This document shows, piece by piece, positions 1 through 41,845 of a stretch of DNA of 41,845 nucleotides (position 1 is the stretch's first letter; every line of letters starts with the position of its first letter). A model generated the notes under the pieces. The model did not search any database. It was not told the origin of the DNA and worked only from the letters and a program-made list of their open reading frames with translations. The position numbers were made by a program, and so were the translations under genes. The DNA comes from a virus, in the IMG/VR virus record IMGVR_UViG_3300004463_000610, positions 1 to 41,845 of that record. The stretch is one strand, 5' to 3'.

Positions 1-48
1 CGCTCCCGTATCGCCTGATCGCCGGCGAGCGGCGCCTGCGCGCGGCCG
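1..48. repeat. Terminal direct repeat, left copy (circular overlap)
   Basis: These 48 bases are identical to the last 48 bases of the window (41798-41845). Joining the two copies restores one uninterrupted reading frame (the ParB-like gene that starts at 40933 and ends at 1124), so the repeat is best explained as the overlap of a circular map. A genuine short terminal redundancy in the virion cannot be excluded from sequence alone. Confidence 0.93.
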
Positions 49-1124
49 CGAAGGCCGGGCTCCTCCATGTGCCCGCCATCGTGCGCGAGGTGCTCTGCGA
101 GTCCGAGGCGATCCTCCTCGCCTTGACCGAGAACCTGCAGCGCCATGACCTGGGTCCCATGGACGCCGCCCGCGGGTTCCGTGCCCTTCTCGATCACGGC
201 TTCACGCAGGAGCAGGTCGCCGCGAAGGTCGGGAAGGCGCAGCCCACCGTCGCCAACCTCCTGGCGCTGCTCGAGCTGCCCGAGGACGTGCAGGCCCGGA
301 TCGGCCGCGGCGAGCTCTCGGCCTCGCATGGCCGGGCGCTCGGCCGTTTCCGCAAGGAGCCGGCCCTCTGCAGCGCGCTCGCGGAGCTCGCCGCCACCAC
401 GGACGACGCCCGCAAGGCCAGCGTCAAGTATCTCGAGTCGACGCCCTTGCCCTTCGCCGAGGAGCTGCGCGCGTGCGGCATCGTCCCGACGCCGGTGGTC
501 GCGGCCGTCACGCCGCCGGAACCCACGGCCCAGGAGCATTTCGACGCCATGCCGAGTCCGGTGATGCAGGTGGCCAGGCCTTCCGTGGCGGGCAGCAAGG
601 GCGGGGAGCGGGCGCAGGCAGCCGCGGTCCGCCCGGCGCCTCAGGATGCCGTCGAGTCCGACCTGGCGGAGCGCGCGGAGCGCTGGCGCGAGGAGGCCGC
701 GGACATGGACCGGCGGATCTTCGGCGCCCTCGACCGTTTCCCGGGTGCGATGGTCACCGGGCCGCCCGTCATGGCGATCCTCGCGGCGAAGTGTATCGGC
801 GCCGTGAACCTGGAGGTGACCCGCGACGTGGCGGCCGACATGCAGGTCCGCTTCCCCGCGCATTGCGACTGGTCGGAATGGTGGAATCCCGCGATCCTGG
901 GCGTGCTCGCGGCGCTGCCGCCGCCGCGGGCGCTGGAGTTCGGCTTCCGCCTGGTCGTCGAGCACGAGCTGCGCCGGCACATGGCGAATGGGCAGCCCAT
1001 GCGCCTCTGTGAGTGGCTCGCGGGCGATGCCGCGGACCCGCGGCGCGCCGAATGGGAGCAGGAGGGGATGGCGGCGGACGAGGCCGAGCGCGCGATGGAG
1101 CGCATCGAGGAGGCGGTCGCATGA
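1..1124 (+). CDS. ParB-like nuclease-domain protein 1, C-terminal part (gene continues from 40933)
   Basis: This is the 3' part of a 662-residue ParB/Spo0J-type protein whose GTG start is at 40933 and which crosses the circular junction in frame; the first whole codon here begins at base 3. It contains the end of the ParB N-terminal domain (IAGERRLRAA, then LALTENLQRHDL, the arginine/Glu-Asn-Leu-Gln box of the family) followed by an HTH segment (TQEQVAAKVGKAQPTVANLL). The last 200 residues form a helical domain that seems to be shared with the second ParB-like protein (36390-37640). ParB-family proteins bind parS-type sites and many hydrolyse CTP; phage relatives may instead be nucleases or regulators. 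No ParA gene lies nearby. The stop overlaps the next start (ATGA), so it is part of a coupled early operon. Confidence 0.9.
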   Translation, partial: LPYRLIAGERRLRAAAKAGLLHVPAIVREVLCESEAILLALTENLQRHDLGPMDAARGFRALLDHGFTQEQVAAKVGKAQPTVANLLALLELPEDVQARIGRGELSASHGRALGRFRKEPALCSALAELAATTDDARKASVKYLESTPLPFAEELRACGIVPTPVVAAVTPPEPTAQEHFDAMPSPVMQVARPSVAGSKGGERAQAAAVRPAPQDAVESDLAERAERWREEAADMDRRIFGALDRFPGAMVTGPPVMAILAAKCIGAVNLEVTRDVAADMQVRFPAHCDWSEWWNPAILGVLAALPPPRALEFGFRLVVEHELRRHMANGQPMRLCEWLAGDAADPRRAEWEQEGMAADEAERAMERIEEAVA

Positions 1125-1327
1125 GCGCTCCCCTCAATCGACTCGAAGTGGGCGCCATCTGCTCGCGCATCGCCGAGGGCTGCGAGATCCCGCGCAGCCT
1201 TTACCCGCGCATTGTGGCAACCTTTGAGCACCTGCAGGAGCAGGCCGAGCTGCTCGCCCAGGTCGCCGCGGACCTGCAGCGCCAGGTGAGCGCGCTGCAG
1301 GCGAAGCTGGGAGGGCGACAGGCATGA
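1121..1327 (+). CDS. Small coiled-coil-like early protein
   Basis: A 68-residue protein whose ATG overlaps the stop of the ParB-like gene in an ATGA quartet, which decides this start over longer in-frame versions. The second half (QEQAELLAQVAADLQRQVSA) has a heptad-like Leu/Val/Ala pattern and Gln-rich surface, suggesting a short coiled coil. No family is recognised. It is the first of a chain of tiny coupled genes behind the ParB-like gene and is probably co-translated with it. Confidence 0.7.
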   Translation: MSAPLNRLEVGAICSRIAEGCEIPRSLYPRIVATFEHLQEQAELLAQVAADLQRQVSALQAKLGGRQA

Positions 1328-1581
1328 GGCGGGCCCTCACCTGGCGCGACAGATTCCGGCCGCTGATCGCCCAGGCGCTCGCGGAGACTGCCGGGCAGCC
1401 GGAGCAGGAGATCCGCCGCGCGCTGCGGGCCGTCTGGGAAGAGGCCGGCATGGGCGCTCGCGAACACTGGCCGTATGACGTCTACCTGTCCGAGATCCGC
1501 CGGCAGCGCGGCCGCGAGCGTCCCGGCGTGCCCGGCCGCCCGCCGCTTCCCGTGCCCGCCGGGCAACTGGAGCTGCTATGA
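1324..1581 (+). CDS. Hypothetical early protein (85 aa)
   Basis: It starts with an ATG overlapping the previous stop (ATGA) and ends overlapping the next start in the same way. The sequence is basic and helical, with the segment AREHWPYDVYLSEIRRQRG followed by a Pro/Arg-rich tail. The WPYDVYLSEI stretch is of a kind seen in small phage proteins of unknown role. Function is unknown; the coupling on both sides is the main support that it is translated. Confidence 0.7.
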   Translation: MRRALTWRDRFRPLIAQALAETAGQPEQEIRRALRAVWEEAGMGAREHWPYDVYLSEIRRQRGRERPGVPGRPPLPVPAGQLELL

Positions 1582-1823
1582 GCGCGGCCACCCGGTTCCT
1601 GCCGATCCTCGAGGCGGTGCGCCGCGCGGGCTATCCGCCCGGCATGGAGCAGAGTTGGGGCTGGGCGAATCTGGGCGCGATCTGCGACGAACTGCGGAAG
1701 GCGGGGGACACCCGCAGCCTCTACGAGACCACCCAGGCCCTCCGCGAGGCGGTCGAGTTCGGCTGGGTGGAGGTCGCGCCCATCGGCCCCTTCGGCTATG
1801 ACATGTTCCGGGCCAAGCTGTGA
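1578..1823 (+). CDS. Hypothetical early protein (81 aa)
   Basis: An 81-residue protein coupled to both neighbours (ATGA at its start, GTGA at its end). The order of helices (FLPILEAVRRAGYPPG, then LRKAGDTRSLYETTQALREAVEFGWVEV) resembles a small winged-helix or helical bundle, but no motif is decisive. It lies inside the early coupled operon. Confidence 0.68.
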   Translation: MSAATRFLPILEAVRRAGYPPGMEQSWGWANLGAICDELRKAGDTRSLYETTQALREAVEFGWVEVAPIGPFGYDMFRAKL

Positions 1824-2068
1824 GGCGGGCCTGGCGCTTCAGCTTCGAGGGCGGCCCGCTGGATGGCGCCGAGCAAATGTGGCCGGGCGAGCAGCCCCCG
1901 CTGCATTTCCTCGTTCCCATGTCACCCGGTCCCGAGGCGCTCGCGCGTCTCCTGGACAGCTCGGACATGACGCGGCTCGAGCTGCGCGAGGCGGTCTACG
2001 GGCAGCGCTACCGGCTCGACGGCGCCGTCCATTACGTGTTCGAGGAGGAGCGGGAGATGAAGCCATGA
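1820..2068 (+). CDS. Hypothetical early protein (82 aa, GTG start)
   Basis: The GTG start overlaps the previous TGA, the same coupling seen throughout the operon. The N-terminus reads RRAWRFSFEGGPLDGAEQ, followed by a region ending in RYRLDGAVHYVFEEE. The GGPLDG turn followed by a later Y-x-LDG-x-x-HYVFEE segment is typical of small beta-rich phage and actinobacterial proteins of unknown function. Function is not assigned. Confidence 0.7.
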   Translation: MRRAWRFSFEGGPLDGAEQMWPGEQPPLHFLVPMSPGPEALARLLDSSDMTRLELREAVYGQRYRLDGAVHYVFEEEREMKP

Positions 2069-2430
2069 GCGCGCGGTATTATCTCTACTGCCGGCGCGGC
2101 CCCGATCCCGAGGCCGGCCGCGGCCGCGAGGCGTGGTTCTACGGCGAGGTACTCAAGGGGCGCAACGTCACCGGCAAGCCCCAATACCTGGACGAGCGCA
2201 CCGCGCGCTGGATGGGGCCGCGGCTGGCGAAGGAATGCGCCTGTGAGGTCGCGGTGATGACGCCTTCGGCGGGGGACGCAAGGGTTTACGATACGCTTGG
2301 CCGCTGGCGATACAATCCAATGAGCGGCGACGTCGAAACAATCAGCGAGTGGGGGGATACGTCAACGACCGGAGGAGGCTCCGCATGCGCTGGCGTGTCG
2401 AGAGGTCCCCAGGAATCTGGCCCTGGGTGA
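2065..2430 (+). CDS. Hypothetical early protein (121 aa)
   Basis: The ATG overlaps the previous stop (ATGA). The first 75 residues look like a compact fold (YYLYCRRGPDPEAG, then WFYGEVLKGRNVTGKPQYLD), while the last 40 are low in complexity and rich in Gly/Ser/Thr. The 3' end overlaps a Shine-Dalgarno site and start for the next small gene at 2385. No family is recognised. Confidence 0.62.
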   Translation: MSARYYLYCRRGPDPEAGRGREAWFYGEVLKGRNVTGKPQYLDERTARWMGPRLAKECACEVAVMTPSAGDARVYDTLGRWRYNPMSGDVETISEWGDTSTTGGGSACAGVSRGPQESGPG

Positions 2431-2525
2431 GGCGGCGCAAGAACGGCGCGCTGCATGATGTGTGGGTTAGGCTCGCTTTCTGGTGGGAGCTGCATGTGTG
2501 GTGGGACACCTACGGGCCGCCGTGA
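2385..2525 (+). CDS. Trp-rich mini-protein (46 aa)
   Basis: A strong Shine-Dalgarno sequence (GGAGGAG) stands 7 bases before an ATG that opens a 46-residue frame. The peptide has seven Trp residues (for example AFWWELHVWW), many Arg and no Cys. It overlaps the 3' end of the previous gene in a different frame. The Trp/Arg composition could suit a nucleic-acid or membrane contact, but no family is known to me. Confidence 0.5.
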   Translation: MRWRVERSPGIWPWVRRRKNGALHDVWVRLAFWWELHVWWDTYGPP

Positions 2526-2552
2526 GCGGCTCAACTTCCGAGAGTAACGCTT

Positions 2553-2675
2553 ATGTACGCCGCTCCAGGCACGGATGAGGTGCGCGTGGAGCTGGGCCGC
2601 CCGCGAGCGGCTCAAGTTTGGCTATTCCTCACGGCATCTCGCGCCGGGGGTGAGGGCGTATTCCACGAGGAATAG
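2553..2675 (+). CDS. Possible mini-protein (40 aa) ending in palindrome A
   Basis: An ATG opens a 40-codon frame that ends at TAG inside the TATTCC palindrome (its last residues are VFHEE). Only a weak GAGAG ribosome site precedes it. Its existence would close the gap between 2525 and 2684. Without this ORF the gap holds a repeated GAGCGGCTCAA motif (at about 2525 and 2609) and the palindrome. Support is positional only. Confidence 0.35.
   Translation: MYAAPGTDEVRVELGRPRAAQVWLFLTASRAGGEGVFHEE
2659..2674. promoter_or_regulatory. Palindrome A: TATTCCACGAGGAATA
   Basis: One of four copies of TATTCC-N4-GGAATA in the genome (others at 5009, 32665 and 35510). This copy ends one base before the AGGAG ribosome site of the gene at 2684. 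A bound protein would sit directly before that start codon. It is a likely operator or ParB-type binding site. Confidence 0.55.
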
Positions 2676-2683
2676 GAGATGCG

Positions 2684-3106
2684 ATGGGAACCACGACGCT
2701 GGTCTGGGCGGTGCGGCACCGCTGCGGCTGCTGGGTGGAGTACCGGGCGCCGCCGCACACGACGGCGCCGCTATCGAGACGGCACGCGGAGCTGTGCCCC
2801 GCGTGCCGAGAGCAACGGAAGGCGCCGGCTGGGAACGTGGCTGGGATCACCGCAGATAGGCCGGCGCCGGTGATACCACCATCGTCGGCAGAGAGGGGGA
2901 GGGGCATGCCGATCACCAACGTTGAGATCCGCCACCGCTGCGGCTGTGTGCGGCCCTATGCACTGGAGCTGCCGCCCTCGCTGGTGGCCTCGGTCACCGC
3001 GCAGCTCCAGCAGAAGCACTGCGGGTATACGGACTGCCCGCTCGCGGCGGAGCGCCTGCTGGCGAAACGAGCGCCGGCGAACGTCAACGGAAAGGGAGAG
3101 CCATGA
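2684..3106 (+). CDS. Duplicated Cys-rich putative zinc protein (140 aa)
   Basis: Translation begins at ATG after an AGGAG site. The protein contains two related halves, each opening with RHRCGC: residues 11-50 (RHRCGCWVEYRAPP, then H-x-ELCPAC) and about 83-125 (RHRCGCVRPYALELPP, then KHCGYTDCP). Each half has a CGC pair and a later H/C-x(n)-C pair, fitting two small zinc knuckles made by internal duplication with a Pro-rich linker. It lies in the early coupled operon. Nucleic-acid or protein binding is likely; no specific role is assigned. Confidence 0.7.
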   Translation: MGTTTLVWAVRHRCGCWVEYRAPPHTTAPLSRRHAELCPACREQRKAPAGNVAGITADRPAPVIPPSSAERGRGMPITNVEIRHRCGCVRPYALELPPSLVASVTAQLQQKHCGYTDCPLAAERLLAKRAPANVNGKGEP

Positions 3107-3330
3107 CCATCCACCTGTCGGGACCGCTCTTGGATTGGATCCTCGCGCACCTGCCCTCGGCCGCCACCTATCGCGATCAGGGCCGGCTCTGGGGCGCCCC
3201 GGTGGTGCTCGAGGAGGCGCTGCCGCCCAACCGCGGCTATTGGCGCGCCGATGACGGCCGCGAGCTGGGGTTCGTGCTCGACGGCGCCGGCATCCACCCG
3301 ACGGCCGAGGGCGTGAGGGCCGCGGGATGA
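3103..3330 (+). CDS. Hypothetical early protein (75 aa)
   Basis: It is coupled to its neighbours by ATGA at both ends. The N-terminus LSGPLLDWILAHLPSAATY is amphipathic and the C-terminal part (GYWRADDGRELGFVLDGAG) looks like a beta hairpin. No family is recognised. Confidence 0.67.
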   Translation: MTIHLSGPLLDWILAHLPSAATYRDQGRLWGAPVVLEEALPPNRGYWRADDGRELGFVLDGAGIHPTAEGVRAAG

Positions 3331-3545
3331 TACGTCCAGGGATCGACCTTTCTCGCGACGAGAGTATCGCGCTCTGCGTCGCCGCGGCCGCCTTCCTGAC
3401 GATCGAGGCGCCGCGCACCGGCGAGGAGCGCCTGGCCGAAGTCGACCTCAACCGCGCCGGCGCGAAGCTGGCGGAGGCCATGGGCGCGGACTGGGAGACG
3501 CTCAAGGCGAAGGCGCGGGCGCGTCATACGAGGGCGGCCGGATGA
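3327..3545 (+). CDS. Hypothetical early protein (72 aa)
   Basis: An ATGA-coupled, helical 72-residue protein with a hydrophobic stretch (ESIALCVAAAAFLTIEA) too short and too acidic at its edges to be a clear membrane span. It is followed by charged helices. Function is unknown. Confidence 0.66.
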   Translation: MIRPGIDLSRDESIALCVAAAAFLTIEAPRTGEERLAEVDLNRAGAKLAEAMGADWETLKAKARARHTRAAG

Positions 3546-3751
3546 GGCCCCCGCTCGCGCCCGGCGACCGCGTCCGCGTCATCGCCTTCACCTGCGGCCA
3601 CGTCCCGCGGAAAGCCGTCGGCCAGGCCGGCTTCGTGACCGCGGCCAACAACTACGGCGGCGTCTATGTGCAGCTCGTGGAGCGCCCGCGCGAGCGCTAT
3701 TACGTGCCGCCGGATGCCGTGGGCGCCTGCCTGGAAAGGATGACGTCATGA
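3542..3751 (+). CDS. Small SH3-like/KOW-like protein (69 aa)
   Basis: The order PGDRVRVIAFTCG, VGQAGFVTAANNYGGVYVQLV, then ERYYVPPDAV matches the strand-turn pattern of small SH3-like barrels in which a PGD-R-V-R-V strand is followed by a G-x-V strand and a closing Y-Y-V-P segment. Such domains bind RNA, DNA or proteins. Its start and end both overlap its neighbours in ATGA quartets. The fold call is by pattern only. Confidence 0.65.
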   Translation: MRPPLAPGDRVRVIAFTCGHVPRKAVGQAGFVTAANNYGGVYVQLVERPRERYYVPPDAVGACLERMTS

Positions 3752-4116
3752 CGCTCGCCGAGGCCTGCGTGATGCTCCATACCATGGGCCACGTCGCCAC
3801 GGTCCTCCATCGGGACCACCTCTGCCACCGCGCGGAATCCCACCCCTGGAGCGCCTGCCCGGCGGCGCCGCACTGGGGATTCTCCGCGGCCGACGTGGCG
3901 GCGCTTCAGACCGAGGCGGACCTCTACACGCTCATGCTCGCGAAGCTGCGGGACAGCCAGACCGAGCGGCTCGCGGAGATCGCCTGCCTCGCCTGCGGCT
4001 GCACGGAGGAGAACGCCTGCCCGGACGACGGGAGCGGGGAGCCCTGTCACTGGGTCTCGCGCGACCCGCCGATCTGTTCGGCATGCGCGCCGGTCGTCGC
4101 GCGCATCGCCCGATGA
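3748..4116 (+). CDS. Phage Cys-cluster protein (122 aa)
   Basis: The C-terminal third carries CLACGCTEENACPDDG followed by CHWVSRDPPICSAC. This C-x2-C-x-C-x6-C, C-[HW]-W-V, C-x2-C pattern recurs in small proteins of many unrelated phages and probably binds zinc; its role is not known. The N-terminal half is helical with many His residues. It is coupled to both neighbours by ATGA overlaps. Confidence 0.75.
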   Translation: MTLAEACVMLHTMGHVATVLHRDHLCHRAESHPWSACPAAPHWGFSAADVAALQTEADLYTLMLAKLRDSQTERLAEIACLACGCTEENACPDDGSGEPCHWVSRDPPICSACAPVVARIAR

Positions 4117-4370
4117 GCCGCCGCCGGCGCCGGAATCTGCGGCTGCCGGGCGGGACCGTCGTCCGCGTCGAGCGGAATCTCGACTCCGCGCAGCTCGGCG
4201 CGCTGATCGACGCGGAGGAGGCATGGCTGGTGTTTCTGCGCCACAAGGAGGTACAGCACCATGCGCAGCTTTCTGGCGCTGCTCGCCTGGCGACCGACCC
4301 TTTTAGCGAGGAGGGCAACGACGATGGACCACGTGACGCGCGCCCTGGTGCGCGCGATGGAGGAGAGTGA
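4113..4370 (+). CDS. Basic N-terminus hypothetical protein (85 aa)
   Basis: It starts at the ATG overlapping the previous stop. The N-terminus is highly basic (SRRRRRNLRLPGG), followed by a beta strand (TVVRVERNLD) and a helix (LGALIDAEEAWLVFLRHKE). Its last 110 bases overlap the next gene in another frame, where the tail is Gly/Asp/Arg-rich and is probably unconstrained. Function is unknown. Confidence 0.6.
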   Translation: MSRRRRRNLRLPGGTVVRVERNLDSAQLGALIDAEEAWLVFLRHKEVQHHAQLSGAARLATDPFSEEGNDDGPRDARPGARDGGE

Positions 4371-4611
4371 GGCGACGCCGGCCCAGTGGATCGCCTGGCA
4401 CACCCAGCGCCTGGGCGAGCTGGCCGCCGATCCGGTGGCGCGCCTGGAGCTCGAGCACGCGCTGCGGGAGAACGCCGCGCTGCTCGAGTCGGCGCAGAGC
4501 GCGCTCGATGCGGTGGGGGAGGTCGTGGCGGAGGCGGCATGCCGGCGGCAGGAGACCATCGAGCGCCTCGATCGGGCGCTGGGGCTGATGCCGCGGGCGC
4601 CGGAGGCATAA
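4261..4611 (+). CDS. Helical hypothetical protein (116 aa, or 95 aa from 4324)
   Basis: Two starts are possible. The ATG at 4261 follows AGGAGG by 8 bases, and the ATG at 4324 follows GAGGAGG. The second would remove a hydrophobic basic leader (SFLALLAWRPTLLARRA) that otherwise resembles a signal anchor. The remainder is helical and charged (LELEHALRENAALLESAQSA), probably a coiled coil. It is the last gene of the coupled early chain. Confidence 0.65.
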   Translation: MRSFLALLAWRPTLLARRATTMDHVTRALVRAMEESEATPAQWIAWHTQRLGELAADPVARLELEHALRENAALLESAQSALDAVGEVVAEAACRRQETIERLDRALGLMPRAPEA

Positions 4612-4632
4612 CAGCTTGTAGAGAAGGCAGCC

Positions 4633-4638
4633 GATAAT
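4633..4638 (+). promoter_or_regulatory. -10 box GATAAT of a leaderless promoter
   Basis: GATAAT is followed by GCGGTT and then the GTG start at 4645, so the -10 box ends 6 bases before the start codon and the predicted transcript would begin at the codon itself. The same geometry and a GGTT tail recur at 10522 and 26872. No good -35 is seen at 17 bases. Confidence 0.5.
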
Positions 4639-4644
4639 GCGGTT

Positions 4645-4887
4645 GTGTCTACTCTACTCAAGCAGCGCTTACTGCTGGCGGTCCTGGCCGCACTGGCCGC
4701 CTTCGTGCTTTACGCCCGGCCCGTCGCGGCCACCCTGAATCGTGCTCATGGCGGAAGGTCCGCTCCCAGCCGCTTCAACTTCGCCTGGGGCGAGGCCCCG
4801 CTCGGCCGGCCCTGTCACGAATGCGATCCCGGGACCGGCGAAGGGTGCCCCGGTCCCGGCGAAGACTACATGGAATGCCTGGAGTAG
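4645..4887 (+). CDS. Small secreted or membrane-anchored Cys-rich protein (80 aa)
   Basis: The GTG start is followed by a basic residue and a hydrophobic run (LLLAVLAALAAFVLYARPVAA), a signal peptide or single membrane span; AVA-like cleavage after PVAA is plausible. The exported part carries four Cys (RPCHECDPGTGEGCPGPG, then ECLE). It has its own leaderless-type promoter and lies at the convergence with the end of the late region, as lysogeny-conversion (moron) genes often do. Function is unknown. Confidence 0.62.
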   Translation: MSTLLKQRLLLAVLAALAAFVLYARPVAATLNRAHGGRSAPSRFNFAWGEAPLGRPCHECDPGTGEGCPGPGEDYMECLE

Positions 4888-5297
4888 CAGGAATGATTGC
4901 TCGCTCCGGGCAACCTGCCGGGGGCGACTAACTCCCGCCCTGTGATGGAACGGATCGCCGGGGGGCCATCAAAGCGCGGTGGCTCCTCGGCCGCGGGCTC
5001 CTCGTCATTATTCCGCGCGGAATACCCCTTCCGCCGGCCCCCGAAGGCCAGGAACGCATTGCGGATCGCCATGATCCGCTTGGCGCCCTCGAACTGGGGA
5101 TACTCGCGGGCGATGTAGACCACCGCGGAGCGCAGCGTCCGCAGGTCGCCGAGCACCTCCAGATCCCAGAAAAGCGGATCGCGTCCGAACTCCTCCCAGA
5201 CCTCCTGCAGCGTGGGCTGATTCTCCCCGCCCCCTACCAAGTGCCCGCCCTCGGCGCCAGGCGCGTCAGATTTGGCTCTGCTGCAGCTACGGCGCAT
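4866..5297 (-). CDS. Hypothetical late protein (up to 143 aa)
   Basis: The well-structured core is TLQEVWEEFGRDPLFWDLEV, then LRSAVVYIAREYPQFEGAKR, then an Asn/Asp/Glu-rich linker. The start is uncertain: ATG at 5297 overlaps the upstream gene by 63 bases, while a TTG at 5240 would overlap its stop. The 3' end crosses the end of the convergent plus-strand gene by 22 bases. Palindrome B lies inside the coding region. It is the last gene of the minus-strand block; no family is recognised. Confidence 0.6.
   Translation of the reverse strand: MRRSCSRAKSDAPGAEGGHLVGGGENQPTLQEVWEEFGRDPLFWDLEVLGDLRTLRSAVVYIAREYPQFEGAKRIMAIRNAFLAFGGRRKGYSARNNDEEPAAEEPPRFDGPPAIRSITGRELVAPGRLPGASNHSCYSRHSM
5009..5024. 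promoter_or_regulatory. Palindrome B: TATTCCGCGCGGAATA
   Basis: A perfect 16-bp palindrome, second of the four TATTCC-N4-GGAATA copies. Unlike C and D it lies inside a coding region (minus-strand gene 4866-5297), near the convergence of early and late transcription. A regulatory role at a promoter is therefore less obvious here than a partition-type or structural one. Confidence 0.5.
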
Positions 5298-5650
5298 TCT
5301 ACGGGCCGGCTCCGTCTTGGCCTCACGAACTCGACCTCGACGCGAAAGATGCCCCCGCCGCCGGCCCGCACTCCCCAGACCTTCAGCTCCTGGCGCGCCT
5401 CGAGTACGATCGGGAGTTGGTCGAGGGTGTGGGCCACGCGCCGGGACCCGGCCGCGCAGGGCGGATGGAAGAGGAAGCTCGCGACGTTGCCGCCGCCGGC
5501 GATGTGAATCCATGCGGGATCGGTGCCGGTGAGGTCGTCGAGAAGAAGGGCGCGCGCCGACACGATCCTGACCGCGTGATCGGGCCATGAGAGCGTCGTC
5601 TCGTCGAGCGGGCGCGAGGCTAGATTCACGGCGAAGCTGGCTGAACGCAT
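5234..5650 (-). CDS. Hypothetical late beta-rich protein (138 aa)
   Basis: Start chosen at ATG 5650, two bases after the stop of the upstream gene; longer in-frame starts run into that gene. The sequence alternates strands and turns (SFAVNLASRPLDETTLSWPD, then VRIVSARALLLDDLTG, then WIHIAGGGNVASFLFHPP), like a jelly-roll or virion surface domain. It lies among genes following the tail fibres. Function is unknown. Confidence 0.65.
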   Translation of the reverse strand: MRSASFAVNLASRPLDETTLSWPDHAVRIVSARALLLDDLTGTDPAWIHIAGGGNVASFLFHPPCAAGSRRVAHTLDQLPIVLEARQELKVWGVRAGGGGIFRVEVEFVRPRRSRPVECAVAAAEPNLTRLAPRAGTW

Positions 5651-5652
5651 CT

Positions 5653-5907
5653 TTAGTCGAAGGGGTCGGTCGTGAGGGCTTGTAACTCCCCAAGCAGCTT
5701 GGCGTGCCTGCCCGCCGTTTCCTCCAGCATCCGGATGCGGACGCGCAGCCCATGATCGACCCGCTGCAGCTCCTCGACGGTATCGCGCAGGAACCGCCCG
5801 CAGCAGGCCGAGCCGTGCCGGCGGTCCGCGAGGCAGCCGCACTGCGGGCAGAGCACGAGCCCGGAGAGCAGCCATTCGCGTAGGCCTGCCGCGAGGCGCC
5901 CGATCAT
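5653..5907 (-). CDS. Small putative zinc-binding protein (84 aa)
   Basis: Residues 20-35 carry CPQCGCLADRRHGSACCG, a C-x2-C-x-C...C-C cluster that fits a single zinc knuckle, followed by a charged helix (TVEELQRVDHGLRVRIRMLE) of coiled-coil type. Its start overlaps the stop of the YkuD-like gene. Role unknown. Confidence 0.66.
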   Translation of the reverse strand: MIGRLAAGLREWLLSGLVLCPQCGCLADRRHGSACCGRFLRDTVEELQRVDHGLRVRIRMLEETAGRHAKLLGELQALTTDPFD

Positions 5908-6329
5908 GCCCCCGCCACCGTGAGGGTGACCCTACCCCCGGCGGCCTGGGCGCTCATGATCAGCCCGATCAGCGCGTCGAGGTCCTGATTCTGCATGCGG
6001 AGGCAGCCGTGCGTCATCTGCCAGCCCTGCCGCTCCGCAAAACTGTTTGCGAGCCCACTGCCCCCACCGTGAATGCCGATCCCGCCGCGGCCGTGCTGCT
6101 CCTCGCCTTCAAGGGGCACGAACCAGAAGCCGAAGGGCGCCTCATGCGTCGCCACCGGGGCGCCGAGCGGATAATCTCCGCGTGGACACCGGCCGTTGTG
6201 CCCGAAACCAGGGCCGGCGGTGGCCTCGTTGCGGCATTCGAAGGCCGCGATCTCGCTGTGGTCCGCATTCCAGACGCCCAGGTGGTTGGTGTCGTCGTTG
6301 AATACGCAGTGGAGGTCGGCAGCGTTCAT
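5904..6329 (-). CDS. YkuD-fold L,D-transpeptidase-like cell-wall enzyme (141 aa)
   Basis: The C-terminal half has the YkuD catalytic signature: a first conserved His in GIGIHGGG (His87), then MTHGCLRMQNQDLDAL with His107 and catalytic Cys109, the usual [ST]HGC[IL]R motif. This family cross-links or trims peptidoglycan at meso-diaminopimelate using a Cys nucleophile. It is the only recognisable cell-wall-active enzyme in the genome and lies next to the tail fibre genes. It may be a virion-associated wall enzyme or take the place of an endolysin. No signal peptide is visible. Start taken at ATG 6329; an upstream in-frame start at 6368 would add 13 residues. Confidence 0.82.
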   Translation of the reverse strand: MNAADLHCVFNDDTNHLGVWNADHSEIAAFECRNEATAGPGFGHNGRCPRGDYPLGAPVATHEAPFGFWFVPLEGEEQHGRGGIGIHGGGSGLANSFAERQGWQMTHGCLRMQNQDLDALIGLIMSAQAAGGRVTLTVAGA

Positions 6330-6371
6330 CGTTGGCCCCGTGGCGCCGGCGCGGGCGCCTGGAAGCACCAG

Positions 6372-6755
6372 ATGACGCAGCGACGAATCAGTGTCAGCAT
6401 GCGGGCGGACAGTTGGGCTTTCATCTCTCGGGAGTATGGCAGGGATTTACCGGAAGTTGAGGGTGGGGCGGCGACCGACCATGCGGGTAGAATGCAGAGG
6501 ATGGAAGCGGAGGAGCTCAGGGAGCGGTTGGCGGCGCTGGAGGACCTGGCGGAGACCTGGGCCGGCTGGTGGACCACCCAGGCCGCCCGCACCTATGCCG
6601 GGCCGATCCTGCCGCCGCTACGCCGCACCGAGGAGCTCCTCGGGCGGCGCGGACTGGAGCGGGAGGCCTACCGACGGCGCGCGGTGCGGCGGGAGCGAAC
6701 GGGAAAACAGCCGATTCTCCCGTTTAGCCGGAATCTGCGGCTGCCGCTGGGCTAG
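6372..6755 (+). CDS. Plus-strand hypothetical protein within the late region (127 aa, or 84 aa from 6501)
   Basis: The frame ends in TAG that is shared, as the palindrome CTAG, with the stop of the convergent fibre gene, which supports real coding on both strands. From ATG 6501 the protein is helical and basic (EAEELRERLAALEDLAETWA, then RRTEELLGRRGLEREAYRRR). A TAGAAT box ends 7 bases before 6501, a leaderless-like arrangement. From ATG 6372 an extra N-terminal segment (RRISVSMRADSWAFI) would be added. Function unknown. Confidence 0.55.
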   Translation: MTQRRISVSMRADSWAFISREYGRDLPEVEGGAATDHAGRMQRMEAEELRERLAALEDLAETWAGWWTTQAARTYAGPILPPLRRTEELLGRRGLEREAYRRRAVRRERTGKQPILPFSRNLRLPLG

Positions 6756-7696
6756 AGATCGGCAGTCAGGCGAATGATGTTCGTGCCGTCGGCCAGGATC
6801 CGCGCGACCTTGCCCGTCGCGACGGTGATCCCGGTTCCCGATGCGCCGATGAACTGGAGGCTCTGCCCGCCGTTGGAGCCATTCTTCACGTCCCACCACC
6901 GGCCCTGCGGGGTGAGAGGCATGACCACGTTCCGCGTCGCGGTCAAGGCCGTGCCACCGCTCGTAAACTCGATGAAGCTGTTGGAGTATTCCGCGGCCGT
7001 CAGTGTCTTGTTGGCGTCGCTGGAGAAGGTGAGCGCGGCCCGGCCACTGTTCGTCAGATTGTGGTAGCCCTCGCCGTCCCAGAACCAGAGCCCGCCGTCG
7101 CCTTTGTGGAAGAAGGCCAGGCCGGAGGGTGGGGTATCGGTGGGACACGAAACGTCAGCGGTCCGCCGCCAGAGTTGGCTCCCACGGAAGTAAAGCACCG
7201 AAGAGCCATTCACCTCTGTGATGGCCCCACCACTGGTAACCACGCTCCCGAGATAGCAATGCGCTCCGGCAGGCGGCGTCAGCGAGTTGTTCACGAGCAC
7301 GATGGCGCCCGCCTGCGAAAGCCACACCTGGATCCGCGCGATGTTGTCGGTGCAGGCCGCCTGCAGCGCCGCGGTCACCTGGACGGGTCCGTCGATCATG
7401 CACTGCCCGGTGCCGACCTGCAGCGTCAGACCGGAGACCACCGAGAGCTCCAGTCCCGGCGTGCTGGAGTTCGGGCCGGAATCCCAGTCGATGGCTCGGG
7501 CGCCGGCGCCGGCGCGACCCGTGACGTCGCCGCGGACGGCGTTGCCGTTGAAGGGCGTCGAGAGGGAGCCCGGACCGTCATCGTCGATGACAACCGGATC
7601 CCAGGTGTTCGGCGTGAGGTTGTCGATCGCCAGCAGCCCCGAGACCGCCAGCGGCTCCGGGCAGTTCGCCGCGGTCAACGTGTAGACGGTCGCCAT
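6752..7696 (-). CDS. Tail fibre/minor virion protein (314 aa)
   Basis: The middle and C-terminus show a pattern common in phage fibre tips: a GGLWFWDGEGYHNL stretch, then TAAEYSNSFIEFTSGG, then WWDVKNGSNGGQSLQF and a final ARILADGTNIIRLT strand. These beta-rich modules end many fibre or spike proteins. The N-terminal half is Gly/Ala/Thr/Asp-rich and may be a shaft. It follows the Asp-box protein in the late operon and is probably a host-contact fibre. Confidence 0.72.
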   Translation of the reverse strand: MATVYTLTAANCPEPLAVSGLLAIDNLTPNTWDPVVIDDDGPGSLSTPFNGNAVRGDVTGRAGAGARAIDWDSGPNSSTPGLELSVVSGLTLQVGTGQCMIDGPVQVTAALQAACTDNIARIQVWLSQAGAIVLVNNSLTPPAGAHCYLGSVVTSGGAITEVNGSSVLYFRGSQLWRRTADVSCPTDTPPSGLAFFHKGDGGLWFWDGEGYHNLTNSGRAALTFSSDANKTLTAAEYSNSFIEFTSGGTALTATRNVVMPLTPQGRWWDVKNGSNGGQSLQFIGASGTGITVATGKVARILADGTNIIRLTADL

Positions 7697-7705
7697 GATT
7701 CTCCC

Positions 7706-8359
7706 CTAGAAGCGCTCGAAGCTCTCGCAGTCGTCCTCGGAATGCCAGGTCGAGGTGTCCGTCTCGGCATCGATCCGGCAGTGCAGCAGCCAGTGCCGCG
7801 GCCCGTCCGGTGCCGGCGACAGGTGAAAGGAGTCGTCGGCCAGGGCGATATTCGCGCTCGCGTCGTCCACGGCCACGAAGGCCGTCTCCAGGGCCGTGGC
7901 CCCGGCGGCGCGGCGCCGGATCTGCAGCTCTCCCGCGACCCGCGCGGCCAGGATCATCATCCCGTCCCCGCTCAAGCTAATCGTCGGCCAGGTCCCGCTC
8001 GCGAATGCCACCGTGCCCTCCGTCCAGGTCAGCCCATCGTCGTAGCTCTCGGTCAGGAACACCTGGCCCCCGCTCGCGTAGGAGAGCCGGGTCCCGCCGC
8101 GAGCGTCCAGAATCATCCGCGGCGAGGTGGCGTCCGCGAGCGCCGCGACGCAGACCGTGTGCGCGAAAGGCGGGGTGCCGACGGGGCACCAGCGAAACCA
8201 CACGCAGCCGGCGGCGACAAAGCTCTCCGCATACTGCCCGAGCGGTCCATGGGCGTTCCAGGGCCATTCTTTCGCCGGCGCCGCGGCCACCGTGCCGTCC
8301 ATCCGCACGCGCTGCTTTAGCTTCGGCGTGTAGAGGGTGGGGCGCTGGTGGACGCTCAT
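7706..8359 (-). CDS. Asp-box (BNR) repeat fibre protein (217 aa)
   Basis: The sequence SYDDGLTWTEG is a canonical Asp box (S-x-D-x-G-x-T-W), the hairpin of sialidase-type beta propellers; a degenerate second one (SEDDCESF) sits at the C-terminus. Strands such as TWPTISLSGDGMMILAARV lie between. It probably forms part of a propeller in a fibre or spike that touches host glycans. Sialidase activity is not implied because the full catalytic set is not visible. Its start overlaps the stop of the large protein upstream. Confidence 0.7.
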   Translation of the reverse strand: MSVHQRPTLYTPKLKQRVRMDGTVAAAPAKEWPWNAHGPLGQYAESFVAAGCVWFRWCPVGTPPFAHTVCVAALADATSPRMILDARGGTRLSYASGGQVFLTESYDDGLTWTEGTVAFASGTWPTISLSGDGMMILAARVAGELQIRRRAAGATALETAFVAVDDASANIALADDSFHLSPAPDGPRHWLLHCRIDAETDTSTWHSEDDCESFERF

Positions 8360-10485
8360 CCGGCGCCCTCAAGGTAGCAATAGAAATCGGCCGGCCCGGA
8401 CACCTGCCCCACCGGGATCGGCACCGACACGAACCCGCTCGCGTCCGTGGCGCCCCCGCCGATCACCGGATCCGCCGGGTTCGGCGTCCCGGTCGCCGAG
8501 CGCCGGGCCACCATCGGGAACCCCGCGCCGGCCCGCGCATTCGCGGCGTCCACGCACTGCGCTTCGAGCATCATGCCGATCGTCTCACGGAAGGGGAGCA
8601 CGATCTGCCCGGCGTTCGCGGGGACGAGGATACATTGGTCGAAGCGCATGGAGGCCGCGAGCGGGAGCGCCGCGTTCGGCGCCACGCGCAGGCCCATCTG
8701 GGCATGGAGCCAGCTCGCGAGATAGTCCGCCGACGTGAGATTCGCGAAAACGTTGGTGCCGTCCGTCAGGTCGGCGTCGATCACGGCGCCCGAGTAGATC
8801 GCCGTCACGCCCTCCATCTTGTTCAGCTCGGTCGCGAGACTGCTGAGTGTCCCGTCCATGCGCACGCAGCCGCCCAATGTCTGTTGGGCGCCGCCGAACT
8901 CCGCGCACTCCTCTTCCTTGCGGGTGTCGCTGCCCGAGTATACCGGATTCTCGCCCCACCACATCGCGCCAAACGAACCGTCGGCCGCCAGCGTCAGGCC
9001 GCTCCACTGCACGGCCGCGGCCACCTTGACATAGACGCGCTCGTCGGCCACCAGGCGGCAGGAGTTCAGGGTGTAAGTCCCGTTCGAGAACCCGGACAGG
9101 GAAAGGTTAGTGATGCGCTCGTAGTAAGTGGGGCCGCCCCCGTCCGGGAAGAGCATGTCAACCCGAACATCCTGGGTGCCCGACGCGACGGAGAGCGTGT
9201 AGGTCTCGGTCGCCGTCGCCCCGGTCGCCGGGTTGGTGTTGTAGGTGATCGTGAGGGTCAGGGTGGCGGACACGGAGGCCGTCAGGGAAAGCTCCAGGTA
9301 GGAGAATAATCCCGCCCCCCAGACGTCATCGCCCGCGGCATGCAGCGTCCGCGTGTAGCCGTCCGCGGAATCATAGGTGGCCCGCAGCGCGCGGCTGACG
9401 GTGCCGGCGCCCGTCACGGTCCACGTGCTGTTGCCAACCCCGGAGAGGGCCACCAGGCCGGTCTTGGTCCAGACGTCCCCCGAGAGGAGCATCTCGATCG
9501 GACTGGCCACCGAGAGCGTCAGGGGCGTCCACTGCTCCGGAGCGCCCGACGGCCGCTTGGGCACGATCTGCCGCAGCGGCACCGCGCGCACCACGGGCTC
9601 GATGCCGGAGGAGGCCCACACGCCGTCGAGGGTGCCGGCGACCCAGAAGCGGTCGGTGCCGCCCGGGCGCCAGAGGGTGACGGAACCGGTACCGGGGTTG
9701 GCGACCGTCACCCCCTGGCCGCCGACGTTCTCCACGCGGACGTCCCGGATCGGCGTCCCGCCGGCCGCATTCTCCACGCGCACGTCCACGCCGTATTCGA
9801 GCGGCGGCTCGCTGGTGTGCGTGTGGGCGATGTCGTTGCTGCCGGCCGCGCTCGTGCCCTCGAAGGCCAGGTCATCGGAGGTGGTCGGATCGGCGCTGCC
9901 GTTCCAGACGGCGTTCTGGATCTGGAGCCCGTCCGAAAGCGGGATCGCGGAGCCCACGAAGCCGCCCATGCTGCGCGTGACGGTCGTCGAGAAGCTCACG
10001 CCGAGCGACGTCAAGGCCGTGGCCGCGCCGAAGGTCGTCCCGGTCGTGGTGTAGGTCGTCGCGCCGACCACCAGCTCCCAGGTCGTGTTCTCATCGGAGA
10101 AGAGCTTGTACTGGAGGTTCTTGGCGCCGGCGGTGGTGTCGAGACCCGCGATCAGGCGCAGGCCGGTGATGGACCAGGAGAGATCGACCTCGAGGTACGG
10201 CTGCGGGCAGGCGCCGGAGACGCTGTCATGGACGTGGCGGCCGGCATAATTCTCGCTGAAGCCGAACACCGCCCAGTAGGCCAGCTCGACGGTGGCCGCG
10301 GTGTCCCAGTCCCCGCAGTCGGTGACGGCGCCGGAGGGGTCGACCACAAACTCGACGTCGAGCCCGTTCGCGAGCGTCACGTGGATGAAGGTCTGATAGC
10401 CGACGGCGCGCGCCCGGAGCGTGCAGCTCCCGGTGTGGTCCACGGTCACGTTGCAGTCCACGAATCCCGATGGGATGGCGGCCAT
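8356..10485 (-). CDS. Large virion structural protein, tail/fibre type (709 aa)
   Basis: A long beta-rich protein with Thr/Ser/Gly/Ala repeats, a VENAAGGTPIRDVRVENVGG duplication of VRVEN, a middle region typical of Ig-like or carbohydrate-binding modules (SYLELSLTASVSATLTLTI), and a C-terminal compact domain with many Cys. It sits after the tail-tip gene and before the fibres, on the far side of a plus-strand island. It is probably a central fibre or baseplate-linked spike. No enzymatic motif was seen. Confidence 0.7.
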   Translation of the reverse strand: MAAIPSGFVDCNVTVDHTGSCTLRARAVGYQTFIHVTLANGLDVEFVVDPSGAVTDCGDWDTAATVELAYWAVFGFSENYAGRHVHDSVSGACPQPYLEVDLSWSITGLRLIAGLDTTAGAKNLQYKLFSDENTTWELVVGATTYTTTGTTFGAATALTSLGVSFSTTVTRSMGGFVGSAIPLSDGLQIQNAVWNGSADPTTSDDLAFEGTSAAGSNDIAHTHTSEPPLEYGVDVRVENAAGGTPIRDVRVENVGGQGVTVANPGTGSVTLWRPGGTDRFWVAGTLDGVWASSGIEPVVRAVPLRQIVPKRPSGAPEQWTPLTLSVASPIEMLLSGDVWTKTGLVALSGVGNSTWTVTGAGTVSRALRATYDSADGYTRTLHAAGDDVWGAGLFSYLELSLTASVSATLTLTITYNTNPATGATATETYTLSVASGTQDVRVDMLFPDGGGPTYYERITNLSLSGFSNGTYTLNSCRLVADERVYVKVAAAVQWSGLTLAADGSFGAMWWGENPVYSGSDTRKEEECAEFGGAQQTLGGCVRMDGTLSSLATELNKMEGVTAIYSGAVIDADLTDGTNVFANLTSADYLASWLHAQMGLRVAPNAALPLAASMRFDQCILVPANAGQIVLPFRETIGMMLEAQCVDAANARAGAGFPMVARRSATGTPNPADPVIGGGATDASGFVSVPIPVGQVSGPADFYCYLEGAG

Positions 10486-10497
10486 CAGCCCTCACTA

Positions 10498-10527
10498 TTG
10501 ACACCAATTATACCAATGGTGTAAAAT
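10498..10527 (+). promoter_or_regulatory. Promoter with overlapping dyad, leaderless for 10534
   Basis: TTGACA (10498-10503) is followed after 18 bases by TAAAAT (10522-10527), and the ATG at 10534 begins 6 bases later, so transcription should start at or next to the start codon. The spacer contains the inverted repeat ACACCA-N9-TGGTGT (10501-10521). This is a natural operator for the ribbon-helix-helix protein encoded immediately downstream. Confidence 0.72.
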
Positions 10528-10533
10528 GCGGTT

Positions 10534-10692
10534 ATGGAAACCGAGACCACGGAGAAGCGCATGACGCTGCGCCTTCCGGTCCCACTCTGGCGCGCGTTGC
10601 ATATCGAGGCGGGCAAGCGTGCCATTTCCGTACATCGGCTGATTCTGGACTGGCTACAGGAGAAGGTCGAGGAGGGTGGCCGGCAGCACTGA
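10534..10692 (+). CDS. Ribbon-helix-helix DNA-binding regulator (52 aa)
   Basis: The order is a basic beta strand (KRMTLRLPVPLW), helix A (RALHIEAGKRA) and helix B (SVHRLILDWLQEKVEE), the Arc/CopG/MetJ pattern; such dimers use the paired strand in the major groove. It lies under a promoter whose spacer is a dyad, so autoregulation is likely. It is the first gene of a three-gene cassette (RHH, 95-aa protein, HNH endonuclease) that has a second, diverged copy at 33164-34220. It is read opposite to the late genes around it. Confidence 0.8.
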   Translation: METETTEKRMTLRLPVPLWRALHIEAGKRAISVHRLILDWLQEKVEEGGRQH

Positions 10693-10771
10693 CAGGAGAC
10701 GCGAAAGGGCGACGCCCAACCCGGCAAAGAGCGAGCGTCGCCCCTGGCCCGAACCCCGAAAGGAACGAACC

Positions 10772-11059
10772 ATGTACAGTCTATCCCAGATGGTGGAAGA
10801 GGTGCAAGCCTTGTGTCGTGCCTATCTAACCGTCACCGCAAAGGAGGAGCCCGCCTACCGCATCGAGCGCTGGGCCGCCGAGCGCGTGCTCGACTTCGCC
10901 CTCGGCGCGGACCATTACGAGGCGATCCATGCCCAGGCCGATCGAGAGATGCTGCTCCGCATGTTCGCGGTCTGGGCCGGCGACTGTCCGGACTACGAGG
11001 AGATCATGGCCATCGGGAAGAGTGACGAACCGAAGGGAGGCGAGTCGTGCGGGGCGTGA
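10772..11059 (+). CDS. Cassette helper protein, copy 1 (95 aa)
   Basis: Start at ATG after AAGGAACGAACC; longer in-frame starts run back into the RHH gene. The protein is clearly related to 33376-33648: both begin M-x-SL-x-Q, then VQAL-x-RAYL, an ER pair, and end with a DR-x-MLLRM block, with matching upstream bases (GAACGAACCATG here, GAAACGAACATG there). The fold should be all helical. It has an acidic C-terminal tail. Its consistent place between an RHH regulator and an HNH endonuclease suggests a job in that system. The family is unknown to me. Confidence 0.75.
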   Translation: MYSLSQMVEEVQALCRAYLTVTAKEEPAYRIERWAAERVLDFALGADHYEAIHAQADREMLLRMFAVWAGDCPDYEEIMAIGKSDEPKGGESCGA

Positions 11060-11712
11060 AGGCGTCTGTTAAGCCGGGTCGGGAGTTCGGGAAATGGACG
11101 GTGATCCGGGAGGTCGAGAAGCGGGGGAAGAACCGCTATGTCCTCTGTCGGTGCGCCTGCGGCAGAGAGAAGCCGGTTATGGTGCAGACATTAGCTTCGG
11201 GCGATTCTACCAGGTGCCGAAGCTGCTCCAACCGCAAGATCGCTTTCCGTCACGGTCAGGCATCGCAGATCCAGCCCACCCCGACCTATCGCAGTTGGCT
11301 CGCTATGCGCCGCCGCTGTCACTCTCCACGCGCGACAAGTTATGATCGATATGGGGGCCGTGGCATCCGCGTCTGTGACCGCTGGGATGACTTCAACAAC
11401 TTCCTGGCGGACATGGGAGAGCGCCCCTCAGCGGAACATACCATTGACCGCCTGGACTGCGACGGCGATTATCAGCCCGGCAATTGTCGCTGGGCGACAC
11501 CTATTCAGCAGGGCAATAACCGCCGATGCAACCGCGTCTTAACGTTGGGCGAGCGGTCGCAAACACTGGCCCAGTGGGCGCAGGAACTCGGGATCGACGA
11601 GCGCACGATCTCCGAGCGGCTGAAACGTTGGACAGTGGAGGAGGCCCTGACAATCCCCCTGAAACCCAATGTTTCCGGACAGCCGCGTTCTCTACGCCCA
11701 GCACGGGCCTGA
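11047..11712 (+). CDS. Zinc-ribbon HNH homing-type endonuclease 1 (221 aa)
   Basis: The N-terminus (FGKWTVIREVEKRG, then CRCACGREKPVMVQTLASGD and CRSC) is the zinc ribbon common to many free-standing phage endonucleases. The core (YRSWLAMRRRCHSP, YDRYGGRGIRVCDRW, HTIDRLDCDGDYQPGNCRWA) is the HNH catalytic region with the H-x-IDR and N-C-R-W-A elements. The C-terminus (TLAQWAQELGIDERTISERL) is an HTH for DNA recognition. GTG 11047 has GGAGG 6 bases upstream and overlaps the previous gene; a second GTG at 11056 forms a GTGA overlap. It lies between two tail genes and may have spread by homing into this gap. Confidence 0.87.
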   Translation: MRGVKASVKPGREFGKWTVIREVEKRGKNRYVLCRCACGREKPVMVQTLASGDSTRCRSCSNRKIAFRHGQASQIQPTPTYRSWLAMRRRCHSPRATSYDRYGGRGIRVCDRWDDFNNFLADMGERPSAEHTIDRLDCDGDYQPGNCRWATPIQQGNNRRCNRVLTLGERSQTLAQWAQELGIDERTISERLKRWTVEEALTIPLKPNVSGQPRSLRPARA

Positions 11713-11768
11713 TCGAAGAGTAGGCAGCCAGCCCAGGCGTGTGGTATGCTATCTTCAGGAGGCATCCA

Positions 11769-12104
11769 ATGCATGCATGGGATTGTGGCTGTGGAACCCG
11801 CAACGCACCCGTATTCGCCCGCTGCCGCGCCTGCGGGTCGCCGATCGCTCGCGGGCGACCCGTGGCCGGCGACGGTCCGCCAGCGATCGTACCCCCGCCC
11901 GCGCCGGCCACCCTCGCCCGCGAGCGGAATCCGGCCGCGGCCGGCTGGATCGTCGGCGGCCTGATTCTGGCCGGCTTCGTCTATCCGCTCGCGTGGCTGT
12001 TCCTCGTCGCCTGGGGCTTCGCCATCATCGTCGAGGCGGCGTGGGTCTCCACGCACCCTAGCGGATCGGGTCCGGGCCGTCGATCGCCGACACGTCAACC
12101 ATGA
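11769..12104 (+). CDS. Zinc-ribbon membrane protein (111 aa)
   Basis: AGGAGG stands before ATG 11769, and a TG-extended -10 (TATGCT at 11745) precedes it, so the gene has its own promoter. The N-terminus has CGCGTRNAPVFARCRACG, a RanBP2-like or double zinc ribbon knuckle, then a Pro-rich linker, then two adjoining membrane segments (AAGWIVGGLILAGFVYPLAW and LFLVAWGFAIIVEAAWV). Its 3' end overlaps the convergent late gene by 47 bases. It is a candidate moron gene acting at the host membrane; superinfection exclusion is possible but not shown. Confidence 0.7.
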   Translation: MHAWDCGCGTRNAPVFARCRACGSPIARGRPVAGDGPPAIVPPPAPATLARERNPAAAGWIVGGLILAGFVYPLAWLFLVAWGFAIIVEAAWVSTHPSGSGPGRRSPTRQP

Positions 12105-12294
12105 AGTACCACGCGCCGGTCGCGCTCTGCATCGCGTCGAGATGATCGATGTCGTCCGGCAGCTTGAGGATCTCCGCTTCCGCGCCGGCATCCGCCACCT
12201 CGCCCAGCCGCGTCATCAGGTTGCCGCGGAAGCGGCCGGCACTTTGCTGCGCCAGCTCGCGCAGCGCGCGGCGATAGAGATCGATCTCCCTCAC
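12058..12294 (-). CDS. Small late protein (78 aa)
   Basis: An Arg-rich helix (IDLYRRALRELAQQSAGRFR) is followed by ILKLPDDIDHLDAMQ and a short strand (AWYFMVDVSAID). It starts just after the tail-tip gene stop on the minus strand. It may be a small tail-tip accessory; no family is recognised. Confidence 0.65.
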   Translation of the reverse strand: MREIDLYRRALRELAQQSAGRFRGNLMTRLGEVADAGAEAEILKLPDDIDHLDAMQSATGAWYFMVDVSAIDGPDPIR

Positions 12295-12309
12295 AAGAGC
12301 CTCCGTGAA

Positions 12310-14928
12310 TCAGGTGCCGAGCGGCGCCCGGTATTTCTGGCACTCGACCACCATCATGCCGTGATGCTGCTTGAGCAAATCCAGGGTGACGTTGCGCACC
12401 ATATACAGCTCGCCGTTCAGGTAGATGGGATCGTAAGCCTGCAGCGGGCGCCGCAGATAGGTCGTGTAAACGCTCGCCTCGCCCGGGTCCACGAGCACGA
12501 GCGGGGCGGCGAAGCGCGCCCAGAGCTGCGCGCGGCAGGCGCGCTCAAAGATCGTCCGCGTGACGAACCGCACGGCCTGGGGGGTGACGAGCGTCGGATC
12601 GGGGCGCCGGATGATGGGGATGTGACGACCGATGTAGTCGGGATCGCTCGTGTCCGCGCCCGCTCCATAGCTCTTCGGATTTGTGGCGTAGCCCCGCAGC
12701 TTCTCCCCGTTCACGTAGCCATAGACCGTCAGGCTGTTGCCTTCCGGCGGCACCACCCATTCCTCCAGGGTGTCCGAGGCCACGAAGGTCGAGGTAGCCC
12801 CGTAGGCGCCCGGCGCCGTCGCCAGCCGGCCCGCGGGCGCCGTCCCCACCACGAACGACCACAGCGGGCTCTCCGTGCCCTGAATGGGCTGCTTCAGGCG
12901 GAACGCTCCCGTCGCAAGCGCGTTGGCGTCCCACAGCAAGGTCGCGTTGAAGTAGTCCCGCGCCCAGGTCAAGAGCGCGTCCGCGAGCGATTCGCCGGGC
13001 CACAGCTCCAGGATGTCGCGATGGTCCTGCAGCCCCGAATACCAGAAGCGTAAGGGGTAGTCGGGGATGAGCGACACCTGCGCCGCGGAGAAGCCGGCGA
13101 CCGCGAGGACATGCCGGATCGCGTCCGTGACCTTCCACGGCGCCGGCACCCCGCCCACGCGCGGCGCGCTGGGGGAGGGGTCCTCATGGAAGGTCTGAAT
13201 CTCGCCCGCCCAATCCCGATCCTTCAGCCTGACCCACTTGCCGAGGAGCTGGCAGTCGTGCGAATGCCAATCCGCACTCGGCCAGGTCCGGCCCTCCCGG
13301 CCGCGCAGCCGCGAGCGCGTCTTGATGACGTAGCCCTCGAAGAGCACGGACAGCTTCGCCGGGTCGCCGTCGTAACTGGTTTTGATGCGGCAGGGGATCG
13401 TCGCGCGCGTGCGCAGGACCGCGGCGCGGTTGGTGTAGTCCTCGATCACCATGCCCGCCGTCTCGTGCGACGGGTCCGCGTCCTGGCCCGTGATCGTCAG
13501 ATACGAGCAGGGCGACTGCCGGAAGTGCGTCTTGTCGATCGTGAGAGCGGTAACGGTGGGGGTGGCCTGGGTGCCGCGCTTGCGGGCCTCATACCCCACG
13601 AAGTAGGGCGTGAAGGGCGTGCCGGAGCCCCCCAGATTCTCGAAGGTGAACTCGATCTGGACCGCGTTGGGAGAGCCGGGCAGCTCCCAGCCGTCGATAG
13701 TGCGGCTTTCCCCTCCAAAGCTATACACCTCCTGCTTGGTCGCGAGCGGCGAGCCGTCTTGCGCATCCTGCGCCTCGACCGTGACGCGGCTGGCCTCGAT
13801 CGAGCCCAGGACGACCGTCGTCAGGAACCCGTGCGGCACCACTTCGAGGGCATGGTCGCTGACATCCGGATCATGGGGCACCACGAAGGGGCGATCAGTC
13901 AAGGTGCCCGACGCCGGGTAAAGCAGCCGATTGATCTGCCAGGTGAGTCGCAAATCCCTGCGGACGTCGAGGGCCACATACTGGCCCCCCGTCATCGACG
14001 GCGCCCGGCCGGGGAAGGGGTTCGGAATCTCGGCGCGGTTCTTCGCCTCGTAGGTGAAGGTGTCCGCGGCGACGATCCGCCCCGAGAAGGCCGACAGCCG
14101 CGACTGATTCAGCAGCATGTTCGGCTCCACGCGATCGTGGATCTGGCTCTTGAACTCGATGTAGCGGATGTGGGGGATGATGCGCAGCACGTGGCCGCGG
14201 CCGGGCACGGTGGCCGCGGCGGCATACTGGAAGTCGGCGACCTGCTCCCATGCATCCTCGATGCGCTCAAAGAGCAGCGCGCGGCCCTGGCCGCCCACCG
14301 CGAGCGCGAAGAGCCCATAGCCCTTCACCGGATAGGCCGGGCGCCCGAACAGCTCGCCGCCGAAGTAGAAGACGAAATGCCAGTCGGCCAGGTCCGAGGC
14401 GGAGCCCGGCGCTTCCCAGCGCAGCAGGAAGCCCGTGTCCTGGAAGCTCGTCAAGAGGTCCACGAGGGTCTGCTGGTGCTCCAGAACGCGGTCGAGCGGG
14501 TAGTGGAGGGTGCCGGGCAGGGTGGGCTTCGCGAGCGCGTAGTTGATCTCTTGCGCCCAGCTCGCGCCGGCGGCGACGCGCTTCGTGCACCAGTAGTCGC
14601 CGGTCGAGGCCACGGCGCCCGACGGCGACAGCCCCGTCAGCTCGCTATACTGGCGCTGTCGCGGAATCTCCTCGACGCAGGCCGCCGCGTTGAACTCCGA
14701 CAGCCGCAGCGTCCCGGACTGGCCGACGGTGGTCTCGTGGACGGCGTCCAGGTCGTTCAGGGGCTTGAGGATGAAGCACCCCGACTGAAGCTGGATGACG
14801 TCGTCGAGCACCGGCTCCCGGATCTCGAAGCGCTCGCGGCTGATGCTGAAGAAGGGCTCGGCCAGGACCTCCTCGGCGTGGTCGAGGGTGATCGTGACGT
14901 CGCGCCCGGGCGTGAGGCTCCCGATCAT
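12310..14928 (-). CDS. Tail tip / baseplate hub-like protein (872 aa)
   Basis: The largest gene of the genome follows directly after the tape measure and overlaps its stop, the usual place of distal tail and tail-associated proteins. The sequence is beta-rich with many Trp/Tyr, containing YCTK-like and FVFYFGG segments, a long C-terminal part with DALLTWARDYFNATLLWDAN and a final NVTLDLLKQHHGMMVVECQK strand-helix typical of hub-type proteins that close with a metal- or coat-contact domain. A fusion of distal tail and hub functions would account for its length. No lytic domain was recognised. Confidence 0.72.
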   Translation of the reverse strand: MIGSLTPGRDVTITLDHAEEVLAEPFFSISRERFEIREPVLDDVIQLQSGCFILKPLNDLDAVHETTVGQSGTLRLSEFNAAACVEEIPRQRQYSELTGLSPSGAVASTGDYWCTKRVAAGASWAQEINYALAKPTLPGTLHYPLDRVLEHQQTLVDLLTSFQDTGFLLRWEAPGSASDLADWHFVFYFGGELFGRPAYPVKGYGLFALAVGGQGRALLFERIEDAWEQVADFQYAAAATVPGRGHVLRIIPHIRYIEFKSQIHDRVEPNMLLNQSRLSAFSGRIVAADTFTYEAKNRAEIPNPFPGRAPSMTGGQYVALDVRRDLRLTWQINRLLYPASGTLTDRPFVVPHDPDVSDHALEVVPHGFLTTVVLGSIEASRVTVEAQDAQDGSPLATKQEVYSFGGESRTIDGWELPGSPNAVQIEFTFENLGGSGTPFTPYFVGYEARKRGTQATPTVTALTIDKTHFRQSPCSYLTITGQDADPSHETAGMVIEDYTNRAAVLRTRATIPCRIKTSYDGDPAKLSVLFEGYVIKTRSRLRGREGRTWPSADWHSHDCQLLGKWVRLKDRDWAGEIQTFHEDPSPSAPRVGGVPAPWKVTDAIRHVLAVAGFSAAQVSLIPDYPLRFWYSGLQDHRDILELWPGESLADALLTWARDYFNATLLWDANALATGAFRLKQPIQGTESPLWSFVVGTAPAGRLATAPGAYGATSTFVASDTLEEWVVPPEGNSLTVYGYVNGEKLRGYATNPKSYGAGADTSDPDYIGRHIPIIRRPDPTLVTPQAVRFVTRTIFERACRAQLWARFAAPLVLVDPGEASVYTTYLRRPLQAYDPIYLNGELYMVRNVTLDLLKQHHGMMVVECQKYRAPLGT

Positions 14929-15854
14929 AACGCGAACGCTCCGATCTTCAAGGTCTCGGAATCCATGTGGCGCCAGACCTCGCCCTTCAGGCGTTTGGGC
15001 ACGGCGCTCTCCGCGGCCCCGCGGCCATTGATGAACTCACGCCGCATGGCCTCCAGGGCGGCCGTATTCTCCTCGGTGGCCTTCGCGTGACGCTCGGCCG
15101 GGGTACTGGAAGGCTGAGCGCGGACGCCCCGGAAATCGTTGTTCAGCTCCTTCCAGGGGAGCACGAGATGCTCGTCGATCCAGTTTTGCAGCCACAGCCG
15201 CGAGCGCTGCATCTCGGTCTGCCACTCGCTGTCGAGGAGCCGCTTGCGCTCCTGGTTGGCATTCGCTTCCGCCTGGCGCCGGCGCAGCTCGTCATCGACG
15301 CGGGCGCCGGCGATCTCCCCCTCCCGCAAGAGCAGCTCGCGCTTGCGCTCCTCCAGATCGAGCAGCGGCAGCAGCGCCTCGGCCTGAAGCATGCGCGCCT
15401 TGCGCAGCCGGTCCTCCTGATTCGTCGTCTCTTCGAGCTGGTGCATCACCTCGCGGAGGATGGCGACGTTATCCGTCGGCCCCCCGAACTCGATGGGGGT
15501 GACCATGCGGCCAAACGCCCGGATCGCCCGCGGATCCGTCTCCAGCAGCTCGCGGAGGCCGGCGGCGAACTCCGCCATGCGCCCCGAGTTCAGCCCGATC
15601 GCCTCGAAGGCCGCGGCGACCTGGCCGACGTCGCGCGCGCTGCCGCCGGTGAAGAGCTGGTTCCGGGTGAGGGACTGGATCGCGCTCGCGGCGCGCTCGG
15701 CGGATTCCTCGGCCTCGCGCATGACGTTGTCGAAGCTGTGCACCGCGAATGCGGCCTGGGGCGCCGCGGCGGCGAGGTCGCTGATGGCCTCGGTGAGGGG
15801 TCCCAGACCGCGGCCGGCGGCCATGCGCGCGAACAGGCTAACGGAAGGTGTCAT
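14925..15854 (-). CDS. Short tape-measure-like protein (309 aa)
   Basis: It lies between the frameshifted tail chaperone pair and the tail-tip gene, where the tape measure sits in siphoviruses. The N-terminal part is Ala-rich with helices and a Phe/Ile/Leu pattern. The middle has a long charged coiled coil (RMLQAEALLPLLDLEERKRE, RRRQAEANANQERKRLL). Only 309 residues are present; at the usual rate of about 0.15 nm per residue this would set a tail near 45 nm, far shorter than most siphophages. Its start overlaps the stop of the T frame. Confidence 0.72.
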   Translation of the reverse strand: MTPSVSLFARMAAGRGLGPLTEAISDLAAAAPQAAFAVHSFDNVMREAEESAERAASAIQSLTRNQLFTGGSARDVGQVAAAFEAIGLNSGRMAEFAAGLRELLETDPRAIRAFGRMVTPIEFGGPTDNVAILREVMHQLEETTNQEDRLRKARMLQAEALLPLLDLEERKRELLLREGEIAGARVDDELRRRQAEANANQERKRLLDSEWQTEMQRSRLWLQNWIDEHLVLPWKELNNDFRGVRAQPSSTPAERHAKATEENTAALEAMRREFINGRGAAESAVPKRLKGEVWRHMDSETLKIGAFAL

Positions 15855-16107
15855 CGGGAATCTCGGGTGGGCGGGGCTGGAAGTCGTTCAGATAGCCGTT
15901 GTGCCAGGGCGCCACGTCCGCGCCCAGGGCGCCGGCGATGGCCTGCAGCGCCTCGCAGATATAGCTGGCAACCGCCGGGTGGAGGTGTCCCGCGTCCAGA
16001 GCAGGCCGAATCAACCGGTCGCGGGCAGGGCGTTTGGGAGTGCTTCCGCCGCGCGGCGATGCATCTCGCGGGCGAAGGCACGGAGTTGGATGTACAACCC
16101 CCGGCAC
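15838..16107 (-). CDS. Tail assembly chaperone T-frame, expressed by -1 frameshift
   Basis: This frame is in the -1 phase relative to the G-type gene 16011-16469 and overlaps its end. A perfect slippery heptamer C-CCA-AAC lies at 16038-16032. Slippage there would join residue 146 of G to 64 residues of this frame (RPARDRLIRPALDAG... to PDDTFR), giving a 210-residue G-T fusion, as for lambda G/GT. The region upstream of the slip in this frame is probably not translated by itself, since no ribosome site is evident. The T part would contact the tape measure. Confidence 0.78.
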   Translation of the reverse strand: MPGVVHPTPCLRPRDASPRGGSTPKRPARDRLIRPALDAGHLHPAVASYICEALQAIAGALGADVAPWHNGYLNDFQPRPPEIPDDTFR

Positions 16108-16469
16108 TTGAACGCCATCTGAGCGATGTCCTCGAACTCATAGGGCGCGAATCCCAGGCTGCCGTCCTCCACGGGCTGCAGCGCCACGATGTCGCACAGG
16201 TCCCAGATGAGTTCCGGCGTCAGCTCGCGGGCTTTGCCATCGACCATGAAAGGGAAGGCGGGCGCCTCTTTGGAGGGGTCGCCCGTGACATACCGGCGCA
16301 CGATCTCTTTCGCGAGCGTGGCGGCCCGGAAATCGGAGAGCACGTCCGGCTCCTCGAACTCGATCGTAAACTCCAGGCCGGGCCGGCGCGGATCCGTGAA
16401 GGTGCGCGTCTCCCGGATGCGCTCATTGGCCGCGAGCGCGGCGAAGTCGATGCGCTGTGGGGTTTCCAT
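16011..16469 (-). CDS. Tail assembly chaperone G-like protein (152 aa)
   Basis: Start at ATG 16469, which overlaps the upstream stop. The protein is a mixed alpha/beta acidic chaperone-like sequence (FTIEFEEPDVLSDFRAATLA, then LTPELIWDLCDIVALQPVED, YEFEDIAQMAFKCRGLYIQL). Its place between a tail-tube region gene and the tape measure, plus an overlapping -1 frame with a slippery site near its end, identifies it as the tail chaperone of the lambda G type. Confidence 0.82.
   Translation of the reverse strand: METPQRIDFAALAANERIRETRTFTDPRRPGLEFTIEFEEPDVLSDFRAATLAKEIVRRYVTGDPSKEAPAFPFMVDGKARELTPELIWDLCDIVALQPVEDGSLGFAPYEFEDIAQMAFKCRGLYIQLRAFAREMHRRAAEALPNALPATG
16032..16038 (-). promoter_or_regulatory. 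-1 ribosomal frameshift heptamer C-CCA-AAC
   Basis: Read on the minus strand in the G frame, the heptamer is C CCA AAC, an exact X-XXY-YYZ slippery site 19 bases before the G stop codon. The downstream frame stays open for 64 codons to 15838. It supports programmed production of a G-T fusion. Confidence 0.8.
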
Positions 16470-16888
16470 TACGGCTTCGCTATGCCCGTGACGTGCGGCT
16501 GGATCGCGAGCACGGTGGCCAGGGTCGCGGTCCCGAGGTAGGTCACGCGGTCGCCGGTGCCCACGTCGGTCGAAGGAACGATCTCGCCGGCATTGTCGCC
16601 CAGGTAGTAGCTCGTGCCGACCGTCGCGGCCGAATTGATCGTGAGCGGCCCCTGCGTCAGCACCGAAAGCGGCTGATTCGCCGAGGCCGCATTCAGGGCG
16701 ATCCCGACGCCGGAGGCACCGGCCTGTTCCGCCGTACCGGCGCCGCCCAAGGCGAGCTTCCACGTGCTCGTGGCGGTGTCAAAGTAGACGCTTTGCCCCT
16801 GGGTGATCGTCGCACCGGCGAGGCCGGTAGCGACCGTGGCGCCGCTCCCCTTGAGCACGGCGGAGGCGGTGATAGAAAGTGCGGCCAT
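16469..16888 (-). CDS. Structural protein, beta-rich (139 aa)
   Basis: A Gly/Ala/Thr-rich protein with repeated short strands (ITQGQSVYFDTATSTWKLAL, TINSAATVGTSYYLGDNAGE, RVTYLGTATLATVLAI). The GQSVYFD and SYYLGDNAGEI segments recur in small phage virion proteins. It lies between tail tube and chaperone, which suggests a second tube-associated or decoration protein. No specific family is assigned. Confidence 0.68.
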   Translation of the reverse strand: MAALSITASAVLKGSGATVATGLAGATITQGQSVYFDTATSTWKLALGGAGTAEQAGASGVGIALNAASANQPLSVLTQGPLTINSAATVGTSYYLGDNAGEIVPSTDVGTGDRVTYLGTATLATVLAIQPHVTGIAKP

Positions 16889-16909
16889 GCGAAGTGCTCC
16901 TTATCCTTG

Positions 16910-17392
16910 TCAGCTATAGGTGGGTGACTGGCTGCCGTTGTCCACGGGCAGGAAGGTCATCTCGCCGGTGTTCTTGCCCTTGACGTAGGGGCCTTCGTTG
17001 TAGCCGGAGAAGCAGCCGTAATAGGTCCAGGTGTTGCCGCCGCGGGTGATCTCGACCTTGCAGAACGGACTGCCACCGACCGAGGCGAGGGTATCCGCCA
17101 GCTTCGCGAGCACCGGCCCCGTGGTGGGCAGCACGCTCGCTCGCCGGTCGAGGATCTCGCGCAGCACGATCTCGGTCCCGACCTGGATCGGCACGTTATT
17201 CTCCCGGGCGCTCGTGATCGCGGAGATTTCCTCGGTCTGCAGGCGGGTGCGGATGCCGGCCCCGTCGAGCACGCTGGTGATCGTGCCCACGGTCGCCGAA
17301 TCGGTCAGAGCGCCGGTCGAGGCGTTGACCGTCTGCACGGTGATCCGGACTAAGCTCACGTCAATCCCACGAAGGGGCAAAGGTACAGCCAC
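16910..17392 (-). CDS. Tail tube (major tail) protein (160 aa)
   Basis: Start is a GTG with GAGG upstream. The protein has the size and alternating strand pattern of a siphovirus tube protein, with VRITVQTVNASTGA, TEIVLREILDRRAS, KVEITRGGNTWTYYGCFSGY and a final GEMTFLPVDN strand. It follows the head-tail joining genes and precedes the chaperone pair, the canonical position. A strong hairpin with a U-run stands immediately upstream. Confidence 0.75.
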   Translation of the reverse strand: MAVPLPLRGIDVSLVRITVQTVNASTGALTDSATVGTITSVLDGAGIRTRLQTEEISAITSARENNVPIQVGTEIVLREILDRRASVLPTTGPVLAKLADTLASVGGSPFCKVEITRGGNTWTYYGCFSGYNEGPYVKGKNTGEMTFLPVDNGSQSPTYS

Positions 17393-17406
17393 GGTTTAAC
17401 CTCACG

Positions 17407-17441
17407 AAAAAGGGGCCGCGCTCCGTAGGGAGCGCGGCCCC
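17407..17441 (-). terminator. Hairpin plus U-run upstream of tail tube gene
   Basis: On the minus strand a perfect 13-bp stem (GGGGCCGCGCTCC with its complement) with a 4-base loop is followed by five T residues. It ends 15 bases before the tail tube start codon, so it is either a leaky terminator or a 5' stabilising structure. No promoter fits between it and the gene. Confidence 0.85.
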
Positions 17442-17472
17442 GGGAATCAGGACCCCGGAAGGGTGCGAGTGC

Positions 17473-17964
17473 TTACGATTCTCCCACCCAGACGGTCACG
17501 GTGACGGCGCCCGCGAGCCAGGGTAGGGAGGCGGATCGAAAGATCAGGTTGGCGGGATGGCGGTCGGGCAGGGTGAAGGTGGTGCCTTCCATCACGGGGT
17601 AGCCGGTGCCGAGCCCGGTGGCCTGGAGATAGTCCTCCATCGCCTCCAGGCGCGTGCGGAGGGTCGCCTCACCGGCGACCGATCCTCCCTCCTCCAGTCG
17701 CGTCATGTAGTGCAGCGTCACGGCGACGGCCGCGACCTTCGAGGTGATCGGCGCGTCTGCCGCCGGCGGCGCATCTCCCAGCTCGATCACGGCGTAAGGG
17801 TATTTCAGCGTGCCGCCGGGCGCGTGGACCCGGTCGAAGTCCATGCGGGCGATCCGGTCGGCGTTATAGATCCCGCCGCCGCCCGAGCCCGGCCGGACCT
17901 GCGTCCAGGTCGCCGCGATCGCCGATTCGAGCGCGGTCTGTAATCCGCTCCACGAGGCCGCCAT
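17473..17964 (-). CDS. Tail completion / tail terminator-like protein (163 aa)
   Basis: It lies between the head-closure gene and the tail tube and has the expected size of tail terminators. Features are a helix (LQTALESAIAATWTQVRPGS), a strand-rich core (YPYAVIELGDAPPAADA), an AVTLHYMTRLEEGG strand, a helix (TRLEAMEDYLQATGLG) and closing strands, the alpha/beta order of gpU-type proteins. Assignment is by order and fold pattern. Confidence 0.68.
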   Translation of the reverse strand: MAASWSGLQTALESAIAATWTQVRPGSGGGGIYNADRIARMDFDRVHAPGGTLKYPYAVIELGDAPPAADAPITSKVAAVAVTLHYMTRLEEGGSVAGEATLRTRLEAMEDYLQATGLGTGYPVMEGTTFTLPDRHPANLIFRSASLPWLAGAVTVTVWVGES

Positions 17965-18374
17965 TAGTTGGCCCCATCCGGCCCGAACTGCTGCTTGCTG
18001 GCCATGAAGACCTTTCGCCCCATCTGGAGGACGCCGAGCGACGCATAGGCGCGGGCCTGCCCCCGGATCACCCAGAAGTTGCCGAACTCGGCCGTCTCGG
18101 TACCGTCCTCCGACGCGAGCATCTCGAAGTAATCGCCTGCTTGCACGTCAGCGTCCTCCGCCACGTGGAAGAGGTCGAGGCTGAAAAGGTTGTCCGATTC
18201 CAGCCGTCCCGCAAGGGTCGCCGCGAGCGTGCTGGAAAGCGGCTCTTTGTAACAGGCCAGGGACTCCGTCACGACCGGCCAGGAGACGGCGGTCACCACG
18301 CCATCCGAGTTGCGCGTCACGGATTCCCGGCGGACCTGAACCCGGTAGCGGTACAGCCACGTCGAGAAGCTCAC
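17964..18374 (-). CDS. Head closure / head-tail joining protein (136 aa)
   Basis: GTG 18374 overlaps the previous stop as GTGA, which decides it over a longer frame. The N-terminal STWLYRYRVQVRRESVTRNS strand pair and later YFEMLASEDGTETAEFG and FWVIRGQARAYASLGVLQMG match the small beta-barrel head-closure proteins (SPP1 gp16 and HK97 gp7 type). The next gene downstream is the tail terminator-like protein. Confidence 0.7.
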   Translation of the reverse strand: MSFSTWLYRYRVQVRRESVTRNSDGVVTAVSWPVVTESLACYKEPLSSTLAATLAGRLESDNLFSLDLFHVAEDADVQAGDYFEMLASEDGTETAEFGNFWVIRGQARAYASLGVLQMGRKVFMASKQQFGPDGAN

Positions 18375-18541
18375 GGCCGCACCTTCATGCGGCAGCGCGG
18401 GCAAACGAGGGCCTCACGCTCCGGCTTGAGCCACGCCCCGCAGCAGGAGCACATGACGGCTCCCTGCGCCGGCTCCGCGGGCCGGCCGGCCTTGATCTCC
18501 GCCGGCGTGAGCATCTTGTTTTCCGGTGCTCCCTTTTCCAT
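18371..18541 (-). CDS. Zinc-ribbon mini-protein (56 aa)
   Basis: Start at ATG 18541, overlapping the previous stop. The C-terminal half is a clean double-pair zinc ribbon: CSCCG, 12 residues, CPRCR. It is coupled on both sides in the neck gene cluster. A 56-residue zinc ribbon here is unusual; role unknown. Confidence 0.72.
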   Translation of the reverse strand: MEKGAPENKMLTPAEIKAGRPAEPAQGAVMCSCCGAWLKPEREALVCPRCRMKVRP

Positions 18542-19182
18542 CAGAAAATGATCCCTCCCGTCATCCGGTCCGCCACGCAGCGCTCGAAGGTATCCAGCCA
18601 CTGCTCGCCGAGCGCTCCGAGGGCCTTGCCGCCCGCGAAGGTCACACTGGCGTCGGCCTGCTTGACGCTCTGGGCGCCGCCGGTGACGATCCCCTGGAGC
18701 TGCGGGGCGCAGTGCGCCGCGGCGCGCTGCAGCACGGCCTGATAGACGTCATCGGGCACCGTGGCACTGCTCCCGAGGGTGCCGGTCACGACCACCGTCC
18801 CGCGCGAGCCCCACGGCAAGGGCTCCATGAGCCCCGCCACGAACTCCACGAAGCGATAGGGCGGACCATCGAGCGGCCTCTTCCGGTAGTCGTCCTCCAC
18901 GACGAGCGTGTCTCCGTCACGGGTGATGCTCGTGATCGTCGCCCAGTCAGTCTCCAGGTCGAGGAGATGCCCGGCATCGGTGGGCGTGTCGTAAATGCGC
19001 GTGGCGCTGGCCGCGCGATAGGTGCGCCCGGTGCGGTTCTCAAACTCCGCCTTCGCGGCGTCGACCGCGCCCTGAAAGTCCAGGGAAGCCGCGCGCCCGG
19101 TCGGCGCCGTCGGGGAATCGATCTGGTTGGCCGCGTAGAGGAAGGTTTTCAGGTCCCCGGCGGTCGGGTAGGCGTTCGCCAT
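18541..19182 (-). CDS. Head-tail connector / adaptor protein (213 aa)
   Basis: The N-terminus YPTAGDLKTFLYAAN, then helix VDAAKAEFENRTGRTYRAAS, then RIYDTPTDAGHLLDLETDWA and a strand region (ITSITRDGDTLVVEDDYRKR) followed by helices is the pattern of gp6/gp15-like connector proteins that bind under the portal. Its location before the head-closure gene fits. The C-terminus has a long helix (GEQWLDTFERCVADR). Confidence 0.75.
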   Translation of the reverse strand: MANAYPTAGDLKTFLYAANQIDSPTAPTGRAASLDFQGAVDAAKAEFENRTGRTYRAASATRIYDTPTDAGHLLDLETDWATITSITRDGDTLVVEDDYRKRPLDGPPYRFVEFVAGLMEPLPWGSRGTVVVTGTLGSSATVPDDVYQAVLQRAAAHCAPQLQGIVTGGAQSVKQADASVTFAGGKALGALGEQWLDTFERCVADRMTGGIIF

Positions 19183-19190
19183 GATGCTCC

Positions 19191-20780
19191 TTACGCGATG
19201 GCCTGGCAGCCGGCCGGCTGCAGCAGCAGGGTCGTCGACAGCTCCGTAAAGGCGCCCGCGGCGGTGATCTGCTTCACGGTCACGTAGAGCGCGGTCCCGG
19301 TGGGCAGCAGCACGCTCGCGGCCTCATCCAGCGTAATGGTGATGTCGCCCGCGGTGGCGTCATCGACGGTGATGTCGCCCTGCGCGGGCGTGCCCGCCGC
19401 GGCGCCGTTCAGGATCTGCAGGCCCGCGGTTTCCTCGATCTTGAAGACGGCCGCGGTGTCGGCGTCATCGGGATCGAGCTTGGCGGTGACATAGAGCTTG
19501 GTCCGGCTCGCCAGGGTGCCGAGCCCGGTGATCGGCTGGGAGATGGTGTCCCCGCGCTGCCAGATGAGCGCCGCGCCGGTCGCGGCCGCCTGGAGCTGCG
19601 CCGCGCTCATGGTCAGGGTGCGATCGGCATAGGCCCAGACCTGCGCGGCCGTGGCCCCGCCGGCGCCGCCGCCGGCGTTGTCGACGATCGCCTCCTGGGA
19701 GTCGGTGACGTTGTCAAAGGTCGTGCCGGTGGAGAGGTCCGTCCCGGTGAGGGCCGCCGCCTTCGCCGCGAGGGCGCGGAAGAATCCCAGCACGGTATTC
19801 AGGCCGGAGCCGGTGATGGCGCCGAGCTTGTTGTTGAGGGTGCTGATGGCCACGTCGAGATAGGACAGGTCATCCGCGTAGATCGCGAACGTGGTCGTAT
19901 TGTCCGGGTTGGTCTTCCAGTTGCGCGCCACGGTCGCCACCTTGGTGGTGCCGTTGTAGGCCGTGATCAGGCGCGTCTGGCCGATCCCGGACCCGGCGTG
20001 GAGGCGCACGCGCTGCCCGACGTAGAAATCGTCGATGGCGGAGGCCCCGGCGTCGAGCGTGATCGTGCCCGCGGCGCCGGCCTGCGCGGTCGCGGAGCGC
20101 GAGAGCCCGGAATCCACCGAGCGCGCCACCACGCAGTGGTTACTGTCAACGTTGATGGTGTTCCCCACCGTCTGGAGGATGTCCCCGGGCGCCGCCCGCG
20201 TCGAGATCGCGGCGTCGAGGTTGTCCAGATTGGTGGCCCGCGTGCCGGTCAGGCGCGAGAGCAAGGTCGTCACCCCCGCCTCATCCGGCGGCGCGTTGGT
20301 GAGGTTCGTGACGGTGGGCACGGTGATATTGGTGAGGGTGTGCGCGCCGCTGGCGTCCTTGATGTTGTCGAAATCCAATCCCGCCTCGCCGGTGGCCGCC
20401 ACGTCGAGGGTGCGGCCCGCGGTGGTGGGCGCCAGGCGCGAGGTCACCGCGGCGTCGAGCCGCGAGAGCCCCAGGCCCGCGGCGTCCTCCGGATCGTAGG
20501 CCACGACCTCGAAGAGGCAGTCGGTGGGATCGGCGCCGCCGGCCGTGGCATGGAGGGCGAGCGGTCCCAGGGTGTTGCTGTCCGTGGCGTTCCCGGCGAC
20601 CTTATACCATCCCGCGGAAATCTCGGAGACCGCGCCCGCGACCGCACCGAAGGCGGCGCCGTTTTTGCTGATCGTCACGGTCGGGGAGAGCCCGGTCTTT
20701 CCGCTGATATGGTCCGCGCTGTCCACCATGTAGAACAAGAGCACGCGCGCGGTCTGGGACTGCTTCAGGGCATAGCTCAT
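19191..20780 (-). CDS. Appendage/decoration protein with BppU-like C-terminus (529 aa)
   Basis: The N-terminal part (SPTVTISKNGAAFGAV, then EISAGWYKVAGNATDSNTLG, then LSRLDAAVTSRLAPTTAGRT and LDVAATGEAGLDFDNI) is a module recurrent in GC-rich environmental phages. The C-terminal part (WQRGDTISQPITGLGTLASR to TGTALYVTVKQI) resembles the N-terminal sandwich of baseplate upper proteins. The middle is coiled and Ala/Thr-rich. Located between capsid and neck genes, it may be a head-surface appendage. The role is inferred from position. Confidence 0.68.
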   Translation of the reverse strand: MSYALKQSQTARVLLFYMVDSADHISGKTGLSPTVTISKNGAAFGAVAGAVSEISAGWYKVAGNATDSNTLGPLALHATAGGADPTDCLFEVVAYDPEDAAGLGLSRLDAAVTSRLAPTTAGRTLDVAATGEAGLDFDNIKDASGAHTLTNITVPTVTNLTNAPPDEAGVTTLLSRLTGTRATNLDNLDAAISTRAAPGDILQTVGNTINVDSNHCVVARSVDSGLSRSATAQAGAAGTITLDAGASAIDDFYVGQRVRLHAGSGIGQTRLITAYNGTTKVATVARNWKTNPDNTTTFAIYADDLSYLDVAISTLNNKLGAITGSGLNTVLGFFRALAAKAAALTGTDLSTGTTFDNVTDSQEAIVDNAGGGAGGATAAQVWAYADRTLTMSAAQLQAAATGAALIWQRGDTISQPITGLGTLASRTKLYVTAKLDPDDADTAAVFKIEETAGLQILNGAAAGTPAQGDITVDDATAGDITITLDEAASVLLPTGTALYVTVKQITAAGAFTELSTTLLLQPAGCQAIA

Positions 20781-22129
20781 AGTCGCATCAGGCTCCGGGC
20801 GCCCTGGGAGCGCATCAAGGAACGGCGGAAGGCGAGATTCGCCGCAATGCCGAGCTGGGTATAGTGGGCGGTGACCTGGGTGGAATCGAGGGCCACCGTC
20901 TCATAGAGGCCGATGACGTCCACGTAGCCGGCCAGGTTGACGTTCTGATCGTCCGGCGCCCCGCAGAGGGCGAAGCGCGGGTTGGGATAGGACATATCCA
21001 TGCCCGTCGCTCCCGTTCCGCAGGCCTGCGTCAGCACTAGATTCCCGTTCAGGTAACCTTTGAGGTTCGTCCCGTCCCAGGTGAGCACGACATGCTGCCA
21101 TGTGGAGCCAAAAGCCCCCAGCGCGCTCGTCAGCTCATAGGTCGCGAAACTGGTGGTCGCGGTGGTGATGCCGGCCATGAGCTTCGTGTTGCCGACGTTG
21201 AACTCCAGGGAGAGCGTCGTCTCGGTAAAGGCGCCCAGCACGAAGATACAGCCGGAGGCCCGCGGGGTGACCTTGAACACGATCTCCAGACTGGCGGCCG
21301 TGGCGCCGTCGAAACTGGCCGGCGGCACCGTCACCTGCGCATGCCCATGGGTGGAATTGGACTGCGTCGCGCTCGTGGTCTGGACCGCTAACTGCTCGGG
21401 CCCGGACTGCCCGGCCACCTGGCGCGTCCAGTTGCTCGAGACCTCGTCGAAGGCATAGCCGGTGGTCGGGCCGGTGTTCACGAGATTGCCGCTCGCCTCA
21501 TCCAGCAGATACACCAGCCCGACGCCGTCGGCGAGCATGGTGTCGTTGAAGCTCGTCTGCAGGAGCTTGAAGTTGTCGAAGTGGGCCACGCCCGGCGAGC
21601 CGACGCTCTCATAGGTCCCCGCGCACAGCTCCACCTTCATGCTCGTGACGGTGAGGTCGCGGGCGATGTCGCGGCGGTTGGTCCAGGTCACGCCGTCCGT
21701 CGAGGTGTCCCAGAGGATGTGGTCGTCGCTCGTGCGATGGCGGATCCGCCACCAGGCGTGCGTGGTGGCGTTATAGGCGACGTTTGTCGAGGAGTTGACC
21801 GAGGCGACGCGCTTCTTGAAGTAGAGCGTTCCCGCCTCGTGAACGAACCCATAGTAGTTGTTGGCGTCGATCTCCAGGTAAAGCTGGGTGTTGGCCGATC
21901 CCCCGCCGGCCACCTGGGCGACATTCACGACCACCTGCGCGCCGGAGAGGTCGTAGGTTGCCACCGTGCGAAGGGCGTTGTAGTTCAGGCCCGCCGTGCT
22001 CGCGAGCGGGGTGACCTCGATGCGCTGGTTCTGCTCGAGCACCGTCACCGCGGCGTTCTGCGTCTCCAGCGTCGCCTTCGTCCAGAGGGCCGAGATGGAG
22101 TTGTCGTTGAAGTTGTCGATGAACCCCAT
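20777..22129 (-). CDS. Two-domain lectin-like protein (LamG/ConA fold) (450 aa)
   Basis: Two jelly-roll modules are visible. The first (residues 1-190) has NDNSISALWTKATLETQ, LYLEIDANNYYGFVHEAGTL and STDGVTWTNRRDIARD. The second (about 200-430) has SLEIVFKVTPRASGCIFVLG, WQHVVLTWDGTNLKGYLNGN and GYVDVIGLYETVALDSTQV, the classic W-x-H-V-V-x-T-W-D-G-x-x-x-x-Y-x-N-G signature of LamG/concanavalin-type folds. It probably binds sugars on the virion surface. The end overlaps the next gene start. Confidence 0.8.
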   Translation of the reverse strand: MGFIDNFNDNSISALWTKATLETQNAAVTVLEQNQRIEVTPLASTAGLNYNALRTVATYDLSGAQVVVNVAQVAGGGSANTQLYLEIDANNYYGFVHEAGTLYFKKRVASVNSSTNVAYNATTHAWWRIRHRTSDDHILWDTSTDGVTWTNRRDIARDLTVTSMKVELCAGTYESVGSPGVAHFDNFKLLQTSFNDTMLADGVGLVYLLDEASGNLVNTGPTTGYAFDEVSSNWTRQVAGQSGPEQLAVQTTSATQSNSTHGHAQVTVPPASFDGATAASLEIVFKVTPRASGCIFVLGAFTETTLSLEFNVGNTKLMAGITTATTSFATYELTSALGAFGSTWQHVVLTWDGTNLKGYLNGNLVLTQACGTGATGMDMSYPNPRFALCGAPDDQNVNLAGYVDVIGLYETVALDSTQVTAHYTQLGIAANLAFRRSLMRSQGARSLMRL

Positions 22130-22881
22130 CAGTACTGCACCAGATCGGCGCCCTGGCGCCCGAGCCCGTTGTTATAGAGCATCTCCTGATCGTCTTCGCC
22201 GAGAATCCCGGAAAAATGGAAGGCGCAGTCGATCCGGCCGTCGAGGGCGGCGCTGTTGGTATCGCGCACGCCCATCTTGAAGTCCTGGGTCGCGGAGGCG
22301 AAGATCGGGCCGGCGAAGGCGGTCTCGACCGCCGCGGCCTGGTTGACGCGCCCGAACAGGCGCTGGCTCGTGGCGTCCCAGCCCCAATAGACCCAATACC
22401 ACTGCCCGGCGGCGACCGCGCCGAGGCTGACTGTCGTCGTCGCCGTGCCGTCGGGCGAGACCACGATCTGCAGGATGTTGCCGGTATTGGTCTTGGTGAG
22501 CAGATAGCCGCGCTGGTTGCCGGTGACGGCATACTGCCCATAGATATTCATCTCGCCGGACACGGTCTCGAAGTAGACCGCGAGGGCCACGGAGAAGCTG
22601 CCGCTGCCGGGCAAGAGCAGGCCGGCACTGGCGCGGGCGCGTGAGAGATACTGCGACGAGGCGCGGGCAAAACCCGCGCCGTAGCCCACGAGGCCCGCCA
22701 CGCGCGAGACGCCCCCGCCCGCCCCGTTGCTCGTGAGGTCGAGGCCGTTGACGGGGTCGGTGCGCGCGGCCCCGGTGACGGCATCCATGCGCCAGGCGGC
22801 GACGAGGTTGTCCCGGAAGAGGATGTTCGGCCGCGAGCCGGCGCCGTCGCGAACGGTCGGAATGAGGGTGCGTGCTGGCAT
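22129..22881 (-). CDS. LamG/ConA-like lectin protein (250 aa)
   Basis: The sequence NLVAAWRMDAVTGAARTDPV, then GGGVSRVAGLVGYGAGFARA, FSVALAVYFETVSGEMNIYG, QWYWVYWGWDATSQRLFGRV and a final helix EDDQEMLYNNGLG is a LamG-like module of the type found in phage appendages. It is one of several sugar-binding-type folds between the capsid gene and the neck genes. Confidence 0.78.
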   Translation of the reverse strand: MPARTLIPTVRDGAGSRPNILFRDNLVAAWRMDAVTGAARTDPVNGLDLTSNGAGGGVSRVAGLVGYGAGFARASSQYLSRARASAGLLLPGSGSFSVALAVYFETVSGEMNIYGQYAVTGNQRGYLLTKTNTGNILQIVVSPDGTATTTVSLGAVAAGQWYWVYWGWDATSQRLFGRVNQAAAVETAFAGPIFASATQDFKMGVRDTNSAALDGRIDCAFHFSGILGEDDQEMLYNNGLGRQGADLVQY

Positions 22882-22884
22882 GGC

Positions 22885-23445
22885 TTAGTCCTGTTCGACT
22901 TCGAGCTCGATGGTGATCACGCCGGCGTTCGCCGGCGTGTAAGCGCTGCGAACCACCAGAATGCCGTAGAGGTTGGCGTCCGCGGCCGCGCACTTGAAGG
23001 CGAGCGGCAGGCCGCCGGCGCCCTCGGATAGCCGATAGATCTCGTTGCCGCTGCCCACGTAGGGCGCGCTCCCGAACGCGATCGGGCCGACCTCGTTCAG
23101 CATGTGGGCGTCGGTGGGTGCCCAGGCGGCGTTGTCGTTCTGGATGGTGACCGTGGAGAGGTCGAAGAGGTGCAGCTCGAAGTCGCCCTTGGTGCCCGCG
23201 GCCGAGTCCGAGATGAGACGCGCGCCCACAATGCGACCCGTCCCGGCGTTCGCGCGTGCCATGCCGGTAAAGGTCAGCACTACCGGGGCGGTGGTCGAGT
23301 TACAGACCACGTCGCCGGTGGCGTAGGCCGTCGTGTCCGCGGGCCGCGTGTAGGAGGCCGCGACGGTCGTTTTATACTTGCCGGTGCGCTGGATGTTGTT
23401 CGTGAGGTCCTCACCGGCGCGCAGGTGATCGGGTGCAACAGGCAT
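22885..23445 (-). CDS. Beta-rich virion protein (186 aa)
   Basis: The sequence shows YTRPADTTAYATGDVVCN, a GTGRIVGARLISDSAAGTKG turn, and ELHLFDLSTVTIQNDNAAWA with YGILVVRSAYTPANAGVITI at the end. The pattern D-F-x-L-H-L-F-x (strand) with a late L-x-x-x-Y-T-P-A occurs in phage structural proteins found near decoration genes. Start at the ATG after the previous gene. Likely a head decoration or minor virion protein. Confidence 0.72.
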   Translation of the reverse strand: MPVAPDHLRAGEDLTNNIQRTGKYKTTVAASYTRPADTTAYATGDVVCNSTTAPVVLTFTGMARANAGTGRIVGARLISDSAAGTKGDFELHLFDLSTVTIQNDNAAWAPTDAHMLNEVGPIAFGSAPYVGSGNEIYRLSEGAGGLPLAFKCAAADANLYGILVVRSAYTPANAGVITIELEVEQD

Positions 23446-23448
23446 GGC

Positions 23449-23676
23449 TTACTTCTGCCCCTTCTTGCCCTTCGCGGGCTTCGTGGGTCGATCGTCTGGG
23501 AGCGGCTCGCCCGGATCCGGATCGCCCTCGAGGTCCGGAATCAGGCCATAGCGCGCCGCGGTGGCCTCGTCGATGGCGCAGCCCTGGGCGACGACCATCA
23601 TGGCAACACGCGGATCCAGCTCCGAGCACTCGTTGCCGGAAGCGTCCACGTGGACGGATCGGGAGGCGATGACCAT
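23449..23676 (-). CDS. Small virion-cluster protein with Lys-rich tail (75 aa)
   Basis: ATG 23676 follows an AAAGGG ribosome site by 7 bases; an ATG at 23709 would add 11 residues. It contains DASGNECSELDPRVAMMVVA, then a Pro/Asp linker, and ends in PAKGKKGQK. The basic tail and position next to decoration genes suggest a head-associated peptide. No family is recognised. Confidence 0.6.
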   Translation of the reverse strand: MVIASRSVHVDASGNECSELDPRVAMMVVAQGCAIDEATAARYGLIPDLEGDPDPGEPLPDDRPTKPAKGKKGQK

Positions 23677-23758
23677 GGCAGGCCCTTTCTCGCGGTGGAT
23701 GAGAGACATGGCAAAATGAGGCCTGGAATGCGCATGAGGTGCGGACTCCAGGCAGGCG

Positions 23759-24190
23759 TTACGCGGACTGGTAGAACCAGATCTCGACGGTGATCTGCCC
23801 GGCCGGGTTGACGTTCGTAAAGTCGGCCGCCGAGCTGATCGTGATGGTGGGCGAGATCTGGGAGGTGTGATACTTCGTGCCGGAGGGCGCGCCCATGTCC
23901 TTATCTCCGGTGGTGAACACGGAGGGCGTGCCCGTGTGGTAGCGGTCCACGTCGCTGCCGTCGCCAATGGTGATCACCGCCGACACGTCCCCCGTGCAGG
24001 CGACGTTCACGGTGCAGCGGGAATAGACCACGTTGGCGCCGGCCGGAATCTGGAAGACGGCGCCCGGCTGGGAGATGCCGTCGGCGCCCCCCAGGTCCAC
24101 GAAATCCGTGGCGATGGTGAGCGTCGCGCGGATCACGGAAAGGCGCCGGCCCGCGCCGCCGATGACATTGCCGCCCCGGATGATGGCCAT
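23759..24190 (-). CDS. Decoration-like protein, tandem copy 2 (143 aa)
   Basis: Nearly the same architecture as 24190-24612: both begin M-x-x-IRGGN/T, then GRRLSVIR, end with AGQITVE-L/I-WF, and share ITIGDGSDVDRY-x-TGTPS and FTTGDKDMG. About half of the positions agree. The start overlaps the stop of the upstream copy (ATGA). Tandem duplication in a beta-rich head-associated protein is inferred; head decoration or fibre subunit roles are possible. Confidence 0.73.
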   Translation of the reverse strand: MAIIRGGNVIGGAGRRLSVIRATLTIATDFVDLGGADGISQPGAVFQIPAGANVVYSRCTVNVACTGDVSAVITIGDGSDVDRYHTGTPSVFTTGDKDMGAPSGTKYHTSQISPTITISSAADFTNVNPAGQITVEIWFYQSA

Positions 24191-24612
24191 CAGGCCGACT
24201 CCCAGAACCACAGCTCGACGGTGATCTGTCCCGCCGCGCTGACGTTGGTGAAGTCCGCGGTCGAGGTGACGGTGAGCGTCACCGTCTGCGCCGCGGCGTG
24301 GTAGGGCGCGCCCGACGGGACGCCCATGTCCTTGTCCCCCGTGGTGAAGATCGAGGGCGTGCCGGTGTTGTAGCGGTCCACGTCCGAGCCGTCGCCGATG
24401 GTGATGACGGCGGTGGTGTCGCCACTGAAGGCGGCATCGGCCACCACGCGGCTGTGGCTGTAGTAGGCCCCGGCCGGGATCTGCTCCGCCATGGCGTAGG
24501 TGCCGGAGGTGCCGCCCCCGTCCGTGAAGGCGGATTTGAGGATCTGCTCGCGAATGACGGAGAGCCGCCGGCCCACGCCGGGGCTGATGGTGCCGCCGCG
24601 GATGACTCCCAT
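24190..24612 (-). CDS. Decoration-like protein, tandem copy 1 (140 aa)
   Basis: Paralogue of the next gene (same GRRLSVIR, ITIGDGSDVDRY, TTGDKDMG and AGQITVELWF blocks). It comes right after the major capsid gene, separated by a stable hairpin, a common place for head decoration proteins. The sequence is beta-rich with many Thr/Ala/Gly residues. Confidence 0.73.
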   Translation of the reverse strand: MGVIRGGTISPGVGRRLSVIREQILKSAFTDGGGTSGTYAMAEQIPAGAYYSHSRVVADAAFSGDTTAVITIGDGSDVDRYNTGTPSIFTTGDKDMGVPSGAPYHAAAQTVTLTVTSTADFTNVSAAGQITVELWFWESA

Positions 24613-24631
24613 GGGAATGTCCTTTCAAAGC

Positions 24632-24661
24632 GACGCCCCGCGGAGTGATCCGCGGGGCGTC
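24632..24661 (-). terminator. Hairpin between major capsid and decoration genes
   Basis: A perfect 13-bp stem (GACGCCCCGCGGA and complement) with a 4-base loop lies between the two genes. On the minus strand the bases after it are GCTTTGAAAGG with no clean U-run, so it is a weak terminator, processing site or mRNA-stability element that could adjust the ratio of capsid to downstream proteins. Confidence 0.6.
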
Positions 24662-24686
24662 ATGGGTCCGTAGCTCGTCAGGGAGC

Positions 24687-25925
24687 CTAGATGCCAGTGA
24701 CCTTCGTGAACGCCGCCGCCCGCGTCCAGATGGCGCAGCAGCGGAAGTCCGCGCGGATCACGTTCTTACCGGCGATGAAGTAGGTTCCGTGGCTGTCCGT
24801 GACCTTGATCGTGATGCCGCGGCGGTAGCGAAGCTGCGCATAGCCGCGGAAGTCGCCCACGATCCCGGTATTCTCGGTGACGTTGGTCGACTGGACCACC
24901 GGCAGCCCCCACATGCGCTCCGGTCCGGAATCCGCCGGGTTGCCCCAGATGTAGATCCCGTCCGCGGTGCGCAGCAGGCGCACGTCCTGCCAGTCGTTCG
25001 GGTGGAGCAGGATGGCCGAGGCCACCGCCTTGCCGGTGACGCGCACCTTGATAATGCCCTTGTAGATGGCATCCGGCACCGGGTCGGTGCCCTTCGCCTG
25101 GCTGCCGATCGAGGCCTTGTTGAGGATCCCGAGGATGTTGGGGGTATTGCCGTCGCCGGAAACGAGCTGGCCGTCCAGGCGCTGCTTGAGCATCAGCGTC
25201 AGGCGGTTGTCGATGTAGTCGCGGACGCCGACCACGTCTTCGAGCTCCTCGTCGGTGACGGGCAGCCAGACCGGGATCTTCTCGACGGTCACGCTGCGCT
25301 CGGTGAGGGCCAGCGCGGCCTCGCCGGCGTCGGAGCCTTCCGCGGTCTCCACGGCGTTGTTGGTATAGGTCGTCTCCTCCATGTATTTGACCGCCGCGAA
25401 GCTGGTCTCTTGCATGGGCATGACGTCCACGACGCCCGGCATTTCCTGCGCGGAGAGCACCACCTGCCCGGTGCGCAGGGATTCCGGCGCCCAGCCGGCG
25501 CTGCGCGTCATCAAGGTCTTGACCTCGGCCGCGCCGAAGGCCTCGATGTGGGCCTCCTGCTTCGTGGATCGCTCCAGATAAGCCTTGCTCTCGATGAAGA
25601 GCTGCCCGAGCGTCTTGCCCTCAGCAGAGCGGTCGACGCGGCCGCCGTCCTGGCCGCCCTGGTGCTTCACGCCCGCGGGCAGGCTGCACTTGCTCTCGCG
25701 CTCGCGCGCGTCGTTGTTCTTCTGCTCCAGCTCGTAGAGGTCGCGCTCGGCGTCGAACTTCTTGCCGAGTTCGGTGAGCTCGTTGTTCCGGTTGTTGATC
25801 TCATCGCGGACCGCCGCGGTGAGGGTGTCCTTGTAGCCGTTCTCATCCTTGTGCTGGGCAAAAAGGTGGGCCAGCTCGCCGCGCTTCTGCTCGAGCTGCT
25901 GGGCCAGTTCGTGAATCTTGCTCAT
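24687..25925 (-). CDS. Major capsid protein, HK97 fold (412 aa)
   Basis: The N-terminal 90 residues are a charged coiled coil (ELAQQLEQKRGELAHLFAQH) as in the delta/scaffold domain of HK97-type capsids, which the protease upstream would remove. The rest shows the family pattern: a strand run GVVDVMPMQETSFAAVKYME, the long helix region (WLPVTDEELEDVVGVRDYID), LVSGDGNTPNILGILN, and the C-terminal P-domain block ILLHPNDWQDVRLLRTADGI with final GTYFIAGKNVIRADFR. A hairpin with a U-run precedes the gene. Confidence 0.9.
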   Translation of the reverse strand: MSKIHELAQQLEQKRGELAHLFAQHKDENGYKDTLTAAVRDEINNRNNELTELGKKFDAERDLYELEQKNNDARERESKCSLPAGVKHQGGQDGGRVDRSAEGKTLGQLFIESKAYLERSTKQEAHIEAFGAAEVKTLMTRSAGWAPESLRTGQVVLSAQEMPGVVDVMPMQETSFAAVKYMEETTYTNNAVETAEGSDAGEAALALTERSVTVEKIPVWLPVTDEELEDVVGVRDYIDNRLTLMLKQRLDGQLVSGDGNTPNILGILNKASIGSQAKGTDPVPDAIYKGIIKVRVTGKAVASAILLHPNDWQDVRLLRTADGIYIWGNPADSGPERMWGLPVVQSTNVTENTGIVGDFRGYAQLRYRRGITIKVTDSHGTYFIAGKNVIRADFRCCAIWTRAAAFTKVTGI

Positions 25926-25951
25926 CGGTGTGTTCCTTGTCCCGTCGAATC

Positions 25952-25978
25952 AAAAAGGCCGCCCTCGCTGGGGCGGCC
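25952..25978 (-). terminator. Hairpin plus U-run upstream of the major capsid gene
   Basis: On the minus strand an 8-bp GC stem (GGCCGCCC with its complement, 6-base loop) is followed by five T residues. It sits between the protease gene and the major capsid gene, ending 26 bases before the capsid start codon, without space for a promoter between. Partial read-through or a 5' stabilising role is implied. Confidence 0.78.
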
Positions 25979-26029
25979 GCACTTCCTGCGTAAAGTATGG
26001 AAAGGGTATGGCTTGGGTATGGCTCCAGG

Positions 26030-26839
26030 CTAGACGGCGACGCCTTTCAGGCGCGCTTCCGTCTCCTGGAACTGCATCCACAGCCGGTCTATGTCAGCAG
26101 CTTCCGCTTTCGGCTCGGCGGACGCGATAAGGGCGTCGAAGCCGTCGCGCAGCCGCTTCAAGAGCGCCCGCTTGTCGGGCGCGAGACCCCTGCCCTCTTC
26201 CTGGCGGAGTTCCGCCAGGGACTTGCAGCGGCCGATGAACTCCTCGCACGTAGCCAGCACGGCGGCGGAGTGGGCCTCGAAGGTGCGGCCGGCAGGCGTG
26301 CCGTCTGCCTTCGAAGCAGTAATGTCGCAAGCGTCGTTCATCGGGAACGACACGGGCGAGACCTCATAGAGGCGCTTGCACTTCATGAGCACGCGGGCGC
26401 CGTAGCTCGCGGCCTCCAGGTCCTCCGGCGTCGGGTTGTAGCCGATCGAGCGCCAGTAGTCCTCGACCGCGCTCTTCCCATCCAGCCACTGCACGGCGGA
26501 GTTGGCGTAGCCCATGGACAGGTAGCGGATCACGTCGTCTTTGAGGAGCGTGCGGCAGTCGCGGCCCATCGTGACGTCGGAGAGCTTGGCGTCGAGAAAG
26601 AGGCCCTTCGCGTCGGTCTTCGCGTCGGTGGGCTTGCCGATCGGGCAATCCCACTTGTGCTGCCAGCAGATGAGGCCCCGCGTCAGGAAGTCGCCGAGCG
26701 CCCCGCCGTCGAAATACGCGGGGTCGACGATGTCCCAGCCGTTATCCAAAACCCCGAAACAGCTTCCATAGCCGCTGAAGCTGCCGCCGTCGTCCGACTT
26801 GGCCTTGATCTCAAAGGGGATGGTCTTGATTTCACGCAT
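26030..26839 (-). CDS. HK97-type prohead maturation protease (269 aa)
   Basis: The family pattern is present: a strand-rich start (FEIKAKSDDGGSFSGYGSCF), the catalytic His61 in WQHKWDCPIGK, the nucleophile Ser108 in IRYLSMGYANSAV, and the block LYEVSPVSFPMN at residues 158-168. This serine protease cleaves scaffold or delta domains during head maturation. It lies between the minor head/portal genes and the capsid gene. The C-terminal 90 residues are helical and may be its scaffold-like extension. Confidence 0.88.
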   Translation of the reverse strand: MREIKTIPFEIKAKSDDGGSFSGYGSCFGVLDNGWDIVDPAYFDGGALGDFLTRGLICWQHKWDCPIGKPTDAKTDAKGLFLDAKLSDVTMGRDCRTLLKDDVIRYLSMGYANSAVQWLDGKSAVEDYWRSIGYNPTPEDLEAASYGARVLMKCKRLYEVSPVSFPMNDACDITASKADGTPAGRTFEAHSAAVLATCEEFIGRCKSLAELRQEEGRGLAPDKRALLKRLRDGFDALIASAEPKAEAADIDRLWMQFQETEARLKGVAV

Positions 26840-26871
26840 GGTTTAGATAGCTCAATTGCATCTGCAATGGG

Positions 26872-26877
26872 TATAAT
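26872..26877 (+). promoter_or_regulatory. -10 box TATAAT of a leaderless promoter with TTGCATCTGCAA dyad
   Basis: TATAAT is followed by TAGGTT and then ATG 26884, the same 6-base geometry and GGTT tail as at 4633 and 10522. The inverted repeat TTGCA-TC-TGCAA (26856-26867) lies between the -35 and -10 positions and could be an operator. No strong -35 is visible. Confidence 0.62.
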
Positions 26878-26883
26878 TAGGTT

Positions 26884-27420
26884 ATGAAGAACTCCACCTG
26901 TGATTGCGGCCAGCCCAAAGACCGCCGCGCGGCGCGCTGCTGGTCATGTGCCAGCCGGGCGAAAGCGCTGTCGCAATGGTCCGACCCGGAGCGCTCGGCG
27001 CGCATTCGCCAGGGCCTGCACGACGCAGGCATGGCGCGGCGCCCGCGTTACGCTGATCTGACCGAATCGAGCTTCTGGTTGACCAGGAAGGATGGGCGGC
27101 GCTATGCGCGCCATTGGGACGACGAGGCGGGCAAATGGCGCTACGTCTATCGCTCGCGGTGGCGCTGGGAGCAGGCGCATGGCCCGGTCCCCGAAGGCTA
27201 CGAGGTCCATCACAAGGACGAGGACACGTCCAACGATGATCTCTCCAACCTCCAGGCGCTCCCGATGGGCGATCATCAGCGCGGCCACATGACCTCGGAG
27301 CGCGCCCGCGCCATGCGGTCAAAGGTGAAGAAGCCTCGGGTCCTCACGCCGGAAAGCGCCCGCGCGATGCGCCGCATGAACAAGACGCATCCGGTCAAGT
27401 CCGAAGCTACGGCAGAGTGA
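26884..27420 (+). CDS. HNH homing-type endonuclease 3 (178 aa)
   Basis: N-terminal Cys pairs (CDCGQPKDRRAARCWSCASR) form a zinc knuckle. The core (WRYVYRSRWRWEQAHGPVPE, then YEVHHKDEDTSNDDLSNLQA) carries the His-His pair and the N-N-L-x-x-L pattern of the HNH_3 family of free-standing endonucleases. The C-terminus is basic (MRSKVKKPRVLTPESARAMR), probably a DNA-binding tail. It is encoded opposite to the late genes in the gap between minor head protein and protease, with its own leaderless-type promoter, and lacks the RHH/helper pair seen at the other two HNH loci. Confidence 0.86.
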   Translation: MKNSTCDCGQPKDRRAARCWSCASRAKALSQWSDPERSARIRQGLHDAGMARRPRYADLTESSFWLTRKDGRRYARHWDDEAGKWRYVYRSRWRWEQAHGPVPEGYEVHHKDEDTSNDDLSNLQALPMGDHQRGHMTSERARAMRSKVKKPRVLTPESARAMRRMNKTHPVKSEATAE

Positions 27421-27988
27421 AGCCCTCTTGCCCTGAGTCCGTAATCAAACGACAACGACACGAGAACAAGCAAGGGGTCGAGTTGTCGCCGGGATGGCCG
27501 GGCAGCTCGCCCCAGGTGTAGGGGCCGCCCGCGGCGCGCGCCGGGCACTCGTCGCAGTTGGCCTCATCCTGGGCGCCCAGCTCCCAGGTGAAGAGGGTTT
27601 CCGCCGGCAGCGCGTAGCTCCAGGCCTCATTCGCGGTGCCGCAGAGGCGGTCCGCGTAGAGCTGGGCGCGCCGCTCCACGGCGGCGACACCCTCGCCGTC
27701 CTCCGTGTCATAGCGGCCCGCCGTGAGGTCCTCGACGAAGCCGCGCAGGTAGCCGGCCTCCTCGGTCACGACCGCCTCCGCGAAGCGGTGGTCGGCGTCG
27801 AACAAGAGGGGCAGGAGGCCCGCATGCTGGCGCCCGATCACGACCGCCTCGGCATGGGCGCGGGCGAGCACGTCCAGGGCCGCGGTGCCGAAGCTCGCGG
27901 GCCACAGGGATCCCGCGGCGCGGTCGCGCACGAGGGCCGCGAGCTGCTCGCGGGTGGCCTGGTGCAGCGCCAGAAACTCAGCGTGCAT
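27407..27988 (-). CDS. Minor head protein, Mu F / SPP1 gp7-like (193 aa)
   Basis: The C-terminal domain WELGAQDEANCDECPARAAG, then TPCLFSCRCRL, has the conserved Cys pairs and final C-R-C-R-L of Mu F-type minor head proteins that follow the portal gene in many phages. The helical N-terminus would contact the portal. Its start overlaps the portal stop, and its 3' end overlaps the convergent HNH gene by 14 bases. Confidence 0.82.
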   Translation of the reverse strand: MHAEFLALHQATREQLAALVRDRAAGSLWPASFGTAALDVLARAHAEAVVIGRQHAGLLPLLFDADHRFAEAVVTEEAGYLRGFVEDLTAGRYDTEDGEGVAAVERRAQLYADRLCGTANEAWSYALPAETLFTWELGAQDEANCDECPARAAGGPYTWGELPGHPGDNSTPCLFSCRCRLITDSGQEGFTLP

Positions 27989-29309
27989 CGGCTGGGAGCG
28001 GACCTTCCGCCTCCGCGCGCCGTCGCCATTCGGCCGCGAGCGCTTTCTTCGCGTCCTTGGGATCGCCCGGCAGCGCCGGCGGCGCCGGCTGCTTCAGGGC
28101 ATTGCCGCCGGTGATTGCGGCCAGCCCGACCTGGGATCTCGCTTCATCAGGAGCCATCCAGGGACCGCCCACCGCCGCGGTGAGGCGCTGGTAGAGGTCC
28201 GCCTGGGATTCCGCCAGCGCCCGCACGTTGGTCACGTCGAACTCGACGCGCTCGGTCGTCGCGTCGATCAGCTCGCCGTCGAAGCTCCACGTGAGCTGCT
28301 CGGCGAACCGCGCCTGCAGCGGCAGCACGCAGTTTTCATAGCCCGCCTTGCGCGCCGTCTCCTGGTTGGAATAGGTGCTCTTCTCCAGGCCGATCTGGAG
28401 GCCCAGGACCATGGGGCTGATCTTCAGCAGCGCGGAGAGCCGGCTCTCGAAGTGATAGAAAATCTTCTCCAGGGCGAGCTCTTCCGGGGAGAAGCTGGTC
28501 TTGTCCCACTTCAAGGGCACGGTCTGGACGAGCACGTCGCCGCGGCGATCGCCGCCGAAGTGGCGCTTGAAGCGGGCCTTGAGGTCCTTGGCCTGGTCCT
28601 TCGTCAGCACCGCGCCGGCCTTGTCCGGGGAGACGATGGCGGAGGGCATGCCGTTGTTGATGAGGATGGCGGCCATGTAGGTCGCGGCCTCGTTGTCGCC
28701 CACGATCTGGCGCAGGCCGCTCTTCAGCGGTCCCAGCCCCACGCGCGGCTGCAGCGGGTCGTGGCCGTTGCGCAGGTGCAAAACGTCCCGCTTGTCCACG
28801 TCCTGCCAGCGCCCGTCGACGTTGTATTCGTAGTGGGAAATGAACTCGCGGCCGGATTCCGGCCAGGCGGGACGCATCTCCCAGGGCGGCACCCACCACA
28901 GCTCCCCCGTCTTGCCGTAGCCGCCGTACTTGCGCGCCTTCAGCGCGTAGGCGTTGCCGTCCACGTACCAGGAGAGGATGAGCGCGGCCATGAGGTCGCT
29001 GCCGGTGGAGTCGGCGTTCGGGCGGCGGAGGAGAGACGTCAAGGGGTGGCCGGCGACCGGGGCGGCCTTGCCGTCCGCTGCTTCGCGCACGACGCGGACC
29101 GGGGCTTCATTGAAGTTGTCGCCGATCCAGCCGAGCCCGGCCGCCACCACACTGTTCAGCCACAGCTCGCCGGCCTTCTCCTCCCAGCGGATGTTCGAGC
29201 CGGGCAGGCGGCCTTCATAGAGCACATCCCAGCCGCGGTTGCTGTAGCTGCCGCCGATCCCGCTGAAGACCATGCGCATGGCCTTGGCGAGCAGTCCTGG
29301 GGGTCTCAA
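27978..29309 (-). CDS. Portal protein, HK97 family (443 aa)
   Basis: The sequence follows the HK97-type portal plan: a front region with LWLNSVVAAGLGWIGDNFNE and a VAGHPLTSLLRRPN loop, then ALILSWYVDGNAYALKARKY, a stem helix (GHDPLQPRVGLGPLKSGLRQ), ATYMAAILINNGMPSAIVSP, and the wing helix (KISPMVLGLQIGLEKSTYSN, with QETARKAGYENCVLPLQARF). It is preceded by the large terminase and followed by the minor head protein. The C-terminus is an Ala-rich crown. Confidence 0.88.
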   Translation of the reverse strand: MRPPGLLAKAMRMVFSGIGGSYSNRGWDVLYEGRLPGSNIRWEEKAGELWLNSVVAAGLGWIGDNFNEAPVRVVREAADGKAAPVAGHPLTSLLRRPNADSTGSDLMAALILSWYVDGNAYALKARKYGGYGKTGELWWVPPWEMRPAWPESGREFISHYEYNVDGRWQDVDKRDVLHLRNGHDPLQPRVGLGPLKSGLRQIVGDNEAATYMAAILINNGMPSAIVSPDKAGAVLTKDQAKDLKARFKRHFGGDRRGDVLVQTVPLKWDKTSFSPEELALEKIFYHFESRLSALLKISPMVLGLQIGLEKSTYSNQETARKAGYENCVLPLQARFAEQLTWSFDGELIDATTERVEFDVTNVRALAESQADLYQRLTAAVGGPWMAPDEARSQVGLAAITGGNALKQPAPPALPGDPKDAKKALAAEWRRRAEAEGPLPADAR

Positions 29310-29312
29310 GCG

Positions 29313-30863
29313 TCACTCCTCATCGTCATCGTCATCGTCCTCATACGGCTCGTCGTCCTCGTCCTCATCGAACACCGAGAAGGCTTCCCAGACCGGCTCC
29401 GGGGCCTCGGTGAGTGCGAGCGCGTCGCCGTAGTCGGGCGACTTCACCCCGCGCCGGCGCATGTCGGCCTTCGCTTCCAGCTTGATCTTGCCGGCCTCGG
29501 TGCGCATGTAGAGCGGGAGAGAGAGGTCCGCGATGAGCTGCGGGTGGTCCGGGATCGAGATCAGCTCGTCGAGTGGGTGCTCGACGCCTTCCTCGACGTG
29601 CTCGAAGGTCTTCTCGAAGCGCGTCCGGAGGAGCCACCAGATCTCCGCGCGGAGGTTCAGGAAGCGCTCTTTGGAGGTCTTCCCGTCCGGCCAGACGGTC
29701 TCGGTGGGCGCGGCGCCCACGTTGACGGCGTGGGGCCGGAAGCGGAGCTTCCTATCGCTGCTCTCGAAGGTGCCGCGGATGCCGGCGCCGATGCCGACGC
29801 AGTCATAATGCAGCACGGTCGCGCCGATCTTCTCGGCGGCCTCCGCGGCCTTGTGGGCGCTCTGGGTGGTATTCATCTGGCCCCAGTCCACCGGAGGGAG
29901 CACCACCGGGCCGCGGCGCCCGATGACCACCGAGCGGTCCTTGCCCTCCTCGGAGACGTCGAAGCCGGCGGCGGTAACCTTCCCCGCGGGGAGCTTGAGA
30001 TTGACCGCGGCGCGCACCCAGGCGGCCGGGATGACGATCCCCTCCACGCTCGCGGCGTAGTCGATGTCGAGCTCCTGCGCCACGATCACCGGATCGCCCA
30101 GCTTCGCCTTCATGGCGGCATACCAGGCGTCGTTTTTGCGGGGATCGTCGCGCCAGTGGAAGGTGAACACCGGGATCTGCCCACTGTGCCGCTTGCGGTA
30201 GAAGGGGTTTCCCTGGCCGTTGGGGGTGGAGACCCAGATCCGCACGTTGGTGGTCGCCGAGAGCGCGGCCTCGATCCCCTCGGGATGCTCGAGGAAGGCC
30301 GCCTCGTCCACGAAGTAGAGGCTCTTGCGACCGCCGCGGCCGATGTTGTCGCCGCCCTCGCCGGTGATCGTGGCGCCCGTGGCCGGGTTCGTCAGCCGGC
30401 AATAGTTGTCGTGCTCGCCCCATTTGAAGCCCGCCGGGACCATCCACTCCGGCAGGCGCCGGAGCATGAGCCGGATCTTCTCGAAGATGGTGTCCGGGTC
30501 GCCCTTGCGGTCCACCAGATCGAGCTTGCGCGAGCCGAAGCCGACGGCGCACTGCGGGCGGAAGAGAAAGCCGTGCAGCGCATAGGCGCAGCAGAGCCAG
30601 GTAAAGCCGACGTCCCGGCTCTTCTCGGCGAGCCCGTCCTCCTGATTCTCCTCGCGCTCCATGAGCCAGTGGAGAAACTCCGCCTGGCGCGGGAAGGGAT
30701 GGAAGGGCAGGAAGGCTTCTTTCAGCCGTGGGTCATAGGTCCAGCCGTAGGTATCCAGCCAGTAGACGGGATCGGCCGCGCAGCGCCTACGCTCGATCTC
30801 CTGGCGGATCGCCTGCAGGCTGGGCAGCGTCGAGAATCTGGGCGAGTTGGGCGAGCTGCTCAT
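29313..30863 (-). CDS. terL: Terminase large subunit (516 aa)
   Basis: The ATPase half shows a variant Walker A (KSRDVGFTW, 81-89) and Walker B (SLYFVDEAAF, 181-190, catalytic Glu in DEA), with coupling motif VSTPNG. The nuclease half has AGFDVSEEGKDRS (Asp302) and LHYDCVGIGAG (Asp354) as metal ligands, followed by YGDALAL as the third. It packages DNA into the prohead via the portal. The C-terminus ends in a striking acidic tail (DEDEDDEPYEDDDDDDEE). It starts inside the 3' end of the small terminase gene. Confidence 0.92.
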   Translation of the reverse strand: MSSSPNSPRFSTLPSLQAIRQEIERRRCAADPVYWLDTYGWTYDPRLKEAFLPFHPFPRQAEFLHWLMEREENQEDGLAEKSRDVGFTWLCCAYALHGFLFRPQCAVGFGSRKLDLVDRKGDPDTIFEKIRLMLRRLPEWMVPAGFKWGEHDNYCRLTNPATGATITGEGGDNIGRGGRKSLYFVDEAAFLEHPEGIEAALSATTNVRIWVSTPNGQGNPFYRKRHSGQIPVFTFHWRDDPRKNDAWYAAMKAKLGDPVIVAQELDIDYAASVEGIVIPAAWVRAAVNLKLPAGKVTAAGFDVSEEGKDRSVVIGRRGPVVLPPVDWGQMNTTQSAHKAAEAAEKIGATVLHYDCVGIGAGIRGTFESSDRKLRFRPHAVNVGAAPTETVWPDGKTSKERFLNLRAEIWWLLRTRFEKTFEHVEEGVEHPLDELISIPDHPQLIADLSLPLYMRTEAGKIKLEAKADMRRRGVKSPDYGDALALTEAPEPVWEAFSVFDEDEDDEPYEDDDDDDEE

Positions 30864-31287
30864 CAGTCAGGCGGGAGAGGTCGGTCTGCTGCTGGATCTG
30901 GATCGGGCCGCCGTCCGGTCCGCTGTGGCGCAGCTCCGTGCGGTCGCCGTATTTCTCGGGGTTGCCGGCCTTGAGGATCTGCATGGCGATGTTGTGGGCG
31001 AACCTGGTGACGGTGCCGACGAGCTGCCCGCCCTGATAGACCGGCTCCTCCCAGCCTTCGAGGCCGCGGGAGAGGAGCTTTTCCTCGATCAGGTCCGCGG
31101 CGTCGAGCGCGGCCTGCTTCCACTCCGCGGCGAAGGTCGCATCTTTCTCCCGCAGCTCATAGGCCCAGGAGCGCGCGATCCCCGCGGCCTCGCAGGCGCG
31201 GCGCACGTTGCCCCGCTGATCGCGCAGCGCGTCGAGAAAGCGCTCCCGCCAGCCCTCCGGTTCAGTGGTCCGGTTAGCAGCCATCAT
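30787..31287 (-). CDS. terS: Terminase small subunit (166 aa)
   Basis: It shows an N-terminal HTH-like region (RERFLDALRDQRGNVRRACE, then AAGIARSWAYELREKDATFA), a central helical oligomer core (EWKQAALDAADLIEEKLLSR), and a C-terminal QIQQQTDLSRLTDEQLAQLA segment. It sits directly upstream of and overlapping the large subunit. It would recognise the packaging site. The second residue is another Met, so the exact start is not certain. Confidence 0.86.
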   Translation of the reverse strand: MMAANRTTEPEGWRERFLDALRDQRGNVRRACEAAGIARSWAYELREKDATFAAEWKQAALDAADLIEEKLLSRGLEGWEEPVYQGGQLVGTVTRFAHNIAMQILKAGNPEKYGDRTELRHSGPDGGPIQIQQQTDLSRLTDEQLAQLAQILDAAQPAGDPPGDRA

Positions 31288-31338
31288 AGCCCCCTAAAGC
31301 AGTCGAACACTCACGCACGATGCACCGGACCACTGGAA

Positions 31339-31539
31339 TCACAACACGCGCCGGTAGTCGCAGGCCTGCGCCCGGCACCCCCACACGATGAGATAGCCCC
31401 GCCCGTCCACATACCAGGAGTGGGAGACGACCAGGTCGCCGCAGACCGGGCAGGTGCCGCGGATCAGCGCCGGATCGGGTGTTTCCCGTGAAACAGGCGC
31501 CGGTGCTGGTTGGCAATCATCAATGGGCATCGCGGGCAT
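31339..31539 (-). CDS. Zinc-ribbon small protein carrying the parS-like site (66 aa)
   Basis: A C-x2-C pair (CPVCGDLVVSHSWYVDG) and later CRAQACDYRR make a zinc ribbon. The parS-like 16-mer (31480-31495) is in the coding region and encodes PVSRETP. The gene begins directly after a hairpin with a U-run, and lies upstream of the small terminase gene. Its function is not known. Confidence 0.65.
   Translation of the reverse strand: MPAMPIDDCQPAPAPVSRETPDPALIRGTCPVCGDLVVSHSWYVDGRGYLIVWGCRAQACDYRRVL
31480..31495. promoter_or_regulatory. parS-like site TGTTTCCCGTGAAACA
   Basis: The 16 bases match the bacterial chromosomal parS consensus TGTTTCACGTGAAACA at 15 of 16 positions (C for A at position 7). 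It is the only such site noticed in the genome. It lies inside a small zinc-ribbon gene just upstream of the terminase genes. It could be bound by host ParB or by one of the two phage ParB-like proteins. Confidence 0.7.
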
Positions 31540-31540
31540 G

Positions 31541-31566
31541 AAAAAAGGCCACCTGGCAGGGTGGCC
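31541..31566 (-). terminator. Rho-independent terminator before 31339-31539
   Basis: On the minus strand a 7-bp stem (GGCCACC and complement) with a 6-base loop is followed by six T residues. It lies after the small membrane genes and ends one base before the ATG at 31539. It is the third hairpin plus U-run found immediately upstream of a late gene start. Confidence 0.82.
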
Positions 31567-31631
31567 GAAAGGATGTTGATGATCTGTTGTCTGTACTTCA
31601 AGCCGGTTATCGGCAGTTATGCCGAGCGAGC

Positions 31632-31772
31632 TTACTTCTCGCCCTTGCGCCGCTGCAGCTCCGCCTCGGCGGCCTGGTAGACGTCCCAGGCGTGTTTGAC
31701 GGCGACGAGCACGGTGGTTGCGGCAGCGGCGGCCGAGACGATGTTGGCGCCCACGCCGAGCAGGGCGAACAT
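31632..31772 (-). CDS. Small membrane peptide (46 aa), lysis-cassette candidate
   Basis: A 46-residue frame with one membrane segment (FALLGVGANIVSAAAAATTVLVAV) and a charged helical tail (AAEAELQRRKGEK). The start is coupled to the preceding mini-gene (TGATG). Single-span peptides in such a cluster resemble small holins or pinholins; this is inferred from position and composition. Between its stop and the next terminator (31567-31631) no gene is seen. Confidence 0.6.
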   Translation of the reverse strand: MFALLGVGANIVSAAAAATTVLVAVKHAWDVYQAAEAELQRRKGEK

Positions 31773-31861
31773 CAGCGCTTCCTCCAGAGCCACTGCAGCA
31801 CGAGCGCGGCCAGCAAATCGCCCACGACTACGCCCCCGGCAATCGTCAGGAAGTCACTCAC
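31772..31861 (-). CDS. 29-residue membrane peptide
   Basis: GTG at 31861 overlaps the previous TGA (GTGA) and the stop overlaps the next ATG (TGATG), so this very short frame is coupled on both sides. The peptide is one membrane span (FLTIAGGVVVGDLLAALVL) with a basic end (WRKR). It may be a lysis accessory or regulatory peptide. Confidence 0.55.
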   Translation of the reverse strand: MSDFLTIAGGVVVGDLLAALVLQWLWRKR

Positions 31862-32013
31862 CGCTTCCCTCCCGCATACTTCGCCGGGCAGCGCGTGCGC
31901 TTCTTGCGGCGGCGCGGCGGCGGAAGCGCGACCACCTCGACGCAGGAGCAGAGCACGGCGCCCGCGGCGATCAAGAGCGCCACCAGACCGAGCAGTTCCA
32001 GAATCGCCAGCAT
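31858..32013 (-). CDS. Membrane peptide with basic tail (51 aa)
   Basis: Start at ATG 32013. A hydrophobic N-terminus (LAILELLGLVALLIAAGAVL) ends in CSC and is followed by a Pro/Arg/Lys tail (PPPRRRKKRTRCPAKYAGG). It has one membrane span with an inside-positive tail, coupled to the next gene by GTGA. An inner-membrane spanin-like or holin-like role is possible. Confidence 0.6.
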   Translation of the reverse strand: MLAILELLGLVALLIAAGAVLCSCVEVVALPPPRRRKKRTRCPAKYAGGKR

Positions 32014-32020
32014 GACGAGC

Positions 32021-32371
32021 CTAGTCCCCATCACCGGCCAGTGGTGAGAGCACCAGGCGGGCGGACAGCGGCACCGGCGGCCCCACCGGCTGCACCACGG
32101 CGACCGGCTCCGGTACCACCAGACACGGCGGCGCCGGCGGACCGGCGGGCGGCGGGGTGGGGAGGACCGGGTCCGGCGTGAACGTCACCGGCTCCGGCAG
32201 CGGCGGGATGGCGGAAGGTCCGCTCCCACGCGCGAGCAGCGATGGCCCCCGATCGCCCGGCAGCGTCCGCGGACCCGAGCCGCAGCCGCAGAGGGCCGCG
32301 AGGCAGAGGGCCAGGCCGGCGGTGCCGTAGAACGCGCAGAACACGGCGGTGTAATAGTAGCGACGTATCAT
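32021..32371 (-). CDS. Pro-rich lipoprotein, o-spanin candidate (116 aa)
   Basis: Start at ATG 32371 (overlapping the previous stop). After YYYTAVFCAFYGTAGLALCL comes a lipobox-like LAALCGCG, then a Gly/Ser stretch and a long Pro-rich domain (PPLPEPVTFTPDPVLPTPPP). Lipidation after the box plus a Pro-rich periplasmic part is the architecture of Rz1-type outer-membrane spanins, although it is longer. If so, the host has an outer membrane. Confidence 0.62.
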   Translation of the reverse strand: MIRRYYYTAVFCAFYGTAGLALCLAALCGCGSGPRTLPGDRGPSLLARGSGPSAIPPLPEPVTFTPDPVLPTPPPAGPPAPPCLVVPEPVAVVQPVGPPVPLSARLVLSPLAGDGD

Positions 32372-32619
32372 CGGATCGTCTTCCAGTGGTTCATGAGCCC
32401 GCACCAGACCAGGCTTCGCCCGCCGCAATGCCCGCGCAGCTCCGCGCGCCAGAGCCCCCGCGGATCGCAATAGGGCGCCGTGATGACCTCGATGGCCGTT
32501 CCCGCATCCCGCAAACTGCGTATGTCCGCCGCGAACGCCTCCAGGATCCGGACCACCGGGCAGTCCGTGGCCTCCCGCTGCAGCTCCCGCTGCTCGCTCG
32601 CTGTTGCTTCCTCATCCAT
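32368..32619 (-). CDS. Hypothetical late protein (83 aa)
   Basis: Helical and acidic at the N-terminus (DEEATASEQRELQREATDCP, then RILEAFAADIRSLRDAGTAI), then EVITAPYCDPRGLWRAELRG and a Cys/Trp end. It is coupled to the lipoprotein gene by ATGA. Role unknown. Confidence 0.65.
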   Translation of the reverse strand: MDEEATASEQRELQREATDCPVVRILEAFAADIRSLRDAGTAIEVITAPYCDPRGLWRAELRGHCGGRSLVWCGLMNHWKTIR

Positions 32620-32664
32620 CAGGGATATGATCGGCTGATTCCGGGAGGCGGCCGGCGGCCGGGT

Positions 32665-32680
32665 TATTCCACGAGGAATA
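32665..32680. promoter_or_regulatory. Palindrome C: TATTCCACGAGGAATA
   Basis: Identical to copy A. It lies in the 62-base gap between a minus-strand gene start (32619) and the stop of the next minus-strand gene upstream (32682). It would sit in front of the 32619 gene and so could control the lysis/terminase block. Confidence 0.55.
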
Positions 32681-32681
32681 C

Positions 32682-32828
32682 TCAGAGCGCGAGCACCTTG
32701 CGGGCCGCGGCGAGCACGCGCGCGCCAAAGAGCGCCACGTCGCGCTCGTCGATCTTGCGTAGCTCGTCGATGAGCTTGTCATAGGCGACCTGGCGAAGGC
32801 GGCGCGGAATGAGCTTGATGTAGTTCAT
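32682..32828 (-). CDS. Small basic-helical protein (48 aa)
   Basis: ATG 32828 opens a 48-residue frame of alternating charged and hydrophobic helices (YIKLIPRRLRQVAYDKLIDE, then RKIDERDVALFGARVLAAAR). It is divergent from the SWIM gene and shares its promoter region. No family is recognised. Confidence 0.55.
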   Translation of the reverse strand: MNYIKLIPRRLRQVAYDKLIDELRKIDERDVALFGARVLAAARKVLAL

Positions 32829-32851
32829 GGCTGGGTTCTCGGTTAAAGGTC

Positions 32852-32880
32852 TTGACGTTTCCCGTTATATCGTGTATAAT
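32852..32880 (+). promoter_or_regulatory. Sigma70-type promoter TTGACG-N17-TATAAT
   Basis: TTGACG (32852-32857) and TATAAT (32875-32880) are separated by exactly 17 bases. The inverted repeat TTATA-N5-TATAA (32865-32879) overlaps the spacer and the -10 box. It should drive the SWIM gene at 32923, which has an AAAGGAG ribosome site. Confidence 0.85.
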
Positions 32881-32922
32881 AGAGACAGTGAAGTAAGCGA
32901 ACACGCAGAAAGGAGACGATCA

Positions 32923-33177
32923 ATGGACACCCGGAAAGCGCAGTTCAAGCGAGGCGTGCGAGCGATCATGGAAGCGGCCAGCTTCCTGTTCATCCGCGAC
33001 GGCGCGACGATCTACGTGCGCAGCGACAAGAGCAGCCTGACCTACGAGGTGTCGCCCTTCCAGTGCTCCTGCCCAGACTATCAGCACCGCTGCAGCCGGG
33101 CCGGGCATAGCTGCAAGCACATGATCGCGCTGAAGCTGCCGGGTGTCCGCGTCGAAACCACCCATGCCACGCGCTAA
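32923..33177 (+). CDS. SWIM zinc-finger protein (84 aa)
   Basis: The motif C-S-C-P-D-Y...C-K-H (QCSCPDYQHRCSRAG, then SCKHMIALKL) is the SWIM zinc finger (C-x-C-x(n)-C-x-H), used in DNA or protein binding. The N-terminal half is helical with a strand (IYVRSDKSSLTYEVS). The gene has its own strong promoter and ribosome site, and is followed by an RHH gene with an overlapping start. It probably belongs to the regulatory head of the downstream cassette. Confidence 0.82.
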   Translation: MDTRKAQFKRGVRAIMEAASFLFIRDGATIYVRSDKSSLTYEVSPFQCSCPDYQHRCSRAGHSCKHMIALKLPGVRVETTHATR

Positions 33178-33319
33178 CCAGGACCGAGTGAAGCACAGCC
33201 TCTATCTCTCGGCGGAGCAGCTTGAATGGCTCCGCCGAGAGAGCGAGCGGACCGGCGCCCCGGTGTCCGAGCTGATCCGGCGCGCCATCGACGCCTACCG
33301 GGCCGGCAAGCCCGACTGA
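33164..33319 (+). CDS. Ribbon-helix-helix regulator, copy 2 (51 aa)
   Basis: ATG 33164 overlaps the end of the SWIM gene; a GTG at 33188 would give 43 residues. The strand (RVKHSLYLSAEQL), helix (EWLRRESERTGAP) and helix (SELIRRAIDAYRAG) are a clear CopG/RHH pattern. It heads the second copy of the RHH-helper-HNH cassette. It differs enough from the first RHH that its operator should differ too. Confidence 0.78.
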   Translation: MPRANQDRVKHSLYLSAEQLEWLRRESERTGAPVSELIRRAIDAYRAGKPD

Positions 33320-33375
33320 GCAAAACGGGGCCACCCGCGTTCGAGCGCGAGCAGCCCCCACCAACGGAAACGAAC

Positions 33376-33648
33376 ATGAACAGCTTACCGCAAATCTGTG
33401 CCGACGTGCAAGCGCTCGCGCGCGCCTACCTGATCCTCACCGAGGGCAGCCCGACCATGCACGCGACGGAGCGGCTCGGGTGCCGGCGCATCCTGCAGGA
33501 GAGCCAGGCGCCCGGCTACCTCGACGGCCCATCGGATCGCGCGATGCTGCTGCGCATGATCCGGGATGTGACGGCCCGGCTGGCGAGCGAGCAACGCGAG
33601 CAGCGGAGCCGCGTCGACCAGGCCGAGTTTCAGCGGATCTTCGGATGA
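33376..33648 (+). CDS. Cassette helper protein, copy 2 (90 aa)
   Basis: Paralogue of 10772-11059: shared M-x-SL-x-Q start, VQAL-x-RAYL, ER pair, and DR-x-MLLRM block. The upstream sequences also match (GAAACGAACATG). The C-terminus here is basic (REQRSRVDQAEFQRIFG) whereas copy 1 is acidic. The stop is coupled to the next HNH gene (ATGA). Confidence 0.75.
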   Translation: MNSLPQICADVQALARAYLILTEGSPTMHATERLGCRRILQESQAPGYLDGPSDRAMLLRMIRDVTARLASEQREQRSRVDQAEFQRIFG

Positions 33649-34220
33649 ACAGCGAAGGCGTCCCGTTGGAGCCGACGGCGAAAAACCTGGTCGGGCGACG
33701 TTTCGGCATGCTGCGTGTCGTCGCGCATTTGGGCGACGGCAACGGCAGCCATCGCCTCTGGCTCTGTGAGTGCGACTGCGGCCGGCGCCGGAAGGTCCGG
33801 AGCGGCAAGCTCGTTGAGGGCATCGTGGAAGATTGCGGCTGCGAGACACAGCGCGGCGGTCACAACCGCCTGCCTCCCGGCCAGGCGTCTTTCAACGCCG
33901 TAATCGGGATATATCGCCTCAGCGCAGGCTATCGGAACCTAGACTGGAGCCTGACCGCGGACCAGTGCCGAGCCCTCTTCGAGGCCAACTGCTACTACTG
34001 CGGATCGCCGCCGAAGCAGGTCAAGCGGGCCAACCAGATCTCAACGCCCTATGTCTACAATGGGATCGACCGCGTTGACAGCAATCTTGGTTATTTCCCG
34101 GAGAACGTGGTGACCTGCTGCGGGGTCTGCAATCGCGCCAAGGGGGCGATGTCCATGCAGGAATTCCTGGTTTGGGCGCGCCGGCTCGGCCATTACCAGC
34201 TCAAGAAGTGGTACGGTTGA
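33645..34220 (+). CDS. Zinc-ribbon HNH homing-type endonuclease 2 (191 aa)
   Basis: The N-terminus (GRRFGMLRVVAHLGDGNG, then LCECDCGRRRKVRSGKLVEG and CGC) is the same zinc ribbon type as in HNH 1. The catalytic part has CYYCGSPPKQV, then YNGIDRVDSNLGYFPENVV and CCGVCNRAKGAMS, the Cys-pair HNH type. The C-terminus ends VWARRLGHYQLKKWYG. It is the last gene of the second cassette and converges with a holin-like gene across a long hairpin. Confidence 0.87.
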   Translation: MNSEGVPLEPTAKNLVGRRFGMLRVVAHLGDGNGSHRLWLCECDCGRRRKVRSGKLVEGIVEDCGCETQRGGHNRLPPGQASFNAVIGIYRLSAGYRNLDWSLTADQCRALFEANCYYCGSPPKQVKRANQISTPYVYNGIDRVDSNLGYFPENVVTCCGVCNRAKGAMSMQEFLVWARRLGHYQLKKWYG

Positions 34221-34221
34221 A

Positions 34222-34274
34222 GTGCGGCCCCCGGCTGGCGGAGGAAGCCACGCCAGCCGGGACTGCTGCCGCAC
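34222..34274. terminator. Nested hairpin between convergent genes
   Basis: An inner 11-bp stem (CCCGGCTGGCG at 34230 and its complement at 34251) is nested in an outer 7-bp stem (GTGCGGC and GCCGCAC). It lies between the HNH 2 stop and the stop of the minus-strand holin-like gene. No U-run follows on either strand, so it may act as a bidirectional structural terminator. Confidence 0.6.
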
Positions 34275-34277
34275 AGT

Positions 34278-34622
34278 TTAACCCTTTGTATCCCCATTCG
34301 CCCCCGTCGCCGCGGGGAGCCCCAGTTTCTGCAAGACAGGTTCGAGAAGCGTGTTCAGGATCGCCGGCCCGGCGATCCCGGCCGCGAGCCCCGCCCAGGC
34401 CGCCCGCTCGAGGCTGCCGCCGGCCACCACCGCGCAGATCGCCCCGAGCAGCGGTGCCGCCAAGAATCCCAGGTCGATCAGGATGACGGTCCCGCCCTCG
34501 GCCGTATTCTCACGGACGATGCGGGGAAGCTGCCAGCGATGCGATTTGGCGCCGGCAGCGGCGAAAGCGATGAGGGCGCCAAGGCCCGCTCGGGGCAAGA
34601 GGTCCAATAGGGCCGCGTCCAT
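34278..34622 (-). CDS. Holin-like membrane protein (114 aa)
   Basis: Start at ATG 34622. Three membrane segments are visible: LGALIAFAAAGA, then ILIDLGFLAAPLLGAICAVV, then AAWAGLAAGIAGPAILNTLL, with a charged loop between the first two (KSHRWQLPRIVRENTAEGG) and a short polar end. The size and three-span layout match class I holins. It is isolated from the small membrane gene block at 31.6-32.4 kb by the plus-strand cassette. A holin role is inferred. Confidence 0.65.
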   Translation of the reverse strand: MDAALLDLLPRAGLGALIAFAAAGAKSHRWQLPRIVRENTAEGGTVILIDLGFLAAPLLGAICAVVAGGSLERAAWAGLAAGIAGPAILNTLLEPVLQKLGLPAATGANGDTKG

Positions 34623-34680
34623 CCCAAACCTCCGGGGAGTCGCAGTACGGCTAAGCAGAGGATTGGGCGCTGACAGATCC

Positions 34681-35130
34681 CTAGCGGGAAACGGCGCACT
34701 GCGCGAGCAGACGAGGCAGCTCGCGGAGAAAGCGAAGCGGGCACTGCTGGAGGTCTTCGGGCACCTCCCCCATGGGCCGCGGTCGCAGGCTGACGGGTCG
34801 CCGTTCATACCCCCCGCCGCCGGGGAGCGGCGCATAAACGGGAGGCGTCGACGGGACCGGGCCGCGGACGTTCCGCAGGCAGGCGTAAAGGTCGCGCAGG
34901 AAGGCGCGGTCACGAGAAATCAGGTGCGGGTGCGCGCGGCGGAGCTTCCGGCTGGCGGCGAGCGTGGCACTGCGCGCGGCGGAGTAGGGGATCGCGAGGG
35001 CTAAAGCGACTTCGCGAAAGCTCTGGCCCTGGCCTGCCAATCGGGCTGCCTCGGCCTGCAATCGCGTCAGGCGCGCGTTGTCGCACGCTTCCCGCCAGTC
35101 GTCGCTCTCCCAACCTCCGAGATTCCGCAC
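34681..35130 (-). CDS. HTH-type small regulator (149 aa)
   Basis: GTG start at 35130. The region LQAEAARLAGQGQSFREVAL, then AIPYSAARSATLAASRKLRR reads as an HTH of the sigma-region-4 kind (FREVALALAIPYSAARSATL). The C-terminal half is Pro/Arg-rich and probably disordered. It lies upstream of the holin-like gene and could be the activator of late genes, which is inferred from position. Confidence 0.58.
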   Translation of the reverse strand: MRNLGGWESDDWREACDNARLTRLQAEAARLAGQGQSFREVALALAIPYSAARSATLAASRKLRRAHPHLISRDRAFLRDLYACLRNVRGPVPSTPPVYAPLPGGGGYERRPVSLRPRPMGEVPEDLQQCPLRFLRELPRLLAQCAVSR

Positions 35131-35192
35131 GCCACAGTTATCGGCCGGCGAGCGGGCATCTGGAGGCCGACGGGGATGGAATCAAGCATCCA

Positions 35193-35426
35193 TCAAAGGG
35201 TGGATTCGTCGGGGGCATCCGGCTCGCGGCGGAAGATGCGCTTCGCCTCGGCTAGATACTGCTCGGCGAGCACGCGGCCGGAGGGATTCTCGTAGGCCGC
35301 CGGGTGGTGCTCCAGATGCGCCAGGCCGAACGCCACCAGGGAGCAGAGGCGGGCCATGAGGTCGGTGGCGGACGGGAGCGCGGCCGCGGGGGAACGCGCG
35401 GGAGGGACGGTGGGGACGTAACGCAT
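35193..35426 (-). CDS. Small helical protein (77 aa)
   Basis: ATG 35426. A Pro/Ala-rich N-terminus is followed by LMARLCSLVAFGLAHLEHHP and a helix (RVLAEQYLAEAKRIFRREPD). It is divergent from 35625 across the operator region and may be a small partner or regulator. No family is recognised. Confidence 0.6.
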   Translation of the reverse strand: MRYVPTVPPARSPAAALPSATDLMARLCSLVAFGLAHLEHHPAAYENPSGRVLAEQYLAEAKRIFRREPDAPDESTL

Positions 35427-35509
35427 AGTGCCTCGTTGCTCGCAGGCCCGCGGATTCCCTGCCCGCGGGCGAGGGGGTGGGGGATTGCTGGAGAAACTGG
35501 CGCCCGGCC

Positions 35510-35525
35510 TATTCCTTGCGGAATA
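35510..35525. promoter_or_regulatory. Palindrome D: TATTCCTTGCGGAATA
   Basis: Fourth TATTCC-N4-GGAATA copy, with TTGC in the middle. It lies in the divergent control region between 35426 (minus) and 35625 (plus), 24 bases before the GTGGAC dyad. Confidence 0.55.
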
Positions 35526-35548
35526 GGGGTGCCCAGGACAACCGATTA

Positions 35549-35578
35549 GTGGACAACGTCCACAAGTTGTGGTATACT
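35549..35578 (+). promoter_or_regulatory. Promoter with operator GTGGACAACGTCCAC
   Basis: The -35 TGGACA (35550-35555) and -10 TATACT (35573-35578) are 17 bases apart. The perfect inverted repeat GTGGAC-AAC-GTCCAC (35549-35563) covers the -35 box, and a second dyad CCACAAGTTGTGG (35560-35572) fills the spacer up to the -10. A nearly identical operator lies at 38082. The transcript starts about 40 bases before the gene at 35625. Confidence 0.72.
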
Positions 35579-35624
35579 TAAGGTAACAAAGCATGCAGTC
35601 GCCGAGATTACAGGGAGGCAGACC

Positions 35625-36155
35625 GTGGCTATTGATCCCAAGTTCATTGTCGATCTGCGGGGAAAGTCCTACCCCGTTTTTGCCGGTGTGCTCGACGCCG
35701 CGCACAAAGCCGGCCTGCGGGCGCTCACCACGGAGCTGGTGCAGGTGCCGTCCGCGGAGAACGGGCACCTGGCGATCGTGAAGGCCCGCGCGGAGTTCGA
35801 GGACGGGCGCGTCTTCGAGGATCTCGGCGATTGCAGTCCGGCTTCCACGTCCCCCATGCTGGCCGCGGCCTCGATCCGGCTGGCCTCGACGCGCGCGAAG
35901 GGCCGCGTGCTGCGCGATGCGGTCAATGTGGGTCAAACCCTTCTCGAAGAGCTGCCGGACCTGGGCGACGAGCCGCAGCCGGCGCACCGCAACGGGCACA
36001 GGCCGCAGCCCCAGACGCAGCAGCAGGCGGCGCCCGCGATGGTGTGCAGCGAGGATGGCAAGCCGTTGACCAAGGGGCAGTATGAGGTCTCAATCCGCGC
36101 CTATGGCCGCGGCCTGTGCCCGGCGTGCCAAAAGGCCGCCGCGGGGAGGAGCTAG
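35625..36155 (+). CDS. Early conserved phage/plasmid protein with TRAKGR motif (176 aa)
   Basis: GTG start with GGGAGG upstream. The pattern GKSYPVFAGVLDAAHKAGLR, then VQVPSAENGHLAIVKARAEF, GDCSPASTSPM and RLASTRAKGRVLRDAVNVGQ is known in small phage and plasmid proteins; the A-x-T-R-A-K-(A/G)-R-x-L-R box also occurs in Rad52-like single-strand annealing proteins, so DNA annealing is one possibility. The C-terminus carries one CPAC pair after GRGL. It is the first gene of the operon that includes the second ParB-like gene. Confidence 0.62.
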   Translation: MAIDPKFIVDLRGKSYPVFAGVLDAAHKAGLRALTTELVQVPSAENGHLAIVKARAEFEDGRVFEDLGDCSPASTSPMLAAASIRLASTRAKGRVLRDAVNVGQTLLEELPDLGDEPQPAHRNGHRPQPQTQQQAAPAMVCSEDGKPLTKGQYEVSIRAYGRGLCPACQKAAAGRS

Positions 36156-36208
36156 GGAAAGGAGGTCGAGGCCCACCACCAGGCCGGCGCGATCTGCAAC
36201 ACCTAAAG

Positions 36209-36235
36209 GCCCGGAGGCGTGTCGCGCCTCCGGGC
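36209..36235 (+). terminator. Hairpin between early gene and ParB-like gene 2
   Basis: A perfect 11-bp stem (GCCCGGAGGCG and complement) with a 5-base loop, in the 234-base gap between 36155 and 36390. No U-run follows, so it may be a weak terminator or processing structure. Nothing else in this gap is supported beyond a possible short frame from 36268. Confidence 0.5.
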
Positions 36236-36389
36236 GCCGCGGCCCCACCCACACACCCGGCCGCGGGATGAGTCATGCCCATCAAAGAAGAGAACGCGCC
36301 CAGGTCTGGATCCCTGACAACTTTTTTCGGATGGAGGGAGACAATGGCACCATGACCGCGCCCAGCGAGGCGCAGAAGGAGTTCCAACG

Positions 36390-37640
36390 GTGCCCACCGA
36401 GACGACCGAGATCCGGCTCGACGCCATCGAGCCCAGTGAACTGAACCCCCGCCGCGAGTTCCCCCGGGAGGCCCTGGAGGAGCTGGCGGCGTCGCTCGTC
36501 GAGTCCGGCCTGATCCAGCCCGTCGTGGTCCGGGCGATCGGGCCGGCCAGGTACAGCCTACTCGCCGGAGAGCGGAGGTGGCGCGCGGCGCACCTGGCCG
36601 GCTGGGAGACGATCCCGGCGCTGATCCGCGAGGCCGCGAGCGACGCCGAGGCGCTGGCCCTCATGCTCGCCGAGAACCTGCAGCGCGCGGACCTCACCGC
36701 CATCGAGCAGGCCCGCGCGTTTGCCCGCCTGCAGGAGCTCGGCGTCAGTCAAACGGAGATCGCGCGCCGCACCGGGAAAGCGCAGCCCACGATCGCCAAC
36801 ACCCTGCGCCTGCTGCAGCTCCCGGAGCCGGTGCAGGCCATGGTGCAGAGCGGCGAGCTGCGGCCGGCTTCCGCGCGGGCGCTCTTGCCGCTCGCGCCGT
36901 TCCCGGAGGTGGCGACCGCCATGGCGGAGCGGGTGATCGCCCAGGAGATCCCGGCGCGCATCCTCGAGCGCGATCCCCTCGCCACGCGCGAGTGGGAGCT
37001 GGCCACGGCGGGGGTGCTCGCTTCCCTCGACGATCGTACGCCCTGGGACTGGCGCACCGTCTGCCGGGAGCAGTGCCCGCATAGCGCTTACCGGGAGGCG
37101 TCCGGCGCCCGCGGTGGGGTCTGCCTCCGGCCCGAGCACTATGACGAGCTGCTCGCCGCCGCCGCGGAGCTGGCCCCGAGTCCCTCGGCCGCGGGCCCGC
37201 TCCCAGCGCCGCGCTCCACGCCGGATGAGGAGGAGCGCGAGCGGCGCCGGGTGCTCTGGGAGGACTGCCGGCGGCTGCTCGATGCGCGGCAGCCGCTCGC
37301 GGACGCGCGCATGGTGGCGCTCTTGTGCATGGACGTCATCGCCGGGACGAAGCACGAGACGCTCAAGTGGTTGGCGCAGGCGGAAAGGGTACCGGAGGAG
37401 CTGCTCGCGCAGCTCCTCGCCGCGGAGCCGACGCGCGCCGGCATCGCCGCCGCGCTCGCGGAGCAGCCGGCGCCCTGGGTCGCGAAGCTCGCTCTGCTCT
37501 GCCTGCTGCGGACGGAGGCGGAGGAGAGCGCGCACCTGCGCTATCCGGCGCGGCTGGCGGAATGGCTGACCGCTGGGGAGGACAGCGGCACCGTGGGGGA
37601 GCGGCTATCGGAACTGCTGGCGCCGGATGCCGCGGCATGA
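36390..37640 (+). CDS. ParB-like nuclease-domain protein 2 (416 aa)
   Basis: GTG start preceded by AGAAGGAG. Residues 8-100 form the ParB domain (EPSELNPRREF, YSLLAGERRWRAAHLAG, LMLAENLQRADLTAIEQA). The HTH is at about 115-140 (SQTEIARRTGKAQPTIANTL), the same GKAQPT-x-AN as ParB-like protein 1. A Cys cluster follows (CREQCPHSAYREASGARGGV, then C-x2-P). The C-terminal helical domain also resembles protein 1. No ParA is present. It could segregate the genome, silence or activate promoters, or act as a nuclease. Confidence 0.88.
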   Translation: MPTETTEIRLDAIEPSELNPRREFPREALEELAASLVESGLIQPVVVRAIGPARYSLLAGERRWRAAHLAGWETIPALIREAASDAEALALMLAENLQRADLTAIEQARAFARLQELGVSQTEIARRTGKAQPTIANTLRLLQLPEPVQAMVQSGELRPASARALLPLAPFPEVATAMAERVIAQEIPARILERDPLATREWELATAGVLASLDDRTPWDWRTVCREQCPHSAYREASGARGGVCLRPEHYDELLAAAAELAPSPSAAGPLPAPRSTPDEEERERRRVLWEDCRRLLDARQPLADARMVALLCMDVIAGTKHETLKWLAQAERVPEELLAQLLAAEPTRAGIAAALAEQPAPWVAKLALLCLLRTEAEESAHLRYPARLAEWLTAGEDSGTVGERLSELLAPDAAA

Positions 37641-37687
37641 GTCCGCCCGGCGGACGGGCCGCTCCCAGTCGGGCGGCAGAGAAACGG

Positions 37688-37730
37688 GCGCGAAGGGGGA
37701 GCAGGATTTGTCCCTGCTCCCCCTTCGCGC
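37688..37730. repeat. Perfect 18-bp inverted repeat after ParB-like gene 2
   Basis: GCGCGAAGGGGGAGCAGG (37688-37705) and its exact complement (37713-37730) enclose a 7-base loop. No U-run follows. It is the longest perfect hairpin of the genome and lies 48 bases after the ParB-like stop. It may terminate or process transcripts, or be a binding or extrusion site. Confidence 0.7.
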
Positions 37731-37748
37731 GTGGTAGGAGGTTGGAAA

Positions 37749-37898
37749 GTGGACATGCACCGCCTAAATGTGGTACTAGAGGAGATGGACGAGCGCCAGC
37801 CCCACAAGCGGCTGGCGACACCACAGAGCCAGGGGTGGGGCGGTGCGGTGAGACGCACCATCGAGGCCAGGCCCGATGGTGAAGGAGGATCCGGATGA
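37749..37898 (+). CDS. Small protein coupled to HTH gene (49 aa)
   Basis: A ribosome site (AGGAGG) stands about 6 bases before GTG 37749; alternative ATGs at 37755 and 37779 are in frame. The stop overlaps the start of the next gene (ATGA at 37895). The sequence is charged (LNVVLEEMDERQPHKR) without recognised motif. Confidence 0.5.
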   Translation: MDMHRLNVVLEEMDERQPHKRLATPQSQGWGGAVRRTIEARPDGEGGSG

Positions 37899-38365
37899 GA
37901 CAGACGCCCACGACAGCGTCCGGCACGACGAGCGCGGCGACGCCCCTGAACGGCCACCACGCGGCCGATGCTGTGGACGGTGAAGGCGACACGGAGACGA
38001 CGCCGTCCCCGGTGGAGGAGACGCCGCACGCGCACATCGTCGCCATTCAGATCGGCGATGTCAACATCGTCAATAACTATTGTGGACAACATCCACGCGA
38101 CCATGTTACAATGGAAGCGGAGAACGAGGAGGACGCCATGGTACAGCCCGAGGAGCTTGAGAACGCGCCGCGACTGATCAGCATCCCGCAGGCGGCCAAG
38201 AAGAGCGGTATCAACCGGCAGACCATCCACCGTGCCCTGCCGCGCATCAAGCATGTGCGCTGGGACCAGGAGGAGGGTCGGCAGGGCGTCGTTCTGCTGT
38301 TCGAGGACAGCTTCAACTCTTACGTCGAGAGATTCCGCCCGCGGCCGAAGAGGTCGGGCGCCTAG
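37895..38365 (+). CDS. HTH DNA-binding protein with disordered N-terminus (156 aa; 75 aa from 38138)
   Basis: The C-terminal 70 residues hold an HTH (LISIPQAAKKSGINRQTIHR, then ALPRIKHVRWDQEEGRQGVV), of the excisionase/MerR-like winged type. The N-terminal 80 residues are low in complexity (Thr/Glu/Pro) except AIQIGDVNIVNNY. A promoter and operator lie inside the frame at 38082-38112, and ATG 38138 has a GAGGAGG site, so a 75-residue short form is likely made alone. The operator copy at 35549 suggests that this protein regulates both promoters. Confidence 0.72.
   Translation: MRQTPTTASGTTSAATPLNGHHAADAVDGEGDTETTPSPVEETPHAHIVAIQIGDVNIVNNYCGQHPRDHVTMEAENEEDAMVQPEELENAPRLISIPQAAKKSGINRQTIHRALPRIKHVRWDQEEGRQGVVLLFEDSFNSYVERFRPRPKRSGA
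38082..38112 (+). promoter_or_regulatory. Internal promoter with operator GTGGACAACATCCAC
   Basis: The dyad GTGGAC-AAC-ATCCAC matches the one at 35549 except one base in the right arm. TGGACA (38083-38088) would serve as -35 and TACAAT (38107-38112) as -10, 18 bases apart. It would express the short HTH product from 38138. Confidence 0.65.
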
Positions 38366-38470
38366 CTAAATGAAGAGGCCGCTCCCCTGCCCTGGGGAAC
38401 GGCCTCGTTTTTTGATTGCCGGCGGCGCCCACCTCCGGCCAGCCCGCACGCCATGCGGGTGTCGATTGTC
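38366..38470 (-). ncRNA. Candidate small RNA between HTH gene and early operon
   Basis: A minus-strand promoter TTGCAG-N17-TATAAT (38505-38477) predicts a start near 38470. No convincing ORF follows. The transcript would fold a CCCGCA/TGCGGG hairpin, a GCCGG/CCGGC stem and the GAGGCCG hairpin at 38406-38375, which on this strand is followed by TTCATTT. A short structured RNA of about 100 bases is the simplest reading, but the promoter could also serve the HTH region antisense. Confidence 0.4.
38375..38413 (+). terminator. Rho-independent terminator of the HTH operon
   Basis: Stem GAGGCCG...CGGCCTC with an inner CCCC/GGGG pairing, followed by G and six T residues on the plus strand. It ends the regulator operon ten bases after the stop at 38365. 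Confidence 0.9.
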
Positions 38471-38476
38471 AAACAG

Positions 38477-38505
38477 ATTATACCTCATTCGTGACGTGCC
38501 TGCAA
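38477..38505 (-). promoter_or_regulatory. Minus-strand promoter TTGCAG-N17-TATAAT
   Basis: A consensus -10 and a good -35 with exact 17-base spacing, directed away from the early operon. It is the only well-formed promoter in this gap; a plus-strand promoter for 38572 was not clearly found. Confidence 0.65.
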
Positions 38506-38571
38506 CATTTGCGGCAGTGGGCTCGCCGTATGTTGCCCTTACCGAGCGTGATGCACGCGAGATGAGGTGCG

Positions 38572-39042
38572 ATGATGGCTGAAACAGCGGTGCGGGTGGA
38601 CACGCTTCCGCCGACCCAGATCGACGCCACGCTCGCGTATCCCAGTATGCCGGAGGGCCAGGGAGCCACATACTGCCGGGTACGCGTTTACCAGTGGCCG
38701 GACCGCCGATGGCCGGTGATCGTGGTCACCGAAGATCCCCTGAATCCGGGGCAGAGTGTCACCAATGCCGCGGAGGTCGTGTTCTTCCTCGCCTGGGAAC
38801 GCGCCGGCTTCCCCTGGCCCGCGCACTTCGTGGAGCACTACCAGGGGAACCACTACGGCGCCGACGACCCCACGGACACCGAGCGGTTCGCCTGCCTGGC
38901 GTTTCAGAAGGGACTCGACGGGCGACCGCGCACCGCCGAGCGCAACCGCGGCCGGGGGTGCTGGCCCCACGAGTTCGCCGCGCCACGCTGGGAACATCTC
39001 GACGCCGGAGCGATGGCGGCCCTCCTGGGGACGGCGCTGTGA
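38572..39042 (+). CDS. Early protein upstream of initiator (156 aa)
   Basis: The sequence ATYCRVRVYQWPDRRWPVIV, TEDPLNPGQSVTNAAEVVFF, then WPAHFVEHYQGNHYGADDPT is a compact alpha/beta fold of a type found in phage and plasmid small proteins; no function is known to me. The gene opens the long coupled operon; its stop overlaps the GTG of the initiator gene. Confidence 0.7.
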   Translation: MMAETAVRVDTLPPTQIDATLAYPSMPEGQGATYCRVRVYQWPDRRWPVIVVTEDPLNPGQSVTNAAEVVFFLAWERAGFPWPAHFVEHYQGNHYGADDPTDTERFACLAFQKGLDGRPRTAERNRGRGCWPHEFAAPRWEHLDAGAMAALLGTAL

Positions 39043-40007
39043 GGTCCCCCAAGCGCGAGTTCCGCGGCGTCTGGTTCCCGCGCGAAATCTGGCTCGCCGC
39101 CGACCTCTCCTTCCTGGCAAAGGGGATCCTCGTCGAGATCGACAGCCTCTCCAGCGACGCCCGCGGCTGTTTTGCCTCGAACCGCTATCTGGCGCAATTC
39201 TTCAACGCCTCTCAAAGCCAGATCAGCCGCACGATCTCGGACCTGGAGAAGCGCGGGCTCATCACCATCGAGACGGCCTACGATCCGGCCGCGCTCGGCG
39301 GGGCGAAGCGCTATCTGCGGCGCACGGAGCTCGCCCTCCGGCAGCGCCCGCTGCCGGCCAAGGAGGAAGACGACGACGGGGAGGAAGGCGAGGACGAGCA
39401 AGCGGCACCCCTACGCAAAATGCGTAGGCCCCCTACGCATAATGCCGAGGGACCCTCCGCAAAATGCGTAGGCACCCTTAGCAAAATGCTAAGCATAGAT
39501 CATGAGTCTAGAGTCTTAGCTAGAATCAACAACAACAACAACAGCGCGGCGCGCGCCAGTTGCGACCTCCCGGTCGCTGTTGTTGTTGATTCCCCGCCTT
39601 CGGCTCCCGACTCCGACCCGACCCCGGACCCGGCCGCGCTGCAGCTCCTGACCGACGAGCAGCTCTTCAACGCCACCCTGGCCGCCCAGCTCGCCGCCGG
39701 GTGGACGGCCGAGGAAATGGCAGCGTGGATCGACCTCGGCCACCAGAAGGCCAACGACCTCGGCGACTACCTGCGCGCCGTGCTCTCCAACAAGGACAAC
39801 CCGCCGCCGGCGTCGCTGCGTCGCAAGCGCGAGCGGGAGGCGAAGGCGGCGATCCTGGCTGATCGGATCGCCGAGCGGGACCGGCGCCGCCAGGAGGAAG
39901 AAGCCGCGGATCCCATGCTGGCCGCGCAGGCGGCCAAGGTGGAGGCGGAGCTCGAGCGCCGGCGTCTGGCCCGGCAGCAGCGTGAGGGTGGGGGGCTGTC
40001 GGCATGA
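39039..40007 (+). CDS. Replication initiator-like HTH protein carrying iterons (322 aa)
   Basis: GTG 39039 overlaps the previous stop. Residues 1-110 follow the helix-turn-helix plan of phage replisome organisers: REFRGVWFPREIWLAADLSF, DSLSSDARGCFASNRYLAQF, then FNASQSQISRTISDLEKRGL. An acidic linker follows (KEEDDDGEEGEDEQ), then the segment whose DNA is the iteron array, then a C-terminal domain (LTDEQLFNATLAAQLAAGWT, WIDLGHQKANDLGDYLRAV). As in lambda O, the origin would lie within the initiator gene. The next start overlaps its stop. Confidence 0.82.
   Translation: MRSPKREFRGVWFPREIWLAADLSFLAKGILVEIDSLSSDARGCFASNRYLAQFFNASQSQISRTISDLEKRGLITIETAYDPAALGGAKRYLRRTELALRQRPLPAKEEDDDGEEGEDEQAAPLRKMRRPPTHNAEGPSAKCVGTLSKMLSIDHESRVLARINNNNNSAARASCDLPVAVVVDSPPSAPDSDPTPDPAALQLLTDEQLFNATLAAQLAAGWTAEEMAAWIDLGHQKANDLGDYLRAVLSNKDNPPPASLRRKREREAKAAILADRIAERDRRRQEEEAADPMLAAQAAKVEAELERRRLARQQREGGGLSA
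39410..39494 (+). repeat. Four iterons on a 22-bp period (origin)
   Basis: Copies at 39410, 39432, 39454 and 39476, each 19 bp, of the form CCTACGCA-N3-TGCGTAGG: copy 1 CCTACGCAAAATGCGTAGG (perfect palindrome), copy 2 CCTACGCATAATGCCGAGG, copy 3 CCTCCGCAAAATGCGTAGG, copy 4 CCTTAGCAAAATGCTAAGC. The spacing is exactly 22 bases, two helical turns. Because 22 is not a multiple of 3, the encoded protein is not repetitive; conservation is at DNA level. Inside the initiator gene, followed by a less GC-rich stretch. Confidence 0.88.
39523..39592 (+). repeat. Large inverted repeat with (AAC)n arms next to iterons
   Basis: The left arm, GAATCAACAACAACAACAAC and on to 39544, and the right arm CTGTTGTTGTTGATTC (39577-39592) are complementary, the left arm having two extra AAC units. 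The loop between holds a GCGCGGCGCGCGC run. It starts 29 bases after the last iteron with an A/T-richer stretch between. It may be a cruciform or unwinding element of the origin; it also encodes an Asn run followed by VVVDS. Confidence 0.72.
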
Positions 40008-40468
40008 CCGCCTCACTCTCCGCGGACCTCTACGCGCTGCGGATGCTCCTTGCCAACGGCCGCGAGGTGACCTGTGACGGCAGCCCGGTCCGCCTGGTGA
40101 TCGGCTGGAATCAGGCGGCGCACTGGATGGAGCGGCTGGAGGAGGCCATCGAGCAGCTCGACCAGGCCGCGGAGGAGGAGGACGCCTCGCCGCGCCCCGC
40201 GCTCGATGAGATGACGCGCGACGACTGGCTCGCGGAGCTGGAAGACGGGGCCGGCCGCCGCCGCTCCAATGCGGAACTGGCGGATCGGCTGGGCTGCAAC
40301 AAAACGACCGTGCGGCGCTATCTGGCGCTGCACGAGATCCCCACCGTGCTCGATGAGATCGCCTGCGAGCGGCTCATCCCCTGGACAGGAGCGAACAATG
40401 GCAACAACGTGGCAGGTGTATCTGGACCCGGGCCTCTGGCAGCGGCTGGCAACGGAGGCGATGGCTGA
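40004..40468 (+). CDS. HTH protein downstream of initiator (154 aa)
   Basis: ATGA overlap with the initiator. The N-terminal helical part (HWMERLEEAIEQLDQAAEEE) is acidic. An HTH lies at about 88-113 (SNAELADRLGCNKTTVRRYL, then ALHEIP), the family seen in ParB/KorB-type proteins. A partner in replication or a regulator of the coupled operon is plausible. Confidence 0.72.
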   Translation: MTASLSADLYALRMLLANGREVTCDGSPVRLVIGWNQAAHWMERLEEAIEQLDQAAEEEDASPRPALDEMTRDDWLAELEDGAGRRRSNAELADRLGCNKTTVRRYLALHEIPTVLDEIACERLIPWTGANNGNNVAGVSGPGPLAAAGNGGDG

Positions 40469-40694
40469 CCAGATCGCGCTCTTTGTGGCGTCGCTTCCGG
40501 AGGGCGACCTCCCGGAGGACGCGCGCGACCTGGAGGACCTGGCAGCCTGGCTCGCGGCGGACCTCGGCGACCAGGCCGCGGACCGGGGCCTCGATCCGGC
40601 GGAGGTGGCGGCCGCGCTCGGCGAGGCGGAGTGGCGCGAGGCCGGCGAGGCGTTCGGGTTCGCGCCGGTGATCATGCGCGGGAGGGTGGCATGA
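40398..40694 (+). CDS. Acidic helical early protein (98 aa)
   Basis: An ATG after AGGAGCGAACA opens the frame inside the end of the previous gene (71-base overlap, different frame). The sequence is strongly acidic (EGDLPEDARDLEDLAAWLAA, then DLGDQAADRGLDPAEVAAAL). A DNA-mimic or adaptor character is possible from charge only. Confidence 0.65.
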   Translation: MATTWQVYLDPGLWQRLATEAMADQIALFVASLPEGDLPEDARDLEDLAAWLAADLGDQAADRGLDPAEVAAALGEAEWREAGEAFGFAPVIMRGRVA

Positions 40695-40936
40695 GCGAGC
40701 CCATCGAGGAGCGGGAACACCTCATGCACCGGCCGCTCGACTGGGAGGCGGCGAGCGATGCCGAGTGGCTCGATGCACTGTCACGCACGCCGCGCCCGGT
40801 CGATCCGACGTTCATGGCGCACGCCCAGAATCAGCGGCCGCACGTTCTGCGGCAGTCATTGGTGCTGTTCGAGCAAATGGGAGGGTTTCTCGGCCTGCCG
40901 GCGCGCCGGTGGCTGGGGAGGGGAAAACGCCAGTGA
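40691..40936 (+). CDS. Hypothetical early protein (81 aa)
   Basis: ATGA overlap at its start and GTGA overlap with the ParB-like gene at its end. It contains LDWEAASDAEWLDALSRTPR and SLVLFEQMGGFLGLPARRWL. No family is recognised; translational coupling ties its level to that of ParB-like protein 1. Confidence 0.68.
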   Translation: MSEPIEEREHLMHRPLDWEAASDAEWLDALSRTPRPVDPTFMAHAQNQRPHVLRQSLVLFEQMGGFLGLPARRWLGRGKRQ

Positions 40937-41845
40937 GAAAGATCCCGATCGACGCCGCCCGCTTCGGCGAGGCCGGCGACGTCCGCAAAGCCTACTCTCT
41001 GGGAGCGCTCCAGCTCAAGGAGCGCGCGCCCATCGTCAAGACGGTCGAGGTCGAGGGCAAGCGCTATACGGTGACCTCGCTCGGAGTGGGCAGCGCCGAG
41101 GCGTACGAGCTGCGCCACGTCTACAATCCGCCGAGCGGATCACTCGGAGAGTTCGACACCCGGCGCGTCACCTACCGCGGCGTGGAGTATCTCCTCGCCG
41201 GCCCGGTCCGCCTGGTGGCCGCCGCGCCGGTGGAAAACGCCGCGGTCCCGGAGACTAACGGCGGCGGGGAAAGTGTCGCGTTTCCGGTCGAGGTGGATGC
41301 CGCCGGCCAGTTCGACGCGCACGCCTATACGGCGCGCGTGAAAGAGGACATGGCAGCCGTCGCCGCCCAGGTCGCCGCCGCCCGCGCCCGCGTGGAAGCC
41401 GCCACGCCGGAGCAGCTCGCGCGGAAACGGGAGCCGCTGCCGAAGGTGGATCCCACGCCCTGCGTCGGGCATACCGCCTGGAATAAGGCGCCCTCCCGGA
41501 ATGCCCCAGAAACGCAGCAGGCGCCCGCTGTGGTGGCTCCGGCAGAAAGCGCGGCTTCTGCTATCCCGGACCCGTTCGCCGCGGTGCGCGCGTCCGGCGA
41601 GGCCCAGATGGCGCGCGCGCAATGCGTCCCGGTGGATCGGCGCCCGTTCGATGAGATTCCCCTCGGCTGGATCCAGCCTTCGCCCTGGAATCCGCGCCGG
41701 GAGATCACCGACGAGTCCCTGGAGGAGCTCGCCGCCTCGCTGCGCGAAGTGGGCGTTATCGAGCCGGTGATCGTCTATCGCGCCCTCGACGGCGCGCCGC
41801 TCCCGTATCGCCTGATCGCCGGCGAGCGGCGCCTGCGCGCGGCCG
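40933..41845 (+). CDS. ParB-like nuclease-domain protein 1, N-terminal part (continues at base 1)
   Basis: GTG 40933 overlaps the previous TGA. The first 235 residues are not ParB-like: a beta-rich start (APIVKTVEVEGKRYTVTSLG, then VYNPPSGSLGEFDTRRVTYR) and an Ala/Pro/Glu-rich linker. The ParB domain begins at about residue 242 (PLGWIQPSPWNPRREITDES, then REVGVIEPVIVYRAL) and reaches GERR at 297-300 where the window ends. The frame continues without a break at base 3 of the window. Total length is 662 residues, far longer than partition ParBs (about 280-350). Confidence 0.9.
   Translation, partial: MRKIPIDAARFGEAGDVRKAYSLGALQLKERAPIVKTVEVEGKRYTVTSLGVGSAEAYELRHVYNPPSGSLGEFDTRRVTYRGVEYLLAGPVRLVAAAPVENAAVPETNGGGESVAFPVEVDAAGQFDAHAYTARVKEDMAAVAAQVAAARARVEAATPEQLARKREPLPKVDPTPCVGHTAWNKAPSRNAPETQQAPAVVAPAESAASAIPDPFAAVRASGEAQMARAQCVPVDRRPFDEIPLGWIQPSPWNPRREITDESLEELAASLREVGVIEPVIVYRALDGAPLPYRLIAGERRLRAA
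41798..41845. repeat. Terminal direct repeat, right copy (circular overlap)
   Basis: Identical to bases 1-48. The repeat falls inside the ParB-like gene and is consistent with circular overlap, so only one copy exists on the circle of 41,797 bp. Confidence 0.93.

Follow-up and report, generated by a model that had tools for sequence, protein, structure and literature searches.

For an uncultured tailed phage of high GC content, the replication origin can be placed in the genome: it is very probably built into the gene of the phage's own initiator, and we propose a mechanism for its opening. The original prediction took in-gene iterons as the mark of the probable origin, and homologues, codon phase, a stability minimum, a blind DNA search, covariation and a working plasmid replicon all agree with it. 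The window, that is, the whole stretch of DNA analyzed, is an IMG/VR virus sequence of 41,845 bp that is listed as linear. Positions 1-48 repeat positions 41798-41845 exactly (a 48-bp terminal repeat), and the two ends of the record each hold one half of a parB reading frame, the halves matching consecutive parts of ParB profiles. Because of this end identity and the frame matching across the junction, the record is probably a complete circular tailed-phage genome of about 41.8 kb. The 5' part of this parB gene lies at 40933-41845 on the plus strand (ParB_N, 6.3e-14) and continues at the record start to about 1121-1124. Two different ParB-like genes thus flank the initiator region, one at 36390-37637 and the other from 40933 across the record ends; no ParA was recognized among the open reading frames scanned in the record. 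With such a pair, the phage could be a plasmid-like prophage (phage-plasmid).

The initiator gene (39039-40007, plus strand) encodes 322 amino acids, starts with GTG, and overlaps by its start the stop codon of the upstream gene. The N-terminus of the product is a winged-helix HTH_36 domain (pfam13730) scoring above the curated cutoff (33.6 bits vs 25), and the protein matches phrog_270, a replication initiation protein (9.8e-16). AlphaFold models are confident for the winged-helix DNA-binding domain (aa 1-95, encoded by 39039-39323), which is also conserved in a 44-member alignment; the domain is followed by a linker with aa 124-192 predicted to be disordered (pLDDT < 50 at 124-131, 133-185, and 187-192) and then by long helices. 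The part of the gene encoding the disordered stretch, 39408-39614, holds the iteron array, an AT-rich segment and a hairpin; judging from the models, the protein seems free to vary here while the DNA is constrained. Peptide patterns retrieved no close relatives of this particular initiator from IMG/VR. Upstream of the replication operon is a strong hairpin resembling a bidirectional terminator (38375-38407), and downstream of the initiator gene the same operon includes a gene for a small HTH/ParB-like protein (40004-40468, plus strand) with weak HTH matches only. Pfam and PHROG profile searches recognized no helicase or helicase loader gene adjoining the initiator gene in the window.

Four palindromic 19-mers with an exact 22-bp step were predicted inside this gene at 39410-39494, and both the repeats (steps of 22, 22, and 22) and their coordinates proved correct. 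The array begins about 370 bp into the gene, right after the part for the DNA-binding domain. With arm pairs counted by eye, iteron 1 (CCTACGCAAAATGCGTAGG, 39410-39428) has perfect 7-bp arms (7/7 pairs), iteron 2 (CCTACGCATAATGCCGAGG, 39432-39450) keeps 5/7, iteron 3 (CCTCCGCAAAATGCGTAGG, 39454-39472) 6/7, and iteron 4 (CCTTAGCAAAATGCTAAGC, 39476-39494) also 6/7. In iteron 4 both arms are altered together (CTTAGC/GCTAAG), and the palindrome is kept because these changes compensate each other. The palindromes are imperfect overall, and all four iterons keep the core GCA(A/T)AATGC. A scan of the record with the core pattern gave three exact matches, with no match on the opposite strand or in the rest of the record; the exact palindrome of these iterons was not found in the IMG/VR search for relatives. 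As a step of 22 is not divisible by 3, the same iteron DNA is read in all three codon phases in turn and yields unlike peptides, which agrees with the predicted lack of codon phase. The claim that the constraint is on DNA also held: the best chain score among synonymous-codon shuffles was 12 vs 17 observed (0/500), and when the sequence 3' of the HTH-coding part was shuffled by dinucleotides (n = 30), the maximum was 8.

Directly after iteron 4 lies the least stable DNA of the whole genome. The least stable 40-bp segment is 39490-39529, and the 60-bp segment 39483-39542, with 35% GC in a 68% GC genome, ranks first of 41797 positions; from its sequence it is a probable unwinding element. It ends in five CAA trinucleotides (39527-39541, plus strand), the only CAACAACAACAA run in the record. 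A long inverted repeat (39523-39592; 27-nt arms, 81% complementary) has this tract as one arm and can fold it into a hairpin on single strands (fold z about -5.8). The hairpin was rejected as a general part of the origin type: values of z < -2 occur in 17% of the relatives described below vs 10% of the background, and from this weak excess it is therefore taken as a feature specific to the window.

The proposed mechanism runs as follows: (i) the winged-helix N-termini would bind each of the four palindromic iterons as a dimer, with the iterons about two helical turns apart, so that the dimers would sit on one face of the DNA, (ii) the initiator-iteron complex would bend the DNA and open the adjoining AT-rich segment with its trinucleotide repeat (39483 to about 39545), and (iii) the exposed single strand would receive the replicative helicase, either via the initiator's helical C-terminal part or via a host or phage loader.

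By tblastn, the initiator has relatives encoded by Pseudomonas, Lysinibacillus, Bacteroides and Oceanospirillum phages and by phage-like Paraclostridium plasmids. Pattern scans derived from the HTH alignment, which select on protein sequence only, yielded 80 loci from IMG/VR (of at least 577 confirmed relatives) and 80 from genome contigs of bacteria and archaea, or 120 relatives after removal of redundancy; all 44 relatives scanned match pfam13730. A relative was classified as iteron-positive if its repeat chain beat all 30 dinucleotide shuffles. By this definition, iterons stand just after the HTH domain in 91/120 relatives, a count that overstates the number of independent events, as the relatives share ancestry. 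The predicted step is conserved as well, 219 of 269 steps being 22-23 bp, and in 89 of 90 genes the iterons span two or three codon phases. The strict repeat test failed in 29/120 relatives, some of them from detection limits; in a Leptospira locus (L013) and a Bacteroides locus (L008) the in-gene array is apparently absent. In 45/76 relatives the segment after the iterons ranks among the least stable 1% of its locus. In 15 relatives, many of them Verrucomicrobia bins, much of the array, together with the element that follows it, is non-coding because the stop codon of the gene precedes the array end. A separate observation is that in several loci, mostly from Verrucomicrobia bins (L094, L097, L099, L125, L136, and others), the initiator is little more than an HTH domain; in loci of this type the iterons and the TAATACA array described below are largely non-coding and lie 3' of the stop codon. 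Contigs labelled Thermoplasmatales and Methanobrevibacter (L152 and L158) carry an initiator of the bacterial-phage type, the former with a TAATACA array, and may be either mis-binned phage contigs or archaeal elements.

Two further comparisons link the iterons to the initiator. Over the relatives, iteron k-mer distance tracks the recognition helix (ten residues around the helix; partial r 0.49 once the remainder of the domain is accounted for, 0/999 permutations), and this covariation supports the N-terminal domain as the predicted iteron binder. When IMG/VR was scanned by DNA alone for pairs of window-type cores GCAAAATGC at 21-23 bp from each other, 74 stretches were returned, with 49 non-redundant open reading frames spanning the core pair. 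At least 18 of these are phage replication initiators, and some of the remaining matches are expected by chance; the initiator families PHROG 428, 270, and 678 were matched by 18, 17, and 17 of the 49, respectively, and the commonest families were nearly all replication families.

In most relatives the iterons are followed by a second element, an array of (A/G)(A/G)TAATACA on one strand, repeated mostly every 12 or 15 nt. Exact TAATACA occurs on the coding strand up to about 90 nt past the last iteron in 58 of the 90 relatives with clear iterons and on the opposite strand there in 0/90 (background windows, 0.4%); AATAATACA with one mismatch allowed is found in 67/90. Of 18 loci with non-coding copies, mostly from one clade, 17 have a spacing divisible by 3, and in GC-rich loci AAT-ACA encodes Asn-Thr pairs in 32/65 cases in linkers vs 10/96 elsewhere. 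The equal steps suggest repeated contacts along one strand. The motif is absent from the window, where CAA x5 is its positional counterpart. In Halomonas-type phages, GGGGTTCA repeats take the place of the second element. Among the Halomonas and Salinicola phages (L041, L049, L102, L106, L113, and L118), AGGGGTTCA at about 15-nt spacing replaces AGTAATACA; the two are alike only at the start and the final CA, the former being a G-rich alternative. Because the stretch with GGGGTTCA is not a local stability minimum, simple AT-richness is weakened as a full explanation for the second element, which seems to be specifically recognized besides melting easily. A tie to one type of helicase loader was also rejected, for TAATACA occurs beside lambda-P-like, DnaC/DnaA-like AAA+ and DnaB-like genes. 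In a limited search of the open-access literature we found no description of TAATACA in phage origins, and this conserved element seems undescribed so far.

Based on these observations, we propose that HTH_36 phage and plasmid initiators share a two-part origin code of iterons and a one-strand array, in which (i) the iterons diverge with the recognition helix, (ii) the array (A/G)(A/G)TAATACA is nearly invariant, with steps of 12 or 15 nt and a 3-nt register, (iii) the array would be a sequence-specific single-strand recognition element, an analogue of the DnaA-trio with opposite polarity, (iv) the partners vary between lambda-P-like, DnaC-like and DnaB-like neighbors, and (v) lineages replace the array, by GGGGTTCA in Halomonas phages and CAA in the window, and carry it inside or outside the coding region. 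Taken jointly, these points stand in our judgement at an even chance of being right. The layout itself provides a rule, based on sequence alone, by which origins can be located across a very large group of phages and plasmids: an HTH_36 domain is followed by 22-23-bp iterons and these by a one-strand trinucleotide array. The single-strand-biased element of the relatives is the part deserving follow-up. A conserved second element would make a DnaA-trio-like single-strand code at phage origins directly testable with short oligonucleotides.

Other readings of the array are less probable than an origin. Palindrome arrays can be parS-like, and given that the record has a pair of ParB-like genes, of which one begins 1.4 kb 3' of the array, the repeats might be ParB boxes, a centromere-like partition site inside the gene. 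We consider this very unlikely: the array tracks the HTH_36 initiator over the 120 relatives, several of which have no ParB among the listed neighbors, it covaries with the initiator's recognition helix, and the adjoining genome-wide stability minimum fits an origin. That the repeats are only an operator for autorepression of the initiator or copy-number control, with the origin elsewhere, is unlikely too. Iterons often double as copy-control sites, as established for iteron plasmids, and binding by the HTH domain is likely under either reading; however, the position about 370 bp inside the gene, the failure to find any promoter-like match around the array, and a strand-specific element on one side only argue against it.

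Asn-rich linkers are common in proteins and the linker of the window is predicted to be disordered, as would suit low-complexity protein repeats, or chance, without any function of the DNA. This reading has hardly any probability left, given repeats that are out of frame and unmatched by codon shuffles, an array that is largely non-coding in 15 relatives, and the retention of the rare codons AAT-ACA by GC-rich genomes. An origin inside the initiator gene is thus the preferred reading. The GC-skew check suggested for 39.4 kb did not point to it: the detrended cumulative extremes lie instead at 18956 and 25224, where the structural genes switch strands, and GC skew was set aside as a weak origin marker. 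Genes for capsid, protease, portal, and terminase occupy about 24.7-30.9 kb on the minus strand.

In-gene iteron origins are already known as a kind from lambda O, RepA_N and pPR9. The parallel to lambda O and plasmids drawn in the original prediction holds for the layout of in-gene iterons, here followed by AT-rich DNA; the closest kin are not lambda O but HTH_36 initiators (pPR9) and, by fold, RepA_N initiators. The window domain has among its best fold matches the structures 4pql, 4pt7, and 5kbj (query-normalized TM 0.59-0.66), which, going by their entry titles, are RepA_N proteins; the E-values are about 0.006-0.013, and many generic winged helices score similarly. The RepA_N Pfam domain (PF06970) was found neither in the window initiator nor in the relatives scanned. 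Like the window, the lambda O gene has four mid-gene iterons with a central AAAA (steps 20, 24, and 23) and then an AT-rich unwinding region, as described for ori-lambda (PMC7466680). The O-like PHROG profiles 678, 391, and 345 are common to window-type initiators and lambda O, whereas direct profile comparison of lambda O with the window-type domain is not significant (hhalign probability 0.5%), and the window has no lambda P neighbor. The rep gene of phage Tuc2009 is annotated 'contains origin of replication', but the repeats inside it, of AGGATAG types and 15 nt, follow another arrangement, and we rejected its Rep as a close homolog. Initiator binding to in-gene repeats has been reported (PMC8965321).

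The order of double-strand sites and a strand-specific trinucleotide array resembles the basal unwinding system (BUS), where a DnaA box is followed by the DnaA-trio array at a fixed distance (PMC8287927); the initiator differs. DnaA-trios are defined as 3'-[G/A]AT-5' on the strand leading away from the boxes (PMC8287927, PMC10797057). Identity with them was rejected, as neither the CAA nor the TAATACA tracts have this polarity and the CAA complement lacks an adenine in register.

Among plasmids, pSK41 RepA has four origin boxes centrally in rep that are bound by its N-terminal winged helix, and the linker encoded by the boxes can be deleted and is dispensable (PMC5703833). The TAATACA or AATAATAC array that the window lacks relative to the pPR9 type is a feature proposed here and is not family-defining in the literature. 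The Rep of the staphylococcal plasmid pPR9 scores weakly against profile A4 and differs from the window in its RepA_N-plasmid C-terminal domain and in the sequence and spacing of its repeats. As in the window, however, it combines a pfam13730 domain, repeats after the domain inside rep, and then an Asn-coding trinucleotide tract, here four AATAATAC units after the in-gene repeats (L251, 12020-12145). Its pfam13730-type N-terminus is related to a phage replication protein and was swapped in along with the part of the rep gene that bears the origin, and the pPR9 mini-replicon is functional and compatible with pSK41 (PMC5703833).
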